This document shows, piece after piece, positions 1 to 64,000 of a DNA stretch of 64,000 nucleotides. The translations under genes and the position numbers were made by a program. The notes beneath the pieces are model-generated. The model did no database searches, had not been told where the DNA came from, and saw nothing but the letters and a program-made list of their open reading frames with translations. Source of the DNA: Fundidesulfovibrio putealis DSM 16056 (lineage in GTDB: Bacteria > Desulfobacterota > Desulfovibrionia > Desulfovibrionales > Desulfovibrionaceae); the NCBI RefSeq assembly GCF_000429325.1, contig NZ_AUBQ01000003.1, positions 372,001 to 436,000 of the forward strand. Reading direction: 5' to 3'. The number at the start of each line of letters is the position of its first letter. Position 1 is the stretch's first letter.

Positions 1-142
1 GTCCGGTCTGGGGAGCCGGAGGGGGCGTTGGCTCGCAGGCGGCCAGCAGCGCGGTCAGGCCCGCCAGGAGCGTCAGGAGCAGGAAGCGCAAAAGCCCGCA
101 GCCGGAACCGTCCCTTGTGGTTCTGTCCTGCCATGCGCTCAT
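1..142 (-). CDS. Putative lipoprotein, 5' part only (runs off window)
   Basis: This is the N-terminal 47 codons of a gene that continues past the left edge. The reading starts MSAWQDRTTRDGSG, then has a hydrophobic stretch ending in the lipobox LLAAC (Cys at about residue 36), followed by a Pro-rich segment (EPTPPPAP). This predicts a secreted, lipid-anchored protein; its function cannot be told. The start codon overlaps the stop of the upstream peroxiredoxin gene as ATGA, so the two are translationally coupled and belong to one operon with the redoxin genes. It is short but supported by the overlap and the clear lipobox. Confidence 0.7.
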   Translation of the reverse strand, partial: MSAWQDRTTRDGSGCGLLRFLLLTLLAGLTALLAACEPTPPPAPQTG

Positions 143-780
143 TTCAGACTCGACAGGGCTTGGGACACCTTGCCCAGGTCGGGGCGCAGGTTGATGTCGC
201 TCACGTCGATGAACCGGATGACGCCTTGCTTGTCGATGATGAAGATGGCCCGCTCGGACGTGCCGTCCGAGCGCAGCACGCCGAACTTTTTGGACAGGCC
301 GCCGTGTGGCCAGAAGTCCGAGGCCACCGGGAACCACACCCCGCCCATCTCCACAATCCAGGCGTTGAGCGAAGGGATGTTGTCGCAGCTGATGCCGATG
401 AGCACCGCATCCCTGGATTCGAACACCTCGCGCGCGAAGTTGTAGCCGGGCCACTGGCCGGAGCAGACCGGGGTCCAGGCCGCAGGGATGAAGGAGAGCA
501 CCACGTTCTTCTTACCCAGGTAGTCGGCCAGGGCCACGCGCTTGCCGTTAATGCCCGGAAGGTCGAAGTCGGGGGCCTTGTCCCCGACCTTGACCGCTAG
601 TTGGCTGTCCACGGGCTTCAGCTGTCCCGGCTGGTAGATGAGGGCGGTGGGGATGGGAGCTCCCGGAGTTTTTGCGGGCAAGCCCTGGGCGTGCGCCTCC
701 CAGTGCGGGAGCGCGGCCAGCCCCAGGCAAAGCGTGAGCGCGGCCAAAAAACGCAGGGCGGATGCGGAACCCACGGGCAT
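139..780 (-). CDS. Peroxiredoxin-like (AhpC/TSA family) secreted protein
   Basis: 213 aa. An N-terminal signal peptide (LAALTLCLGLAALPHWEAHA) is followed by a thioredoxin-fold peroxiredoxin domain from about residue 65. The peroxidatic Cys sits in the motif AAWTPVCSGQWPGY, matching the family T-x-x-C signature. FIIDKQGVIRFIDVSDI is the usual late beta-strand motif. The likely role is reduction of peroxides in the periplasm, using reducing power from a partner thiol protein. The gene follows the redoxin gene by one base (TAAG-ATG, RBS GGAG) and overlaps the next lipoprotein gene, so the three form one transcription unit beside the oxygen-sensitive formate dehydrogenase. Confidence 0.85.
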   Translation of the reverse strand: MPVGSASALRFLAALTLCLGLAALPHWEAHAQGLPAKTPGAPIPTALIYQPGQLKPVDSQLAVKVGDKAPDFDLPGINGKRVALADYLGKKNVVLSFIPAAWTPVCSGQWPGYNFAREVFESRDAVLIGISCDNIPSLNAWIVEMGGVWFPVASDFWPHGGLSKKFGVLRSDGTSERAIFIIDKQGVIRFIDVSDINLRPDLGKVSQALSSLK

Positions 781-781
781 C

Positions 782-1378
782 TTATTTCTCCTTGGAAAGT
801 CCGGTCTTCTCCAGGGCGGTGTTCAGGAAGGCCTCGGCCGAGGTGACGCAGCCGAGCTGGGTGTCCACGATGACGAAGCCGTCACCCTGGCGTTTGAGCA
901 CGTAGTAGAAAGGCGTCCCCACCTGCCCCAGCAGCTTGTAGGCCGCAAAGTCCTGATCAGGGATCAGGGGGAAGGGGGTGGAGAACTTCTCGCGGAACAC
1001 GTTCACCTCGAAGGGGGAGTTGCCCGCGCCCAGCCCCACCAGCCTGATCTTGCCGGAAAGCCCCTTGGACTTGATGAGCGTGTGCATCTTGTTCAGCTCC
1101 GGGGCCTCCTTCTGGCAGAAGGGGCAGTACATGGAGAAGACCACCAGGATGACTGCCTGGGCCTTGGTCTGCTGGAGCGTGAAGGGCTTGCCCCCGGCTC
1201 CCGCGCCGAGTTCCTTGGCTTCCTTTTCCAGGATCGGCCCGGCGAAGGTGACGTCCGGGAAGGTCTGTCCCACGGGCAAAGGCTTCATGTCCGCCGAAGT
1301 GGTGGCGCCGGAGGCGAAAACGTCATGTGACGAGAACAGCAGAAGAATGAGAAGAGGAAGGAAGGCTACGGCTTTCAT
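782..1378 (-). CDS. TlpA/ResA-like thioredoxin-fold protein, secreted
   Basis: 198 aa from the start MKAVAFLPLL, chosen because GAGG lies 6 nt upstream and the start gives a clean signal peptide; a longer in-frame ATG at 1441 lacks one. The thioredoxin fold contains the redox motif MYCPFCQ at about residue 100 (CxxC). Such proteins act as periplasmic thiol-disulfide reductases or as electron donors to peroxidases. It is the first gene of an operon with a peroxiredoxin and a lipoprotein, which suggests it reduces the peroxiredoxin. The fdhB terminator at 1629-1659 separates it from the formate dehydrogenase transcript. Confidence 0.85.
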   Translation of the reverse strand: MKAVAFLPLLILLLFSSHDVFASGATTSADMKPLPVGQTFPDVTFAGPILEKEAKELGAGAGGKPFTLQQTKAQAVILVVFSMYCPFCQKEAPELNKMHTLIKSKGLSGKIRLVGLGAGNSPFEVNVFREKFSTPFPLIPDQDFAAYKLLGQVGTPFYYVLKRQGDGFVIVDTQLGCVTSAEAFLNTALEKTGLSKEK

Positions 1379-1628
1379 TGGGGCCTCACAGGTGTTGTAT
1401 TCGGAAGCATACCTCAGAATAGCGCGAGCTTCCACTTTCAATTGCCGCCGCCGGGAAAAGAAAGCAGGCGGCAGCAGGTTGGCATGGCTGCCGCAGAAAA
1501 TCAGAAACGGCGGACCGGACCCGACCGGTTCCTGTGGTGGGAGGTCCAGTCCCGCTCGGAATCGGTCGGCGTGTCCGGCCCGCCGTCATGTGGAAGAGAA
1601 ACGTCCTGCATTCGATGGGGGGTCGAAA

Positions 1629-1659
1629 ACCCCCGGCCGCCTCCAAGGCGGCCGGGGGT
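1629..1659 (-). terminator. Rho-independent terminator after fdhB
   Basis: Inverted repeat with a 13-bp perfect GC-rich stem (ACCCCCGGCCGCC and its complement) and a 5-nt loop. On the minus strand it is followed by TTTTCG. It lies 14 nt beyond the fdhB stop codon, so it should end the fdhAB transcript. Confidence 0.85.
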
Positions 1660-1672
1660 GGCCGTTCTCTTG

Positions 1673-2398
1673 CTAGCCCCGCGCCTGGCGCACGGGTCCC
1701 AGCAGTTTGTCCAGGGCGGCGAGGCGGGTATACATCTTGGGCCCGCCAGCATCCGACATGAGGGTTTTGTGGTACAGGTTGGGCGCGTGTTCGGTCAGGA
1801 ACACCACCCGCACCTGGTCATAATCCACCAGCACGGCCTTGGGGTTGGTCTTCTTGAGCTCTTCGAAACGCTTCTTGGCCATGGCCAGCATCTCGTCGCG
1901 CTCTCCGAAGTTCATGGCCCCGGTCGGGCAGGTCTTCACGCAGGCTGGCAACTGACCGGAGAGGACGCGGTCGTTGCACATGTCGCACTTGCTGATGACC
2001 TTGGTCTTGGCGTCCAGCCTGGGGATGTCGTAGGGGCAGGCGCCTTTGATGGTATCGAAGGGCAGGCCCTTGGTCTTCTCGGTGAAGATGATCGCGCCTG
2101 TTTCCTTGTCCTGGGTGATGGCGTCCTTGACGATGCCGTCGCCCGCGTCCTTGCAGGGCGCGTCCACGCAGTGGCGGCACTGGTCGGGCAGGAAGAGCCA
2201 CTTGAAGTCGTCGCGGCCCCCCACTTCCTTCATGCGCACCACCTTGAGGGTGATGGCGGACAGGTCGGGCGGGTTCTGGTGGGAACCCGTGTTCTTGGTC
2301 TGTTCAGCGGGAAGCTGCTTCCATTGTTTGCACGCGACCTGGCAACCACGGCATGCGGTGCACCGGGCGAGGTCGACGAAGAAGGTCTTGCCGGGCAT
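1673..2398 (-). CDS. fdhB: Formate dehydrogenase iron-sulfur (beta) subunit
   Basis: 241 aa electron-transfer subunit carrying ferredoxin-type [4Fe-4S] cluster ligands: CTACRGCQVAC near residue 13, CRHCVDAPC near 95, and CDMCNDRV with CVKTCPTGA near 155-175. It passes electrons from the Mo/W active site of FdhA to periplasmic cytochromes c in Desulfovibrio-type enzymes. It has no membrane anchor segment, unlike E. coli FdnH, which fits a soluble periplasmic FdhAB. Its RBS (AGGGAGG) overlaps the region just after the fdhA TAG stop, so it is in the fdhA operon. It carries no signal peptide and would be exported piggyback with FdhA through Tat. Confidence 0.95.
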   Translation of the reverse strand: MPGKTFFVDLARCTACRGCQVACKQWKQLPAEQTKNTGSHQNPPDLSAITLKVVRMKEVGGRDDFKWLFLPDQCRHCVDAPCKDAGDGIVKDAITQDKETGAIIFTEKTKGLPFDTIKGACPYDIPRLDAKTKVISKCDMCNDRVLSGQLPACVKTCPTGAMNFGERDEMLAMAKKRFEELKKTNPKAVLVDYDQVRVVFLTEHAPNLYHKTLMSDAGGPKMYTRLAALDKLLGPVRQARG

Positions 2399-2412
2399 GT
2401 GTGTTTACCTCC

Positions 2413-5400
2413 CTAGGCCTTTTTGACGTTGACCATGAAGGCCTTGGTTTCCGGGATGCCCGTGTTCGGGTCGCCGACCGAGGGGGTGAGCAGGTTGGCG
2501 GAGTCGCCGCCGTCCTTGGGGAACACCCAACCGAAGTGCCAGGGGATGCCCACCATGTGCACCGTCTGCCCCATGACCTGCATGGGCTTCAGGCGTTCGG
2601 TGACGATGGCGATGGCCCACAGGGAGCCGCGCACCGATTCAACGAAGCACTTGTCGCCGCCGTTGATTCCGCGCAGCTTGGCAAGCTCGGGGCTCATCTC
2701 CACGAACATCTGGGGCTCGCATTCGAGCAGCCAGGGGGTCCAGCGGGTCATGACGCCGGTCTGCCAGTGTTCCGTCACGCGGTAGGTGGAGCACACGAAG
2801 GGGAAGCGCGGATCGCACACGGCCCTCTTCTCCGTGGCGCCTTCGAAGATCAGCGCCGTGGGGTTGTGCAGCACCTTGGAGAACGGATGCTCGGGGATCG
2901 GGCACTCCAGGGGCTCGTAGTATTCGGGCAGCGGACCGTCGTTGCGTCCGGGGCCGAAGATCTGGGCGAAGCCCTCGGTGGTCATGATGAAGGGGTTCTT
3001 TCCGGCCTTCTCGTCGGCCATGGGAGCCCAGGGACCGTCGGGCACGTCGCCCACCCACTTGCCGTCCTGCCACTCGATGACCGGCTTGGTGGGCTGGTAG
3101 GGCTTGCCCTGCGGGTCCACGGAGGCGCGGTTGTACAGGATGCGGCGGTTGACGGGCCAGGCCCAGGTCCAGCCGGGGTACAGGCCGATCTTCTCCTGCA
3201 TGGGGGTCTGGGTCTTGTCGCGGCGGGCGGACATGTTCTTGTCCGTGTAGGAGCCGCAGTAGATCCAGTTGCCCGAGCAGGTGGAGCCGTCGTCCTGGAG
3301 CAGGCCGAAGGCGGGGACGGGGTCGCCCTTCTTGTAGGTCTTGTCGCCGATGGTCTTGTCGGTCATGAACCAGCCGTTCAGGAGCTTGGCCACCTTGTGG
3401 GGGTCGAACACGTGGTTGGTGGCGATTTCCCAGTTCAGGTTCACGATCGGATCGGGATACACGGCCTTCTTGTCGGCCTTGTAGAGCTTCTGGATCTTGT
3501 CGAACAGCTCGTAGATCAGGTCGCCGTCAGGCTTGGTGCCGCCCAGGGGCTTGGGGCCGGGGTAGCGCCACTGCATCCAGCGGCCCGAGTTGGAGATGGA
3601 GCCTTCCTTCTCGATGGACACGCAGCAGGGCAGGAAGAAGACCTCGGTCTTGATCTTCTTGGGGTCCATGCCGGGACCCTTCCAGAAGGACGCGGTCTCG
3701 GTGTCGAAGATGTTGACCGTGACCATCCAGTCCAGCTTGGCCATGGCCTTGCGGACCTTGTCGCAGTTGGCGGTGGAGGCCGCCGGGTTCTGTCCCCAGG
3801 CGAAGAAGCCCTTGAACTGTCCCTTGTACATGTCGTCAAACAGGGTCAGCCAGGAGTAGTCCTTGCCGTCCTCGCACTTGGGCAGCCACTTGTAGGAGTC
3901 TTCAGGCTTCTGGTTGGGGTAGATGGCCTTCAGGTAGCTGGCCAGGTACTTGGGCCTGTTGCCCCACCAGTTGGCGGACTTGGGGTCCTTGGTCTTGGGG
4001 GTGAACTTGTCCACGTAGGCCTTGAGGTCCGTGACGGAAGCCGTGGACGTGGGCATGTAGCCGGGCAGGATGTGGAACAGGAGGCCCTGGTCCGTGGAGC
4101 CCTGCACGTTGGCCTCGCCGCGAAGGGCGTTGATGCCACCGCCGGCGGTGCCGATGTTGCCCAAAAGCAGCTGCACGATGGACATGGCCCGGATGTTCTG
4201 CACGCCCACGGTGTGCTGGGTCTGGCCCATGGCGTAGAGCACGGTGCCGGTCTTGTCGGGAGCGCCGGTGGCGCCGAACATCTTGTAGACTTCCTCCAGC
4301 TTCTCCACGGAGCAGCCGGTGATGTTGGAGACGTTCTGCAGCGTGTAGCGCTCATAGTGCTTCTTCATGATCTGGAAGACGCACCTGGGGTCCTGGAGGG
4401 TGGGGTCTTTCTTGACCAGCCCGTTCTCGTCCTTGGCGAAGGACCAGGAGGACTTGTCGTAAGCCTTCTTGGCGGCGTCGAAGCCGGAGAACATGCCGTC
4501 TTTGAACTCGAACTTGTCGGTCAGCAGGAAGGACGCGTTGGTGTAGTTCACCACGTAGTCCTTGAACATCATGTTGTTGGCCACGATGTAGTTGATGAAG
4601 CCGCCGAAGAAGCCGATGTCGGAACCCGACCGGATGGAGGCGTACAGATCAGCCTTGGAGGCCGTCTTGGTGAAGCGGGGATCGACGCAGATGAGCTTGC
4701 CGCCCGCGTCCTTGGCCCGCATGATCCACTTGAAGGAGATGGGGTGGTTTTCGGCAGGGTTGGAGCCGATTACTAAAACTGCATCACTGTTCTTGATGTC
4801 GATCCAGTGATTGGTCATCGCGCCGCGTCCGAACGACTCTGCCAGAGCCGCTACAGTTGCGCTGTGTCAGATACGGGCCTGATGTTCGATGTATGTTAGG
4901 CCCAGGGCGCGAAGCATCTGCTGGTAGATCCAGCACTCTTCGTTGTCCATGGCTGCCGAGCCCACCGAGGCGATGGTCTCCAGGCGGTTGACTTCCTGGC
5001 CTTTGGCATTCTTGGCGGTGAAGGACTTGTCGCGCTCCTTCTTGACCCGCTTGGCGATCTCATTGAGCGCCCAGTCGTAGGTCTTTTCCTGCCACTTGTC
5101 CGAGTTGGGGGCGCGGTAGAGCACCTTGGTGATGCGCTTGTCGTTCTCGGTGAGCTGCCAGATGGAAGCTCCCTTGGGACACAGCGATCCCTCGTTGATC
5201 GGATGGTCCGGGTCGCCTTCCACGTTCACGGCGCGGGCTTTGGCGTCCTGCGCGGTGGAAACGATCAGGCCGCAGCCCACGGAGCAATAGCAGCACACCG
5301 AGGTGGACTGCTTGCTGCCCTTGAGCTTGGCCAGTTCGGCGGCGGCATGGACCGTGGTCAGGTCCAGCCCCAGGCCTCCGAAGGCCGTGACCGCAGCGGT

Positions 5401-5442
5401 AGCGGCGGTCAGTTTGAGAAAGTCTCGCCTTTCCAGTGACAT
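2413..5442 (-). CDS. fdhA: Formate dehydrogenase catalytic (alpha) subunit, selenocysteine-containing
   Basis: 1009 aa when the in-frame TGA at 4867-4869 is read as selenocysteine. The residues around it read QARI-U-HSATVAALAESFGRG, the classic Sec site of formate dehydrogenases. The frame is otherwise open across the whole length, so two separate genes should not be called. The N-terminus has a Tat signal (ERRDFLK plus a hydrophobic stretch). The [4Fe-4S] motif is CCYCSVGCG with a later Cys in SLCPKG. The molybdopterin (bis-MGD) binding domains follow. It oxidises formate, or reduces CO2, in the periplasm using Mo or W. RBS GGAGG precedes the start. Operon partner is fdhB. Confidence 0.96.
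4832..4852 (-). promoter_or_regulatory. SECIS-like hairpin for selenocysteine insertion
   Basis: Within fdhA mRNA, 14 nt after the UGA, a 9-bp stem forms between AGCGGCTCT and AGAGTCGTT (two G-U pairs) closing a GGC loop. The loop lies about 23-25 nt after the UGA, within the window known for bacterial SECIS elements read by SelB. The pairing is visible directly; SelB binding is inferred. Confidence 0.75.
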
Positions 5443-5467
5443 ACGTGTCCTCCTGCCAGAGGTTTCT

Positions 5468-5698
5468 TCAGCCCGCCCGGGGTAGGCGGCGAAGCGTTAC
5501 CAAGAGCCCGATTCCCCAGGGGCGAGCAGGTTCGGGAGCCACAAGACGCGGCGCGTCCGAGCAAAGCCGGGTGAGGCCGCGCAACAGGCGCACCGCACGG
5601 AACAGGACGGCGTCCAGGCAGAGGCCCAGGCCGAAAAAGGCCGGGAGCCGCGCAAGGGCCGCTGATCCGTTGATGGTGTCGTCTCCTTTTTCCCACAT
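5468..5698 (-). CDS. Possible small hydrophobic protein upstream of fdhA
   Basis: 76-codon frame ending 25 nt before the fdhA start, in the same direction. It has GC-rich third positions and a hydrophobic middle (LPAFFGLGLCLDAVLF) that could be one membrane segment. The ATG at 5698 has no RBS. A good RBS (AAAAAGGAG) instead sits just inside the frame, ahead of an ATC codon. It could be a real leader gene of the fdh operon or chance coding in high-GC DNA. I do not recognise a family. Confidence 0.35.
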   Translation of the reverse strand: MWEKGDDTINGSAALARLPAFFGLGLCLDAVLFRAVRLLRGLTRLCSDAPRLVAPEPARPWGIGLLVTLRRLPRAG

Positions 5699-6005
5699 GA
5701 TGCGGCTCTAGTGAAAAGGACAGGAGTCGTCAAAGAAATGAGCCTTGCTCTTGTTTTGACACAGAGGGTTCTGATGCGATGAAGATGACGAGTCCAAAGA
5801 CCTCGATACCAGCCAGCAGGGGGAATCGACAGAGGCGCGACGCAGGAATCGGAACTGAGCAGGCATCAGGACGAAATGGATGTGGTCAGCAAGGCTGGCT
5901 CCCGTAGCGTCGCGTGCGATGCTGCGCGCGCAGGTGTGGAACGTATCACTGGGCGTGCGGGCCGAGTCCGGCGTCTCCTGCACCGGACAGGCCATCAGCA
6001 AAAGA

Positions 6006-6027
6006 GCCCCCGGCCCGGGCCGGGGGC
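6006..6027 (-). terminator. Rho-independent terminator after the first PEP-CTERM gene
   Basis: A perfect 11-bp palindrome (GCCCCCGGCCC and complement). On the minus strand it is followed by TCTTTTG. It lies about 90 nt beyond the stop codon of the minus-strand gene ending at 6116. The sequence from here to the putative fdhA leader holds no other gene that I can support. Confidence 0.75.
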
Positions 6028-6115
6028 GATCAATCCGGTGTGGCTGGTGCACCGCCCGGATGGATTTCGAAGAAGGCGCGGCCAGGCAGACCGTGATGCC
6101 GCCGTTGCGCGGGCA

Positions 6116-7333
6116 TCACTGTCTGGCTCTACGCTTCCTCAAATAGCCGATCCCGGCAATGCCGATGCCCACGAGAAGCATCGTGCCCGGTTCAGGGACC
6201 GGGGATTCGGCTACGGCCAGATGGAGCTTCGCTTTCCCGTTGCCAAGATCCGTGTCCCCATTGATGTAGTATGTCCAGACGTGGCGGGACGCCAGTCTTG
6301 CAAGCTCGTCGGCAGTTGTGTTGACGCCATGCTGGTATGGATCGTCCCGATACGCGATGAGGTGGATGTTGTCCCAGGATATGAATCCCTCCATAACCAC
6401 CACGTGGCCGTTGCTCCACAATTCAATGTCCTGGCCTTTCATTTTCTCTTTCTGAATCCAGTCCCACGTCACGGCTCCGTCGTTCTTGGCAACAGTCTTG
6501 CTTGTGGGGTCGGTGTAATCCCCCTTCTTGAGGGTGGCACCGCCGCCAACAAAGTGGACTTCCAGAGGAAGCTTGTTGCTGCTAATGTAATTCAGTTTGC
6601 CGGCAACGAAATTCGTGTCGTACGTTCCTACAGTTGTTGTCGTTCCCATCTTGCCTGCCAGATCGTTCATTGTCTCGACGGTAGTTTGCGTGATTCCCAG
6701 GTTGAGGGATTTGTTGAGCCATTGCAGACTGTTGGCAGCAGCACCCGGGACGCAGTAATTCGTTTTCTGGGCAACGTTCGGCATGTTCATCTGCCAATGG
6801 GCCGTAACCCCGAGGTAAGAAACGCCCCAGTTGAGATTGCCGTTCGATGGTGAGCCGAGAGTTGTGTTGCCATCCGCCGCGCCACTGTTGATGATGTTTT
6901 GAGATGACCCTACGCTGGCGCTCCCTGTCACATCAAAGCTTGTGGGGATGCTTGATGCTGGCGTCGAACTGACGATATAGCCAAAGTTTAATGCAGGAAT
7001 GTCAGTGCCGCGCGATATTCCTAGATCAAAATAGCTGGTTCCGTTGAATAGGGAGGTGCCAGTCATGCCGGAAGGCAGCAACGGGTTGTTCTGCACTATC
7101 CAGCGGGCGTTTGGAGTCCCAGGATCAGCCACCACGTTGATCCATTGCAATGAACTGCCCTGGTCATACGTGACGTTGAATTCGCCCCACTCGGAGTTAG
7201 GGGTAGACAGCAAGCCGTCTTGGTAAAAATCAACCTGGTTGAAGTTCACTGCGACGTTCGCGTGTGACAAGTAGGTAAAGAACGCCACGAAAATGAAAAC
7301 AGCCGTTGCCAACAACAGTTTAGATTGATTCAT
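6116..7333 (-). CDS. PEP-CTERM protein with C39-like cysteine peptidase domain
   Basis: 405 aa. Signal peptide at residues 1-25. A unique N-terminal half is followed by a papain/C39-like domain: Gln189 and Cys194 in AQKTNYCVPGAAANSLQ, His310 in NGHVVVMEG, and Asp330/331 in AYRDDPY, in the order expected for the catalytic triad. The C-terminus has the exosortase sorting signal VPEPGTMLLVGIGIAGIGYL followed by RKRR. It is therefore exported, probably processed by an exosortase (not in this window), and held at or released from the cell surface. RBS is AAGGAG. A sigma-54-type promoter lies at 7403-7418. Peptidase activity is inferred from residue spacing only. Confidence 0.85.
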   Translation of the reverse strand: MNQSKLLLATAVFIFVAFFTYLSHANVAVNFNQVDFYQDGLLSTPNSEWGEFNVTYDQGSSLQWINVVADPGTPNARWIVQNNPLLPSGMTGTSLFNGTSYFDLGISRGTDIPALNFGYIVSSTPASSIPTSFDVTGSASVGSSQNIINSGAADGNTTLGSPSNGNLNWGVSYLGVTAHWQMNMPNVAQKTNYCVPGAAANSLQWLNKSLNLGITQTTVETMNDLAGKMGTTTTVGTYDTNFVAGKLNYISSNKLPLEVHFVGGGATLKKGDYTDPTSKTVAKNDGAVTWDWIQKEKMKGQDIELWSNGHVVVMEGFISWDNIHLIAYRDDPYQHGVNTTADELARLASRHVWTYYINGDTDLGNGKAKLHLAVAESPVPEPGTMLLVGIGIAGIGYLRKRRARQ

Positions 7334-7402
7334 GAAGTTCTCCTTCAGGTGAGGACGACGCGTTCACTCCTTCGGTTGACGGATTTTTCGGGGCCACCAC
7401 AC

Positions 7403-7418
7403 TGCAAGGCAACAGCCG
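7403..7418 (-). promoter_or_regulatory. Sigma-54-type (-24/-12) promoter
   Basis: On the minus strand the sequence reads CGGCTGT-TGCC-TTGCA, giving GG and GC dinucleotides exactly 10 nt apart and a perfect TTGCA -12 element. It lies 70 nt upstream of the PEP-CTERM gene start. A 13-bp palindrome (AGGAAGACTTCCT) just upstream could be part of an activator site. Confidence 0.65.
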
Positions 7419-7433
7419 GAACAGGAAGTCTTC

Positions 7434-7977
7434 CTAAGTTTTGTGGTTCATGAATTCCTCCCGTGAGTGACTTTGGGCGGCTCGTTTTCGTGAAGCTTCA
7501 TGCGCTGACAGAGTGCTGGTGCAGATCGGCATCGAACGGAGCACAGCAGAATCAGGAACTGGAAATGAGATATTCAAAAGCGTGGCGGGTTGTGGGAGTG
7601 GCGCCCCCGCGTGAACTGGACAAGAGTTCCAAATGCTTTCAGAGTGATTCTTGATTGATGATTCCGCGAAAATAGCAGTGTGTTGGTAAAGCATTCTTTG
7701 TACCATGTCTGAAAATGTCCAGTTATGGCATGCATGTACTTTGCATGGGCTGTGTTCAGCCGAGCTGGTTTGTGTGAGAATTTTCGAATTGTGAACGGAG
7801 TTTTTTGCATTACATGCAAGGTGCATGGTTTAATTCCCTGAAATGGCGAGTATTATGGCAATTGGGGTGTGTTGTTGCACGTGTAAAGAATCTCGACATC
7901 TCCGCGTGCCCCGAGAGGCTGTACGCAGCTGCGCCGAGGCGCATGCGCGCCGCCCACATGACCCGGCGCAAACAAAA
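7434..7977. other. Gene-free stretch upstream of PEP-CTERM gene
   Basis: About 540 nt of lower GC than the surroundings without a credible gene. On the minus strand a strong RBS (GGGAGG) precedes a five-codon frame, MNHKT, at about 7434-7451, which could be chance or a leader peptide. Longer open frames here have no coding character. Confidence 0.4.
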
Positions 7978-8001
7978 AGCCCCCGGCCTGGGCCGGGGGC
8001 T
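7978..8001 (-). terminator. Rho-independent terminator after ald
   Basis: An 11-bp stem (AGCCCCCGGCC and complement) with a 2-nt centre. On the minus strand it is followed by TTTTGTTTG. It lies 31 nt past the ald stop codon. Confidence 0.85.
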
Positions 8002-8031
8002 TTGATGCGAGGCGGATTGAGGCCCGGTGGA

Positions 8032-9135
8032 CTAAAAAACGTCCGAGGGGGCGGAGCAGGCCATGTTGAAAGCGTCGCCCACGGCCTGGCAGGTCAGGAG
8101 GCCGTTGTGGGTGTTCAGGCCGAGCATCAGGCTGGCGTCGGCCTTCAGCGCGTCCAGGCCCTTGGCGGCCAGCTTCATGGCGTAGGGCAGGGTCTGGTTG
8201 GTCAGCGCGAAGGTGGAGGTGCGGGGCACGCCGCCGGGCATGTTGGCCACGCCGTAGTGCACCACGCCGTCGATCACGTAGGTGGGGTCCTTGTGGGTGG
8301 TGGGCTTGATGGTCTCCACGCAGCCGCCCTGGTCCACGGACACGTCCACGATCACCGAGCCTTCCTTCATGGTCTTCAGCATGTCGCGGGTGACCAGGTT
8401 GGGGGCCTTGGCGCCCACGATCAGCACGCCGCCGATCAGCAGGTCGGCCTGGGCCACGGCTTCGCGGATGTTGGGCTCGGTGGAGGTGATGGTGGTCAGG
8501 CGGCCGCCGAACACGTCGTCCAGGTACTGGAGGCGCTTGTGGGAGACGTCGAGGATGGTCACGCGCGCGCCCAGGCCCAGGGCCATCTTGGCCGCGTTGG
8601 TGCCCACCACGCCGCCGCCCAGCACCACCACGTTGCCGGGGGCCACGCCGGGCACGCCGCCCAGCAGCACGCCGCGTCCGCCCTGGTACTTCTCCAGGTA
8701 GTGCGCGCCCACCTGGGTGGCCATGCGGCCGGCCACTTCGGACATGGGGGTCAGGAGGGGCAGGCTGCCGTCGGGCAGCTGCACGGTCTCATAGGCGATG
8801 CCGGTGCACTTGGAGGCCAAAAGCGCGCGGGTGAGTTCCTCGGCGGCGGCCAGGTGCAGGTAGGTGAAGAGGATGAGGTCGGGGCGCAGGTACTGGTATT
8901 CGCTGGCGATGGGTTCCTTGACCTTGATGACCATCTTGGCGCCCCAGGCCTTGTCGGCGGAGACGAGCTGGGCTCCGGCGGCCAGGTATTCGTCGTTGGT
9001 CAGCCCGGAGCCGACGCCCGCGCCGTCTTCGACCAGAACGGTGTGACCCGCGCGGACGAGGGTTGCGACGCCGCCGGGGGTCATGGCCACCCGGTTCTCC
9101 TGAGGTTTGATTTCCTTGGGGATGCCGATGATCAT
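8032..9135 (-). CDS. ald: Alanine dehydrogenase
   Basis: 367 aa, the normal length for the family. It starts with the signature [20 protein letters not shown]. The substrate region contains KVKEP (Lys about 72) and TYLHLA (His about 94). The NAD-binding Rossmann motif GGGVVG is at about residues 173-178. The enzyme interconverts L-alanine and pyruvate plus ammonia with NAD, letting cells use alanine as carbon and nitrogen source or assimilate ammonium. It is a single-gene unit with RBS AAGGA and its own terminator. Confidence 0.96.
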
Positions 9136-9304
9136 GGTGGTCTATCCTTGTTTTGAAAGTTGGTGCCGGGCTCAACTCTGGCGTTCCGCCTAGAGGAACG
9201 CGCGCTGAATTTAACGAAATCAGAACTTCGTAAATCGAGGCGGAAAATCGCTCAATGTGACGAAGATGTCAATATCATACTTCCGGAGGAGTTGGCCCAG
9301 GTTG

Positions 9305-10384
9305 TCAAATTCGGGAATACTTGAGCGCGTCCTGCTTGAACTCCTCAATCATTTCAGGGGTCAGCGAAGGCCGGAATTTGGATATCTCAGAGATGATCGC
9401 GTCCGTGGTGACCACGCACTCTTGCCTGATCTCGTATTCCTGTTCGAAAGAGCGCTGGGCGATGATCTGAAACAGCAGCTCTATGTCCGCCGGAGTGAAG
9501 TTCTGGGTCAGGCTGACGAGCAGGTCCATATCGATGTCCCTGGCGTGTATCTTGGAGGTGTAATGCTGCAAGATGGTGCGTCTCCCCTCTTCGTCCAGGG
9601 TCCCCACAGGTATGATGCAGTCGAAGCGACCTGGGCGCAGCAGCGCTGCGTCCAACTGCCGGATGTAGTTTGTCGCGCATACAAGCAGGATCTTGCTGCC
9701 CGGCTTTTTCAGCATTGGGACCTGCTTGAGAAATTCGTTGGTGATGGACCGGTCTATCCGGCTTGCCTCGTCGCGGCTGGCGGCGATTTCCTCGAATTCG
9801 TCGATGAACACCACCACTTCGTCCAATTTCCGGACTTTCTCCATGGTGGTTCGGAGATTGGCCCCGATTTTGTCCACACCGTCGGCCATAAGCAGGCTGG
9901 GTAATATTTCGATGAACCACCAGCCCAGCTTCCCGGCCATGGCTTTGACAAAGTGGGTTTTTCCCGTGCCTGGGGGGCCGAAAAAGATCAAAGACTTCGG
10001 AGGGATGACGCCATGCTTTCGGGAGAGTATCTCCTCCCGCAGGGGCAGGATGATCCGCTTGTGGACCAATTGCTTGGGTGGCTGCGTGTCCGAGAGGGTC
10101 TCCCAGGCGTCCTTCTCGATGAAGTGCGCCCCCATCTCGCCAAGCAGGTCCGCCTGCCTGTTGTGAAGTGCGTCCGTGTCCGCTTCAACACTGTCCAGGT
10201 AGTCGAGGCAGGCGGCCCGGAAGCCCACCTCCCGCGACAGTCTTTCCGACAGGATCCATTTGTGGTCCATGATCTTTTGCCACAAATCCGATGCCTTATC
10301 GTCATCGTACTTTAAACCGCTGGCGGCAAAAATCAATTCGCCGCATTCTTGAGCGTGGATGCTCTCAAGAGTGTTGTCAAACAT
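9305..10384 (-). CDS. AAA+ ATPase (CDC48/FtsH-like ATPase domain), orphan
   Basis: 359 aa from MFDNTLESIH, chosen because AGGAG lies 8 nt upstream; a frame 22 codons longer lacks an RBS. An N-terminal unique region of about 110 residues is followed by one classic AAA module: Walker A GPPGTGKT (136-143), Walker B VVFIDEFEEI (Asp195-Glu196), sensor-1 ATN (about 237-239) and the arginine-finger motif RPGRFD (250-255). No protease, membrane or substrate-binding domain is fused. Single-module AAA ATPases of this kind remodel proteins, but the client is unknown. Neighbours (ald, a Cys-rich unknown) give no clue. Confidence 0.85.
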   Translation of the reverse strand: MFDNTLESIHAQECGELIFAASGLKYDDDKASDLWQKIMDHKWILSERLSREVGFRAACLDYLDSVEADTDALHNRQADLLGEMGAHFIEKDAWETLSDTQPPKQLVHKRIILPLREEILSRKHGVIPPKSLIFFGPPGTGKTHFVKAMAGKLGWWFIEILPSLLMADGVDKIGANLRTTMEKVRKLDEVVVFIDEFEEIAASRDEASRIDRSITNEFLKQVPMLKKPGSKILLVCATNYIRQLDAALLRPGRFDCIIPVGTLDEEGRRTILQHYTSKIHARDIDMDLLVSLTQNFTPADIELLFQIIAQRSFEQEYEIRQECVVTTDAIISEISKFRPSLTPEMIEEFKQDALKYSRI

Positions 10385-10601
10385 TGTGATTCTCCTGAAA
10401 TGAAAAACGAGCCGATCCCAATGGGTCAGCTGTTCACTAGAATTATGCAAGGTAAGTAGACTGAAGAGAGGAATGGAAAATTCTTACAGTGAGTGTATGC
10501 CCGGATTAGTTGATAGTGTCAAACCAATTCGAGAAATATAAAGTCAACTAAATCAGCGTGCGTCATTGAAACAGGTCCGTGGCAGCACTTCGGGGAAAGC
10601 A

Positions 10602-11273
10602 CTATTCCGGAATGAGAAGCAGGACCCAGGCGTCCAGTATGCCAGGATCAGTGAAATCGCGAGACGAGGTGATGGTCCGGGATGCCACGGCGTGCATGGC
10701 CTCGATGAAGGCCGAGGCGGGTGCGCCGTGTTCCCGGCGCAGCGACTCCTGCACGGAGCCGCACAGGTAGTGCGCGCAGAGGGGAGACTTGAAAAGGCTC
10801 AGGGTGCAGCCGGAGCTGGAGAGACAGGAGCAGTAGCCTGGGGTCAGCGCCGACCCCTGGTCCACCCGGTGCTCATGCTCGCTGCGTTGCAGGCCGGTGA
10901 TGACGTGGGCCAGATGCATGGCGGTGTTCGTAGGGCGCGAAACCATCACGTCGGAGGGAGACAGGATGACGTGGTGGTTGGCGTTGCAGCAGCCCACGGG
11001 GGGGCGGTCGCAGGAGCCCGCGCAGATCAGGCGCACGGACGCGTCCTGGATGGCGTCCATCTGGCGCATGTACAGGGAATAGGCGATGGCCAGACGTCTG
11101 CACGTCTCGCTCACCAGTGCCAGATGGCCGCTCAGCAGTTCGATCTGGCTGGCGACTGCGGAATCAGTAAGGAAGGGATAGCAGATGGACGCGCCGCCAA
11201 GCGCGGCGAGGTCCCCGTCGATTGATTTGGGGCTTCCCTGGGAAAGGGAGTTCAGCCAGTGGTCAACCGGCAT
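10602..11273 (-). CDS. Cys-rich protein of unknown function
   Basis: 223 aa from the ATG at 11273; an in-frame TTG lies 8 codons upstream and neither start has a clear RBS. Two cysteine clusters stand out: CAGSCDRPPVGCC near the middle and YCSCLSSSGC with SPLCAHYLC further on, about ten Cys in all. These could bind a metal or an Fe-S cluster, or form disulfides. There is no signal peptide. I do not recognise the family. It stands between the AAA ATPase and dacA-like genes, all on the minus strand but with large gaps. Confidence 0.7.
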   Translation of the reverse strand: MPVDHWLNSLSQGSPKSIDGDLAALGGASICYPFLTDSAVASQIELLSGHLALVSETCRRLAIAYSLYMRQMDAIQDASVRLICAGSCDRPPVGCCNANHHVILSPSDVMVSRPTNTAMHLAHVITGLQRSEHEHRVDQGSALTPGYCSCLSSSGCTLSLFKSPLCAHYLCGSVQESLRREHGAPASAFIEAMHAVASRTITSSRDFTDPGILDAWVLLLIPE

Positions 11274-11333
11274 GGCGCCCCGGCACGATCGTGCCAAGGG
11301 CGCAGGGTGGAGCAGTTCGGGGCGTAAGCCTCA

Positions 11334-12434
11334 TCATGGCTGCTTTTTCGAAGCTTTGGAGGATTTGCCGGGCTTTGCAGGCTTTTCGGGCTTTTCCGGT
11401 TCGGCTGCCGCCTGGGAGAAGCCGTACTCCAGGAGCCGGGCCGTCTCCACCTCGCGCACGATGGGGTTGCGCGAGCCCAGCACCACGGCGATCAGGCGGG
11501 TCTTGCCGCGCTTGGCCGTGGCCGTGATGTTGTAGCCGGAGGCGCACACGAAGCCGGTTTTCAGGCCGTCCACGCCTTCGTAGCGGCCCAGCAGGGAGTT
11601 GGCGTTGCGGTGCGTGGCTCCGTGATAGGTGTGGTTGGTCATGGAGTGGATGGCCAGCGATTCCGGGAACCGCTTGAGGTAGGCGGCGGAGAGCTTGGCG
11701 ATATCGCGCGCAGTGGAGAACTGGCCGGTAGCGGGCAGCCCGTTGGGATTCTTGAAGGTGCTGCGGCTCATGCCCAGGCTTTTGGCCGTGGCGTTCATCT
11801 GCGCCACGAAGCGGCGCGAATCGCCCTTGCCCATGTACTCGGCCACGGCCACGCAGGCGTTGTTGGCCGAAACCACGCTGATGCCCTTTATTATCTCGGA
11901 AAGCGGCACCTTCTCGCCCTTGTAGAGGCTCATGGTGGAGCCGCCGGTGCGGATGGCCAGGGCACTTACAGGGATGGGGGTGTTCTCGGTGATGCGCTTC
12001 TGGGCCAGGGCTTCGCGGATGATATACAACGTCAGCACTTTGGTGATTGAGGCGGGGGGGATGCGTTCGTCGGCGTCGTGGGCGTAGTACACCTTGCCGG
12101 TGTTCATGTTCATCAGGAAGGCGGACTTGACGTTCAGATGCAGGGGGCCGGTATCGTCGCGCGCCGCGATGGGAACGGCGGCCGCAGCCTGCCTGCCTGC
12201 GCGTGATTTTTTGCCCTTCTTTCCTTTCCGGGGAGCAGGATTGTCTTCAGTCTGCTTGGATTTCGAGGACTTGGAAGATACCTGCTTCTGATGCTCGCCT
12301 TTCGCGGAGGCGGCTTGGACAGGTTCGGACTGCCACGGGAGCGAAAGCAACATGGCCAGCGCCAGGCACAACAGTCTGGCGGTGAAGCCTTTCCATTCGG
12401 ATACGACCCTCATGGCGGGTGGTATTACGTCCAT
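11334..12434 (-). CDS. D-alanyl-D-alanine carboxypeptidase (peptidase S11, PBP5-like)
   Basis: 366 aa. It has a signal peptide (LLCLALAMLLSLPW, cleavage near QAAS), a Lys/Ser-rich basic linker (about residues 45-90), then the penicillin-binding fold with SxxK motif SITK (129-132), SxN motif SAN (189-191) and KTG (292-294). The enzyme trims the terminal D-Ala from peptidoglycan stem peptides in the periplasm. The C-terminus is again Lys/Pro-rich (PEKPEKPAKPGKSSK), not the amphipathic anchor of E. coli PBP5. An alternative start at 12413 is as likely; neither has a strong RBS. Confidence 0.92.
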   Translation of the reverse strand: MDVIPPAMRVVSEWKGFTARLLCLALAMLLSLPWQSEPVQAASAKGEHQKQVSSKSSKSKQTEDNPAPRKGKKGKKSRAGRQAAAAVPIAARDDTGPLHLNVKSAFLMNMNTGKVYYAHDADERIPPASITKVLTLYIIREALAQKRITENTPIPVSALAIRTGGSTMSLYKGEKVPLSEIIKGISVVSANNACVAVAEYMGKGDSRRFVAQMNATAKSLGMSRSTFKNPNGLPATGQFSTARDIAKLSAAYLKRFPESLAIHSMTNHTYHGATHRNANSLLGRYEGVDGLKTGFVCASGYNITATAKRGKTRLIAVVLGSRNPIVREVETARLLEYGFSQAAAEPEKPEKPAKPGKSSKASKKQP

Positions 12435-12457
12435 CAGGGCTTTAGGTCAACGCGCGA

Positions 12458-13768
12458 TCAAAGCGACCTGAGTACGAAAAACCATCCGCCCCCGAAAACC
12501 AGCAGACCAAGGCACGCCGGCATCACCTGCCGCCAGAAGCGCGGCATGTCCACGCCGAAGTACTGGCAGGTCATCACCAGGCAGATGTGCAGGGGCGAGG
12601 CCATCACCCCGGCAAAGCCGCTCACCAGCGCCAGCATGGCCCAGGCCATGGCCTGGTGCTGCATGCCAAGCTGGTCCAGAAGCCCCAGCATCAGCGGGAA
12701 GGCCGCGCCCACGAAGGCCATGGTCACGCCCGCCACCATGCCCACCAGGGCCGGGACGAACACCGCAGCCGTCAACAGGGCCGCGCCGCCGCCCAGCTTC
12801 ACCAGTTCGCGCACCACCCCGGCCTCGTCCATCACCGCGTTGAAGGCGAAGATCGCGGCCACCATCACCAGGGTCTGGCGCAGCTCCTTCTGCATGAGGC
12901 TCTGCCACAAAAAGGACATCCCGGCCTTGTTCTGCGCGAACACGCACACGATGGCCGCCAGCAGCGCCCCCATGATGCCGAGCTCGAAGGAGGCGTCCGG
13001 AAACATCGCCGACACAGCCGCCTCCAGCACCAGCGAGCCCACGATGGCGATGATCATCGGCAGGCCCAGGCGAAACGCCAGGCGCAGGTCGCGTTTCGGG
13101 GCTTCTCCCGCACCGCCGTTTTGGCCTGCCAGGCCTGCCTGGGCGTCGAGCGCCGCGAGCCTCGGCCCCATGGGGCGCAGGATGAACCACCAGCCAAGCC
13201 CGAAGAACACCACCGACCCCAGGCCCGTGCTCAAAATCACCGTGGACAGCGGCAGGTTCAAAAGCCCCGCCGTCATGATGATGCCCGGATACAGCGGCCA
13301 GGACAGCTCCCACACGTGGCGGAACCAGTAGTTCACCAGGGCCATCTCGTCCTGGCTGATGCCCAGGGGCTCGCCGGTCTGGCGCACCATTGGGGCGGAG
13401 AAGGCTGCGCCGCCGGGCATGGGCAGAAGCCCTATCAGCACCGGAAAGAAGATCAGGCGCAGGCGGCGGCTGGGCAGAAAACCCGCCAGGGCGTCCATGA
13501 GCTTGAGCGACTGCCCGGTGCGTTCCAGAACGTGCGACAGCATGAGGATAAGCACCACGATCAGGGCCAGGGACACGCACTGCCAGCCCACGCTGGCTTT
13601 GGCCGCAACGCCGACCCAGGTGAGCGGACCCATGCCGAACAGGAGCGCCAGCACCAGTCCGCCCGCGAAGATGGAGGCCCCGATGCCAAGCTTCAGACGC
13701 ATGCCTGTCAGCATGCAGCCGAACGCCAGGAGAATCTTGCCGAGTGCGAATACGCCTTCCCAGATCAT
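12458..13768 (-). CDS. DUF401 family integral membrane protein (permease-like)
   Basis: 436 aa, almost entirely hydrophobic with roughly ten membrane segments. The conserved region FPVLIGLLPMPGGAAFSAPMV (with an intramembrane GLLPMPGG turn) and NYWFRHVWELSWPLYPG are typical of DUF401, a family related to anion/dicarboxylate-type transporters. The substrate is unknown. It is closely followed on the minus strand by the DD-carboxypeptidase and preceded by the Cys-cluster gene, with short spacing but no overlap. Confidence 0.85.
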   Translation of the reverse strand: MIWEGVFALGKILLAFGCMLTGMRLKLGIGASIFAGGLVLALLFGMGPLTWVGVAAKASVGWQCVSLALIVVLILMLSHVLERTGQSLKLMDALAGFLPSRRLRLIFFPVLIGLLPMPGGAAFSAPMVRQTGEPLGISQDEMALVNYWFRHVWELSWPLYPGIIMTAGLLNLPLSTVILSTGLGSVVFFGLGWWFILRPMGPRLAALDAQAGLAGQNGGAGEAPKRDLRLAFRLGLPMIIAIVGSLVLEAAVSAMFPDASFELGIMGALLAAIVCVFAQNKAGMSFLWQSLMQKELRQTLVMVAAIFAFNAVMDEAGVVRELVKLGGGAALLTAAVFVPALVGMVAGVTMAFVGAAFPLMLGLLDQLGMQHQAMAWAMLALVSGFAGVMASPLHICLVMTCQYFGVDMPRFWRQVMPACLGLLVFGGGWFFVLRSL

Positions 13769-13816
13769 GATGGGTACTTCATTTGTCCTGTTGAGGATTT
13801 GCCGCGATGGGCTGCG

Positions 13817-14398
13817 TTATAGCCTGGGCGGCCCCGCCACCAGCATCTCGGAGAGTGTCAGGTCCACGCGCGGCACCTGGTTGCGCCTGCTGCCCAGGAA
13901 TTCCATCTCCAGTTGGGCCAGCTCCTTGTAGAGCGAGGTGCGGTCCACCCGGCCGTATTCCGGGCCTTGCACCAGCTCCATGCACCTGGGGCAGCCGGGG
14001 AACTGCTGGAGCCCCGCACGGCCAATCACGACGTTGGGCACGCCGTACAAGCGGCAGATCATCATGCGGTGTTCGTACAGGCCGCACTTGCCGTCGTCGT
14101 TCACCGGGCACATCACCTTGGGGACTTCGCCGCGCGCCAGGGCCTCGCGGGTGCGCTCCACGTTCTCCTGGGCGCGCGCCAGATACTCGGCGCGCTTGTC
14201 CTCGGGCAGGGCGTTCATCCCCTCCCACAGGTAGTGCCACTCGATGTGGGTGTGGTGCTGGAAGTAGCTGACGCAGCAGTTTTGGGCGCAACCTTCGCAG
14301 GTGAAATCCGAGGGCGCGGCCTTGGAGTAGGCCTGGGCCATCTTCACGTACAGGGCGGCGAGGCGGCGCGACAGGGTGCGCTTGCTGGTGAACTTCAT
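13817..14398 (-). CDS. YkgJ-like zinc/iron-chelating cysteine-cluster protein
   Basis: 193 aa from MKFTSKRTLSRR, chosen for the GGAGG 9 nt upstream. Cysteines are arranged as CEGCAQNCC near residue 35, then MCPVNDDGKCGLYEHRMMICR near 110 and FPGCPRC near 145, the pattern of the YkgJ/CxxCxxCC family thought to bind Zn or an Fe-S cluster. The biochemical role is unknown. The RBS lies at the edge of an intergenic repeat (14407-14497), so repeat insertion may have shaped its leader. Confidence 0.8.
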   Translation of the reverse strand: MKFTSKRTLSRRLAALYVKMAQAYSKAAPSDFTCEGCAQNCCVSYFQHHTHIEWHYLWEGMNALPEDKRAEYLARAQENVERTREALARGEVPKVMCPVNDDGKCGLYEHRMMICRLYGVPNVVIGRAGLQQFPGCPRCMELVQGPEYGRVDRTSLYKELAQLEMEFLGSRRNQVPRVDLTLSEMLVAGPPRL

Positions 14399-14406
14399 CG
14401 GGGTGT

Positions 14407-14497
14407 GCCTCCGGCGGCCCGGAGGAGAACTTTTTGAAAAAAGTTCTCCTCCGGGACCTCCTCTCAAAAACTTTTAGTGGGCTTCGCGACCAGTGCG
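14407..14497. repeat. Intergenic modular repeat (family 1), copy
   Basis: Begins with GCCTCCGGCGGCC, then a long inverted repeat (GGAGGAGAACTTTTT and complement) and a tail CAAAAACTTTTAGTGGGCTTCGCG ending ...CCAGTGCG when read on from there. The copy at 17732-17823 has the same order of modules but a different stem sequence. Confidence 0.85.
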
Positions 14498-14541
14498 AAA
14501 GTGTGTCGGAAGGGCTCCACTACTGCTAATCCCGACTGAAC

Positions 14542-14898
14542 TCAATCGCCGGAATGAGGCGGGAAGACCGAATCGAGCACCTCCAGCGCGAACCGCGCCG
14601 ACACCGTGGCCGGGCCGCCGCCCATCTCGATGCCCACCTCGATAGCTTCCAGGAGCTGACGGAAGTCCGCCCCGGCGGCGGCAGCCTGCTCGATGTGCCA
14701 CTGCATGCAGGAGCGGCAGTCGATCACCACCGAGATGCCCACGGCGATCAGCTCCTTGGTCATCTTGGGCAGGTGTCCGTCGGAGTAGGCGGCGCGCTCC
14801 ATGTCCAGGAACGCGGCGTACACCGGCGATTTCAGGTCCAGAAGCCGCTTGTGGGCCTTCTTGCGGGCAAGGCTCAGGGCGCGAAGTTCCTCGTTCAT
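14542..14898 (-). CDS. AhpD-like / carboxymuconolactone decarboxylase family protein
   Basis: 118 aa from MNEELRALSLARKK with a strong RBS (GGAGGGG). The family motif DCRSCMQWHIEQAAAAG contains the CxxC with a following His, as in AhpD-type alkylhydroperoxidase proteins. The length matches single-domain members. It may reduce peroxides or act on a small organic substrate. It is transcribed divergently from a LysR regulator 145 bp away, which makes it the likely target of that regulator. Confidence 0.88.
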   Translation of the reverse strand: MNEELRALSLARKKAHKRLLDLKSPVYAAFLDMERAAYSDGHLPKMTKELIAVGISVVIDCRSCMQWHIEQAAAAGADFRQLLEAIEVGIEMGGGPATVSARFALEVLDSVFPPHSGD

Positions 14899-15043
14899 GA
14901 TCCCCTCCGGAGTTGCCGATGAACATGGTTCGGAATATCCGAATGCTGTCTGGAAATGCTCACATCTTGATGCTATCTCTATAATCGTGCAGCACGATGG
15001 ACAAGCGATTATGCATGAACCTTCGATTCGGAAAACGTGAACC

Positions 15044-15937
15044 ATGCTGGAAATGCGACTGCTCAAGACCTTCCTGGCCGTGGCCGCCGACTGCTCCTTC
15101 CGTAAGGCCGCCGAGGCGCTTCATCTGGCTCCGTCCACGGTGACGGCCCAGGTGAAGTCCCTGGAGGACGACCTGGGCTTCCCTGTTTTCGACCGCATCG
15201 GGCGGCGCGTCCTGCTCACCGAGCAGGGCAGCAGGCTCCTGGGCCACGCCCGCAGGCTGGTGGACATGGAGGCCGAGACCCGGCGCGCGCTGGGCAGCGG
15301 CGGCGACGAGTGCGGCGAATTGTCCGTTCGCATCTCCGAGAGCCTGGGCGTGCGCTGCATGCCGGACGTGCTGGCCCGCTTCCGGCAGCGTTTCCCCGAG
15401 ACGCGCCTGCACATCAGCACCGCGTCGCGCCTGGGCCTGGCCCGAGACCTGCGCCACGGTTCCACGGACCTTGGCCTGCTGCTCTCCGAGCCGTTTTCCG
15501 CAGCTGGCCTCCACGTGGAGATACTCGGGCGCGAGCGGCTGGCGGTCATCGCACCGCCGGGCTCGCCCCTGGCGGCTCTGGCGCAGGTGCGTCCCGGCGA
15601 CCTGGAGGGCACGTCGCTTTTCCTGACCCGCCACGTCTGGAGCGCGCGCAGGCTCATCGAGGAGGCCTTGCTGGAGGCGCACGTGCGCTCCGCCCCGGTG
15701 GTGGACTGCTCCAGCGTGGAGATGGTCAAGCGTTGCGTGATGGCCGGGCTCGGGGTCTCGGTGGTCCCGGCCTTCGCGGTGCGCGAGGAAGTGGCGCGAG
15801 GAGCCTTGGCATTGCTCGATTGGGCGGGCGGGCCGCTCTCGGCCCCGGTGATGCTGGTGCGCCACGAGGAGCGCTGGGTGTCCCCGGCGGTCCGGGGGTT
15901 CATGGAGGCGGTGCGGGAATACTTTGGCGCGTCCTAA
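15044..15937 (+). CDS. LysR-family transcriptional regulator
   Basis: 297 aa. The N-terminal winged helix-turn-helix (residues 1-60) contains SFRKAAEALHLAPSTVTAQV, followed by FPVFDRIGRRVLLTEQG, both typical of LysR. The remaining two-thirds is the periplasmic-binding-protein-like effector domain. It faces the AhpD-like gene across a 145-bp divergent promoter region, the usual arrangement for a LysR regulator and its target. The effector is unknown; an oxidative signal is plausible from the neighbour. Confidence 0.93.
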   Translation: MLEMRLLKTFLAVAADCSFRKAAEALHLAPSTVTAQVKSLEDDLGFPVFDRIGRRVLLTEQGSRLLGHARRLVDMEAETRRALGSGGDECGELSVRISESLGVRCMPDVLARFRQRFPETRLHISTASRLGLARDLRHGSTDLGLLLSEPFSAAGLHVEILGRERLAVIAPPGSPLAALAQVRPGDLEGTSLFLTRHVWSARRLIEEALLEAHVRSAPVVDCSSVEMVKRCVMAGLGVSVVPAFAVREEVARGALALLDWAGGPLSAPVMLVRHEERWVSPAVRGFMEAVREYFGAS

Positions 15938-17682
15938 CGGGCGACGCGCCTGAAATCGTAGCCCGAGTGGTACAGGCCGCCGTTTTCGGCCCGGACCACG
16001 CCGCCCGAGCCCGTGCCGATGCCCCCGATCACCGCCTCCTGATCCGACACCGGCGCCAGCGGGAACGACGACAGGGCCGTGGGCGCGTCCGGCATGCCCG
16101 AGGACACGCCGATCCTGGCCACAAGCAGGCCGTCCTGCTCCAAAAGTTCCAGGGACCGGTAGCTGATGCCCCGGCCCTGCTGGTCCGTGACGTACACGCC
16201 AAGCCGGTCCTTCCAGGCCTGGGGTATCGGGCGCGGGTTCATCTTTTCGAAGGGGTAGGGCATGGCGTGGCCGCGCAGCACCAGCACGTCGCGTCCCGCA
16301 GCCCTGGTGAACTCCAGGGACAAGTCCGGCATCACCCGCGTGGCCAGCCCGAAGAGCGCCTCCTTGCGCGGCAGGAAGGTCATCCGTCCCGCCTCGCCCT
16401 GCACGGGCGACAACTCAACCGTGCGGTCCCACAGCCACATCTTGAGCCCTTCCGCGTCCTGCCAGACGTTGCCCAGAAGCGAGGAGAACGTGGCATAGGC
16501 CCCGACCACCCTCGCCAGCTCGTCCGCTTTCACCGCCACGGGCAGCGGCGTGGCGGGTGCCGGGACAGGCGTGGGCTTGATTCCGGTCTTGGCCTCCAGG
16601 GCCAGGTCCAGAGCCTCGATGCCAAGTGTGGACAGGAAATGCGAGGCCTCCTGCGTGTTGGAAAGGATAACCACCCCCAGCTTCTCGCCGGGCAGCATGG
16701 CGCAGAAGGCCTGGAACGGGATGGCTGCGCCCCCGTGCCAGACCAGGGGCTGACCGCCTTTCAGATGGACGCCCGAGAGCATCCAGCCCAGGCCCATCTC
16801 GTGGCCGAAGTCCAGCGGAAGGCCGGGGAACTGCACCCGGGTCATCTCCCGGAGCGTTCCCGGCGACACCACGCCGCGCCCCTGCGCGAACACTGCGCTC
16901 AGGAAGCGGCTCATGTCCGTGACCGTGGTGAACAGCGCCCCGGTGGGCTGGTCGCGCAGGGTGGGGCGGTCAGCCTCGTGGTCGCCCTGGTAACCCTTGG
17001 CGTAGCGCGGCCAGAGCCTTGCGTTCATCACGAAGCTGGAGTCGTTCATGCCAAGCGGCCCCAGGAGCCCGTCCTGCATGGAACGCGCGAACTCCTTGCC
17101 GTCCTGCGTCTCGATCATGCGCCCAAGCAGGCTGTAGGCCACGTTGGAATAGCGGAACTCCGTGGCCGGGGCGCTGGCCAGGCTCTCGCGCGCGATCTTC
17201 GGGACGAACTGGGCCAGGGTGTCCGGGGTTTCTGTCCACATTCCGGCCACCACGTCCGTGGGCAGGCCGGAGTGGTGCGTCATGAGCATGCGGGCCGTGA
17301 TGGGCTCATCCCGGAAGCGGCTGCGCACCGAGAACTCCGGCAGCACGCGGCGCACGTCGGCGTCGATGTCCAGGCGTCCCGCCTCGCTGAGCTGCATGGC
17401 CCGCATGGACGTGAGCACCTTGGAGATGGACCCCGCGCGGTACACGGTGTCCACCGTGGCGGGAACCTTCGCGGCCTCGTCCGCGTAGCCGAAGCCGCGT
17501 GACCAGACCACGCGCTGGTCGTCCACCAGGGCGATGGACAGGCCCTTGACCTTGTTCACGGCCATTTCGCGCTTGATGGTGGCCGTCAGGCGCTTGACCA
17601 CCGGAGCGTAGGCGTCCGGCGCGGCCATCGAAGGGAGGGGCGAAAATACCAGGAGGATGAGGGCGAGGATACAGGCGTTCAT
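15934..17682 (-). CDS. Serine hydrolase, class C beta-lactamase/DD-peptidase family
   Basis: 582 aa from MNACILALIL, which gives a signal peptide ending SMA-AP. The N-terminal ~370 residues carry the active-site motifs SISK (85-88), YSN (178-180) and HGG (in VWHGGAAIPF), as in AmpC-like enzymes and many esterases or D-amino-acid peptidases. A C-terminal extension of about 200 residues is beta-rich and without a clear name. It is secreted to the periplasm or beyond. The convergent LysR gene overlaps its end by 4 bp. Resistance activity cannot be inferred from this. Confidence 0.88.
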   Translation of the reverse strand: MNACILALILLVFSPLPSMAAPDAYAPVVKRLTATIKREMAVNKVKGLSIALVDDQRVVWSRGFGYADEAAKVPATVDTVYRAGSISKVLTSMRAMQLSEAGRLDIDADVRRVLPEFSVRSRFRDEPITARMLMTHHSGLPTDVVAGMWTETPDTLAQFVPKIARESLASAPATEFRYSNVAYSLLGRMIETQDGKEFARSMQDGLLGPLGMNDSSFVMNARLWPRYAKGYQGDHEADRPTLRDQPTGALFTTVTDMSRFLSAVFAQGRGVVSPGTLREMTRVQFPGLPLDFGHEMGLGWMLSGVHLKGGQPLVWHGGAAIPFQAFCAMLPGEKLGVVILSNTQEASHFLSTLGIEALDLALEAKTGIKPTPVPAPATPLPVAVKADELARVVGAYATFSSLLGNVWQDAEGLKMWLWDRTVELSPVQGEAGRMTFLPRKEALFGLATRVMPDLSLEFTRAAGRDVLVLRGHAMPYPFEKMNPRPIPQAWKDRLGVYVTDQQGRGISYRSLELLEQDGLLVARIGVSSGMPDAPTALSSFPLAPVSDQEAVIGGIGTGSGGVVRAENGGLYHSGYDFRRVAR

Positions 17683-17731
17683 AGGGGGGACTCTAGCGCA
17701 TTTGGGGGCCGTGGGAGAAGAGGGAGAGAAT

Positions 17732-17823
17732 GCCTCCGGCGGCCAGAGAGGAAACTTTTTGGAAAAAAGTTTCCTCTCTGGACTCTCCTTCAAAAACTTT
17801 TAATGGGCTTCGCATTCCAGTGC
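17732..17823. repeat. Intergenic modular repeat (family 1), copy
   Basis: GCCTCCGGCGGCC followed by a long hairpin (CCAGAGAGGAAACTTTTT and complement) and the tail CAAAAACTTTTAATGGGCTT, ending with CCAGTGCG. It pairs closely with the copy at 14407-14497. Confidence 0.85.
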
Positions 17824-17889
17824 GGTGGAATGTCGTTATCGCGGCGGCTGAGGGCGTGGACGGGACAGCCCCAACCACCGCGTAAGTTT

Positions 17890-17975
17890 GCGAAGCTAAT
17901 TGAGGGTCCAGGGGGATCATCCCCCTGACGGGAGTGTGCAGAGCGGGCGGAGCCCTCTTTGCCCGCCGGAGGCCT
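17890..17975. repeat. Intergenic modular repeat (family 1), copy
   Basis: Contains GCGAAGCTAATTGAGGGTCC and the palindrome CAGGGGGATCATCCCCCTG, then GCGGGCGGAGCCC and CCGCCGGAGGCC. It is the inverted-module version of the same family and lies downstream of the shikimate kinase gene. Confidence 0.8.
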
Positions 17976-18020
17976 CTTCTTGTCTTCTCGCCGGGTCTGG
18001 GCGGAGCCCAGCAATCCCGC

Positions 18021-18602
18021 CTACTCGTCTTTCGCCAGCAGCTCGGCCAGCTTGTCGGCGCAGTGGCTGACGCACTGCTCAAGCCCTGCCGCGTCGGTGC
18101 AGACGCTGAAATCGCAGGCTTTCATGTAGAGGGGGGCGCGCTCGGCGTAGACATCGGCCAGCGAATGGCCGTCCGGGCGCACGAAGGCCCGGCCGGTGGC
18201 GTCCTTCACGCGGTCCAGGAAGGTGTCCAGCTCGATGTGCAGATGGATGACCGGCCCAAGCGCCTTCAGGCGTTCCATGGCCGCGCGGCTGTACACCACG
18301 CTGCCGCCCGTGGACACCACGGCGCGCTTGACCCCGAGTGTGGCCACCACGGCTTCTTCCACGGCCAGGAAGCCCTTGAGGCCGCGCTCGTCCATGATGG
18401 TCTGGAGGGGCTGACCCAGGGTGGCCTCGATGAGGCGGTCGGTGTCCAGGTGCGCCCAGCCCAGGCGGCGGGCCAAGGCCCGGCCCAGCGTGGATTTGCC
18501 CGCACCGGCGATGCCGATGAGGCTCACGCACCGCTCGTCGGAGACGCGCCCCATGGGTGCGAATGTTGCGGTGGCTTGGGAGCGCGGTTCCAGGTTCGTC
18601 AT
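18021..18602 (-). CDS. Shikimate kinase-like protein
   Basis: 193 aa. P-loop GIAGAGKST (30-38), DTDRLIEATLG (substrate-binding region with DTD), STGGSVVY (GG motif), and AFVRPDGHSLADVYAERAPLY (lid and adenine region) follow in the order seen in shikimate kinases. The predicted reaction is ATP-dependent phosphorylation of shikimate at O3 in aromatic amino acid synthesis. It is alone rather than next to aroB, and some kinases of this fold use other small alcohols, so the substrate is inferred. Confidence 0.8.
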   Translation of the reverse strand: MTNLEPRSQATATFAPMGRVSDERCVSLIGIAGAGKSTLGRALARRLGWAHLDTDRLIEATLGQPLQTIMDERGLKGFLAVEEAVVATLGVKRAVVSTGGSVVYSRAAMERLKALGPVIHLHIELDTFLDRVKDATGRAFVRPDGHSLADVYAERAPLYMKACDFSVCTDAAGLEQCVSHCADKLAELLAKDE

Positions 18603-18781
18603 GTCGTATCGGGCTGGTCCGGCCCAGGGTGCGGGTTGAAAAAAGCCCGCGCGGGCGCATGTCCGCGCGGGCCGTCAAGGCATAATGGCGAATGTTCGGG
18701 CCGGGCGCAACAGGAGGCTTTCGGTGTCGGCACTCCAAGCCACCCTTGCATGGCGCTCACACAATACGTTCAAACGATGTA

Positions 18782-18845
18782 CAAACCCAAACCAAGAGAA
18801 CCATTGATTTTGTTTGTGAAAAACATGTTCATGTTTTTCACAAAC
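18782..18845 (-). repeat. Post-stop hairpin element (family 2), copy 1, after livF
   Basis: Perfect 16-bp inverted repeat (GTTTGTGAAAAACATG, 2-nt centre, complement) at 18812-18845, beginning 8 nt after the livF stop in livF orientation. It is followed by AAAATCAATGGTTCTCTTGG and GTTTGGGTT. No T-tract follows the hairpin. Flanking sequence is shared with copies at 38643 and 63763. Confidence 0.85.
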
Positions 18846-18852
18846 GCGGCTG

Positions 18853-19574
<722 letters not shown>

Positions 19575-19575
<1 letters not shown>

Positions 19576-20342
19576 CAGATGGCCTCGTCTCCCAGATAGG
19601 CTTTTATGACCGTGGGATTGTTGCGGATGTCTTCGGGGGTGCCCTCGGCGATGGTTGCGCCGAAATCGATGACCTTGATCCACTTGCACAGGCTCATGAC
19701 CACGGTCATCTGGTGTTCGATCATCCAGATGGCCAGGTCGAACTCCTTGTGGATCCACTCGATGAGCTTGATGAGCTCAACCACGTCTGTGGAGGGCAGA
19801 CCAGCAGCGGGCTCGTCCAGCAGGAGGAGCTTGGGCTTGGTGGACAGCGCGCGGGCGATCTCCACCTTGCGCTGCACGCCGTAGGACAGGTTGGGAGGGT
19901 ACTCGTTGGCCAGATCCTTCATGCCCATGAACTCAAGCAGCTCCATGGCCGTGTGCTCGATCTTGGCCTCACGGTCGGCGTAGCGGCGCGTGCGCAGCAG
20001 CGAATCCATGAGCGAGTACCCCAGGCGCGCATGCTGGCTGACCCGGATGTTGTCGAGCACGGTCATGTCGTTCCAGAGGCGGATGTTCTGGAAGGTGCGC
20101 GCCACGCCAAGCGAGGTGACCTGATGGGGCTTCATGCCCTTGGTGTCCACGCCGTTTATGGTGATGGAGCCCGACGTCGGCTGGTAGAAGCCGCTGACCA
20201 GGTTGAACACCGTGGTCTTGCCTGCACCGTTGGGGCCGATGAGCGCGTTGAGTTCGCGGCCTTCGAGGTTCACCTCGAAGTCGTTGACCGCGATCAGCCC
20301 GCCGAAACGCTGGGTGAGTTCTTTTATTTCGAGCAGGGCCAT
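19575..20342 (-). CDS. livG: Branched-chain amino acid ABC transporter ATP-binding protein LivG
   Basis: 255 aa from MALLEIKELTQRFGG. Walker A GPNGAGKTTVFNLVSGFY, signature LSYGVQRKVEIARAL and Walker B LLLLDEPAAGLPSTD can be read directly. LivG-type proteins have the longer region between Walker A and signature seen here. The start lies 2 nt after the livM stop and the end overlaps the livF start, so it is translationally coupled within the liv operon. Confidence 0.95.
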
Positions 20343-20344
20343 GG

Positions 20345-21379
20345 CTATTTGAACCTGTAGAAGCGCTTGAGTTTGGGGAAGAGGTCCGACAGCTCGCGGT
20401 TGCCCATGAGCCCCTCGGGCCGAAACTGCATCAGCAGGATGAGCCCCATGGGGATCACCACCCACTTGAGGGTCTGGGGCAGGTGCATGACGTCCAGCGT
20501 GGGTTTGAGCGCCTCGACCAGCACCCAGTACAGGATGGCCGACATCACCGAGCCGCTGAGCGATCCCATGCCGCCCAGGTACACCATGAGCAGGCAGGCC
20601 GTGGACAGCTCGATGCCGAACATCTTGGGGTCGATGTAGCTGACCATGTACGCGAACAGCCCCCCCGCCAGCCCCGCGAGGCCTGAGGACAGCATGAAGG
20701 CGATGAGCTTCATGCGGTTGGTGTTCACGCTCATGATCTCGGCGGCGACCTCGTCCTGGTGGATGGCCATGACGCCCTTGCCGTAGGTGGAGTACACGAA
20801 ACGGCGGATGAGCCAAACCGTGAACACCACGCTTGCGAAGATCCACAGGAGCATCCAGGGCAGCTTGGCCACGGTCTCCATGCCCTCCACCAGCTTGCCC
20901 ATGCCCATAAAGCCGCGCGGGCCGCCAACGGCGTCGATGTTCTGGATGGCGCTCTTGATGATGTAGCCCGCCGCCAGGGTGATGACCGCCAGATAGTCGC
21001 CGCGCGTCTTGAACGAGGGCACGGCAACAACCACGCCCGCCAGGGCCGCTGCCGCGAAGCCGACGCCCAGGATGATGGGGAAGGCCAGCGGCGTGAGCGA
21101 CATGGGCAGCAGGGGCTGGCCGAACACGGCGTCCGGCACGAAGAGGAACACGCCTGCGATGGAGGAGGCGTAAGCGCCCACGGCCATGAAGCCCGCGTGG
21201 CCGCAGCTGAACTCGCCCATGTAGCCGTTCACCAGGTTCAGGCTGGCGGAAAGGATGATGAAGATGCCCACGTTCATGGCCACCGTGAGCAGGTACTGGC
21301 TGATGAAGCCCACCTGGGCCAGGCCGACCAGCAGAACAAGCAGGGCGCAGAGCGCCGCAGGTACAGTTGCGCGCTGCAT
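20345..21379 (-). CDS. livM: Branched-chain amino acid ABC transporter permease LivM
   Basis: 344 aa inner-membrane permease with about ten hydrophobic segments. FSCGHAGFMAVGAYASSI and the cytoplasmic EAA-like stretch SVNTNRMKLIAFMLSSGLAG are characteristic of LivM. It pairs with LivH to form the membrane channel. It sits between livH (2-nt gap) and livG (2-nt gap) in the operon. Confidence 0.95.
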   Translation of the reverse strand: MQRATVPAALCALLVLLVGLAQVGFISQYLLTVAMNVGIFIILSASLNLVNGYMGEFSCGHAGFMAVGAYASSIAGVFLFVPDAVFGQPLLPMSLTPLAFPIILGVGFAAAALAGVVVAVPSFKTRGDYLAVITLAAGYIIKSAIQNIDAVGGPRGFMGMGKLVEGMETVAKLPWMLLWIFASVVFTVWLIRRFVYSTYGKGVMAIHQDEVAAEIMSVNTNRMKLIAFMLSSGLAGLAGGLFAYMVSYIDPKMFGIELSTACLLMVYLGGMGSLSGSVMSAILYWVLVEALKPTLDVMHLPQTLKWVVIPMGLILLMQFRPEGLMGNRELSDLFPKLKRFYRFK

Positions 21380-21381
21380 GA

Positions 21382-22326
21382 TTAGATCTTGGTGGTTTGG
21401 GGCCTGCCGAACAGTCCCGTGGGTTTGATGGTCAGGATGATGAGCAGGATGGAGAAGCTCACCAGGTCGCGCATTTCAGGCTTGATGAAGGGGATGAAGT
21501 CGCTGGAGACCACCACCGCCACTTCCAGGAAGGCCATGATGAAGCCGCCGATGAAGGCTCCCCGGATGTCGCCGATGCCGCCCACGACGGCCGCCACGAA
21601 GGCTTTCCAGCCCACCAGCGCGCCCATGAAGGGGTCGAGCACGGGAAAGTTCATAGAGTAGAGGAGCCCCGCCAGACCTGCCATGCCCGACCCCAGGGAG
21701 AAGGTGAAGATGATCACCACATCCAGGGGGATGCCCATGAGGGGCACGGCGAACTTGTCGTAGGACACGGCGCGCATGGCCATGCCGAGCTTGGTGCGGG
21801 TGACGATCCATTGCAGCAGGGCGAACACCATGAAGCTGGCCACGATGGCCACCAGCTTGGTAAGGGTGATGGTCGCGCCGCCGAACTCGAAGAGCACCCT
21901 GGGCATGAGCGTGGGGAAGGAGAGCCTGCTGGTGCCCATGAGCGACAGGTTGCCGTACTCCAGCACGATGCCCATCATGAGCGCCGTGATGACCAGATAC
22001 AGCCTGTTCGCGCCTTTGAGCCTAAGCGGCTTGTAGGCCACCCGCTCGATGAACACCCCCACCGATGCCGTGAGCACCATGGTCAGGGGTATCGTGGCTG
22101 CGAGCACCACCCACTTGTTTATGCCGGGCGGGAAGATGCCGTACTGGCCCATGATGGTGGTGGCGGCAAAGAAGGCGATGTAGGCGCCGACCATGAAGAT
22201 GTCGCCGTGGGCGAAGTTGATGAGCAGCAGCACGCCGTAGACCAGGCAATAGCCCAGGGCGATGAGGGAGTAATAGCTCCCGAGCTGCAGCGCGTTCAAT
22301 GCCTGCTGAAGAAGGGTGTCGAGCAT
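21382..22326 (-). CDS. livH: Branched-chain amino acid ABC transporter permease LivH
   Basis: 314 aa from MLDTLLQQALNALQLG, with RBS GGGACAGGA. The frame is open 28 codons further but that segment is intergenic in character. LIALGYCLVYGVLLLINFAHGDIFM is the LivH signature region. It forms the heterodimeric permease with LivM. The gap from livK (about 97 nt) is the only sizeable one in the operon, common where the binding-protein transcript is more abundant. Confidence 0.95.
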   Translation of the reverse strand: MLDTLLQQALNALQLGSYYSLIALGYCLVYGVLLLINFAHGDIFMVGAYIAFFAATTIMGQYGIFPPGINKWVVLAATIPLTMVLTASVGVFIERVAYKPLRLKGANRLYLVITALMMGIVLEYGNLSLMGTSRLSFPTLMPRVLFEFGGATITLTKLVAIVASFMVFALLQWIVTRTKLGMAMRAVSYDKFAVPLMGIPLDVVIIFTFSLGSGMAGLAGLLYSMNFPVLDPFMGALVGWKAFVAAVVGGIGDIRGAFIGGFIMAFLEVAVVVSSDFIPFIKPEMRDLVSFSILLIILTIKPTGLFGRPQTTKI

Positions 22327-22423
22327 GTCCTGTCCCAAGTCTACTGATTGTGAGGCGAAGAAACCACTCGGCGCGAAAGGGGCGCGCGCGTGCGAACCGC
22401 GCGCGCCCATGTGTTCTTTACGG

Positions 22424-23587
22424 TTACGGGCAGACGGATTCGTGGAAGGTGAATTCGCCCTTGTCGTTGATCTTGACGATCACGGCGCACTTGATGGGGT
22501 CGCCGGTCTTGCCGTCGAAGCCCATCTTGCCGGTGACGCCGTCGAAGCCGCGGATGGAGGCCATGGCGGTGCGCAGGGCTTCGCGGTCCTTGGCGAGGTC
22601 GCCGGAGGGAGCGCCCATCTTCTGGGCGGCGGCCAGCACCAGACCGGCGGCGTCCCAGGTCAGGGCGGCGACGTCGTCGGGGGTTTCCTTGTACTTGGCG
22701 TTGAAGGCGTCGATGAACTCCTTGGTGGCGCCCTTCGCGCCGGCGGCGGCGTAGTGGGTCACGAAGTACTGGCCCTTGCAGTCGTCGCCGCACAGGGTCA
22801 TGAGTTCAGCGGAGCCCCAGGAGTCGGAACCCAGGATGGGGCCCTTGAAGCCAAGCTCGCGGGCCTGCTTCACGATCAGGGGCACTTCGTTGTAGTACTG
22901 GGGGACGAAGAGCACGTCGGGCTTGCCCTTGATGATCTTGGTCAGCTGGGCGGAGAAGTCCACGTCCTTGGTGGTGAAGGTCTCGAAGGACACCACGGAG
23001 CCGGCTCCGTTGATTTCCTCGAAGGACTTCTTGAAGAACTCGGAGATGCCCTTGCTGTAGTCCTGGTCGACGGCGAAGAGGACGGCGGCCTTCTTGGCCT
23101 TCAGCTCGCCGGAGGCGAACTTGGCGGCGGTGGGGCCCTGGAAGTCGTCCAGGAAGCAGGCGCGGAATACGTAGGGGCGGTCGAGGGTGGTTTTGGGGTT
23201 GGTGGACCAGCCGGAGACCATGACGGTCTTGTTCTTGTTGGCGACTTCGCCGCCGGGGATGGCGCGGCCGGAGCCCTGGGGGCCGACCATGGCCAGGACC
23301 TTCTCGCCCTCGATCAGCTTGAGCGCGGCGTTCACGGCGGATTCGGCCTTGGCCTCGTTGTCCACGTAAACGAAGTCCAGCATGTACTTCTTGCCGGCCA
23401 CTTCGAGCCCTCCGGCCTTGTTGACCTTCTCCTTGAGCATCTCTGCGGCGTTCTTGCTCATCTCGCCCACCTTCGGGATGTCGCCGGTGAGAGGGATGTT
23501 GAAGCCGATTTTGATGGTGTCAGCGCCGAAGGCGGCCGCCGGGAAGGCGAAAGCCGCGACAAGCAAGGCAACGAGGAGTTTTTTCAT
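22424..23587 (-). CDS. livK: Branched-chain amino acid ABC transporter substrate-binding protein LivK
   Basis: 387 aa from MKKLLVALLVAAFAF, with AGGAG 10 nt upstream; the start gives a clean signal peptide ending AAAFGA. The mature part is a type I periplasmic binding protein (TIKIGFNIPLTGDIPKVGEM at its start, ALVGP-like AMVGPQGSGRA, SDSWGSAELM). It captures Leu/Ile/Val or related ligands in the periplasm for LivHMGF. It is the first gene of the operon. Several other family members bind amides or aromatic acids, so specificity is not certain. Confidence 0.93.
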   Translation of the reverse strand: MKKLLVALLVAAFAFPAAAFGADTIKIGFNIPLTGDIPKVGEMSKNAAEMLKEKVNKAGGLEVAGKKYMLDFVYVDNEAKAESAVNAALKLIEGEKVLAMVGPQGSGRAIPGGEVANKNKTVMVSGWSTNPKTTLDRPYVFRACFLDDFQGPTAAKFASGELKAKKAAVLFAVDQDYSKGISEFFKKSFEEINGAGSVVSFETFTTKDVDFSAQLTKIIKGKPDVLFVPQYYNEVPLIVKQARELGFKGPILGSDSWGSAELMTLCGDDCKGQYFVTHYAAAGAKGATKEFIDAFNAKYKETPDDVAALTWDAAGLVLAAAQKMGAPSGDLAKDREALRTAMASIRGFDGVTGKMGFDGKTGDPIKCAVIVKINDKGEFTFHESVCP

Positions 23588-23995
23588 TCCGACCGCTCCT
23601 GTGGTTGAGGTTGCGGGACTGTCCGACAAGAGGCCACTCCAGGAAACACAAGCCACGCTCGGGTGGCCGGGAACCCTATAACGCACCCAATCAGGAAAAA
23701 AAAGACAAAATTGCAAAAACTGCATCGTTCCGCTGAGCGGACTTTCAAAAATGCCGCACTTGTACGCGCGCGTCGCACCTGTCAGGCCGGGCGGACTCGA
23801 AAGCGGGTCCGCAGAGGGTCCGTCGGAGGCGGCCAGGGCAGGGAAGCGGTCACTTCAGATACCCTGGAACGTGTTTCCTGGCAACTACAACCCTTTGGAA
23901 TCTTGCGGCGTTGTCTTCGGAGGCCGTTTTGGGTATGCAGGGCAGCCGATTCGACGATGCGGGCGGCTTAAGGCAATCTTCGAGGAGAACCATCC
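23588..23995. other. Divergent intergenic region between livK and gmhA
   Basis: 408 nt. It includes an A/T-rich segment around 23695-23725 that could hold the livK promoter, and the gmhA RBS (GAGGAGAACC) at the right edge. No gene or clear operator was seen. Confidence 0.4.
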
Positions 23996-24613
23996 ATGTC
24001 CAGCGACGCCTTGGAACTCGTGCACGACTATGCCCGCGAGGGCACGGAGCTGCGCGAACGCTTCTTCAGGGACAACGCGCAGGCCGTCGTCACCGTGGGG
24101 CGCACCCTGGCCCTGTGCCTGGCCAAGGGCGGAAAGATCCTCTTCTGCGGCAACGGCGGGTCCGCCGCCGACGCCCAGCATCTGGCTGCGGAGTTCGTCA
24201 ACCGCTTCCAGCTGGAGCGCCCGCCGCTTCCCGCCATCGCCCTGACCACGGACACCTCCATCCTGACCGCCATCGGCAACGATTACGGTTTCGACCAGGT
24301 GTTTTCCAAACAGGTCCAGGCGCTCGGGCAGCCCGGCGACGTGCTGGTGGGCATCACCACCTCCGGCAACAGCCCCAACGTGGTGGCAGCCATGCGCGTC
24401 GCGCGCGACAAGGGCCTGACCACCATCGCCATGACCGGCAAGAACGGCGAGGTCGTCCAGTTCAGCGACCTGGCCATCCTGGTGCCGAGCACGGTCACGG
24501 CCCTGGTGCAGGAGATCCACATCGCCTGCGGACATCTGATGTGCAAACTGACCGACCATTACCTTTTCGAGGCCGTGGTGGAGCTCAAGCCCTACCTGGA
24601 CGCCACGCCCTAG
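23996..24613 (+). CDS. gmhA: Phosphoheptose isomerase (sedoheptulose 7-phosphate isomerase)
   Basis: 205 aa SIS-domain protein. FCGNGGSAADAQHLAAEFVN is the GmhA signature, with ALTTDTSILTAIGND, ITTSGNSPNVV and a C-terminal EIHIACGHLMCKLTD. It converts sedoheptulose 7-phosphate to D-glycero-manno-heptose 7-phosphate, the first step of ADP-heptose synthesis for the LPS inner core. RBS is GAGGAG. It is not next to other heptose genes. Confidence 0.95.
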   Translation: MSSDALELVHDYAREGTELRERFFRDNAQAVVTVGRTLALCLAKGGKILFCGNGGSAADAQHLAAEFVNRFQLERPPLPAIALTTDTSILTAIGNDYGFDQVFSKQVQALGQPGDVLVGITTSGNSPNVVAAMRVARDKGLTTIAMTGKNGEVVQFSDLAILVPSTVTALVQEIHIACGHLMCKLTDHYLFEAVVELKPYLDATP

Positions 24614-24673
24614 CGAGGCGTTCCCGCACGCCCGCTTCTTGTGAAGTGAAAAGGGCAAGAGTAGTATGATTAC

Positions 24674-24703
24674 CCCTGAAAAGCATGTTCATGTTTTTCA
24701 GGG
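24674..24703. repeat. Hairpin of repeat family 2, isolated copy
   Basis: 14-bp inverted repeat CCCTGAAAAGCATG with a 2-nt centre and its near-complement (one G-T wobble). It has the same CATGTTCATG core as family 2 but lacks the conserved flank and lies 60 nt after gmhA, upstream of the FmdB gene. Confidence 0.7.
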
Positions 24704-24737
24704 ATGCGACACCAGCGCGCCTCAAGGAGCGACCGAC

Positions 24738-24980
24738 ATGCCTATCTACGAATTCCGCTGCGAAAGCTGCGGAGAGGATTTCGAGGAACTCGTCTTCGGC
24801 GGGGCCACGCCTCCCTGCCCCAAGTGCGCCTCCGAGAAGGTGCACAAGCTCATGAGCGCCTGCCGCCACAGCGCCGGGCACAACCCCGGCGGCTACCAGG
24901 GCAACACCATCCCCGCACCGCGCGCCGGTGGCGGCGGATGCGCCGGATGTTCCGGCGGGAGCTGCTCCACGTGCAAATGA
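24738..24980 (+). CDS. FmdB family zinc-ribbon protein
   Basis: 80 aa from MPIYEFRCESCGEDFEELV, with AAGGAG upstream. FmdB-type zinc ribbon: CESCG and, 20 residues on, CPKC. A Gly/Cys-rich tail CAGCSGGSCSTCK follows. The family is a putative regulatory or metal-binding small protein, common upstream of unrelated genes. Its stop overlaps the hemC start as ATGA, so both are co-translated. Confidence 0.9.
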   Translation: MPIYEFRCESCGEDFEELVFGGATPPCPKCASEKVHKLMSACRHSAGHNPGGYQGNTIPAPRAGGGGCAGCSGGSCSTCK

Positions 24981-25903
24981 ACATCACCATCGCCACGCGC
25001 GGCAGCAAGCTGGCCCTCTGGCAGGCCAATCACATCAAGGCCCTGCTGGAAGGCCGACACGCCGGTCTTTCCGTCTCCCTGCTCATCCTCAAGACCCAGG
25101 GCGACAAGATTCTGGACGTCCCCCTGGCCAAGGTGGGCGGCAAGGGCCTGTTCGTGAAGGAGATCGAGGACGCCCTGGCCGACAAGCGCGCCGACCTGGC
25201 CATCCACTCCATGAAGGACGTCCCCGTGGAGCGTCTCGCGGGCCTGACCCTGGGGGCCATCCCCGAGCGCGAGGACCACGCGGACATGCTCCTCTCCAAG
25301 ACCTTCCAGAGTCTCGCCGAGCTGCCCCAGGGCGCGACCATCGGCACCTCCAGCCTGCGCCGCCAGTCGCAGCTCATGGCGCTTCGCCCGGACCTGAACA
25401 TCCAGATGCTTCGCGGCAACCTGGACACCCGCGTGGGCAAGCTCATGGACGGCCAGTACGACGCCATCGTGGTGGCGGCCGCAGGCCTGAACCGCCTGGG
25501 TCTCACCGCGCCCTGCATGGTGCGCCTTTGCGCGCCGGACTTCCTGCCCGCCGTGGCCCAGGGCGCGCTTGGCATTGAATACCGCGCCGACGACCAGCGC
25601 ATCCGCGACCTCACCGCCTTTCTGGACCACCCCGACACCCGCGACGCCGTCAGCGCCGAGCGCGCCTTCCTGGCGCGCCTGGAGGGCGGCTGCCAGGTGC
25701 CCATCGCGGCCTTCGGGCGCATCGACGGCGGCGACGTGGCCCTGACCGGCCTCGTGGCCGACCCGGACGGCACGGTGATGATCCGCGCCGAGAAGCGAGC
25801 GCCTCGCGCCGAAGCCCAGGCGCTCGGTCGCGTCGTGGCCGAAGAGGTCATGGAGCGCGGGGCGGCGAAGATTCTCGAGGCCGTTTACGGGGCCGGGAAA
25901 TAG
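24977..25903 (+). CDS. hemC: Porphobilinogen deaminase (hydroxymethylbilane synthase)
   Basis: 308 aa from MNITIATRGSKLALWQ. IHSMKDVP, GTSSLRRQSQL and RGNLDTRVGKL are family signatures. The cofactor-anchoring Cys lies in LEGGCQVPIAAFG. It joins four porphobilinogen units into hydroxymethylbilane for haem, sirohaem and cobalamin synthesis in the cytoplasm. Start overlaps fmdB. Confidence 0.97.
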   Translation: MNITIATRGSKLALWQANHIKALLEGRHAGLSVSLLILKTQGDKILDVPLAKVGGKGLFVKEIEDALADKRADLAIHSMKDVPVERLAGLTLGAIPEREDHADMLLSKTFQSLAELPQGATIGTSSLRRQSQLMALRPDLNIQMLRGNLDTRVGKLMDGQYDAIVVAAAGLNRLGLTAPCMVRLCAPDFLPAVAQGALGIEYRADDQRIRDLTAFLDHPDTRDAVSAERAFLARLEGGCQVPIAAFGRIDGGDVALTGLVADPDGTVMIRAEKRAPRAEAQALGRVVAEEVMERGAAKILEAVYGAGK

Positions 25904-25957
25904 TGCGGGACGCCTGCGTGACGCGGGGAGAGAAAAGCGGAGGCAGAAGAATAAGAT

Positions 25958-26010
25958 GCCTCCGGCGGCCAAAGGGACTGAGTCCCTTTGGAATCCCCAG
26001 TAGCTTCGCG
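25958..26010. repeat. Intergenic modular repeat (family 1), copy
   Basis: GCCTCCGGCGGCC then hairpin AAAGGGACTGAGTCCCTTT and GGAATCCCC, ending TAGCTTCGCG. The same modules occur inverted at 27701-27744. Confidence 0.8.
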
Positions 26011-26051
26011 TATCGCCCTGTTACTCTGGAATATTCTGCATGCATGGTCAT

Positions 26052-26073
26052 GAAGCGCGCAAAGCCGCGCTTC
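26052..26073. repeat. Hairpin repeat family 3, copy
   Basis: GAAGCGCGCAAAGCCGCGCT plus TC, an imperfect inverted repeat of 22 nt followed by TTCTTGAAATCGCCG and an inner CGGCGAT. Copies with the same 22-nt core lie at 50244-50265 and 60505-60526 in the other orientation. Confidence 0.8.
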
Positions 26074-26209
26074 ATGCCTGTTTTCTTGAAATCGCCGTCT
26101 TCGGCGATGGCTGGCCGCCGGGATAAGCCGCTTTGGGCGTTCCCGGCGGAACACCCCGCCTCCCCCCGCTCCGGCCCGACCCCGCCTGCACACGACGCGA
26201 AGCGGAAAG

Positions 26210-26262
26210 CCGGGTCCAGGGGAGGCTTCTCCCCTGGCGGGTCCAGGGCGGAGCCCTGGTCT
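26210..26262. repeat. Intergenic modular repeat (family 1), copy
   Basis: CCGGGTCCAGGGGAGGCTTC, TCCCCTGGCGGGTCCAGGGC and GGAGCCCTGG in succession. Together with the preceding CACGACGCGAAGCGG this is about 69 nt nearly identical to the inverted copy at 49708-49792. Confidence 0.8.
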
Positions 26263-26314
26263 TCTCTTCGCCTTCGCCTTTGCCTCTCTCCCTCTCCCCC
26301 CGTGAGCCATCACC

Positions 26315-27682
26315 ATGCCGCGCACTGACAAGCTCCTGTCCGCGCTGTGGGGGCTTACGCTGGCGGCCACGCTGTGGTGCGTGGCGTCGATGGCATTCAC
26401 CAGCGCCTACAAGGCCCACCCGGACGAGAAGGACCACGTGGGCGCTGGCCAGTACTACATGGAGTACTGGGACCCGCCGCAGCCCGGCGATGAGCGCGCC
26501 AGGGGGGCCTACAGCAACTACGGCGTGTCGTATCTGCACCAATTGGACGCGGTGTACTTTTTCGCGGGCAAGTTCGCGCGTGTGGTGAAACCCCTGGCCG
26601 GGGAAGACTATCTGGCCCTGCGGCTGTTCAACGTGGGCATGTTCGCGCTGCTCATGACGTTGTGCTGGCGGATTCCGGCGCGGTATCGGGTTGGAGTGCT
26701 GCCGCTGTTCATCTCGCCGCAGGGTTGGTACGTGTTCAGCTATTTCAACGGCGACGCCCTGCCGTTGGCCCTGAGCTTCATCACCGTGTACCTGTTGGCG
26801 GGTCTTTTGCGGGATGAAGCGCCGGGCGCTGGGGCCGGAACAGGCGAGTCAGCCGTGTCGATGAGGCAGGCGGGACAGACGCGCCGGTTGCTCCTGTTGG
26901 GCGCGACGCTGGGGATGATGTCGATCTCGAAGCAGAATTACTATGTGTATCTGGCGTATTTCGGCGCGTTCTGGGGCTTGGCGGTCTGGCAGTCGCGGCA
27001 GCGGCCCGTACTGCCGCTTCCGAACCTGAGGCAGGCCGGGCTGGCGCTGGCATTGGCAGCGGCCATTTTCGGCGTGCGCTACGGCGTGCACGCCTGGGTG
27101 GTGCGCGATCAGGCCCCGGACGTGGTGGCCAAGGTCGCCGAGCAGTTCGCGGCCGAGGAGTTCAAGCCCTCAAAGCAGGAAAAGGGTGAGGGCTTCTGGG
27201 GTTCGCGCATGCGCTCCAAGGGCGTCACCCTGGTGGAGATGTTCACGGGCGAGTGGAAGTGGCACGTGTTCACCTTCCGCAGCGCCTTCGGCAAGTATGG
27301 CGGCATGGAGATAGAGGCCCCGCTGATCTTCTACCGCTACATCGGCTGGGCGTTCTGGGCCTTCATGGCGCTCCTGGCCGTGAACATGGCCGTGTGCGGG
27401 CGTCAGGCCAGGGAGGCCTGGGGGCTGTGGCTGGTGTTCTCGCTTCTGACCGTGGGGCAGTCGCTCTGGCACTCCTGGACAGCGGACTTCCAGGCGCAGG
27501 GCCGCTACCTGTTCCCGATACTGGCCATGACCGCCTGCCTGATGACGCGCTTTTGCAGCGTCGAGCCCGCCAACCTGACAGCCGCGCGCCTTCGCCTGGG
27601 CCTGTGGGGCCTGGGACTGACGCTGTGGGGCATGTCTCTATGGTCCTTCGTGGCCGTGGGACTCGCTCGCATCCCGAGATAG
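26315..27682 (+). CDS. Polytopic membrane protein, GT-C glycosyltransferase-like
   Basis: 455 aa with about ten hydrophobic segments. The first extracytoplasmic loop, after the first segment, contains AHPDEKDHVGAGQYY; a D/E-rich motif at this place is a hallmark of GT-C enzymes that use lipid-linked sugars. A second loop of about 70 residues follows the WVVRDQAP segment. A role in adding sugars to envelope glycans is plausible but the exact family is uncertain. It has no strong RBS and is flanked by repeats on both sides, so it is transcribed alone. Confidence 0.7.
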   Translation: MPRTDKLLSALWGLTLAATLWCVASMAFTSAYKAHPDEKDHVGAGQYYMEYWDPPQPGDERARGAYSNYGVSYLHQLDAVYFFAGKFARVVKPLAGEDYLALRLFNVGMFALLMTLCWRIPARYRVGVLPLFISPQGWYVFSYFNGDALPLALSFITVYLLAGLLRDEAPGAGAGTGESAVSMRQAGQTRRLLLLGATLGMMSISKQNYYVYLAYFGAFWGLAVWQSRQRPVLPLPNLRQAGLALALAAAIFGVRYGVHAWVVRDQAPDVVAKVAEQFAAEEFKPSKQEKGEGFWGSRMRSKGVTLVEMFTGEWKWHVFTFRSAFGKYGGMEIEAPLIFYRYIGWAFWAFMALLAVNMAVCGRQAREAWGLWLVFSLLTVGQSLWHSWTADFQAQGRYLFPILAMTACLMTRFCSVEPANLTAARLRLGLWGLGLTLWGMSLWSFVAVGLARIPR

Positions 27683-27700
27683 CCGCTGTTTGGCGTACCC

Positions 27701-27744
27701 CATAGGGGATTCCAAAGGGACTTGTCCCTTTGGCCGCCGGAGGC
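27701..27744. repeat. Intergenic modular repeat (family 1), inverted copy
   Basis: GGGGATTCC, hairpin AAAGGGACTTGTCCCTTT, then GGCCGCCGGAGGC: the reverse complement of the module order at 25958-26010. The two copies bracket the GT-C-like gene. Confidence 0.8.
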
Positions 27745-27772
27745 TTTCCCCCACTTCATACTGTCTCGGAAT

Positions 27773-27967
27773 CTAGACCAGTTCGTTGATGACGTGTCCG
27801 ATGATTCCTTCCTGAATCACATGAATCACCTGATCGGCGGGGGGCGTGGGGATGATGACGTGCCCTGGCGGGTGCGCCACGGGGTCGCCCGGCGGGTGCG
27901 CCACGATGGCGTCCGGCGAATGCACAAGGCCATCGTAGGTGGCTATGTGGACCAGACCGTCGTTCAT
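27773..27967 (-). CDS. Small protein of unknown function with internal repeats
   Basis: 64 aa from MNDGLVHIATYDGLVH, with GGAG 8 nt upstream. The sequence repeats itself: DGLVH twice and VAHPPGDP/VAHPPGHV. The C-terminal half is rich in Val, Ile and His (VIHVIQEGIIGHVINELV). There is no signal peptide or metal motif apart from scattered His. Function unknown. It lies downstream of cobT on the same strand, separated by about 90 nt, and may be a read-through gene of that unit. Confidence 0.55.
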   Translation of the reverse strand: MNDGLVHIATYDGLVHSPDAIVAHPPGDPVAHPPGHVIIPTPPADQVIHVIQEGIIGHVINELV

Positions 27968-28055
27968 GGCTGACTCCGGGCGTTGGGGTGAGGACGGCCC
28001 GAAGAGGTCCGTCCTTCCCACACAATAATTCCTGCCGTGAAGTTTGTCGACTCCC

Positions 28056-29135
28056 TTATTCAGACGTGCTGACGCCCGCCTGGGCGAAGGTGGCCATCTC
28101 GTTGAAGATGGCGGCCGCGCCGCGCAGCAGCACGAGCGCCAGGGCCGCGCCGGTTCCCTCGCCAAGGCGCAGGCCCAGGTCCAGGAGCGGCTTGGCGTTA
28201 AGGGCTCGCATTACGGCCTGATGGCCCGGTTCCGCCGAGGCGTGGCTGAAGAAGCAGCAGTCGGCTGCGGCGGGTGCGATGCGGGTGGCGGCTACGCAGG
28301 CGGCGGTGGAGATGAACCCGTCCACCAGTACGGCCATGCGGTTTGCAGCGCCGCCCAGGATGAGCCCGGCGATGCAGGCGATCTCGTAGCCGCCGAGCGC
28401 CGCCAGCACGTCCAGCGGGTCGCCGGACTCGACGGCGGCCCTGTTCACGTCGAGGCAGGTGGCGATGACGGCGGCCTTGCGGGACACGCCGCCCGCGTCC
28501 AGCCCGGTGCCGGGGCCGGTGACGTCCTGCGGGGAGAGCCCCAGGTAGGCGCAGAACATGGCCGTGGAGGGCGTGGTGTTGGCGATGCCCATGTCGCCGG
28601 TGCCGATGGTGCGGCAGCCGCGCGCGGCGGCATCGCCAGCGAGCCGGACGCCCAGCAGCAGGGCTTCCAGGCACTGCTCGCGGGTCATGGCCGGGCCTTT
28701 GGCCATGTTGGCCGTGCCGGGGGCCACCTTGGCCTGGATCAGCTTGGGGTGCTCGGGATAGGTCCCGCCTGCACTGCCTGCGTCCACCACCAGCAGGTCC
28801 GCCCCGGCCTGCCTGGCCAGCACGTTGATGCCTGCGCCACCGCTTACGAAGTTCAGCACCATCTGCCGGGTGACCTCCTGGGGGAAGAGGCTCACGCCCT
28901 CGGCGGCCACGCCGTGGTCGCCCGCGCAGGTGAAGATCACGGCGGGGTCTGCTGCGGGGGCTTTGCCGCCCTGGATCATGTACAGGCGAAGGGCCAACTC
29001 TTCCAGGCGGCCCAGGCTCCCCTGGGGTTTGGTCAGGCTGTCCAGGTGGGTCTGCCCGGCTGCGGCCAGGGACTGGTCCACGGGGGTGATGCGGGCGAGC
29101 AGGGCCTGGTACCGGGTGTCGAGCGTGGTGGTCAT
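28056..29135 (-). CDS. cobT: Nicotinate-nucleotide--dimethylbenzimidazole phosphoribosyltransferase
   Basis: 359 aa from MTTTLDTRYQALLAR. Signatures: LDSLTKPQGSLGRLEELA, FTCAGDHGVAAEGVSLFP, NFVSGGAGINVLARQ, and catalytic Glu in RLGEGTGAALAL near the C-terminus. It makes alpha-ribazole phosphate for the lower ligand of cobalamin. It is preceded by a cobalamin riboswitch with an intrinsic terminator, so it should be shut down when cobalamin is plentiful. Confidence 0.96.
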   Translation of the reverse strand: MTTTLDTRYQALLARITPVDQSLAAAGQTHLDSLTKPQGSLGRLEELALRLYMIQGGKAPAADPAVIFTCAGDHGVAAEGVSLFPQEVTRQMVLNFVSGGAGINVLARQAGADLLVVDAGSAGGTYPEHPKLIQAKVAPGTANMAKGPAMTREQCLEALLLGVRLAGDAAARGCRTIGTGDMGIANTTPSTAMFCAYLGLSPQDVTGPGTGLDAGGVSRKAAVIATCLDVNRAAVESGDPLDVLAALGGYEIACIAGLILGGAANRMAVLVDGFISTAACVAATRIAPAAADCCFFSHASAEPGHQAVMRALNAKPLLDLGLRLGEGTGAALALVLLRGAAAIFNEMATFAQAGVSTSE

Positions 29136-29184
29136 CGTATGAATCCTCTGTGAAAGAGAGTGGTTGCGTGCGGACGGCGCAAAC

Positions 29185-29222
29185 AAAAAATCCCTTGGCC
29201 CCAGATGATGGGGTCAAGGGAT
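29185..29222 (-). terminator. Riboswitch-linked intrinsic terminator before cobT
   Basis: Minus-strand stem TCCCTTGACCCC with GGGGCCAAGGGA, a 7-nt loop and six Ts directly after. It lies between the cobalamin aptamer and the cobT start and is the expected expression platform. Confidence 0.88.
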
Positions 29223-29225
29223 CGC

Positions 29226-29432
29226 CTTTACCATGGGTTCAATCCGCGAAACGATTCCGGCCATTCGTCTTCAGGCTCGCGAGTCATCCTCCGCCAGCCC
29301 TTCCCATCCCGTGAGGGACAGTGGTTTCGCTGGCTTCGTCTTCGCATACTGCGGCGGGACCGCCACGGATTTGCACCGTGTTCCGTAATGGCCGGATATG
29401 GTCGGGAACGGCTAGCCCGGCAGGACGAGCGT
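29226..29432 (-). promoter_or_regulatory. Cobalamin riboswitch aptamer
   Basis: On the minus strand GGTGCAAATCCGTGGCGGTC then CCGCCGCAGT (29348-29382) matches the cobalamin aptamer core; CCACTGTCCC follows, then the B12-box-like GAGCCTGAAGAC near 29266-29281. Spacing and order agree with the class. It feeds into the terminator at 29185-29222. Aptamer ends are approximate. Confidence 0.9.
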
Positions 29433-29529
29433 GTCAAGGCCGGGTGCAGGCGGCATGGTTTGGCCATGACCCCGGCGACGCAGTCGGGGGGCTGCTCCTG
29501 GAAACAGCCCCCCGTGCATCAAGAACGTG

Positions 29530-30861
29530 TCAGGGGCAGGCTGGGGTCGCGCTGAGCTGGCTCTGTCCGGTGGAGTCCATCACCTGCTGCCAGTAACTGG
29601 TATTCAGGTCCATCTGCTTGCGCCCGAGGGTGACCAGCGGCAGGGGGATGTGCACGGGAATCCCGTGCAGCTGGCTGACCATGAGCCCGGTCTTTCCGGC
29701 CATGCCCGCATGCACGGCCATGGCTCCCAGCATGTTGCAGTGGGCGCGGTCTGCGGCTCCGGCGGGGATGGAGCGGATGATGTAGCTTGGGTCGATGAAT
29801 TTGAGCGTGATGGGCAGACGGTCCGCGAAGTGGCTCTTGATGCTCGAAAGCAGGAGCTTGCTGATGTCGCCCAGGATCTTGTTGCCGGAGGCGTCGGTCA
29901 GGCCGGATTCCGGGAGCAGGTGCTGGCCCGCGCCCTCGGCCACCACGATCACGGCGTGGCCGCGCCGCCTGAGGCGCGCCTCCAACTGGGGCAGGAACCC
30001 GCCGGGGCCTTCCAGGGCGAAGGGCATCTCCGGCACCAGCACGAAGTTCACTTCCTTGATGGCCAGGGCCGCAGCCGCCGCGATGAACCCGGATTCGCGA
30101 CCCATCACCTTGACCAGCCCTATGCCATAGGGCGCACCGAGGGCTTCCACGTGGGCGCAGCGGATGGCCTCGATGGCCTTTTCCACGGCGGTGTCGAAGC
30201 CGAAGGTGCGCGCCACATAGTGGATGTCGTTGTCCACGGTCTTGGGGATGCACACCACGGCGGTGCGCAGGTTTCGTTTGGCAGTCACCTCGTGGATGGC
30301 CTGGGCGGCGCGCAGCGTGCCCACGCCCCCCAGCATGAACAGCACGCCCACGTTCAGGCGCTCCAGGGCGTCCACCACGTCCTCGGGGTTCTGCGGCCCG
30401 CGCGAGGAGCCCAGGATGGTGCCGCCGAACTCGTGGATGTCGGCCACGGCCTGCGTGGTCAACTCCACCACGTCGGGGCTGGATTTGGGGATGAACCCGG
30501 CCAGCCCGTAGCGCACCCCCAGGATGGAGGACACCCTGTAGCCGTGGTGCGCCTCCATGACGATGGAGCGGATCACGTCATTGATGCCGGGGCACAGCCC
30601 CCCGCAGGTCACGATGGCGCACTTGGTCTTGGGGGGGTCGAAATAGATCTGGCAGCGCGCCCCGGCCTGCTCCATGGCCGCCGGGCGGGCGCGCCTGCCG
30701 GATGCGCCGTGCGTGATGTCCACCAGAACTCCCTGGCCGTCGTCCACGAAGAGCGAGTTGGTGCGCGGGTTGGGAATCTTGGCCTGCCCGAGAGTGGGGA
30801 TGCGGGTCTGTTCGGGGGTCAGCTCAGGCCAGGGCTGGCCGGTGCGCTCGCTTTCGTGCAT
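29530..30861 (-). CDS. pfkA: 6-phosphofructokinase, plant/TP0108-like group, with altered GGDG motif
   Basis: 443 aa, longer than E. coli PfkA (320) as expected for this group. CGGLCPGINDVIRSIV, PKTVDNDI (206-213), KVMGRESGFIA and VVAEGAGQ are present. The motif that is normally GGDGT reads GGVGT (178-182): Val replaces the Asp that contacts Mg-nucleotide. PKTVDND (Lys rather than Gly) is typical of this group. It phosphorylates fructose 6-phosphate in glycolysis, but the lost Asp makes phosphoryl donor and activity uncertain. It is divergent from the glycosyltransferase gene 69 bp away. Confidence 0.88.
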   Translation of the reverse strand: MHESERTGQPWPELTPEQTRIPTLGQAKIPNPRTNSLFVDDGQGVLVDITHGASGRRARPAAMEQAGARCQIYFDPPKTKCAIVTCGGLCPGINDVIRSIVMEAHHGYRVSSILGVRYGLAGFIPKSSPDVVELTTQAVADIHEFGGTILGSSRGPQNPEDVVDALERLNVGVLFMLGGVGTLRAAQAIHEVTAKRNLRTAVVCIPKTVDNDIHYVARTFGFDTAVEKAIEAIRCAHVEALGAPYGIGLVKVMGRESGFIAAAAALAIKEVNFVLVPEMPFALEGPGGFLPQLEARLRRRGHAVIVVAEGAGQHLLPESGLTDASGNKILGDISKLLLSSIKSHFADRLPITLKFIDPSYIIRSIPAGAADRAHCNMLGAMAVHAGMAGKTGLMVSQLHGIPVHIPLPLVTLGRKQMDLNTSYWQQVMDSTGQSQLSATPACP

Positions 30862-30930
30862 GATGGGGCCTCGGGTGGGGGATTATCGAGTTCATTGGAT
30901 AAATAGCCTTCGTCAAGGCGGTATGACAAG

Positions 30931-31920
30931 ATGAAAACCCTTTCGGGACGGACCTTCTTTTTCATCCCGCCCGTGCGCCGGGCCGCTGGCGGCGTGGCGG
31001 TGCTGGTGCGCATGGCGCAGTACCTGCGTGAGGCCGGGCACGACGCGCGCCTGGCCCTGCGGGACCGAACCGGGTGGAGGCCGGACTGCACCGGACTGCC
31101 CGAGGACGACTTCTCCGAAGTGGAGCTCACCCCGCAAGACGCGTGGGTGGTCCCCGAGGGCTGGGTGAACGCGCTGACGCCGGGGCTCAAGGCCGGGGCG
31201 CGCTGCCTGTCCTACGTGCAGAACTGGGCGTATCTCTTTTCCGGCCTGCCTCAGGGCGTGGACTGGCGGAGCCTCCCGGTGACGCTGTTTGCGGTGTCTC
31301 GTCCCGTGTCCTGGTTCATCGGGCAAAGCCTGGGGGTGGACGTCCCCATCCTGCGCCCCGGCATCGACACGTCAGTGTTCGCGGCGCCGGAGCAGAAGCC
31401 CGATCGGCTCACCGTGTCCTACATGCCCCGCAAGAACAAGGCCCTGGCCGAGCAGATCAGGGCCGTGATCGCGGCCAGGGGCAACTTCCAGGTGGAGTGG
31501 GTTGAAATAAGCGGCCTGGACCAGGCCGGAGTGGCCGGGGCGCTTGCGCGCAGCCACGCCTTCCTGGCCACGGGCTTTCCCGAGGGCTGCCCGCTGCCGC
31601 CCCTGGAGGCCATGGCCAGCGGAGCCATCCCCGCCGGGTTCGCGGGCCTTGGCGGCTGGGACTACATGCGCCAGGCCGAACCGGGCCGCTACCAGCCGGA
31701 CTGTCCTCTGGACCCGGTCGCCTGGGGCGGCAACGGCTTCTTCGTGCCGGACAACGATGTGATGGGCGCGGCCCAGGCCCTGGAAAAGGCCCTGGCCCTG
31801 CGCGTCTCGGGCGGGGAGCCCCTGCGCGCCGTGCTGGACGCCTGCGCCGCGACAGCTCAGGCCTACGGCCTTTCACCGCAGCGAAAAGCGGTGCTCGATT
31901 TCTGGGAGCGCCTGGGCTAA
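30931..31920 (+). CDS. Glycosyltransferase family 4-like protein
   Basis: 329 aa. The N-terminus has a GGVAVLVRMAQYLREAGHDA motif, the glycine-rich nucleotide-sugar site of GT-B enzymes. The C-terminal donor-binding motif is FPEGCPLPPLEAMASG. The middle RPGIDTSVF is typical of GT4. It would transfer a sugar in the cytoplasm during polysaccharide assembly. The next gene, an O-antigen polymerase-like protein, starts 12 nt later, so both are one unit. Confidence 0.85.
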   Translation: MKTLSGRTFFFIPPVRRAAGGVAVLVRMAQYLREAGHDARLALRDRTGWRPDCTGLPEDDFSEVELTPQDAWVVPEGWVNALTPGLKAGARCLSYVQNWAYLFSGLPQGVDWRSLPVTLFAVSRPVSWFIGQSLGVDVPILRPGIDTSVFAAPEQKPDRLTVSYMPRKNKALAEQIRAVIAARGNFQVEWVEISGLDQAGVAGALARSHAFLATGFPEGCPLPPLEAMASGAIPAGFAGLGGWDYMRQAEPGRYQPDCPLDPVAWGGNGFFVPDNDVMGAAQALEKALALRVSGGEPLRAVLDACAATAQAYGLSPQRKAVLDFWERLG

Positions 31921-31932
31921 AAGCCCTCCTGC

Positions 31933-33930
31933 ATGACCACCGCGCGCGCAGCATTCGCCTCCAAACTTCTGTTCCTGGCAGTCAACGCCTTGTTCTCCGG
32001 CCTTTTGTGCTGGGAGATGGGCGGGCGTTCCAAAATGTTCGTGCTGGCCTTCCCCCTGGGCTGCGCCCTGTGCCTGTGGCGGCGGGGCATGATCCAACAC
32101 CTGCTGGCCGCGCTTGGCGCTGGGCTCATGTTCTTCGGGTTCCAGTCCTATTCGGCTCAGGCCCAGGTGCTGCACTATCTGGTCAGTGTTTGCGCGCTTA
32201 TGCTGCTGGCCGCGTCCGGGCCGGGGCTGCGCACGCGATCCTACGGCCCGCTGCGGCTGTGGTTCATGGGCTTCGTGGGTGTGATGGCGGCTGGCCTGCC
32301 GCTTCTGCCTCTTGGCGAGTACGCCCAGGCGTTTCGCGAACTTGGACCGCTGGGATTTGTCCGCATGGCGGGGTATTCCGTGGCCTCCAGTTCCTTCTAC
32401 GCCCTGGCCGCCCTGGACAGGCTGGCGCTGTACGCCCTGTTCGCCTGGGAGCTCTCGCGACTGCGGCATGACGGGGCCGACAACGGGCCGTCCTCCCTGC
32501 TGCGCGGCGTGGCAGCGTCCCTGCCCGCCGCCCTGGTCTTCGGGCTGGCAGAGTACTTCCTGGCCAGGGGCAAGGCCTACGCCATGAGCGACAGGCTCAC
32601 CTCGCTGTTTCTAAACCCTGGCTGGTTCGCGGAATACGTGTGCGTGGGCCTGCCCTTCCTGCTGCTTTTCGGGCGCAGGCGCGGGCGCTGGTTCTTCTTT
32701 GCCGTGCTGGCCCTGTCGCTTGCGGCCATGGTCTTCACCATGGCGCGGGCGGCCTGGCTCTTGTCCGCCTTGCTGGCCGTATCCTGCGTGGTGGCGGGGC
32801 TGGCCCGGTTCGACCTCTTCGCCCTGGATTACCGGCGCATGGCCAAGGGCGCTGCCCTGGGCGGCGCGGCGGTGGCCGTGCTGGGCCTCGGGGTGTACGG
32901 CGTGCTCTCGGCCACGCGCATTTCGCTTCTGAACTTCCCCCTGGCCACCATGATTGCCCAGCGCCTGGAGCGCTTCTCCGAGACGCCGCGCCCCACCGTG
33001 TTCAAGAGCGGCGTGCTGGTGGGCCTGGAGTCGCCGGTGTCCGGCATGGGCTACGAGACCTACGCCTGGCACTATCCGGCCCTGATGGCCGTCCCGGCCA
33101 GCGGGCTTAAGCAGGGAATTCCTGCCGACGCCGAGGTCTTCGAGGCCACCCACAACCTGTTCATCCAGATTTTCGCTGGCGGCGGCGCGCTGGGGCTGGC
33201 GGCGTGGCTCCTGCTGGCCGGGCGCTCGGCGCAGCTGGCGCTCAGGCGGCATCGGCGGCGGGCCGAAGCCATGAGCCTCGCGGTGCTCTTGTCGCTTGGG
33301 GCCTTTCACGTGTTCGGGCTGTTCCAGGAGATGATCTACATCCCGGCGGTGTGGCTTCTGTTCTTTGCGGTGGCGGCCTGGTGCCTGCGCCAGGAGGACG
33401 AGATCGGCGGCTGGGTCGCGGACTTCACGCAGAACCGGGCCGCGCGGGTAGTTGCCCTGGCCGTGCTGGCGGCGCTGTGCATCAACCTGGGCAACGCCGG
33501 GTTCGCCGCTACGGCCAGACGGCTGGGGCAGGATGTTTGGCCGCCTGAGGGCGCGCGCCAGCTCCAGGGATTTTCCGGGCCTGAGGCAGTGGACGGGCGG
33601 CTGGTGCTGTGGAGCTGCGGCGCGTCGTCTTTCAGGCTGGAAGGACAGGGGCCGTGGCGTTTCGAGCTGGGGATCACCCACCCCGACCTCTCCGCGAAAC
33701 CGGTGCGCGTGGCGTTTTCACGGGACGGGCGCGTACTGGCCGAGGCAACGTTCGGCTCCGCAACGGCCCGCACCGGCGCGCTGACTATCCGTGCGGATGA
33801 GGCGCGTCCCGGAGACCGCGTGTATCTGTGCGTGTCGCGCCTGTATTATCCCATCGTGTCCGGCATCAAGGACCACCGCGCCCTCGGGGCCTGGGTGGCC
33901 GGGCCTGGGCTCGGCCTGGGGCAAGAGTGA
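31933..33930 (+). CDS. O-antigen ligase/polymerase-like membrane protein
   Basis: 665 aa with roughly a dozen hydrophobic segments. GLESPVSGMGYETYAWHYPA in a large periplasmic loop, followed by ATHNLFIQIFAGGGALGLAAW, fits the WaaL/Wzy O-antigen ligase-like family, where a conserved HN/HS lies in the late loop. The last ~110 residues, after the final membrane segment, form a soluble beta-rich domain outside the membrane. Predicted role: joining or polymerising lipid-linked glycans at the periplasmic face. RBS is weak, suggesting coupling with the GT gene. Confidence 0.8.
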   Translation: MTTARAAFASKLLFLAVNALFSGLLCWEMGGRSKMFVLAFPLGCALCLWRRGMIQHLLAALGAGLMFFGFQSYSAQAQVLHYLVSVCALMLLAASGPGLRTRSYGPLRLWFMGFVGVMAAGLPLLPLGEYAQAFRELGPLGFVRMAGYSVASSSFYALAALDRLALYALFAWELSRLRHDGADNGPSSLLRGVAASLPAALVFGLAEYFLARGKAYAMSDRLTSLFLNPGWFAEYVCVGLPFLLLFGRRRGRWFFFAVLALSLAAMVFTMARAAWLLSALLAVSCVVAGLARFDLFALDYRRMAKGAALGGAAVAVLGLGVYGVLSATRISLLNFPLATMIAQRLERFSETPRPTVFKSGVLVGLESPVSGMGYETYAWHYPALMAVPASGLKQGIPADAEVFEATHNLFIQIFAGGGALGLAAWLLLAGRSAQLALRRHRRRAEAMSLAVLLSLGAFHVFGLFQEMIYIPAVWLLFFAVAAWCLRQEDEIGGWVADFTQNRAARVVALAVLAALCINLGNAGFAATARRLGQDVWPPEGARQLQGFSGPEAVDGRLVLWSCGASSFRLEGQGPWRFELGITHPDLSAKPVRVAFSRDGRVLAEATFGSATARTGALTIRADEARPGDRVYLCVSRLYYPIVSGIKDHRALGAWVAGPGLGLGQE

Positions 33931-33969
33931 CGGGGCGGAGCATCGGGAAGGCGGGGGCGGGCAAGGCGA

Positions 33970-34440
33970 TCAGCGTCTGACCAGGGCCTGGGCGTTTCGC
34001 TCGAACACGCGCAGCACGTTGATAAGGCGCAGACCCAGATCCTTGATGCGGGCGTTCTTGCTGCCTGCGGCGAGGTCTTCCAGGACCTTCAGGTCGTCGT
34101 CCACGTAACGGCTGACGTAGGCCACGGTCTCGGCCAGCGTGCGTTGCAGCAGGGCCTGGTCCTCGGGCTGGCGCATCTGGGCGGCAACGCCTGCCAGCTG
34201 GGCCAGGGCGTGGCTGCGTACGGCGTAGGTCACGGCGGTGGCCGCGTAATAGTTGCAGGCGTTTTTTTCCCAGGAGGAGTCCACCTCGGCGGAAAGACGG
34301 GCTGCCTGTGCGGCCAGGTCCTCGAAATTACGCTGGGATGCCTGGAAATGCTTGGACTCGCACCGGACCTGCCCGGCGAAGGCCAGCACCAGTGCGCAGG
34401 CGACCAGGGTGGAGAGCCGCAGTGGGCTGTGGGCTAGCAT
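33970..34440 (-). CDS. Secreted helical protein of unknown function
   Basis: 156 aa. Signal peptide RLSTLVACALVLAFAGQVRC, possibly with cleavage before Glu. The mature part is predicted helical, rich in Ala, Leu and Glu, with two Cys overall (one near the cleavage site, one in KNACNYYAATAV). No family is recognised. It is convergent with the O-antigen polymerase-like gene and divergent from the deacetylase. Confidence 0.7.
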   Translation of the reverse strand: MLAHSPLRLSTLVACALVLAFAGQVRCESKHFQASQRNFEDLAAQAARLSAEVDSSWEKNACNYYAATAVTYAVRSHALAQLAGVAAQMRQPEDQALLQRTLAETVAYVSRYVDDDLKVLEDLAAGSKNARIKDLGLRLINVLRVFERNAQALVRR

Positions 34441-34655
34441 GACGACCTCCGCGACTGCGCGTAAGCTCGCTCATGAGACGCGTCAGGGACGTTCATGAGG
34501 CAACATTCCGGAAATATGGGGATTGTTTGAAAAAGCGGACTCCCCTTGCACGGGCGCGACACTAGCAGCTTCCTTGGCGGGGTCAAGGAGTCGCAGTTAC
34601 GCTTTTTGCCCATTCGCGGGCAAGAATCGTTACTGGACCGTCGGGCGGGTTTACG

Positions 34656-34684
34656 GTTTGATTTTCGGGGGGCTTTCCTATAAT
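34656..34684 (+). promoter_or_regulatory. Sigma-70-type promoter of the deacetylase operon
   Basis: Perfect -10 TATAAT at 34679-34684, with GTTTGA 17 nt upstream as a partial -35. It leaves a leader of about 140 nt before the deacetylase start. Apart from this the 34441-34833 gap holds no gene I can support. Confidence 0.55.
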
Positions 34685-34833
34685 GGAGCGCTTCCAGCCT
34701 GTCCCATGGGCCGGAAGAATCCCCAAATTTCATGTTTTGCTTGGCCCGGTCCTTGCTTTGCTGAGTCGCCGCCCGCTGCTAGGTCATTTTTTCAGGCGCG
34801 GGACCGACTATGTTGTCTGAGGAGTCCGTCCGC

Positions 34834-35877
34834 ATGAATCGTCGCCGTTTCCTTTCCATGCTGCCCGTGCTTGCCGCGTCCGCATCGCTTCCGATGGCCG
34901 TATGGGCTGCCGAGAAACCTCTGCCGCTCGGCATGGTGACCTTCACCTTCGACGACGGACTCGTCAGCAACTACAACTACGCGTTGCCCATCTTCAAGCG
35001 CCGGGGCCAGGTTGCCACGGCGGGAATCGTGGCCAGCCGCGTCACTTCCGGCAACAACGACTACATGAACGTGGACCAGGTGCGCGAACTGGAGCAGAGC
35101 GGCTGGGAGATAGCCTCCCACAGCCTGACCCATTCGCGGCCCGTGCAGATCCCCAAAACCTACGAGCAGGAGCCGGTGGTCGGCTGGCACGTGGACGAGA
35201 AGGATCCCTCCCACTTCCAGACCCAGTACGAGTACGAGCGCATCGCCGGACTCTACCAGGACGGCAAGCCCCTCAAGGAAGTCTTCAGCCTCGCGGAGCT
35301 TGCCGCCACGCCCGGTTCCTACTGGCTGGACCGGTGCATCGCCGAACTGCATGCGCGTCCGTTTCGCGGCGGCGACCCGGCCGAGATCGGCATCCGGGCC
35401 GGGTCCTACCAGCGCGAGTTGGAGGAATCCAAGCGCATCCTCGTGGAGCTCGGCTACAATGTGGACACCTACATCGCCCCCCACAATTACTGGACCGACG
35501 ATGTCGAGGTGATCAGCAAGCGCTACTACGCGCGCGCCTGCACCGGGCGCGACTCCGACAACAGGCCCGGCAGCTTCGATCCCTACGCAGTCAAGCGGTT
35601 CATGGCCCACAGCAAGGATACCCCCCAGTCCTACATGCGCATCATCAAGGACCACTGCCTGGAACACGGTGGCTGGGTGGTGTTCTGTTTCCACGGTGTG
35701 GGTGACAATACCGGCTGGGAGCCCTATTCCGCCGAGGGAATGGACGCTGTGCTCGGCTGGGTGGTCGAGCAGAAGATACCCGTCGTGACCATTCGGGACG
35801 GCGCGAAAATCATGGCCGAGCTCAAGAAAAATCAAAACGTTCCGCAGACCAAATCGCTCGTTAGGAAAGGTTCGTAG
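34834..35877 (+). CDS. Polysaccharide deacetylase family protein
   Basis: 347 aa from MNRRRFLSMLPVLAAS, chosen because GAGGAG lies 9 nt upstream and the start gives a signal with a twin-arginine-like RRRF. The NodB homology domain begins with MVTFTFDDGLVSN (the Asp-Asp metal/catalytic pair). SHSLTHS carries the metal-binding His residues, and HGVGDNTG is a late motif. It removes N- or O-acetyl groups from a polysaccharide in the periplasm. It precedes the GT-B-like gene by 2 nt. Confidence 0.88.
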   Translation: MNRRRFLSMLPVLAASASLPMAVWAAEKPLPLGMVTFTFDDGLVSNYNYALPIFKRRGQVATAGIVASRVTSGNNDYMNVDQVRELEQSGWEIASHSLTHSRPVQIPKTYEQEPVVGWHVDEKDPSHFQTQYEYERIAGLYQDGKPLKEVFSLAELAATPGSYWLDRCIAELHARPFRGGDPAEIGIRAGSYQRELEESKRILVELGYNVDTYIAPHNYWTDDVEVISKRYYARACTGRDSDNRPGSFDPYAVKRFMAHSKDTPQSYMRIIKDHCLEHGGWVVFCFHGVGDNTGWEPYSAEGMDAVLGWVVEQKIPVVTIRDGAKIMAELKKNQNVPQTKSLVRKGS

Positions 35878-35879
35878 AC

Positions 35880-37040
35880 ATGCGCAAGCTTAAGATCGTG
35901 GTTGGTGGGTACGCCGTAAGCTTCCCTCTGGGGGGCCAGATCTGGATGATCATGCACTACATGGAAGGGCTCAAGCGCCAGGGGCATGATGTAATCTTCG
36001 TGGAAGACACGGCCGACTGGGCGCTGCCGTTCGACCCCAACAAGGGGTTCGCCTCAGCCGATTCGAGCCACGGTCGCGCGGTGCTGGACGACGCCTTCAA
36101 GAGCATCGGCCTCTCCGGACGCTGGGCCTACAACACCATCTTCGAGAACAAGCTCTACGGCATGGAGCGCGCCGACCTGGACCGCTTCTGCGAAAGCGCG
36201 GACCTCTTCCTGAACGTGTCGGGCGTCATCCCGCTGCGCGAAAGCTACATGAAGGCCAAGGTCCGGGCCATCATCGACACCGACCCCATCTTCACCCAGT
36301 CCAAGATCGCAACCGACGAGTGGACCCGCGACTACTTCCTGCAGCACGACGCGTTCTTCACCTGGGGGCACAACATTCCCACCGGGTCCACGGGCGTGGC
36401 CCTCTCCGGCATCGAATACACGCCCACCCGCGTGCCCATCGTCCTGGACATGTGGCCCAACGTGGAAGGCTCCGGCTCCGGCTTCACCACCATCGGCAAC
36501 TGGGACGCTCAGGGGCGCGACATCGTCCACGAGGGCAAGAAGCTCTCCTGGCGCAAGTCCGAGAAGTACGAGCAGATCATCGACCTGCCCGAGAAGCTCC
36601 CCGGCGTCACCCTGGACCTCACCATGAGCGGCATGAAGGAAGACGCGCAGCGCTTCGCCGCCCACGGCTGGAAGGTGAAGAACGCCCTGGAGCTCTCCAA
36701 GGACATCTGGGGCTACCACGACTACATCCTGAACTCCACGTCCGAGTTCACCGTGGCCAAGGAACAGAACATCCAGCTGAAATCCGGCTGGTTCTCGGAC
36801 CGTTCCGCCAGCTACCTGGCCTCGGGCCGCCCCGTCATCGTGGAGGACACGGGCTTTGGCACCTACCTGCCCGTGGGAGAGGGGCTGGTCACCTTCGACG
36901 GCGTGGACAACGCCAAGGCCGCCATCGAGACGGTGCTTTCCGACTACCCTAAACACCGCAAGGCCGCCCGGAAAATCGCCGAGGAGTTCTTCGACGCCGA
37001 CAAGGTGCTCACCGGCATTCTGAAGACCTGCGGATTTTAG
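35880..37040 (+). CDS. GT-B-like glycosyltransferase family protein
   Basis: 386 aa, no signal peptide. The N-terminal GGYAVSFPLGGQIWMIMHYM and the C-terminal SGRPVIVEDTGFGTYLPVGE with EGLVTFDGVDNAKAAIE resemble the acceptor and donor halves of GT-B enzymes. FAVSRPVS-type or E-x7-E motifs are not obvious, so the activity is inferred from overall pattern. It is the second gene of the deacetylase operon and presumably acts on the same glycan. Confidence 0.7.
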   Translation: MRKLKIVVGGYAVSFPLGGQIWMIMHYMEGLKRQGHDVIFVEDTADWALPFDPNKGFASADSSHGRAVLDDAFKSIGLSGRWAYNTIFENKLYGMERADLDRFCESADLFLNVSGVIPLRESYMKAKVRAIIDTDPIFTQSKIATDEWTRDYFLQHDAFFTWGHNIPTGSTGVALSGIEYTPTRVPIVLDMWPNVEGSGSGFTTIGNWDAQGRDIVHEGKKLSWRKSEKYEQIIDLPEKLPGVTLDLTMSGMKEDAQRFAAHGWKVKNALELSKDIWGYHDYILNSTSEFTVAKEQNIQLKSGWFSDRSASYLASGRPVIVEDTGFGTYLPVGEGLVTFDGVDNAKAAIETVLSDYPKHRKAARKIAEEFFDADKVLTGILKTCGF

Positions 37041-37688
37041 TGCTGCACCCTGGAGAACGCGGAGCTGTTTTCCGGGTTGGAATAAATGCGGTCGGGTTGA
37101 AGGCGCCTCGTGTGCAGGCGGCGGGGGCGGTTGCGGCTGCCTCGGACCTGCCTTCCCGTGCTTCGCCGGACCTGCCCGATGTTCAGGCCGCTCCCGACAG
37201 GGGGCGGCCTTGTTTCGTTAGGGCGTTCCTGCCGGGGAGAGGCTGGCGTGTCCGGCAATCCCGGACGTGAGGCTCTGGATATTGGGTCCGAAGAGGCCTG
37301 CATGAGCGCTTGCGACGGCTTGTCGCGGGGCGAAACGTCAATAATGCGGCGGAGCCTGCGGCTGCGCCATCTTGCGGACGCTGTCGCATCCCCGCCGACA
37401 GCAGCCTGGGGAACGAAGCTGAAGGCCAATCCGGGAAAAAGGGACGCACAAGGGACCTTTCAACGGCGTATCCTGCCGGAAACAGGTGAATCCTTTTTTT
37501 TCGGACTGTAACCAAATCCGACAAAGTCGGATTAGATCTGCCTCAATGCTTGATGGTAACCGGTTGAAAGTATAGGCTTCTTCGTACTGGCACGGGTCGT
37601 AAATATTTCCGACACAGTATGCCGGTGAAGACATATTTCCTGTGCCAGTTCTGCTATTAAGGTGAATAAAATGGCTGTGTTGTGTCGG
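37041..37688. other. Gene-free region upstream of second PEP-CTERM gene
   Basis: About 650 nt, GC-rich at first then AT-rich. A perfect 8-bp palindrome AATCCGAC-AAA-GTCGGATT lies at 37515-37533 and may be an operator. ATATTTCC occurs twice (near 37606 and 37633). No gene with an RBS and coding character was seen on either strand. Confidence 0.45.
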
Positions 37689-37704
37689 TGGTTTGGTTTT
37701 TGCT
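37689..37704 (+). promoter_or_regulatory. Sigma-54-type (-24/-12) promoter
   Basis: TGGTTTG-GTTT-TTGCT: GG (37690-37691) and GC (37702-37703) are exactly 10 nt apart with a good TTGCT -12 box. It ends 35 nt before the PEP-CTERM start codon. Confidence 0.6.
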
Positions 37705-37739
37705 TGTCCCACTGAAAGCGTCGAAAACCGAGGTCTTCC

Positions 37740-38636
37740 ATGAAATTGATACTGTCCGCACTCCTGGCAATACTGTCCATCACCGTTGGTGCAGCCGGAG
37801 CCCAAGCTTCCGTCGTGAATTTCGGCGACTCGGTCAACGTCTGGTCCGGCCTGAAGAAGACGCCAGAACTGGCCAATCAGGACCAGAACGGCGTGCCTGA
37901 TCTGACCGGGGGGTCGATGACCTATTCAGCGGGGCACACCCTGACATCCATCACGCTGAACTATACCAACCACTACGCGAACCAGTCCTGGGGACAGTCC
38001 TCCTGGAACTCACTCGAAGCTGGCGACTGGTATATCGATGTGGATAACAACAACGCCTGGGACTACGTGATACACCGTCCCGATCAGGTGTGGGATTTCG
38101 ACAAGAACAAGTGGGTGGATAACACGGCATACCATCTGTACCAGACCAATGACAAGATACTGTATGGGACGTCGACAGCGTATGAGAATGGGAAGTTTGC
38201 CCAGTACGAGGCCTATTACGGCAACACCGACAACCGCGACTGGCACCCCTCCACAGTCAAGGATTCGATCCTGCCGTACGAATACGAGAAGAAGGTGAAG
38301 GGGAAGTACGTTTATACGACCGAAAACGCCAACAGCGGCATCCTCGACCTTGGCGTGGTCGGCTTCGACGGATGGGACAGCTTTTCGGAACTCGACCGGT
38401 TGTCCAAGTCCACGGCGGTCGGGTCCTCCACCTGGGACTTGAGCGGCATAGGCGGCATCGATTTCCTGAGCCTGATGGGCAAGGAAATAGTCATCGCCTA
38501 CACCATGACCTGCGCCAACGACGTCCTGTTCGAACACACCCGGGTCCCGACGCCCGAACCCGGCACCATGCTGCTCATGGGCCTTGGCATCCTCGGCGTG
38601 GGCTACCTGCGCAAGCGGTCCAGGTCCTCCCGCTAG
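37740..38636 (+). CDS. PEP-CTERM sorting-signal protein, unknown mature domain
   Basis: 298 aa. Signal peptide LSALLAILSITVGAAGAQAS. The C-terminus is TPEPGTMLLMGLGILGVGYL followed by RKRS, the exosortase sorting signal. The mature domain (about residues 25-265) is rich in Trp, Tyr, Asn and Asp (NNNAWDYVIHRPDQVWDFDK) and probably beta-stranded; no enzyme motif is seen. It is exported and sorted by an exosortase not present here. A sigma-54-type promoter precedes it. It ends a polysaccharide gene group, as is common for these proteins. Confidence 0.85.
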   Translation: MKLILSALLAILSITVGAAGAQASVVNFGDSVNVWSGLKKTPELANQDQNGVPDLTGGSMTYSAGHTLTSITLNYTNHYANQSWGQSSWNSLEAGDWYIDVDNNNAWDYVIHRPDQVWDFDKNKWVDNTAYHLYQTNDKILYGTSTAYENGKFAQYEAYYGNTDNRDWHPSTVKDSILPYEYEKKVKGKYVYTTENANSGILDLGVVGFDGWDSFSELDRLSKSTAVGSSTWDLSGIGGIDFLSLMGKEIVIAYTMTCANDVLFEHTRVPTPEPGTMLLMGLGILGVGYLRKRSRSSR

Positions 38637-38642
38637 TGCCGG

Positions 38643-38706
38643 GTTTGCGAAAAGCATGAACATGTTTTCCGCAAACAAAATGAATGGTTCTCTCGGTTTA
38701 GGTTCT
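38643..38706 (+). repeat. Post-stop hairpin element (family 2), copy 3, after PEP-CTERM gene
   Basis: Inverted repeat GTTTGCGAAAAGCATG, centre AA, near-complement (one mismatch and one G-T wobble), starting 6 nt after the stop codon. It is followed by AAAATGAATGGTTCTCTCGG and TTTAGGTT, shared with the copies after livF and the nucleoside transporter. Confidence 0.82.
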
Positions 38707-38766
38707 TAACGTGTTAGAACGTGCTTTGAGGGTGCTACACCAGCCCAGCAGGGTAATGCGTAATTC

Positions 38767-38794
38767 AAGGCCGCCCCTTCGGGGGCGGCCTTTT
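38767..38794 (+). terminator. Rho-independent terminator with UUCG loop
   Basis: 11-bp perfect stem AAGGCCGCCCC with a TTCG tetraloop and its complement, then TT. It lies 130 nt past the PEP-CTERM stop and probably ends that transcript. Confidence 0.88.
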
Positions 38795-38803
38795 GCATTG
38801 GCC

Positions 38804-38831
38804 TGTACATGCCGGAAAACATGGTTATTAT
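38804..38831 (+). promoter_or_regulatory. Possible promoter of the tandem structured RNA
   Basis: -10 TATTAT (38826-38831) with TGTACA 16 nt upstream. It sits just after the terminator at 38767-38794 and would start a transcript near 38838. Confidence 0.45.
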
Positions 38832-38837
38832 GTAAGT

Positions 38838-39218
38838 AAGGCCAATGTGGCCAACCTAAGCGGAGGGGTGAGCGAAATAAACGCTTCAGATCATAATCCG
38901 CCCGAACAGGCGAAGGATGATTTGATTTGCGCAAGCGCACCGTAAGAGCGACACCTGAAGGAAGGGGAGGCTGCCGGACAATCCGGCTCCAGCGCCAGCA
39001 AATCACAGGCAGAGGCCCCGGTGGAAGTAAACCTCTCAAACCCGTTTGGAATGGTTGCAGGGAATGCAACAGGTAGGTTTTCCGAAATAAACGATTCCTC
39101 ACATAGCCAGCGCATCGAGGCGCATCATCAAAAGACCTGCGCAAGCGCAGCGTAAGAGCCACACCTGAAGGTAGGGGAGGCTGCCGGAGATCCGGTTATC
39201 GCGCCAGCAGGTCTTTTT
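38838..39218 (+). ncRNA. Tandem structured non-coding RNA, family not recognised
   Basis: Two copies of one RNA domain spaced 210 nt apart. Core A is 38924-39004 and core B 39134-39213. They share a 49-nt block with 46 identities (from 38929 and 39139), which includes CGTAAGAGC, ACACCTGAAGG and AGGGGAGGCTGCCGG. The closing stem is GATTTGC/GCAAATC in A and GACCTGC/GCAGGTC in B: two base pairs changed on both sides. CCGG hairpins (38974-38986, 39184-39195) and the block CGAAATAAACG (38873, 39083) are also repeated. Core B runs straight into seven Ts. There is no open reading frame with coding character. Ends are estimated. Confidence 0.75.
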
Positions 39219-39220
39219 TT
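39210..39220 (+). terminator. T-tract end of the structured RNA
   Basis: The 3' strand of the closing stem of core B (GCAGGTCTT) is followed by more Ts, so the folded core itself could act as the terminator stem. This is read from sequence only. Confidence 0.55.
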
Positions 39221-39306
39221 GCGTTCAATACCAGGCGTTCACCAGAAGGCCTGCCGATCCTGACCGAGTTTCACCCGCCGCTTATCACGCATCAACCCGG
39301 AATCAA

Positions 39307-40575
39307 TCAATCTTTCAGCCTTCCGGCGCGGCAGTCCTCCACCCATTTGATCTCCCGGACGATTGATTCCACCACGGTGGGTGTCTGCAACTCCGGCGGA
39401 AGAACGTCGAAGGTGTAGGTCTCCACCTCCAGAGGCACGGACGGGGACACCAGCGGCAGGAAATCCTTCAGGAACTGCTGCGTGCTCAGGCATCCGGGCA
39501 ACTGCGCCAGGAATACCGGCAGATGAAAATGCACCCTCCAGCAGGCGGCGTTTTCGAGGCAGGACGGGGCGTCAGTTTCAGCAACGCGCCTCGCGGTCCA
39601 TTGCTTTTCCAGACCGCCGGACAAGCCCGCCGATCCAGTCGCACCAACCGTATGAGCCCGGTCAATCCTGCTCTCCACGTCCACCGTTCCATCCCCGACG
39701 CTCGCTCCAGCCGAGGCGGCCAGGGCCTCGCCCAAGTCGTCGAAGCGCACGAGGCCTCCGCCCTCATCAAGGGCCACGCACTGGTGCAGGTACACCGGCT
39801 CGTCGAAGCGCGCCAGGCGCGACAGGTCCGCGCAGGACAGGTGCAGGGCCGAAGACACCTGGACGTGCCCGATGTCCACGCCGTTGTCCGCGAGCTGTGC
39901 GAGCGACCATGCCGGATCCTCGAACTGCAAGGCCTGATGGCAGCAGTCGTAACAGACAGCCAGGGTTGCGCGCAGGTGGTCCGGCAGGTCAAGCCGGTCG
40001 AAAAGCGCTATCAGCTGCGGGGTGGTCTCCACCAGGCAGCCCGGCTCCGGCTCCAGGGACAGGCGGATGCGCTTGCCGGTGCGTTGGGCCAGGGCGTCCA
40101 GGCCTTCGGCGGCCCGGCGCAGGGCGGCGAAGGCCAGGTGCTCCTGGGCAGAGTCGAAATCCGCGCGAAAACCCACAGGCACGGTGGAGATGGACCCGGT
40201 TATGCTATCCGGGCCGTCAGGCAACCAGACCGCCAGCAGTTCCGCCAGCTTCAGGGTGTATTCCAGGCGGGCGGGGTCGCGCCAGTCCGGCTGGTAGACG
40301 CCTGATTTCACCGGGCGTCCGTGGAATGTGCCGTAGGGAAAGCCGTTCACCGTGGCCACGTACAGGCCATTCTCGTCAAGCCACTCGCGAAAGCGGAGGG
40401 CCTCCTCGGGCGTCACTTCCCGGCTGGCCAGCCCGGAGACGCGAAGCCCCACCGGGAACGGTCGATCCGGGCAGACGGCGGCCTTCACGGCCAGAGTGTG
40501 GGAGGCCAAGTTGGCGCGCGTCTGCTCCCAGGATTCGCCGGGGTGGATGTTGGTGCAGTAGGTGACGGGATGCAT
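39307..40575 (-). CDS. eboE: EboE-like protein (xylose isomerase-like TIM barrel)
   Basis: 422 aa. The N-terminus VTYCTNIHPGESWEQTRANL and internal NGFPYGTFHGRPVKSGVYQPDW, LEPEPGCLVETTP and CYDCCHQALQFED are characteristic of EboE proteins annotated as metabolite traffic proteins. The barrel carries His and Glu/Asp residues suited to a metal site. Ebo genes occur in cyanobacteria, algal plastids and some proteobacteria in links with secondary metabolite export or synthesis; the reaction is not known. The gene starts 2 nt after eboD. Confidence 0.82.
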   Translation of the reverse strand: MHPVTYCTNIHPGESWEQTRANLASHTLAVKAAVCPDRPFPVGLRVSGLASREVTPEEALRFREWLDENGLYVATVNGFPYGTFHGRPVKSGVYQPDWRDPARLEYTLKLAELLAVWLPDGPDSITGSISTVPVGFRADFDSAQEHLAFAALRRAAEGLDALAQRTGKRIRLSLEPEPGCLVETTPQLIALFDRLDLPDHLRATLAVCYDCCHQALQFEDPAWSLAQLADNGVDIGHVQVSSALHLSCADLSRLARFDEPVYLHQCVALDEGGGLVRFDDLGEALAASAGASVGDGTVDVESRIDRAHTVGATGSAGLSGGLEKQWTARRVAETDAPSCLENAACWRVHFHLPVFLAQLPGCLSTQQFLKDFLPLVSPSVPLEVETYTFDVLPPELQTPTVVESIVREIKWVEDCRAGRLKD

Positions 40576-40577
40576 CT

Positions 40578-41756
40578 TTACGCGAACCGCTCCCGCAGGA
40601 TGGCTACAGCTTCCTGCATTTTGGCGAAATCGATGGAGGAAACCTCCACGCGGGCTCCGATGCCCGTGAGCAGGCTCAGAAACAGCCTGCCGCCCAGGTG
40701 CTCCCGGAAGGACTCGATGGCCGTCGGGGCGTCCAGGGTCTCCAGAGCTGCGTGCCAGGGCGTGAACCCGAGGTCGGGCAGGATTTCCAGGATGTGCGCC
40801 AGGTCGTCAGCCGGCAAGAGCCCGGTCAGGTGCGAATAGACCGAGTCCAGGGCCACGCCGATGGCCACCGCCTCGCCATGGCCGAGCGCCCCGTTGGTGG
40901 CCTCTTCCATGGCGTGGGCGCTCCAGTGGCCGAAATCCAGAGGGCGCGAGGACCCGAACTCGAACGGGTCGCCGCCGGTGGCGATGTGCTCAAGGTGCAG
41001 CTCGGCGCAGCGCTCGATGGAGTGCTCCAGCGGGCCGTGCTCCAGGCGCTTGAGGGCGTGGCGGTCGGCAAAGAGCCTGTCGAAGAACACCGCGTCCTTG
41101 ATGAGCGCGATTTTCACCGCCTCGGCCAGTCCGGCGCGGCGTTCGCGCTCCTCCAGGCCGTCCAGCAGGGCAAAATCGTTCAGCACGGCAAAGGGCGGCG
41201 CGAAGCAGCCCAGGAAATTCTTGCGCCCGAAAAAGTTCACGGCGTTCTTCACGCCCACTCCGGCGTCGTTCTGGGCCAGCGCGGTGGAGGGCATGCGGAT
41301 GAGCCGCACGCCCCGGTGCGCCGTGGCGGCGGCGAACCCCGCCGCGTCCAGCACCGCGCCTCCGCCGATCACCAGCAGGTAGGACTGGCGGCACAGGCGC
41401 GCCTCGAAGATCAGGTCCAGCACGGACTGAAACACCGAGAGGTCCGCCTTGGCCCGCTCTCCGCCGGGCACGGCCAGGACCGGCGCGGTCAGGCTGGCCA
41501 CCGGGTTGTGCCGGAAATAGCCCTCGATGCGCGCGCCGAGATCCGGAAAGGACGCCAGCAGGCCGTCGTCCAGCACGGCAGCCAGGCGATGCGGGCCGCA
41601 GCCCTGTTGCGGGGACGTGCCGCAGCCGCCGGGAGCGGGCGTGCAGGGCGGGAAAAGTCCTGCCAGTGCGGAGTTTTGGGGGGCAAGGGCGTCTCTCGTG
41701 AAGATCACCGGGAAGTCGTATCGGACGGCGATGGTCTGGTGGATGGTTCTGGTCAT
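40578..41756 (-). CDS. eboD: EboD-like 3-dehydroquinate synthase homologue
   Basis: 392 aa from MTRTIHQTIAVRYDFP; the frame is open further upstream without an RBS. The sugar-phosphate cyclase fold is shown by VIGGGAVLDAAGFAAATAHRG, RMPSTALAQNDAGVGVKNAVNFFGRKN and a metal-binding HGEAVAIGV near the end. The adjacent eboE indicates the Ebo branch rather than AroB of the shikimate path. It likely cyclises a sugar phosphate with NAD and a divalent metal. An extra Cys/Pro-rich stretch (PPCTPAPGGCGTSPQQGCGP) near residue 38 is unusual. Confidence 0.85.
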   Translation of the reverse strand: MTRTIHQTIAVRYDFPVIFTRDALAPQNSALAGLFPPCTPAPGGCGTSPQQGCGPHRLAAVLDDGLLASFPDLGARIEGYFRHNPVASLTAPVLAVPGGERAKADLSVFQSVLDLIFEARLCRQSYLLVIGGGAVLDAAGFAAATAHRGVRLIRMPSTALAQNDAGVGVKNAVNFFGRKNFLGCFAPPFAVLNDFALLDGLEERERRAGLAEAVKIALIKDAVFFDRLFADRHALKRLEHGPLEHSIERCAELHLEHIATGGDPFEFGSSRPLDFGHWSAHAMEEATNGALGHGEAVAIGVALDSVYSHLTGLLPADDLAHILEILPDLGFTPWHAALETLDAPTAIESFREHLGGRLFLSLLTGIGARVEVSSIDFAKMQEAVAILRERFA

Positions 41757-42008
41757 ACAGGCGAGTATGTAGAGGGCGGAGAGGGGGGAAGTCAATCCGG
41801 GGCGTGGGCAAGAACCGTAACCGGATGCGCTGGAAAAGAGCAAAAAACGTACTTTCACAGCTCATTTTGGTAATTCATGACTGGGAAACGGCTTTTCATG
41901 GCGGTATTGGCGTTGGCACGCTTGATGCTTTGTGGGTTGCATGCGCAGACGATGTCTGTTGGAGACGTTGTTCGGTGCATAAACAACAGTGACTCGGAGA
42001 TAAAGAAG

Positions 42009-42509
42009 ATGAAACGCATCATTGCTACCAGTGTCATGGGCGCATTTCTGCTTACCGCACCTGCTGTTTTCGCGTCCGACAAGGCTCCGGTGGATGCTTC
42101 CGCGAAGGGCAGCGTCAAGACCGAGGCCGCGCCGGTGGTGAGGAAGCCTGAGACGGCGACGACTGCGGCCACCCCGGTCCCCTCCGCAGCCTTGAAGCAG
42201 GACGCGGCGGCTCCGGCCAAGGCCGACACTGTAAAATCTGCCGACAAGGCCGCCGTGAAGACTGACGCCGTCAAGCCGGAAGCCGACAAGGCCGCTGTGA
42301 AGGCCGAGGCCCCGAAGGCTGACGCCGCCAAGGCTGCGGACAAGAATGCTCCGGCCAAGGCCACGACCCTGGACGCCAAGGCCGCCAAGCCCGAAGCGAA
42401 GCCTGAGGCCAAGCCCGTGACCATGAAGCCTGCCGAGGCAGCGAAGCACACAGCCGAGGCCGCCCCGGCAGTGAAGAAGCCCGAAACCGCAACGGTCAAG
42501 GCCAACTAG
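42009..42509 (+). CDS. Secreted Ala/Lys/Pro-rich low-complexity protein
   Basis: 166 aa from MKRIIATSVMGAFLL; GGAG lies 9 nt upstream and the start gives a signal peptide ending VFAS. The mature part is an irregular repeat of Ala, Lys, Pro, Val and Asp/Glu (such as AAVKAEAPKADAAKAADK), with no Cys, and is likely disordered or extended, like spacer or wall-associated proteins. Two VKKPETAT-like segments flank the repeats. Function unknown. A family 2 hairpin follows its stop by 8 nt. Confidence 0.75.
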   Translation: MKRIIATSVMGAFLLTAPAVFASDKAPVDASAKGSVKTEAAPVVRKPETATTAATPVPSAALKQDAAAPAKADTVKSADKAAVKTDAVKPEADKAAVKAEAPKADAAKAADKNAPAKATTLDAKAAKPEAKPEAKPVTMKPAEAAKHTAEAAPAVKKPETATVKAN

Positions 42510-42517
42510 TGCCGCTC

Positions 42518-42571
42518 CTTTGAAAGACGTGGACATGATTTTCAAAGTAAAAATGAATGATTCTCGCTGGC
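42518..42571 (+). repeat. Post-stop hairpin element (family 2), degenerate copy 4
   Basis: Weak inverted repeat CTTTGAAAGACGTG/CATGATTTTCAAAG beginning 8 nt after the stop, with the flank AAAATGAATGATTCTC recognisable against the other copies. The spacer TAG-TGCCG matches that of copy 3. Confidence 0.65.
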
Positions 42572-42817
42572 AGAGTCTCACGCAGCACGAATCTTTCTTG
42601 AGAAAGCCAGACTTGTCCTGAAGAATTACAGTTGAGCGCGCAGGGGGAGGGCATGGGGCCCTCCCCTCTCGTTCGCCCTCCGCCACCGGGCATAAACCCC
42701 TGGCCCGCGTGGCCGATAAGATTGGCATGGCGTCGCAGACGCAATGATGAACGCTGTTTTCGGCACGAGGAATGCATGCAATTTTACTGAAGACCGGTAC
42801 GTCCGGAGGAGGCGGCC

Positions 42818-42970
42818 ATGATTCCCAAGAAACTGCGAAGCTATCTGCAACACAGGTTGAACCCGGTTCACATCTATTGCCGACTGTGTGATTTCGGCCT
42901 GGCCAAGGCCAATGCAAGGCGAATGATCCAATTTTACGCCAAGTTCTACTCGCGCAGCTGGCTCGCCTGA
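42818..42970 (+). CDS. Small basic protein of unknown function
   Basis: 50 aa: MIPKKLRSYLQHRLNPVH, IYCRLCDFGLAKANARRM and IQFYAKFYSRSWLA in turn. It is basic, with two Cys in a CRLC motif, and has an excellent RBS (GGAGGAGG) 6 nt before the ATG. It is not on any longer frame. The regular composition, lack of low complexity and strong RBS support a real gene. It may be a small DNA/RNA-binding or regulatory protein; no family is claimed. Confidence 0.6.
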   Translation: MIPKKLRSYLQHRLNPVHIYCRLCDFGLAKANARRMIQFYAKFYSRSWLA

Positions 42971-43475
42971 TCGGGGCCGCTGCGCGGACCTGCTCCGGAC
43001 ACGCCGCGCTGCGCGGGTCATCCCCCTCAGGGCGATCAGGGCATTCAGGCCACCGTGGCGCGTCCAGCCCTCCGGCCCGTATTTGCCATCTCCCATCCCA
43101 CTCGCTCATCCGCCTGCTCGTTCTTATGCTGGCGCGAACGGAAACCCGGTCTGCCGCCGTGTTCCTGCGCGTTCCCGGCTTGCCAATGTGCATGAGGTCA
43201 GCCCGGCCTGCCTGGATCTGGCTTCGACCCCTGTTGTGAACGTATCTCCCTTTATCGACTGCCGATTTGACAGGCCAAACGCCTTTCCGTAAGGTCAATG
43301 TACGCTTCGGAATGATGGCGTCTGTTCTTGATCGGGGCTTTCGTGCCTGTCCGTGACGCCTCGGGATGATGACGGTTGTTCGTGGTGAAGTGGCCTGCCG
43401 GCCAAGGATCATTTCCGGCGTGGGCGTCTGCGACAGGGTGCGCGCTGTTTTTCTGGGCTATTTCGGAGCGCGGGC
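42971..43475. other. Gene-free stretch before the sensor operon
   Basis: 505 nt. An imperfect direct repeat, TTCGGAATGATGGCGTCTGT and CTCGGGATGATGACGGTTGT, lies near 43306 and 43362. No supported gene. The RBS GGAG for the binding protein is at its right end. Confidence 0.4.
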
Positions 43476-44608
43476 ATGCAAAAGCTCGTTTTTGCGGTGA
43501 TCGCTGCGTTGGCCCTCGCACTGGCGGGCCATCTTCTGATGCGTCTCCCGCCCGTGGACCCGATAATCCTGGGGTACATCTCCAGCCTTTCCGGACGCTT
43601 CTCGGCGCTGTCCGCCTCCGGGCGCGACGGAGCCGTTCTTGCCGTGGAGCACGTCAATGCCAGGGGCGGCATTGACGGAAGATCCCTCCGGCTGGACATG
43701 GAAGACGACGCCTTCGACCCCGACGTGGCCCGGAAGGCCGTCATCCACCTCAAAGCATTGGGCGCTGTGGCCATCGTGGGGCCTTTTGCCAGCGCCGTGG
43801 CGCGTTCGATGGTGGACGCGGCCCAGGAGGCCGACGTGCTGGTGGTCAGCCCCACCGTAAGTTCCGATGATTTCAACGCCCAGGACGACCTGTTCCTGCG
43901 CGTCATCCCCGCCGCCGACGCCTTTACCACCTCCCTTGGAAGCTACTGCGGCGCTGCGCGCGCTCTGAAAACCATCTCGGTGCTCGCGGACAAGGCCAAC
44001 GCCTCCTACTCGGCGGGCGTCATCCGCTCGTTCCGCAGGGGATTCCTGGAATCCGGCGGGCGCGAGCTGCTGGTCTTCGAGTACGATTCCCGCCAGTCGC
44101 CTTCCTTCCAGGAGCTGGCCGCAAAGGCCCTCGCCATGCGTCCGGACGGCGTCATGCTGGTCTCCAGCCCCCTGGATACGGCGCTCATGTGCCAGCGGCT
44201 GCGCATCCTCGAACCCGGCGTGCCGGTGTTCTCCTCGGCGTGGGGCATGTCCGGCGAACTGATCCAGAGCGGCGGCCGGGCCGTTGAAGGCATCCTGTCC
44301 ATGGTGCCCTTCAATCCCGAGAGCAGGGACCCGGACTACCTGAACTTCGTCGCGGCTTTCAGGGCGCGTTTCGGCAAGGACCCTGATTTCTCCAGCATAT
44401 TCAATTACGAAGCGGTGATGCTTCTGGCTTCCGCCCTGAAAACGGACCCCCACGCCAGGGGCGAAGCCCTGAAGCGCATCATCCTGGACAGAAAGACGTA
44501 TCGCGGCCTCCAGGGGGAATACTCCCTGGACGGCTTCGGCGACGTGTCGCGCCCGCTCCATCTTTTGACGGTAGCCGATGGTCGGCTGAGCCTAAAGGAG
44601 TCGCCCTG

Positions 44609-44609
<1 letters not shown>
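43476..44609 (+). CDS. Periplasmic ligand-binding protein (LivK-like, sensor-coupled)
   Basis: 377 aa. An N-terminal hydrophobic segment (LVFAVIAALALALAGHLLM) may act as a signal or an anchor. The rest is a type I periplasmic binding protein: IILGYISSLSGRFSALSASG, EHVNARGGIDGRSLRLDMEDD, AIVGPFASAVARSMVD, SSPLDTALM. Unlike livK it has no permease or ATPase genes nearby; the next gene is a histidine kinase that overlaps it by TGATG. A role as a ligand-sensing partner of the kinase is therefore more likely than transport. Confidence 0.85.
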
Positions 44610-46876
<2,267 letters not shown>

Positions 46877-46948
46877 AGTGCTCCCACTCGGAAACGAACT
46901 GCGCTATACGCTTAAGACACGTTCTCATTATCGGCTCAGGAGGGTCGC

Positions 46949-47602
46949 ATGTACGTCGGTTTGAAAATGCTCAAGGGGTTTCATCCCGTTACTCCCAAAA
47001 CGTCCTTGGCTGAGGCCAAGAAGATCCTGGAAAAGGAAGAATACTGGATGCTTCTGGTCACCGACGGCGACAAGCTCGTGGGCTACGTGCGCCACGAGGA
47101 CATGAGCGCCGCGCTGCCCTCCATGCTCTCCACCCTGGAGCGCCACGAAGCCCTCTACCTTATCTCCAAGCTCACTGTGGAAGCCGTGATGCGCAAAGAC
47201 ATCACCACCGTCCCGCCGGAGATGGACATCGAGCAGGCCGCACAGATCATGCACGACAAGAATCTGGCGGGTCTGGCCGTGGTGGGCGGTGGCGGCAAGC
47301 TCATCGGCTACATCAACCGCACCGTGATGCTGGAAGTGCTGGTCGAGGAAATGGGCCTGGCCCTTGGCGGCTCGCGCCTGGTGTTCGAGGTGCAGGACAG
47401 GGCGGGCGTCATCCGCGAAGTGGCCGAGGTCATCTCCTCCCATGACGTGAGCATCCTCTCCACCAGCACCTTTTTCCACAACGGCAGGCGCATGGTGGTC
47501 ATCCGCGTGGACGCAGCCGACGACACGGCGCTGCGCAGCGCTCTGGAAGAGAAGGGGTACCGCCTGGAATCCGCCGCCAACTTCGCGGGCGAGTGGAGCT
47601 GA
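46949..47602 (+). CDS. CBS-CBS-ACT domain protein (AcuB-like)
   Basis: 217 aa. Two CBS domains (about 1-65 and 70-130; TVEAVMRKDITTVPPEMDIEQA begins the second) are followed by an ACT domain (about 140-210; VFEVQDRAGVIREVAEVISS). CBS pairs bind adenosyl nucleotides and ACT domains bind amino acids, so the protein probably senses energy or amino-acid state. Members resemble AcuB. It starts a run of four same-strand genes. Confidence 0.9.
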   Translation: MYVGLKMLKGFHPVTPKTSLAEAKKILEKEEYWMLLVTDGDKLVGYVRHEDMSAALPSMLSTLERHEALYLISKLTVEAVMRKDITTVPPEMDIEQAAQIMHDKNLAGLAVVGGGGKLIGYINRTVMLEVLVEEMGLALGGSRLVFEVQDRAGVIREVAEVISSHDVSILSTSTFFHNGRRMVVIRVDAADDTALRSALEEKGYRLESAANFAGEWS

Positions 47603-47613
47603 CAGGAACTGCC

Positions 47614-48099
47614 ATGTCCAGACGATTTCCTTTTCTGTGCGTTCCGCAGGCCGTTCTTCAGGCCGCTCTCTTTGCCGTCCTCCTGGCATGCCCGGCTCTC
47701 GCGGCCATGCAGGCCGAACCCGTCGAGTTCAAGGGCATCCCCTTCGGCAAGGAATACGAGCCCGACGCCTCCTTCGTCTGCCAGCTCGACTCCGAGGAAG
47801 GGCTTCGCTGCACGCGCCCAAGCGACGAGCTGCGACTGCACGGCGTGCCGCTCAAGACCCTCTCCTACCTGTTCATGTACAAGCGGCTGTTCACCGTGGA
47901 CATGGAAGTGGATGGCCGCGAGGCCTTCGACACGCTGGCGGCCGAGCTGGCCAAGCGCCACGGAAAGCCCGTCAAGACCGGAGGCGGGATGCTCTCCTAC
48001 GTGGGCAAGGAGGTGGACATCCTGTTCTACTACGACGCCAACCGCCGCACCGGAGAATTCAGCTACGTGTTCAAGAACCTTCCTTGCCCCGTGGAGTAA
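47614..48099 (+). CDS. Secreted protein of unknown function
   Basis: 161 aa from MSRRFPFLCVPQAVLQ, with CAGGAA upstream. Signal peptide to about residue 32 (LLACPALAAM). The mature part begins with VEFKGIPFGKEYEPDASFVC and has two Cys that may pair, then a beta-rich core (YKRLFTVDMEVDGREAF). The FKGIPFG start is typical of small periplasmic proteins of unknown function. It overlaps nothing but follows the CBS gene by 11 nt. Confidence 0.75.
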   Translation: MSRRFPFLCVPQAVLQAALFAVLLACPALAAMQAEPVEFKGIPFGKEYEPDASFVCQLDSEEGLRCTRPSDELRLHGVPLKTLSYLFMYKRLFTVDMEVDGREAFDTLAAELAKRHGKPVKTGGGMLSYVGKEVDILFYYDANRRTGEFSYVFKNLPCPVE

Positions 48100-48102
48100 G
48101 GC

Positions 48103-48681
48103 ATGGTCGTCAAACTCATCGCGCGTGACTGGATATTCTGGCTGATCGCAGCTCTCTGCACCGTGTCCATCGGCGTGGCGTGGCTCGCCAAACCCACCGG
48201 ACCCGGAACGGAAGGCACGGCCCCTCTGGCGGGCCAGGCGCGACACGCCTCCGTGGCCGTTCCCGCTGACGACCCTGTGCTCCAGGCCGTCATGAACGGC
48301 ACCTTCCCCAAGGTGGACAGCCAACTGACCCTGGCCGAGGCTTTCGCCCGCTACCGCTGGTTCTCCGGGCCTGCCAAATGGCTTGGCAAGGGCTCCGCCG
48401 CTTCTCGCACGGCCCTGGTCAGCGCGCCCTTGAAGCTTCCTGCCGATGCGGTCAGCCTGGGCGTCAACTCCGACGCCGCCCAGGTGTTCTACGTGGCCGA
48501 GTTCGGGCTCAGCGGGGATAACAAAGCCTTCCGACCGCTCATGAGCGCCATTGAGGTCCGCGACGCCTCCAACAAGCTCATTGCACGCATCCCGGACCCC
48601 GAGTTCATCCTGGTGCGCCGCGTGATGCGCAACGTCGAGCCCGGGGCAAGCCTCAAGAACGGCATCGCCAAAGGACGTTGA
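48103..48681 (+). CDS. Membrane-anchored protein of unknown function
   Basis: 192 aa. One N-terminal membrane segment (WIFWLIAALCTVSIGVAWLA), then an extracytoplasmic domain without Cys. PVLQAVMNGTFPKVDSQLTL and FYVAEFGLSGDNKAF are predicted beta-rich. No family recognised. It starts 3 nt after the previous stop and ends in TGATG with the next gene, so it is co-translated within the operon. Confidence 0.7.
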   Translation: MVVKLIARDWIFWLIAALCTVSIGVAWLAKPTGPGTEGTAPLAGQARHASVAVPADDPVLQAVMNGTFPKVDSQLTLAEAFARYRWFSGPAKWLGKGSAASRTALVSAPLKLPADAVSLGVNSDAAQVFYVAEFGLSGDNKAFRPLMSAIEVRDASNKLIARIPDPEFILVRRVMRNVEPGASLKNGIAKGR

Positions 48682-49697
48682 TGCGTATTCTCTGCCTTGA
48701 CGTGGGCAGCGGCACACAGGACGTCCTGTACTGGACGCCGGACCGCTCCCTGGAAAACTGTCCCAAGTTCGTGCTGCCTTCCCCGGCCAAGCTGGTGGCC
48801 GCGCGCATCCGCAAGCTCACCGCCGAGGCCCGTCCGTTGCACCTCTTCGGGCGCAACATGGGCGGCGGCTTCTTCGGTGCGGTGCGCGAGCATCTGCGCG
48901 CCGGGCTCGCCGTGTCCGCGCATTCGCAAGCGGCCCTGGCCCTCTCCGACGACCCGCCGTCGCTCTCCCGGCACGGCATCACCCTTTCCGAGACCTGCCC
49001 CAAGGGCCACACCGCCGTCGCCCTGGCCGATTACGACCCCGGCTTCTGGCACGCGCTCCTGGCCCAGTCCGGCCTCGAGCCGCCCGATCTCGTCCTGGCC
49101 TGCGCGCAGGACCACGGCCATCATCCCGGACAGTCCAGCCGCATCGGGCGCTTCCGCCTCTGGGAGGACGCCCTGGCCGAACCCTCGCACCGGCTCGAAG
49201 ACATGCTCTACGACGTCGTCCCCCAGCCCTTCACCCGGCTCGCCGCGCTTCAGGATTCCACCGGCGGCGGACCCGTCATGGACACCGGCCCGGCAGCCGC
49301 GCTTGGCGTACTCTTCGAACCCGATTTGGAGCAGCGCATCAACCGCGACGGCGCGCTCATCGTCAACATGGGCAACAGCCATGTGCTGGGGTTGCTTGTT
49401 CACGCGGGCAGGCTGGCCGCCGTCTATGAGCATCACACCGGCCAGATCCAGCCAGGCGAGCTGGCCTCGCAGTTGGAACGCTTCCGCGCCGGGGACCTCA
49501 CCTGCGAGGAAGTGTTCGATTCGGGCGGGCATGGCTGCGCGCTTCTGGAGCGGCAGGCCGATTTCGCCCAGACCTTCGTCATCGGGCCCAGGCGCCGCGA
49601 GTACGTCGGCGCCGGGGCCGAGTTTCCCGCTCCGGGGGGAGACATGATGCTCACAGGGTGCTTTGGATTGCTCAAGGCGTGGGAGGCTCGGAATTAG
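48681..49697 (+). CDS. DUF1786 family protein (actin-like ATPase fold)
   Basis: 338 aa from MRILCLDVGSGTQDVLYW, with AAGGA upstream; a TTG codon just ahead is in frame. The start LCLDVGSGTQDV resembles the phosphate-1 motif of the actin/Hsp70/sugar kinase fold, and GPVMDTGPAAALG and LIVNMGNSHVLG the later nucleotide motifs, as in DUF1786. CAQDHGHHPGQSSR is a conserved feature of the family. Function unknown. Start overlaps the previous stop as TGATG. Confidence 0.82.
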   Translation: MRILCLDVGSGTQDVLYWTPDRSLENCPKFVLPSPAKLVAARIRKLTAEARPLHLFGRNMGGGFFGAVREHLRAGLAVSAHSQAALALSDDPPSLSRHGITLSETCPKGHTAVALADYDPGFWHALLAQSGLEPPDLVLACAQDHGHHPGQSSRIGRFRLWEDALAEPSHRLEDMLYDVVPQPFTRLAALQDSTGGGPVMDTGPAAALGVLFEPDLEQRINRDGALIVNMGNSHVLGLLVHAGRLAAVYEHHTGQIQPGELASQLERFRAGDLTCEEVFDSGGHGCALLERQADFAQTFVIGPRRREYVGAGAEFPAPGGDMMLTGCFGLLKAWEARN

Positions 49698-49707
49698 TCG
49701 GCTATGC

Positions 49708-49792
49708 TGGGCTCCGCCCAGACCCGCCAGGGCTCTGCCCTGGACCCGGCAGGGGAGAAGCCTCCCCTGCACCCGGCTCTTCGCTTCGCGTC
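49708..49792. repeat. Intergenic modular repeat (family 1), inverted copy
   Basis: GGGCTCCGCCCAGACCCGCC, AGGGCTCTGCCCTGGACCC, then AGGGGAGAAGCCTCCCCT and CGCTTCGCGTCGTG. It is the near-perfect reverse complement of 26192-26260. Confidence 0.82.
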
Positions 49793-49848
49793 GTGCGCGC
49801 GTGTGTTGCGTTTGGGGTGATGGCTTGGGAGAGAGCGAGTTGTCGGCG

Positions 49849-49962
49849 GCAGGTGGCTGGGGACTGTCCCGTTCGTGTCCTGGCGGGCGGGCTAGAACCG
49901 ATGTGAAGACGATTCGTCGCCCGCCCGCCAGAACCCGACCGTGACAACTCCCAGCCACCTGC
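49849..49962. repeat. Long imperfect inverted repeat, 44-nt arms
   Basis: Left arm 49849-49892 and right arm 49919-49962, about 36 of 44 positions complementary; both ends are GCAGGTGGCTGGG and the inner ends CTGGCGGGCGGGC. The 26-nt spacer is AT-richer. It could form a large stem-loop or mark a small mobile element; no transposase is present. Confidence 0.75.
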
Positions 49963-50029
49963 CTCCGGCCCAGACCACGCATACACCCTGGCCCTGAACA
50001 CGAGTTTCGGCACCGAATGTCGACCATGA

Positions 50030-50210
50030 GTTCTGATTTTGACCTTCGATTCTGGGCATTGAAACAGATCTATATACCGGTCTTGCGATCTTGCTTTCCT
50101 GTACTGGGTTCCGATTCTGCCCATCGACCTTGAGTTCCGACCCGCATAACAGCTCCAATTCTGCGACCTGGATCCGTAACCCTGAGTTCCAGTACGTGTT
50201 CTTGGAATCG
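50030..50210. other. Imperfect direct repeats of GAGTTCYGATTYTG type
   Basis: GAGTTCTGATTTTGACC, GGGTTCCGATTCTGCCC and GAGTTCCGACC, each near a TCGACC or TCGATT, occur in a stretch of lower GC than the surroundings. No gene was seen in this part of the 680-nt gap. Confidence 0.45.
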
Positions 50211-50243
50211 TCGAATGCAGTGATTCTCCAATAGAAGAGCCCT

Positions 50244-50265
50244 GAAGCGCGGCTTTGCGCGCTTC
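50244..50265 (+). repeat. Hairpin repeat family 3, copy, possible terminator
   Basis: GAAGCGCGGCTTTGCGCGCT plus TC inside a longer stem (AGCCCTGAAGCGC with GCGCTTCAGGGCT), followed by TTTCTCG. It could end a transcript on the plus strand. Confidence 0.75.
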
Positions 50266-50306
50266 AGGGCTTTCTCGCGAACTATCAGAACAGTAACGGT
50301 GCTGCC

Positions 50307-50360
50307 CGCGAAGCTTATTGCAGGGTCCAGGGGGATCATCCCCCTGGCCGCCGGAGGCAT
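50307..50360. repeat. Intergenic modular repeat (family 1), inverted copy
   Basis: GCGAAGCTTATTGCAGGGTC, palindrome CAGGGGGATCATCCCCCTG, then GCCGCCGGAGGC. It lies just after the AMIN-like gene end. Confidence 0.8.
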
Positions 50361-50377
50361 CTTCGCTTTTTCTTCTC

Positions 50378-51178
50378 TTACTTCGTGGTCAAGCTCACGC
50401 CGAGCGCGTCTTTGAGCTTGGTGAGGGTCGGGTCGGCGGGCTTGGGGGCGTTGGGGTCGCGGAAGTGCAGCGTGACGCGCACGTAATCGGGGTGCTCGCC
50501 CACGGCGGCTTTTGCGATGGGGCCCGTGGCGAAGTCGGCGATTCGCGGCGCGGTGTTGCGCCATGCGCCTTGCAGGTTCACGGCGAGGCGTCTTGGGTTG
50601 TCCAGGTAGAAATAGCTGACCTTGTCCGGCGGCGCGGTGGTCTGGATGGTCATGAGGAAGCGGCCGTCGCCGGGTTCGTATTTGACGCCTTTGACCACGC
50701 CCAGTTCGCCCTGCATGAGCGGCGGGCCGGAGGGTTCGCGTTTGGGTTCGGGCTGTCTGATCTGCTGGCGGACTTCAGGGACGGCGGGTGTGGCGGCGAC
50801 GGGGGGCGTTGCGGCGAAGGTGGGCGGCTGGGGTTTGTCCGGCCCGAATTCCTTCTGGACGAGTTTTTCGGTGCGCAGTTCCAGCGCGGCGAGTGCTTTT
50901 TCGATCTCGTTCACGGTCCAGCTTGTGGGCGACTGCGGCGTCTGGGGCTGTTCGAAGGGATTGGGGGCCAGGGGTGCGGAAGTTGCGCCTTGCTGCGGCT
51001 GATCGGGCAGGGTCTGTGCCAGATGCTTTGCCTCGCGCCCGGCCATCATGGCGTCCATCATGCCGTAGAAGCCGCCCCACACGGCGGTGATGAACATGAG
51101 CGCCACGGCACCGGACCAGATCAGTACGGCGGCGAGGTAGAAGGTGCGGGAGAATCCTGCGGCCTTTGTCTCGAACAT
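50378..51178 (-). CDS. Membrane-anchored protein with AMIN-like domain
   Basis: 266 aa from MFETKAAGFSRTFYLA, with AAGGA 8 nt upstream. One membrane segment (YLAAVLIWSGAVALMFITAV), a Pro/Gln-rich linker (about 50-160), then a C-terminal beta domain with SYFYLDNPRRLAVNLQGAWR, the AMIN-like signature that targets proteins to peptidoglycan or secretin complexes. It probably sits in the inner membrane with the AMIN part in the periplasm. It is divergent from the Sel1-repeat gene. Confidence 0.78.
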   Translation of the reverse strand: MFETKAAGFSRTFYLAAVLIWSGAVALMFITAVWGGFYGMMDAMMAGREAKHLAQTLPDQPQQGATSAPLAPNPFEQPQTPQSPTSWTVNEIEKALAALELRTEKLVQKEFGPDKPQPPTFAATPPVAATPAVPEVRQQIRQPEPKREPSGPPLMQGELGVVKGVKYEPGDGRFLMTIQTTAPPDKVSYFYLDNPRRLAVNLQGAWRNTAPRIADFATGPIAKAAVGEHPDYVRVTLHFRDPNAPKPADPTLTKLKDALGVSLTTK

Positions 51179-51342
51179 GCGGGGCATCCTTCGCGCGGCG
51201 CGCTGGTCCTTGCCGCGACCATACACATGCGCAACAGTCCATTAGCCCGAGAGCCGAAAAGCATCAAGCAGGTATTGAAGGATTCTGCATCCTGAAGTAC
51301 AGGGAACATCGTTTGATAATCAGAAAACATCAGGTGGCGGCA

Positions 51343-52572
51343 ATGTCGCGCTTCAGACTGGCACCATCGTTCCTGCTTTTCGCGTGCCTGATGGCTCCGT
51401 GCGGCCTGCTGCATGCAGAGAGCGCCGAAGTCATCTATAATAGGGGCGACCACGCCGCCACGTTCAAAGAGTTGCGTCCCCAGGCAGAGGCTGGAGACGC
51501 GTCCGCGCAGTATCACCTGGGCCTGATGTACGAGTTCGGCCAGTATGTGGCCGCCAATCCCGCAGAAGCCGTGAAATGGTTCCGCCTGTCCGGCAAGCAG
51601 GACAACGCCAGGGCTCTGTATCATCTGGGCATGCTTCTTACCGGCAATCCCAGGCTGGCGTCGTCGCCCTCCGAGGCCGAGAATGCTTTCAGGCGTTCGG
51701 CGGAGCTTGGCGAAGTGGCCGCCCAGTTCGTTCTGGCGGAGCTGAACGCCAGGGGCAAGGCCGCCGGGGCGACCCTGGCCCAGGCCGAGCACTGGTACAG
51801 AAAGGCCGCCGAGCAGGGCGACTTCAAGGCGCAGTATCAGCTTGGCATGATGATGGCCACGGGGCGCGGCGTCCCGGTGAACGTGCAGGAGGCGGCCAAA
51901 TGGCTGCAAATGGCCGCCAACGCCGGGTTCGCACCCGCGCAGTTCCAGGTGGGCGTGTTGTTCGACCGGGGGCTGGGGGTGCATTCCAATCCGCAGGAGG
52001 CCGCCCGCTGGTACCAGAAGGCGGCGGAGCAGGGCGACCCGGACGCGCAGTACAACATGGCCGTGAAGTTCGACACGGGAAACGGCGTGCAAAAGGACCC
52101 TGCCCAGGCTGCGGTCTGGCTTGAGAAGGCGGCGGCCCAGGGCGACATCCCGTCCATGCTGTCGCTGGCCCAGTGGTACGGCAAAGGACACGGGGTGGCG
52201 CAGAGTGCGGCCCAGTCAGCGCACTGGTACGCACTGGCGGCAGCGAGAGGCAGCGCTCAGGCCCAGTACGATTTCGCCGTGCTGAACGCCAAGGGCATCG
52301 GCGTGAAGCAGAATCAGGCCGAGGCGGCCAAGTGGCTTGCGCGCGCCGCCGAGCAGGGCGACGCAGACGCCCAGAATGACCTGGGGGTCAGATATTTTGA
52401 GGGCCAGGGCGTGAAGAAGAATCCGGTGAGCGGCTACATGTGGCTGACCCTGGCCGCGCAGCAGGGCAACGCCGACGCCAAGCGCAATCTCGATTTTGCC
52501 TCGTCCAAACTGACGCCCCGGCAGAAGGCTCAGGCCGAGCGCATGGCCAAGGGCTGGCAGCCCAAGCGCTGA
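51343..52572 (+). CDS. Secreted Sel1-repeat (SLR/TPR-like) protein
   Basis: 409 aa from MSRFRLAPSFLLFACL; AGGTGG upstream. Signal peptide ends LLHAES. About ten Sel1 repeats of 36 residues follow, with the consensus A-x-Q-Y-x-L-G-x-M-x-x-G-x-G-V (for example AQYQLGMMMATGRGVPVN, AQYNMAVKFDTGNGVQ). Such solenoids scaffold protein-protein contacts in the periplasm. It lies just upstream of the T6SS block but has no visible link to it. Confidence 0.92.
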   Translation: MSRFRLAPSFLLFACLMAPCGLLHAESAEVIYNRGDHAATFKELRPQAEAGDASAQYHLGLMYEFGQYVAANPAEAVKWFRLSGKQDNARALYHLGMLLTGNPRLASSPSEAENAFRRSAELGEVAAQFVLAELNARGKAAGATLAQAEHWYRKAAEQGDFKAQYQLGMMMATGRGVPVNVQEAAKWLQMAANAGFAPAQFQVGVLFDRGLGVHSNPQEAARWYQKAAEQGDPDAQYNMAVKFDTGNGVQKDPAQAAVWLEKAAAQGDIPSMLSLAQWYGKGHGVAQSAAQSAHWYALAAARGSAQAQYDFAVLNAKGIGVKQNQAEAAKWLARAAEQGDADAQNDLGVRYFEGQGVKKNPVSGYMWLTLAAQQGNADAKRNLDFASSKLTPRQKAQAERMAKGWQPKR

Positions 52573-52601
52573 GCCCTGCCTTCTGCTCACGAGGGATGCC
52601 C

Positions 52602-52690
52602 GACGCGAAGCTAACTGAGGGTCCAGGGGATCATCCCCCTGGCGGGTTCGGGCGGAGTCCGACTCCGGTTCCGGGGCAAAGCCCCGGTAT
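52602..52690. repeat. Intergenic modular repeat (family 1), copy
   Basis: GCGAAGCTAACTGAGGGTCC, palindrome AGGGGATCATCCCCCT, then GGCGGAGTCCGACTCC and CCGGGGCAAAGCCCCGG. It lies between the Sel1 gene and tssJ. Confidence 0.78.
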
Positions 52691-52755
52691 ACTCCCGTCG
52701 TCGCTTGACATTTCGCAGCCCAGCGAACATTGCAGTATAGGCCATGGAGGATTCG

Positions 52756-53334
52756 ATGCGAAAGGTGTTGATACTGGCGGCGCTCGCGGCGCTGGCTCTG
52801 GCGTCGGGGTGTGGCGGCGGCAAGTCCGCTCCCCCGTCGCAATATACAAATCCCTCCTCCAGCCCCCAGACCATGAACTGGGCGTTCGCCCCCAAGGCGC
52901 TGGAGTTCACCTTCATCTCAGACCCCTTCCTGAACGAGTACGAGGGCGCGGCCCACACGCTCTCGGTGTGCGTGTACCAGTTGCAGACGCCCACGGCGTT
53001 CCAGCAGCTGGCGGCCACCGCGCCGGGCATCTCCAAACTGCTGGAATGCACGTCCTTTGATCAAAGCGTGGTCAGCGCTCAGCGGGTGATCGTGCAGCCG
53101 GGGCGCAACGAGGTGCTCACCGTGGACCGCAACGAGAAGGCCAAGTTCGTGGCCATCGCCTGCGGCTACTACGACCTGAACCTGGGGGCGGCCACCAGGG
53201 TGTATGAGATTCCGGTCAGCTCCGACACCTCGGGCTGGCTGTGGTGGAAAGAGACGACCTACCAGCCCGGCAAGCTCTCCAAGAAGATTCTTCTGGGCAA
53301 GACCGGCGTGCAGACCATGGGAGACGGCTCGTGA
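52756..53334 (+). CDS. tssJ: Type VI secretion lipoprotein TssJ
   Basis: 192 aa from MRKVLILAALAALALASGC, chosen because GGAGG lies 5 nt before; the ATG four codons upstream is the RBS region. The lipobox LASGC anchors it to the outer membrane. WAFAPKALEFTFISDPFLNE, HTLSVCVYQL and QPGRNEVLTVDRNEKAKFVA match the TssJ beta-sandwich. It contacts TssM in the T6SS envelope complex. Its stop overlaps the tssK GTG as GTGA. Confidence 0.92.
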   Translation: MRKVLILAALAALALASGCGGGKSAPPSQYTNPSSSPQTMNWAFAPKALEFTFISDPFLNEYEGAAHTLSVCVYQLQTPTAFQQLAATAPGISKLLECTSFDQSVVSAQRVIVQPGRNEVLTVDRNEKAKFVAIACGYYDLNLGAATRVYEIPVSSDTSGWLWWKETTYQPGKLSKKILLGKTGVQTMGDGS

Positions 53335-54722
53335 GCGCGCAGTCGCCGCTTTTCTGGCATCAGGGCCTTTTTTTGACGCCGCAGCATTTCCAGCTGATGG
53401 ACTGGCACCAGCACCGCAAGGCCATGCTGTTCACGCGCTATTCCCAGCGCCATTTCTGGGGCATCGGCGCAATCCAGATGCGCGAGGACGCCTTGGCCGC
53501 CAGGAAGGTGGAGGTGTCCTCGGTGGAGGTGCTCTTCCACGAGGGCGCGTTCGTCAGCTATCCGGGCAACGGCGTGATGGCCTCGCGCTCCCTGGACGAC
53601 GCGGCGCTCGAATCAGACAAGCCCGTCACCGTGTACATGGGCGTGCGACGCCTGAACCCCGAGGGCAACAACGTCACGGTGCTGCCGGAGCTGAGCCTTA
53701 CGGGCCAGCCGTCCACCACGTTCGTCACCAAGGCCGACCCGGACACCATGCCGGACATGCACGCGGGCGGGCCTCCCGCCCAGGTGAAGACCATGCAGTT
53801 CGCGGTGGCCATCTATTTCGAGCATGAGCTTCCCAACCTGGGCGAGTACGTGCTGGTGCCCTTCGCGCGCGTGGTGCGCGAGGGCGACAAGATCTCCTAT
53901 GACCCGGATTTCATCCCGCCCTGCCTGAGCATCGGCTCCAGCCAGGCGCTGGAGAAGCTGGTGAACGACGTGGCCGACCTGGTGTCCTCGCGGGCGCGCG
54001 CCCTGGAAGACTACAAGATGCGCGGCGAGCTGACCTCCAAGGAGTTCGACCCCGGCTATATGGTCTTTCTCATGGCGCTCATGACGCTCAACCGCTACGT
54101 GCCGCTCCTGCGCCACTACGTGGAGGCCAGAAACGTCCATCCGTGGGACGTGTACGGGGTGTTCCGGCAGTTCCTGGGCGAGCTATCCACCTTCGCGGAG
54201 GACTTCGGAGCCACGGGCGAGCGCTTCGACGGCGAAAAGCTGGTGCCCGACTACGACCACGAAAACCTGACGGAGTGCTTCACCAAGACGCGCCGCCTGA
54301 TCGAGCGCATGATCGAGGGCATCGGCACGTCCATCGAGCTCCTGGTGGCCCTGCAGAAGAAGGACAGCTACTACACCGCCGAGATCCCCGAGCGCGTGTT
54401 CAGCCCCACCAACCGCTTCTGGCTCATCGTGCGCACCGAGCAGGCCCCGGAGGCCGTGCCCCAGATGGTGCTCTCCACGGTGAAGCTGTGCGCCACGCCG
54501 CTCATGGCCACACTTCTGGTCAAGGCCGTGCCGGGCGTGCCCCTGACCTACTCCAAGAATCCCCCCGCCGGGCTGCCCAAGCGCTCCGGCACCCACTACT
54601 TCCTGCTGGACAGCTCCAACCCGCTGTGGATGGACGTGGCGCGCAACAAGTCCCTGGCCATGTTCTGGGACAATCCGCCCGAGGACCTTGCCGTGCATCT
54701 GGCCGTGCTGAGGGGCAAATAA
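53331..54722 (+). CDS. tssK: Type VI secretion baseplate protein TssK
   Basis: 463 aa with a GTG start that overlaps the tssJ stop; GGGAG lies upstream. SPLFWHQGLFLTPQHFQLMD is the strongly conserved TssK N-terminus, and ERVFSPTNRFWLIVRTEQAP and GTHYFLLDSSNPLWMDVARN follow in the C-terminal part. TssK links the baseplate to the TssLM membrane complex in the cytoplasm. Confidence 0.95.
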   Translation: MSAQSPLFWHQGLFLTPQHFQLMDWHQHRKAMLFTRYSQRHFWGIGAIQMREDALAARKVEVSSVEVLFHEGAFVSYPGNGVMASRSLDDAALESDKPVTVYMGVRRLNPEGNNVTVLPELSLTGQPSTTFVTKADPDTMPDMHAGGPPAQVKTMQFAVAIYFEHELPNLGEYVLVPFARVVREGDKISYDPDFIPPCLSIGSSQALEKLVNDVADLVSSRARALEDYKMRGELTSKEFDPGYMVFLMALMTLNRYVPLLRHYVEARNVHPWDVYGVFRQFLGELSTFAEDFGATGERFDGEKLVPDYDHENLTECFTKTRRLIERMIEGIGTSIELLVALQKKDSYYTAEIPERVFSPTNRFWLIVRTEQAPEAVPQMVLSTVKLCATPLMATLLVKAVPGVPLTYSKNPPAGLPKRSGTHYFLLDSSNPLWMDVARNKSLAMFWDNPPEDLAVHLAVLRGK

Positions 54723-55607
54723 GTGCGTCTGGCCGACTGCTTCATCGAGGCCGTCACCTACGTCCTGGACGTGGCGCGAAAGCCGCAGGCCTTCCCGCAG
54801 TTCGACGTGGTGCGCGCCAAGGTGGAGGAACTCCTGAACGCTTCGGGCCACATGGCCAAGACGCTGGGCGTGGCGGCCTCCGAGTTCCAGGACGCGCGTT
54901 TCGCCGTGTGCGCCTGGATGGATGAGATGATCCTGGGCTCCCAGTGGGAGGGCAAGGCCTCCTGGCTGCACCAGCCCCTGCAGCGCACGGTGTACAACAC
55001 CGTGAACGCGGGCGACGAGTATTTCGAGCGCCTGGACAATCTTCTGGCCAAGACGGCGCAGGACTTCAGCTTTTCGCCGTCGCCTGTCTCGAGCGGGAAA
55101 GCGACCGTGGAGGAGCTGTCCTTCGGGCCTGACGCACCCGGCGCTGGCGGGGAATCCGCCGATTCCGGAGACGGCGCCGCGGATGACGGAGGCGGGAGTT
55201 GCAGGCTGCCAAAGGCGGGCGCGCCGTTTCAGGCCCTGGCAGACGACACGGACACGGGCCTTGGGGTGCGCGGCGTGCTGGAGGTCTACGGGCTGACGCT
55301 GATGCTCGGCTTCCAGGGCAAATATTTCCATCCCGACGATCAGGCGGCGCTCCATTCGCTGCGCAAGAAGGTGGTGACCACGGCGCTTGGCGCCACGGCC
55401 CACTACGGGCGCGACCCGGCCGCGCGCCTGTTCCCCGGCCTGTATCCGGCCCAGGCCCCGGTCAAGCCGCGCCGCAGGTTCTGGCGCGGCATGGACTGGG
55501 TGGACATGGTGGTGATCGGCCTTCCCATCCTTGGGGTCGCGGTCATGTTTTACGCGTACAGTTTCATCCTGTCCGGGGCGCTCAAGGGCTTCCTGGGCGG
55601 TCCGTAG
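54723..55607 (+). CDS. tssL: Type VI secretion membrane protein TssL (DotU)
   Basis: 294 aa with a GTG start directly after the tssK stop. The cytoplasmic hook domain shows FAVCAWMDEMILGSQWEGKA, the DotU/TssL signature, and YGLTLMLGFQGKYF. A Gly/Asp-rich insertion (about 130-165; PGAGGESADSGDGAADDGGG) splits the domain, then a single C-terminal membrane segment (MVVIGLPILGVAVMFYAYSF) ends the protein, with no peptidoglycan-binding OmpA domain. It partners with TssM and TssK. Confidence 0.94.
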   Translation: MRLADCFIEAVTYVLDVARKPQAFPQFDVVRAKVEELLNASGHMAKTLGVAASEFQDARFAVCAWMDEMILGSQWEGKASWLHQPLQRTVYNTVNAGDEYFERLDNLLAKTAQDFSFSPSPVSSGKATVEELSFGPDAPGAGGESADSGDGAADDGGGSCRLPKAGAPFQALADDTDTGLGVRGVLEVYGLTLMLGFQGKYFHPDDQAALHSLRKKVVTTALGATAHYGRDPAARLFPGLYPAQAPVKPRRRFWRGMDWVDMVVIGLPILGVAVMFYAYSFILSGALKGFLGGP

Positions 55608-55613
55608 GCCGCA

Positions 55614-58600
55614 ATGAAGAATATCCTGCTCATCGTCCTGAAAATCTTCCTATGGCTGCTCCTGTTCGCGGCCATCGGCGTCGGAGCCTGGTATCTGGCC
55701 CAGTGGCGCGGCTGGCCCAATTGGGCCGCAGCGGCCATCGGCTGCGGCGTGGCCGGGCTCATCGTGGGCGCGGTGTTCTTCAGGCGCTGGTGGTTCCGCC
55801 GCCAGGAACGCAGCTTCGTCAAGCGCGTGGTGGAACAGGACACTGCCTCCATCTCGGCTGCCCAGGGCGAGAAGGCCCGGCTGCTGCGCGACGTGGAAGA
55901 CCGCTTCGCCCGCGCGGTGGAGATCCTGCGCGGCTCGCAACTGCGCCAGCAGGGCGACCCCATCTATGTGAAGCCCTGGTTCCTGGTGATGGGCGAGACC
56001 GGCTCGGGCAAGTCCCTGGCGCTTCGCCGGGCCAAGCTTGCCTCCATCCTCACTGACGTCGGGCAGGACCGCCAGCCCTCGCCCACGCGCAACGTGGACT
56101 TCTGGTTCGCGGACGATGCCGTCATCCTGGACACCGCCGGGCGCTACGCCATCCCCCAGGACGAGGCCCGCGACCGCGAGGAGTGGGAACGTTTCCTGTC
56201 CCTGTTGGTCAAACACCGGCGCAAGGAGCCTTTGAACGGGCTGGTGCTGGTGATATCCGCCGACAAGGCCGCCGACTCTTCCGACGAGGCGCTGGTGGAC
56301 TACGCCGTGAGCCTGCGTCGGCGCGTCAACGAGCTGATGCGGGTCATCGGGGCCAAGTTCCCGGTGTTCGTGCTGGTCACCAAGATGGACCAGATACTTG
56401 GCATGAACGGACTTGTGGACCAGCTTGGCAACGACGAATTGCTCCAGGCCATGGGCGCGCTGAACGAGAACACGCTGCTCCCGGCCGTGAACGGCCTGGA
56501 GGAGGGCCTGGCCCGCGTGGTGTCGCGGCTTAAGGACCTGCGCCTGCTGCTGCCCTGCGATCCCGCCTCCATGGACCCGGCCTACCTCATGCTGCCCGAC
56601 GAGATGGCCCGCCTGGGCGCGAAGCTCAAGGTGTTCACCGGGGCGCTGTTCGCGGACAATCCCTACCTGGAGACGCCGCTGTTTCGGGGCGTGTTCTTTT
56701 CCAGCGCCCGTCAGGAAGGCCCGGCCCACGTGATGGCCGAGGACCTGACCGACGTGGCCGCGCAGCTCTCCGAGCGCGCAGCCACCGACCGGGGAGCCTT
56801 CCTGCACGACGTGTTCTCGCGCTTTTTACCCATGGACCGCAACCTGTTCACGCCGATGCTGGAGTTCCTGCGCTGGCGCTCCAAGACGCGCTTCGCGGGC
56901 GTGGTGGCCTGGCTGTTCCTCATGTTCTGCATGGCCGGACTCCTGACCCTCTCCTACACCCATAACGATCGCGCCCTGCGGGTGATCTCCTCCGAATTTT
57001 CCGCCCTGCCGGAGCTGACCGGAGCCATGGACTCCAAGCTCCTGGCCGTGGACCAGTTCCGCCGCCAGGTCATCCGCATGGAGACCGTCAACAACGACTG
57101 GTTCCTGCCGCGCATGGGCCTGACCCAGAGCCTCTCCGGAGAGGCCAGGGTCAAGACCGCCTACTCGAACCTCTTCCGCGAACAGGTGCTCAAGCCCCTG
57201 GACGCCTCCATGCGCGCCTCCGTGGACGCCCTGGACAACCGCGCCTCGGAGACGGCCATCGGTATGTACATCGGCCACATGGTCTGGCGCATCGAGCTTT
57301 TGAAGGCCAAGCAGCGCGGGGCCTCCCTGGAGGAGATGCGCAAGATCCCCGCCTATCCCGACGCCGTGCTCACCCAGGTGGACCCCAAGCTGGTGCCCGA
57401 GCTGGCCCCCTTCTTCAACGACTGCTACCTGGACTACCTCTACTGGCAGCCCTGGGACGAAACCCTGGCCCAGCATCTGGCCGACTTCAAGGTGCGCCTC
57501 ACCCGCCTGGCCTCCCTCAAGGACGGGCAGATGCAGTGGCTGGTGGACTGGGCCAACACCAGGCCCTACCTGCATCCGGTCACGCTCAATGACTTCTGGG
57601 GCGGCGTGGGCCAGGTCTCCGGGCAGGACGCCTTCGTCCCGGCGGGCTACACGGCGGAAGGCAAGAAGGCCATCGAGGGCTTCATCAAGGAATTCGACCA
57701 GGCCGTGGACAACCCCAAGGCCTTCCAGAACAAGATCGACGCCTTCTGGAGTTGGTACACCAACCAGTACTACCTCTCCTGGAACCAGTTCGCCCTGGGC
57801 TTCCACGCGGGCTACGGCTTCCTGCTGGACGACACCGACAAGCGCAAGATGGCCGCGCGCATGCCCACCTTCGCCAGCCCCTATTTCGCCATGCTGGAGC
57901 GCATGGCCAAGGACCTGGAGGCCCTCAAGAAGACCTCCAGCGAGCCCGCCTGGGCAGGCGAGGTCCGGCGCTTCCACATCGTCATGGAGCAGGCCAGGTC
58001 CCAGATCAAGAACGAGCCGCTCCTGGAGAAGGGCAAGGAAAAGATCGACGTGACCCTGCAACGCGTGGCGGGTGACGTGGACCCGCGCGAATCCAGGCAG
58101 TTCGAGAACCTCCTGGCCGCCACCGGCAAGCTGCAGGAATACCAGAAGGCCCTGACCGACATGATTCCGGGCGTGGCCACGCCTGAGGCGGCGTATCAGT
58201 TCGTGGGCTCCACAATGGGAGGATCTGGGGGAGGTGGGGGCGGTTCTGCGGGAGGTTCTGGCGACGCAGCGGCTCCCGCTGCCGGGCCTTCCGCGAAGTC
58301 TCCGGCCCAGGCCGCCGAGGCCGCGCTCATGGGCATGAACGCGCTGCTCGGAGCATCCATCGGGGCCACATCGGACGCCTTCAGCCAGGTGGTCAGCGGG
58401 CCTCTGGCCTTCTTCGTGCTCTTTGCCACGGAGCAGGCCTCCTGCGAGCTGCAACGCCTCTGGGAGAGCCGCGTGCTGGCCGAAGCCGCCGGGCTGCCCC
58501 AGGCCAAGTATCGCGCCGCCCTGTTCGACAAGAAGGACGGGCTGGTCTGGAAGTTCGTGAACGGCCCGGCCAAGCCGTTCCTCACCCGCGAGATCAGGGG

Positions 58601-59141
58601 CTGGGCCGCCAAGAGCTGGATGCGCGTCACGTTCCCCATCCACCGCAACTTCCTCACCTTCCTGGACGAAGGCGGGCAGGAAGTGCAGGAGGTGCAGCCG
58701 GAATACGACGTGATCGTCAAGACCGTGCCCACCACCGTGAACCCCGAGGCGCGCCAGAAACCCTATCTGACCACGCTGACGCTCAACTGCGGCAACCAGC
58801 AGCAGACCCTCGCCAACTACAACTTCCTGGACTCCGCCTCGTTCAAGTGGAAGTCCGACGGCTGCGGCGACACCATCGTGACCATCACCTTCAACGACCT
58901 CACCATCTCCAAGACCTACCCGGGCGTGAACGGCTTCGCGCTGTTCCTCAAGGACTTCCGCAACGGCGGCTCCAAGACCTATACGCCGGACGACTTCCCC
59001 GGACAGAAGGACATGCTCGGCTCGCTCGGCGTGAAGCGTATTCAGGTGAACTACGTGTTCGACGGCAACCAGCCCATCATCCGGCTGCTGTCCGTGACGC
59101 CCACGACGCTGCCCCAGAGCATCTGCGAGTGCGTGAGATAA
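55614..59141 (+). CDS. tssM: Type VI secretion membrane protein TssM (IcmF)
   Basis: 1175 aa. Two membrane segments near residues 5-25 and 35-56, a P-loop GETGSGKS (127-134), DTAGRYAIPQ as Walker B-like motif, a third membrane segment near 430-445, and a large periplasmic part that ends with the TssJ-binding beta domain. A Gly/Ser/Ala-rich linker of about 40 residues (GGSGGGGGGSAGGSGDAAAP) lies near 865-900. It spans the inner membrane and periplasm, joining TssL to TssJ. It is the last gene of the block. Confidence 0.94.
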   Translation: MKNILLIVLKIFLWLLLFAAIGVGAWYLAQWRGWPNWAAAAIGCGVAGLIVGAVFFRRWWFRRQERSFVKRVVEQDTASISAAQGEKARLLRDVEDRFARAVEILRGSQLRQQGDPIYVKPWFLVMGETGSGKSLALRRAKLASILTDVGQDRQPSPTRNVDFWFADDAVILDTAGRYAIPQDEARDREEWERFLSLLVKHRRKEPLNGLVLVISADKAADSSDEALVDYAVSLRRRVNELMRVIGAKFPVFVLVTKMDQILGMNGLVDQLGNDELLQAMGALNENTLLPAVNGLEEGLARVVSRLKDLRLLLPCDPASMDPAYLMLPDEMARLGAKLKVFTGALFADNPYLETPLFRGVFFSSARQEGPAHVMAEDLTDVAAQLSERAATDRGAFLHDVFSRFLPMDRNLFTPMLEFLRWRSKTRFAGVVAWLFLMFCMAGLLTLSYTHNDRALRVISSEFSALPELTGAMDSKLLAVDQFRRQVIRMETVNNDWFLPRMGLTQSLSGEARVKTAYSNLFREQVLKPLDASMRASVDALDNRASETAIGMYIGHMVWRIELLKAKQRGASLEEMRKIPAYPDAVLTQVDPKLVPELAPFFNDCYLDYLYWQPWDETLAQHLADFKVRLTRLASLKDGQMQWLVDWANTRPYLHPVTLNDFWGGVGQVSGQDAFVPAGYTAEGKKAIEGFIKEFDQAVDNPKAFQNKIDAFWSWYTNQYYLSWNQFALGFHAGYGFLLDDTDKRKMAARMPTFASPYFAMLERMAKDLEALKKTSSEPAWAGEVRRFHIVMEQARSQIKNEPLLEKGKEKIDVTLQRVAGDVDPRESRQFENLLAATGKLQEYQKALTDMIPGVATPEAAYQFVGSTMGGSGGGGGGSAGGSGDAAAPAAGPSAKSPAQAAEAALMGMNALLGASIGATSDAFSQVVSGPLAFFVLFATEQASCELQRLWESRVLAEAAGLPQAKYRAALFDKKDGLVWKFVNGPAKPFLTREIRGWAAKSWMRVTFPIHRNFLTFLDEGGQEVQEVQPEYDVIVKTVPTTVNPEARQKPYLTTLTLNCGNQQQTLANYNFLDSASFKWKSDGCGDTIVTITFNDLTISKTYPGVNGFALFLKDFRNGGSKTYTPDDFPGQKDMLGSLGVKRIQVNYVFDGNQPIIRLLSVTPTTLPQSICECVR

Positions 59142-59148
59142 GAGAAGA

Positions 59149-59232
59149 GGCCTCCGGCGGCCAGAGAGGGCGCTGCCCTCTCTGGACTCTCCCGCCAGGG
59201 GGATGATCCCCCTGGACCCTCAGTGGGCTTCG
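59149..59232. repeat. Intergenic modular repeat (family 1), copy
   Basis: GCCTCCGGCGGCC, hairpin AGAGAGGGCGCTGCCCTCTCT, palindrome CAGGGGGATGATCCCCCTG, and GTGGGCTTCGCG. It carries both module types in one copy, downstream of tssM. Confidence 0.82.
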
Positions 59233-59309
59233 CGCGATGGTGCGAACGTATGGGAGAATTTCGGGAGACGCGCGAAGGCGCGTCTCCCGTTTGTTTATTG
59301 AGGGGTGTT

Positions 59310-60392
59310 CTAGGGGATGATGGACGTGAGCAGGTACACGGCGAAGACCATCAGGAGCACCACGCCCTGGAGGATGGTGGTGCGACCCGTGGCCAGCGAG
59401 AGCACGGAGACAAAGAGCGAGAGCAGGAACAGCACGGTGGACTTCATGTCGATCCCGAGCGTCAGGGTCATGCCGGTGTACATGGACACCAGGGCAACCG
59501 CCGGGATGGTCAGGCCGATGCTGGCCAGTGCGGACCCCAGCGCCAGGTTCAGGCTGGTCTGGAGGCGGTTGGCTCTGGCGGCCTGAACGGCTGAGAGGCC
59601 TTCGGGCAGCAGCACGACTCCCGCGATGATGATGCCCACTAGTGTTTTCGGCGCTCCCATGGCGGCAACCCCGGCTTCGATGCCCGGAGCCAGGGCCTTT
59701 GCCAGCAGGACAACAGCCGCAAGACAGATGACCAAGAGGCCCAGGCTGGTGAGCGCGATGCGCGTCGGCGGCGGAGGTGCATGTTTCTCCTCGTCGCCTT
59801 CCCCGTCCTCGGGCAGGAAGTAGTCCCTGTGCCGCACGGCCTGCACCAGCACGAAGGTGCCGTAGAGCACCAGTGAGACCACCGCGATGAAGATCAGCTG
59901 GCTGTCGCTGTACATGGGGCCGAGCACGCTGGTCGTGTAGTTGGGCAGGATGAGCGTCAGCACGGAAATGGCGACCAGGGTGGTCAGCGCGGCGCTCACG
60001 CCGTAGAGGCCGAAACACTGTTCGCCGAACCGAACCCCGCCCACCAGCAGGCAGAGCCCGACGATGGCGTTCAGGATGATCATCACCGCCGCGAACACGG
60101 TGTCGCGTGCCAGGGCCGTGGTCTCGGGACCGCCCGCCAGCATCAGCGAGACGATGAGCGCGACCTCGATGACCGTGACCGCCACGGCCAGCACCAGGGT
60201 GCCGAAGGGTTCGCCAACCCTGTGCGCCACGACTTCGGCGTGATGCACGCCAGCCAGCACGCTGCCGAGCATCCCGGCTGCCAGGAGGATCTGATACGCG
60301 CCTCCCAGGCCGAGACTCAGGCCTGCGAAGAGAACCCACGCGGCGATCGGCGCGGCGATGGTCCACACAGGGAGAAACGTTGGGGCTTTCAT
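59310..60392 (-). CDS. chaA: Calcium/cation:proton antiporter, ChaA-type
   Basis: 360 aa, about eleven membrane segments. The two inverted-repeat motifs of the cation/Ca2+ exchanger family are visible: VAHRVGEPFGTLVLAVAVTVIE near residue 55 and VVLLPEGLSAVQAARANRLQ near 265. An acidic loop (PEDGEGDEEKHA) separates the halves. It expels Ca2+ (or Na+/K+) in exchange for protons at the inner membrane. Confidence 0.92.
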   Translation of the reverse strand: MKAPTFLPVWTIAAPIAAWVLFAGLSLGLGGAYQILLAAGMLGSVLAGVHHAEVVAHRVGEPFGTLVLAVAVTVIEVALIVSLMLAGGPETTALARDTVFAAVMIILNAIVGLCLLVGGVRFGEQCFGLYGVSAALTTLVAISVLTLILPNYTTSVLGPMYSDSQLIFIAVVSLVLYGTFVLVQAVRHRDYFLPEDGEGDEEKHAPPPPTRIALTSLGLLVICLAAVVLLAKALAPGIEAGVAAMGAPKTLVGIIIAGVVLLPEGLSAVQAARANRLQTSLNLALGSALASIGLTIPAVALVSMYTGMTLTLGIDMKSTVLFLLSLFVSVLSLATGRTTILQGVVLLMVFAVYLLTSIIP

Positions 60393-60504
60393 GGCGCGCA
60401 GAATAGCCCAGACGTGCCATGTTGGCTATTCTTCTTGCAGCATTGCGGCCTTGGGACGGTGCATCCGGCTCGCCGAATACACCGGCTTCAAGACAACACG
60501 GCCC

Positions 60505-60526
60505 GAAGCGCGGCTTTGCGCGCTTC
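60505..60526. repeat. Hairpin repeat family 3, copy
   Basis: GAAGCGCGGCTTTGCGCGCT plus TC, followed by AGGCTTTC. The 3' flank on the opposite strand, TTGTCTTGAAGCCGGTGTAT, aligns with the flank of the copy at 26052. Confidence 0.75.
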
Positions 60527-60567
60527 AGGCTTTCAAAGGGGGCTATTCCCATAGAGACGAGCCTTTA

Positions 60568-60655
60568 CGCGAAGCCCGTTGAGGGTCCAGGGGGATCATC
60601 CCCCTGGCGGGTCCAGGGCAGAGCCCTGGTGGGGTCTGGGGCGAAGCCCCAGCGT
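60568..60655. repeat. Intergenic modular repeat (family 1), copy
   Basis: GCGAAGCCCGTTGAGGGTCC, palindrome CAGGGGGATCATCCCCCTG, then GGCGGGTCCAGGGCAGAGCC and CTGGGGCGAAGCCCCAG. It fills most of the gap between chaA and the deacetylase-like gene. Confidence 0.8.
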
Positions 60656-60664
60656 CGTCTTCTC

Positions 60665-61984
60665 TTAAATCAGCACCCTCTTCACACTCTTCCCCGGTCT
60701 GTCCACCAGCATGGCCCGCCTGAAATTCCTGGAGCGCTGCCCCATCTCGAAGGCCTCGTGCCCTTTTTCGCGGCAGGCGTTGCAGGCGTTCAGGGGAATC
60801 TGCACCCCCAGGCACTGCGGCCCGGACCCGGCGCGGCTCTCGATGACCACCGTGCCGGAGCACTGCCCGCACAGGTGGACCTTTTCCACCTGACGTTCGA
60901 AGATGCCGTCGGTGTCGTAGTGGATTTCCTTGTCGCGGATGAACCATTCCCCTTCCACGCGGCCGTGCTTGGGGAGTTTGGGCGGGTCCAGGAAATAGGC
61001 GAGGAGCTGGTCGGAGAGCGAGGCGGTGTAGTCGGTGATGCGCTGCTCCTGCTTGACGCGCTCGGGGTCGTAGTCGGGCTCGGTGACGCTGGAGGCGTCC
61101 ACCCCGGCCATGGCCAGGCAGATGCCCAGGTTCACGTAGGGCAGCGCGCCCTGGATGGAGTAGCCGCCTTCCAGCACGGCGATGTGCGCGTTCAGGCGGC
61201 GGGTCAGCTCCGCGTAGCCCTGGGCGGAGAAGGACATGTTGGTGATGGGGTCGGAAAAGTGGTTGTCCTGCCCGGCGGAGTTGATGATGATTTCCGGCTG
61301 GAAGCGGTCCAGCAGCGGCAAAACCACGGAGTCCAGCATGTGCAGGATGCCCTGGTCGCCGGTGCCGGGCAAAAGCGGGATGTTGCAGGTCGCTCCCATG
61401 GCTGTCGGCCCGCCCAGTTCGTAGGGGAAGCCGGAGCCGGGGTAGATGGTGCGACCGTCCTGGTGGATGGAGATGAACAGCACGTCCGGGTCGTTCCAGT
61501 AGATGTCCTGGGTGCCGTCTCCGTGGTGGCAGTCGGTGTCCACGATGGCGATGCGGCGCACGCCGTAGCGCTCGCGCAGGTATTCCACCATCACGGCCTC
61601 GATGTTCACGGTGCAGAAGCCGCGCGTGCCGTGCACCACCTTCATGGCGTGGTGTCCGGGAGGGCGCACCAGGGCGAAGGCGCGCTTGGCCTCGTGCTCC
61701 ATCACCAGCCGGGCGGCGCGCATGGCTCCGCCGGCGGAGATCAGGTGCGAGGAGGTGAGCACCTCCTCCACTTCGGGAAAGGTGAAGTGCGCAAGATCCA
61801 CATCGTGGGCCTTGGCCACGTCCGGCTTGTATTCGCGGATGCCTTCGATGTCGAAGAGGCCTTCCTCGCGCAGCTGGTCCTGGGTGTAGAGCAGGCGCTC
61901 CTGGCGCTCGGGGTGCGTGGGGCTGATGGCCCAGTCGTAGGCCGGGAAGAACACCACGCCGAGGGGATTCGCGGCTTTCAGCAT
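60665..61984 (-). CDS. Histone deacetylase-like amidohydrolase with C-terminal zinc ribbon
   Basis: 439 aa from MLKAANPLGVVFFPAYDW. The HDAC fold carries RPPGHHAM (catalytic His pair), VDTDCHHGDGTQDIYW (metal Asp and His) and NSAGQDNHFSDP (second metal site). It is about 100 residues longer than acetoin/acetylpolyamine deacetylases. The extra C-terminal part, from about residue 355, holds CGQC and, 30 residues on, CNACREKGHEAF, a zinc-ribbon pattern. It removes acyl groups from an unknown amine substrate. Its start overlaps the end of the hydantoinase-like gene, so the two are co-translated. Confidence 0.88.
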   Translation of the reverse strand: MLKAANPLGVVFFPAYDWAISPTHPERQERLLYTQDQLREEGLFDIEGIREYKPDVAKAHDVDLAHFTFPEVEEVLTSSHLISAGGAMRAARLVMEHEAKRAFALVRPPGHHAMKVVHGTRGFCTVNIEAVMVEYLRERYGVRRIAIVDTDCHHGDGTQDIYWNDPDVLFISIHQDGRTIYPGSGFPYELGGPTAMGATCNIPLLPGTGDQGILHMLDSVVLPLLDRFQPEIIINSAGQDNHFSDPITNMSFSAQGYAELTRRLNAHIAVLEGGYSIQGALPYVNLGICLAMAGVDASSVTEPDYDPERVKQEQRITDYTASLSDQLLAYFLDPPKLPKHGRVEGEWFIRDKEIHYDTDGIFERQVEKVHLCGQCSGTVVIESRAGSGPQCLGVQIPLNACNACREKGHEAFEMGQRSRNFRRAMLVDRPGKSVKRVLI

Positions 61985-63657
61985 TTGCAGCACACCGCCT
62001 TGCGGAATCCCGGGAGCACTCCGGGCTTGATCTGGCACTTCACGCGGATGGAGCGGCCAACCAGGGCGCTGTCCTCCACCATGTTGAAGGACTGGGCCTC
62101 AACGGTCTCCACCAGGGCATCCGGGTCGTGGATGCTGGCGTTGTCCAGATGCCCGCGCAGGAAGCGGGCGGCGTCGTCCTGGGCCTGTGCGAGGTCGTAG
62201 TCGGCGTCGATCTCCTCTTCCACGTCAAGGCCGGGGATGAGCATGCGCCCGCGCTGGGTGTCGGCGAAAAGTTCTGCCGAGAGGGTCGGGCGCGACAGGG
62301 CCGCGCCGATGGCGTTGGCCACGGCGTAGCTCTCCGGCACGACCACGTCTTCGGGGAAGGATTCGGCCAGGAGCCCTGCAATGGCCTGGGCCGGGCCGCC
62401 CATCACGTACACGGTGCGCGGGATCAGGCGCTTGCCGTCAAGAAGCTCGTAGATGGTGTAGACGGGGCGGTCGTTCACGGCGCGGGTCAGGTCGATGACT
62501 GCGGCGCGGATGGAGGTGACGGCGGCCAGGGCAGCGTCCTGGGCCAGGGTGCGCCCGTCCGTGCCGTGTCTGGCGGCCATCTCGTTCAGGCCACGGCGCG
62601 AGGCGGAAACGTCGCCCAATTCGGCTGCGCCCAGCACGTTCAGCGCGTCGGTGAGGGTGGGGTGCTGCCCTCCCTCGGCCATGCAGGGGCCGAGCCTGCG
62701 CGGGCCGACGCGGACCTGGCCCTCCAGCACGGTGATTGCCGAGTCGCCCCCGATGCCGATGGAGCGGCTCTTGAGGGCGCGCACCAGGGTGGGCAGCCCG
62801 GAGATGACCGCGCCTTCCGGCTCGATGAGCGGCGCGCCGTCGGCGAAGAGGGCGATGTCGGTGGTGGTGCCGCCGATGTCCAGGATGACCGAGTCCTGGG
62901 CGATGTCGCACACGGCGATGATGCCCATGACCGAGGCGGCCGGGCCGGACAGGATGGACTCCACGGGAAAGGTGCGCGACATGGAGAGCGGCATGGTGCC
63001 GCCGTCGGCCTTGAGGATGTTCACCTGGGCGCTCAGGCCGAACTCCAGGGCGCAGCGCTGCACGGCGTCCGCGAAGCGGTTGAACACCCGCCAGACCGAG
63101 GCGTTGTAGGCGGCGGTGTGGATGCGCCGCCCGAAGCCAAGCTGGCCGGAAAATTCGTGCCCGCAGCTGACGAAGTCAGCCTGCGGATGCACTACCGCGC
63201 GAAGCGCCTCCTCGAAATCCGGATTGCGCGGCGAGAACTTGCCCACGCAGGCGTACACGCTGATTCCGGCGTCCTTGCAGTGGGCGGCGTGCTGGCGGGC
63301 AACGGCCTCGTCCAGGGGGGAGGTGACGCGGCCCCGGTGGTCGGTGGCTCCGGGGATGATGCGGAAGTGCTGGCCCACGGCGTAGGCGCGCGCGTCGATG
63401 CCCGGCCCCGAGGCCACGAACACGCCCACAGGCTCGGTGCGGCCCTCGACGATGGCGTTGGTGGACAGGGTGGTGGACAGGTTCAGGCGGGTGATGGGCG
63501 CACCCTGGGCCTTGGGCACGATCAAGCCCAGAACCTCGCGGATGGACGACATCAGGTCCGCGTGGTTCGTCTTGGCCTTGGCCCAGGCTTTCAGACCATC
63601 CGTCCCCACAAGAACGGCGTCCGTGTGCGTGCCCCCCACGTCTATGCCTAGCAGCAT
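61978..63657 (-). CDS. Hydantoinase/oxoprolinase family protein (HyuA-like)
   Basis: 559 aa. The N-terminal LLGIDVGGTHTDAVLVG and the second nucleotide motif VILDIGGTTTDIALFADG show the actin-like ATPase fold of hydantoinase A / 5-oxoprolinase. SGPAASVMGI and GGDSAITV are further motifs. The C-terminus ends KAVCCKC, an unusual Cys cluster. It likely uses ATP to open an amide ring. No HyuB partner is adjacent; instead it overlaps a deacetylase-like gene by 7 nt, which suggests a joint pathway. Confidence 0.88.
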   Translation of the reverse strand: MLLGIDVGGTHTDAVLVGTDGLKAWAKAKTNHADLMSSIREVLGLIVPKAQGAPITRLNLSTTLSTNAIVEGRTEPVGVFVASGPGIDARAYAVGQHFRIIPGATDHRGRVTSPLDEAVARQHAAHCKDAGISVYACVGKFSPRNPDFEEALRAVVHPQADFVSCGHEFSGQLGFGRRIHTAAYNASVWRVFNRFADAVQRCALEFGLSAQVNILKADGGTMPLSMSRTFPVESILSGPAASVMGIIAVCDIAQDSVILDIGGTTTDIALFADGAPLIEPEGAVISGLPTLVRALKSRSIGIGGDSAITVLEGQVRVGPRRLGPCMAEGGQHPTLTDALNVLGAAELGDVSASRRGLNEMAARHGTDGRTLAQDAALAAVTSIRAAVIDLTRAVNDRPVYTIYELLDGKRLIPRTVYVMGGPAQAIAGLLAESFPEDVVVPESYAVANAIGAALSRPTLSAELFADTQRGRMLIPGLDVEEEIDADYDLAQAQDDAARFLRGHLDNASIHDPDALVETVEAQSFNMVEDSALVGRSIRVKCQIKPGVLPGFRKAVCCKC

Positions 63658-63762
63658 GGGTTCGATCTAGCACGAAAAATTCCCGAACACCATTGCCGCG
63701 AAGGGGGGCTTTCGATTTTCCTGGCCAGCATGGCGAGCTCAGCTGGCGTTCACACAAGATAT

Positions 63763-63825
63763 GAACCCAAACCAAGAGAACCATATGTTTTGTTCGTGAA
63801 AACCATGTTCATGGTTTTCACGAAC
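63763..63825 (-). repeat. Post-stop hairpin element (family 2), copy 2, after nucleoside transporter
   Basis: Perfect 16-bp inverted repeat (GTTCGTGAAAACCATG, centre 2 nt, complement) at 63792-63825, 6 nt after the stop in gene orientation, followed by AAAACATATGGTTCTCTTGG and TTTGGGTT. It differs from copy 1 at two stem positions, each with the matching change on the other arm. Confidence 0.87.
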
Positions 63826-63831
63826 GCGGCG

Positions 63832-64000
63832 TTACGGGAAGAGCACTCCGACCACGGTGCCGGTCATGAGGGAGGCGATGAAGCCTGCGGCCAGGGCGCG
63901 CATGGACAATTCGGCGATCTCGGTGCGCCGCTCCGGGCACAGCGCGCCGATGCCGCCGATCAGGATGCCCACGCTGCCGAAGTTGGCGAAGCTGCACATG
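63832..64000 (-). CDS. Concentrative nucleoside transporter (NupC/CNT family), 3' end only
   Basis: The last 56 codons of a gene continuing past the right edge. The readable part, MCSFANFGSVGILIGGIGAL followed by CPERRTEIAELSMRALAAGF, is the conserved CNT C-terminus (G/S-FANFGS-x-GI-x-IGG-x-GAL-x-P-x-RR). A final membrane segment ends VVGVLFP. It imports nucleosides with Na+ or H+. A family 2 hairpin follows the stop. Confidence 0.88.
   Translation of the reverse strand, partial: MCSFANFGSVGILIGGIGALCPERRTEIAELSMRALAAGFIASLMTGTVVGVLFP

Follow-up and report, generated by a model that had tools for sequence, protein, structure and literature searches.

The described RNAs closest to the one analysed here are of several kinds. 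6S RNA is one long hairpin. CsrB and RsmZ are stand-alone sponge RNAs with repeated sites, the glycine pair is a tandem riboswitch with two similar domains, and the GOLLD, ROOL and OLE families are present in Rfam. A 2024 survey of non-coding RNAs of Oleidesulfovibrio alaskensis used Rfam and Proksee (PMC11124144). No title or abstract in the open-licence literature was found to describe the RNA reported below; subscription papers on Desulfovibrio small RNAs may exist.

The window, i.e., the whole stretch of 64,000 nucleotides that was analysed, comes from Fundidesulfovibrio putealis DSM 16056. At positions 38838-39220 of its forward strand two RNA-like units lie side by side with an offset of exactly 210 nt. 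An initial annotation had described two cores at this spacing with 46 of 49 nt in common, and a recount returned the same number. Both closing stems named there were located and covary, with seven Ts behind the second, and the GTTGCA/TGCAAC hairpin is present. The GGCC hairpin exists too, one base off the 38841-38853 given for it. BLAST within the same genome aligned the units, W1 and W2, with 88% identity over 72 nt; the remaining four matches were just 14-15 nt long (E > 1). The features of the locus are as follows.

37740-38636, forward strand: upstream gene of a PEP-CTERM protein (Pfam)
38768-38795, forward strand: intrinsic-terminator-like hairpin and TTTT after the PEP-CTERM gene (from sequence and fold; the consensus scan did not report it)
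38804-38809, forward strand: predicted −35 element, TGTACA (TTTACA, TTGACA or TGGACA in relatives)
38826-38831, forward strand: predicted −10 element, TATTAT (promoter scan and aligned relatives)
38838-39220, forward strand: predicted two-module RNA transcript, start approximate (unit 1 has no T-run, unit 2 no above-chance promoter)
38840-38852, forward strand: P0, a GGCC/GGCC hairpin forming the variable 5′ element of unit 1 (fold and sequence)
38858-39004, forward strand: unit W1, one of the training sequences of model R1, which scores it at 149.3 bits
38862-38866, forward strand: conserved GGAGG block of unit 1
38873-38881, forward strand: conserved CGAAATAAA of unit 1 (alignment A5)
38900-38913, forward strand: SL2 of unit 1, a hairpin with a loop deviating from the family NNNGAG
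38924-39004, forward strand: 3′ domain of unit 1, with closing stem P1, P2 and P4
38924-38930/38998-39004, forward strand: P1 of unit 1, GATTTGC/GCAAATC
38935-38938/38992-38995, forward strand: P2 of unit 1, part of the 3′ domain
38973-38978/38982-38987, forward strand: P4 of unit 1, part of the 3′ domain
39054-39070, forward strand: hairpin 5′ of unit 2, GTTGCA (39054-39059) with TGCAAC (39065-39070), occupying the P0 position
39068-39213, forward strand: unit W2, likewise a training sequence of model R1, which scores it at 148.1 bits
39110-39123, forward strand: hairpin SL2 of unit 2, GCGC-ATCGAG-GCGC (SL2 search)
39134-39213, forward strand: 3′ domain of unit 2 (alignment and fold), with P1 at 39134-39140/39207-39213, GACCTGC/GCAGGTC
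39214-39220, forward strand: run of seven Ts, with P1 of unit 2 the predicted terminator
39307-40575, reverse strand: convergent downstream gene with a TIM-barrel match (Pfam AP_endonuc_2)

Judged by its predicted fold, the hairpin at 38768-38795 separates the PEP-CTERM gene from the RNA gene. Further upstream, at 35880-37040 on the forward strand, the window encodes a protein of 386 aa for which Pfam gave nothing at E ≤ 0.001; in congeners G001, G003 and G004 the RNA is preceded by a gene for a protein of equal length that resembles it by eye. A tRNA search of the whole window found none.

Homologues and covariation

A BLAST search of 59 genomes with the 381 nt of the window RNA (E ≤ 0.01) matched eight, six of them from the genus of the window, its own genome included. 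At the two matches in other genera (E 0.002-0.007) the DNA reads by eye as ordinary coding sequence. Model R1, built from eight units of the genus, found matches in 33 of 247 genomes of the family at E ≤ 0.05, including five of six congeners besides the genome itself; the sixth, G006, is 66% complete. Model R2, for which 36 units each contributed their 5′ half (71 nt) and which contains only four base pairs, matched 150 of 347 genomes of the order at E ≤ 0.1. At E ≤ 0.001 the matched genomes numbered 115 by hand count, all Desulfovibrionaceae, 33 of which had supplied training units; in the other families of the order there were eight matches, with E of 0.016-0.1. Phylum-wide, R2 matched 37 of 297 genomes at E ≤ 0.1, five within Desulfovibrionaceae and 32 outside. 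The best match outside the family had E = 4.5e-4 and the next 0.0055, and we take these outside matches as noise with one borderline case. Within one genus, g52, matches were weak (best 6.1e-4) and many genomes gave none. As far as we searched, then, the RNA family appears confined to Desulfovibrionaceae. In the genome of the window R2 pointed to one more copy, the third, which is diverged, has a single module (E 0.002; G000:C28:688043-688110, i.e., 1491-1558 of locus L094, minus strand) and shows a T-run after the closing stem; weaker second matches were obtained in congeners G001-G004.

Folding of 376 nt of the window RNA gave a z-score of −1.98 relative to shuffled sequences, with 2 of 100 shuffles as good; the fold being only moderately better than shuffles, energy alone would not prove structure. 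DNA was retrieved for 87 units, a subset of the R1 and R2 matches. Alignment A6 was made with MAFFT from 25 of them, trimmed at the closing stem and built with no structure fitting; units whose 3′ domain was judged unalignable with the window type are excluded from it. Paired cells made up 88.9% of its 585 cells, and 51 cells carried two-sided changes, against 13.9 in shuffles, none of 500 shuffles reaching as many. When the partner was shifted by 1-3 columns, pairing fell to 24-44%. P1, P2 and P4 were paired in 97.0%, 90.0% and 99.0% of cells, each with two-sided changes, and SL2 in 89.9% (96.5% on the 36 units of A5). The shuffle counts should not be read as probabilities, because the structure was derived from the very sequences on which it was counted, and close Solidesulfovibrio relatives fill 13 of the 25 rows. 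The strong covariation supplies the proof of structure that folding energy does not, and that the RNA family itself is real is practically certain.

The SL2 stems are diverse (GCGC/GCGC, GACGC/GCGTC, GGCGA/TCGCC, GGCGG/CCGCC, GGGCG/CGCCC, GGCAA/TTGCC), and the loop NNNGAG was found in 79 of the 87 units by a per-sequence search that gave this loop a bonus; W1 is among the eight units without it. GGAGG occurs in 83 of the 87 units, a conservation that is partly circular, as the search models contain GGAGG; it is missing from W2, which carries GGTAGG where other units have GGAGG, and from three others. The most conserved stretch falls outside the supported helices. Two further pairings were considered and dropped. 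A GGUG/CACC helix before CAUA was paired in 63.0% of cells with two-sided change in one of four pairs, and is not claimed. Pairing of GGAG with a CUC stretch beside P4, noticed by eye in A6, clashes with P4; GGAG and CUC occur together in most rows of Fundidesulfovibrio and Solidesulfovibrio, but X26, X27 and X32 contain GGAGG only. One module comprises a variable 5′ hairpin, a conserved purine block (AACGGAGGG...CGAAAUAAA), CAUA, the short hairpin SL2 (loop NNNGAG) and, on the 3′ side, a junction domain; P1, which closes this domain, can double as a terminator stem.

Rfam 15 was searched with cmscan at E up to 1, using the window stretch and 47 loci, some of them overlapping (20, 20 more and 7 from Solidesulfovibrio). 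Nothing near a gathering score was obtained, in keeping with the earlier assignment to an unrecognised class. None of the sub-threshold matches lay over the RNA on its own strand; a COG2908 match of 16.7 bits (cut-off 58.7) lay over it on the opposite strand. In the Rfam scan of the whole window the cobalamin riboswitch (29245-29418, minus strand, 75.2 bits) was the sole family passing threshold. The window-type RNA was also sought in phages and plasmids by distant blastn and in viral contigs with one pattern; neither gave a match, and both are weak negatives. Of two patterns run on genome contigs, the stringent one had no match and the looser one five loci.

Promoters, terminators and number of modules

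Upstream of W1 a σ70-like sequence, TGTACA-16-TATTAT, matches the consensus at 9 of 12 positions; the best match for W2 is 7 of 12, the commonest score of shuffled sequences. Matches of at least 9 of 12 precede 51 of the 87 units, compared with about 8.8 expected from mononucleotide shuffles, and 36 units have none. In 20 of the 25 units of A6, P1 is succeeded by a T-run no more than about 2 nt away (hand count). The exceptions are W1 and the units of G004, G002, G003 and G001, the last four of which have a later T-run. The terminator finder reported no stem in 23 of the 87 units and some spurious stems, so that the terminator claim is based on A6. The suggestion that the closing stem may double as a terminator is borne out by these counts.

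With a promoter at unit 1 only and a terminator at unit 2 only, a single two-module transcript of about 380 nt is predicted for the window. Congener G005 has two units, each with its own promoter-like sequence and T-run, and many relatives look like stand-alone genes. Neighbour genes vary between genera; the largest shared neighbour cluster is a convergent downstream protein at 14 loci, GGDEF-like by reading and without family call. In the window itself no same-strand gene lies downstream, the next gene being convergent, as initially annotated. The possibility raised there of a stand-alone RNA thus gains support, and homologues with covariation were found within Desulfovibrionaceae, where that annotation proposed to look for them. 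Its reading as a whole (structured RNA, unrecognised class, possibly stand-alone, terminator stem) is supported, and transcription of the family is very likely. The fused tandem is an atypical form: of the units read, most look single and some are paired, and a few loci have more. We infer that the pair in the window represents two single genes fused into one transcript, in which the first T-run and the second promoter are absent.

Unit pairs about 270-380 nt apart were also seen in other genera (L095, L096, L102, L103, L110, L111, L112 and L133), as was one about 2.4 kb apart (L109); some of these pairs have promoter-like and terminator-like sequences at each unit.

A long form of the RNA was found in eight Solidesulfovibrio genomes, each with one locus of 2-4 modules and a related 3′ hairpin. 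SL2 hairpins are 191-223 nt apart in this locus, and species differ by whole modules, so that module number varies between loci. Seven such loci aligned from the promoter to the start codon of an htpX-like gene (a reading of the protein start, without family call) span 768-1202 nt, with a terminator before the start codon. Besides their tandem modules, L154, L155, L113 and L161-L165 (e.g., L154 1228-2390) share a 3′ terminal domain of high conservation. R2, untrained on these loci, gave 29 matches at E ≤ 1 in nine of them (24,609 bases), all on the RNA strand, and 26 at E ≤ 0.001 with 16.5-32.9 bits; in the whole-genome search the same units had E of about 1e-6 to 0.01. The long RNA is tied to the window RNA through the R2 core alone. 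RNAalifold on 25 Solidesulfovibrio modules returned only 11 pairs, of which three covary; as the pairs of SL2 never vary there, this alignment is uninformative on SL2.

Possible modes of action

A multivalent docking RNA would be expected to show what is seen here, a conserved hairpin loop and purine block together with a number of modules that varies. We give somewhat less than an even chance to a trans-acting, stand-alone, protein-binding modular RNA, in which each module would be a candidate protein docking site and additional modules would bring more partners to one RNA, resulting in titration or scaffolding. Doubtful is the further idea of a new class of modular RNA scaffold of adjustable valency (single modules, fused pairs as in the window, or repetition into RNAs of about 1 kb) that would form the core of an assembly not yet recognised, of RNA and protein or of RNA only, in a bacterial family in which searches found neither Hfq nor ProQ.

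The purine block could equally act as a pairing seed. In a base-pairing regulatory RNA the AACGGAGGG seed would pair with CU-rich stretches of mRNAs, without Hfq or ProQ. The position of the most conserved stretch outside the supported helices fits such a role, as do the promoter-like and terminator-like sequences of many units and the multiple copies, paralogues being common among base-pairing small RNAs. However, Pfam searches found Hfq in none of 79 genomes of the family (none of the 65 at least 90% complete, and not in the genome of the window; 5 of 14 controls positive) and ProQ in none of the 79, own genome included (1 of 14 controls positive, E. coli), which argues against the usual chaperone-assisted pairing RNA. 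Moreover, a Shine-Dalgarno-like seed would not be able to pair with ribosome binding sites and so block them, and the covarying 3′ domain exceeds what pairing RNAs usually need. We consider this reading, the second in rank, unlikely. A decoy for the anti-Shine-Dalgarno of 16S RNA, holding 30S subunits on an exposed GGAGG without translation start, would fit the occurrence of the motif in nearly all units and the low number of start codons behind it. Start codons 3-10 nt behind GGAGG are fewer than expected from shuffles (8 against about 19 in 83 units); a mini-ORF at this position was rejected on the same count, and GGAGG is thus not the ribosome binding site of a small gene. The complementarity is limited to five bases, though, four units including W2 do without them, and the units were found by models favouring GGAGG, which leaves the decoy decidedly improbable.

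As for proteins that might bind, CsrA is encoded in 68 of 79 genomes of the family, own genome included, and ACGGA fits its motif, so a sponge of the CsrB/RsmZ type had to be weighed. Whole units contain more GGA (5.62 vs 5.07) and A.GGA (1.75 vs 1.35) than all 100 shuffles, and one of two Solidesulfovibrio arrays is enriched in GGA (44 vs 36.7, p 0.047) and AGGA (16 vs 7.8, 0 of 300 shuffles). Outside the conserved block, however, GGA is at the level of shuffles (2.89 vs 2.78 per unit), the window RNA has 10 against 8.5 (p 0.27), the GGA excess of the second array is not significant, and CsrA occurs also in genomes without an R2 match, e.g., G069 and G096. A CsrA sponge is therefore improbable. 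The tandem arrangement and the terminator stem around the second unit would suit a cis-acting leader or riboswitch pair, and a same-strand gene does follow in three g8 loci, as does the htpX-like gene behind the long RNA. Yet the downstream genes of the loci read vary in both strand and type, and the long form has its own terminator ahead of the next gene; ligand binding by the window RNA, which the initial annotation had proposed to probe, has no support, because its downstream neighbour is convergent. We regard this reading as very improbable. Finally, minus-strand ORFs of 154 and 74 aa overlap the RNA, but neither has a Pfam match, and given covariation and homologues a chance repeat or an opposite-strand coding region can be set aside almost completely.

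The RNA would represent a structured family that is missing from the catalogue and has multiple copies in many Desulfovibrionaceae genera, in a group where the 79 sampled genomes showed neither of the two standard small RNA chaperones searched. As nature provides loci with one, two and several modules, the effect of module number can be asked directly, and the covariance models with the named Solidesulfovibrio and Fundidesulfovibrio loci make the family testable.

Comparison with known RNAs

6S RNA is likewise a stand-alone structured RNA of comparable size; the single match of this genome to it (RF00013, 97.8 bits) sits at another locus than the window RNA. Tandem riboswitches such as the glycine pair share with the window RNA two similar domains in tandem, but the latter has no same-strand downstream gene. 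CsrB and RsmZ also stand alone and repeat their sites, and the Desulfovibrionaceae do encode CsrA; in the present RNA, by contrast, the unit of repetition is an entire module (about 190-220 nt), and GGA is not enriched beyond one block. The large ornate RNAs GOLLD, ROOL and OLE are likewise large structured bacterial RNAs (PMC12286853); the Solidesulfovibrio locus reaches about 1.2 kb from promoter to next start codon. No match to these three was present in the Rfam scan of Solidesulfovibrio loci L113, L115, L154-L156 and L161-L164. In contrast to them, the RNA described here has no Rfam match, its window type gave no hit in phages (blastn) or in viral contigs (one pattern), and it is composed of tandem copies of one module.
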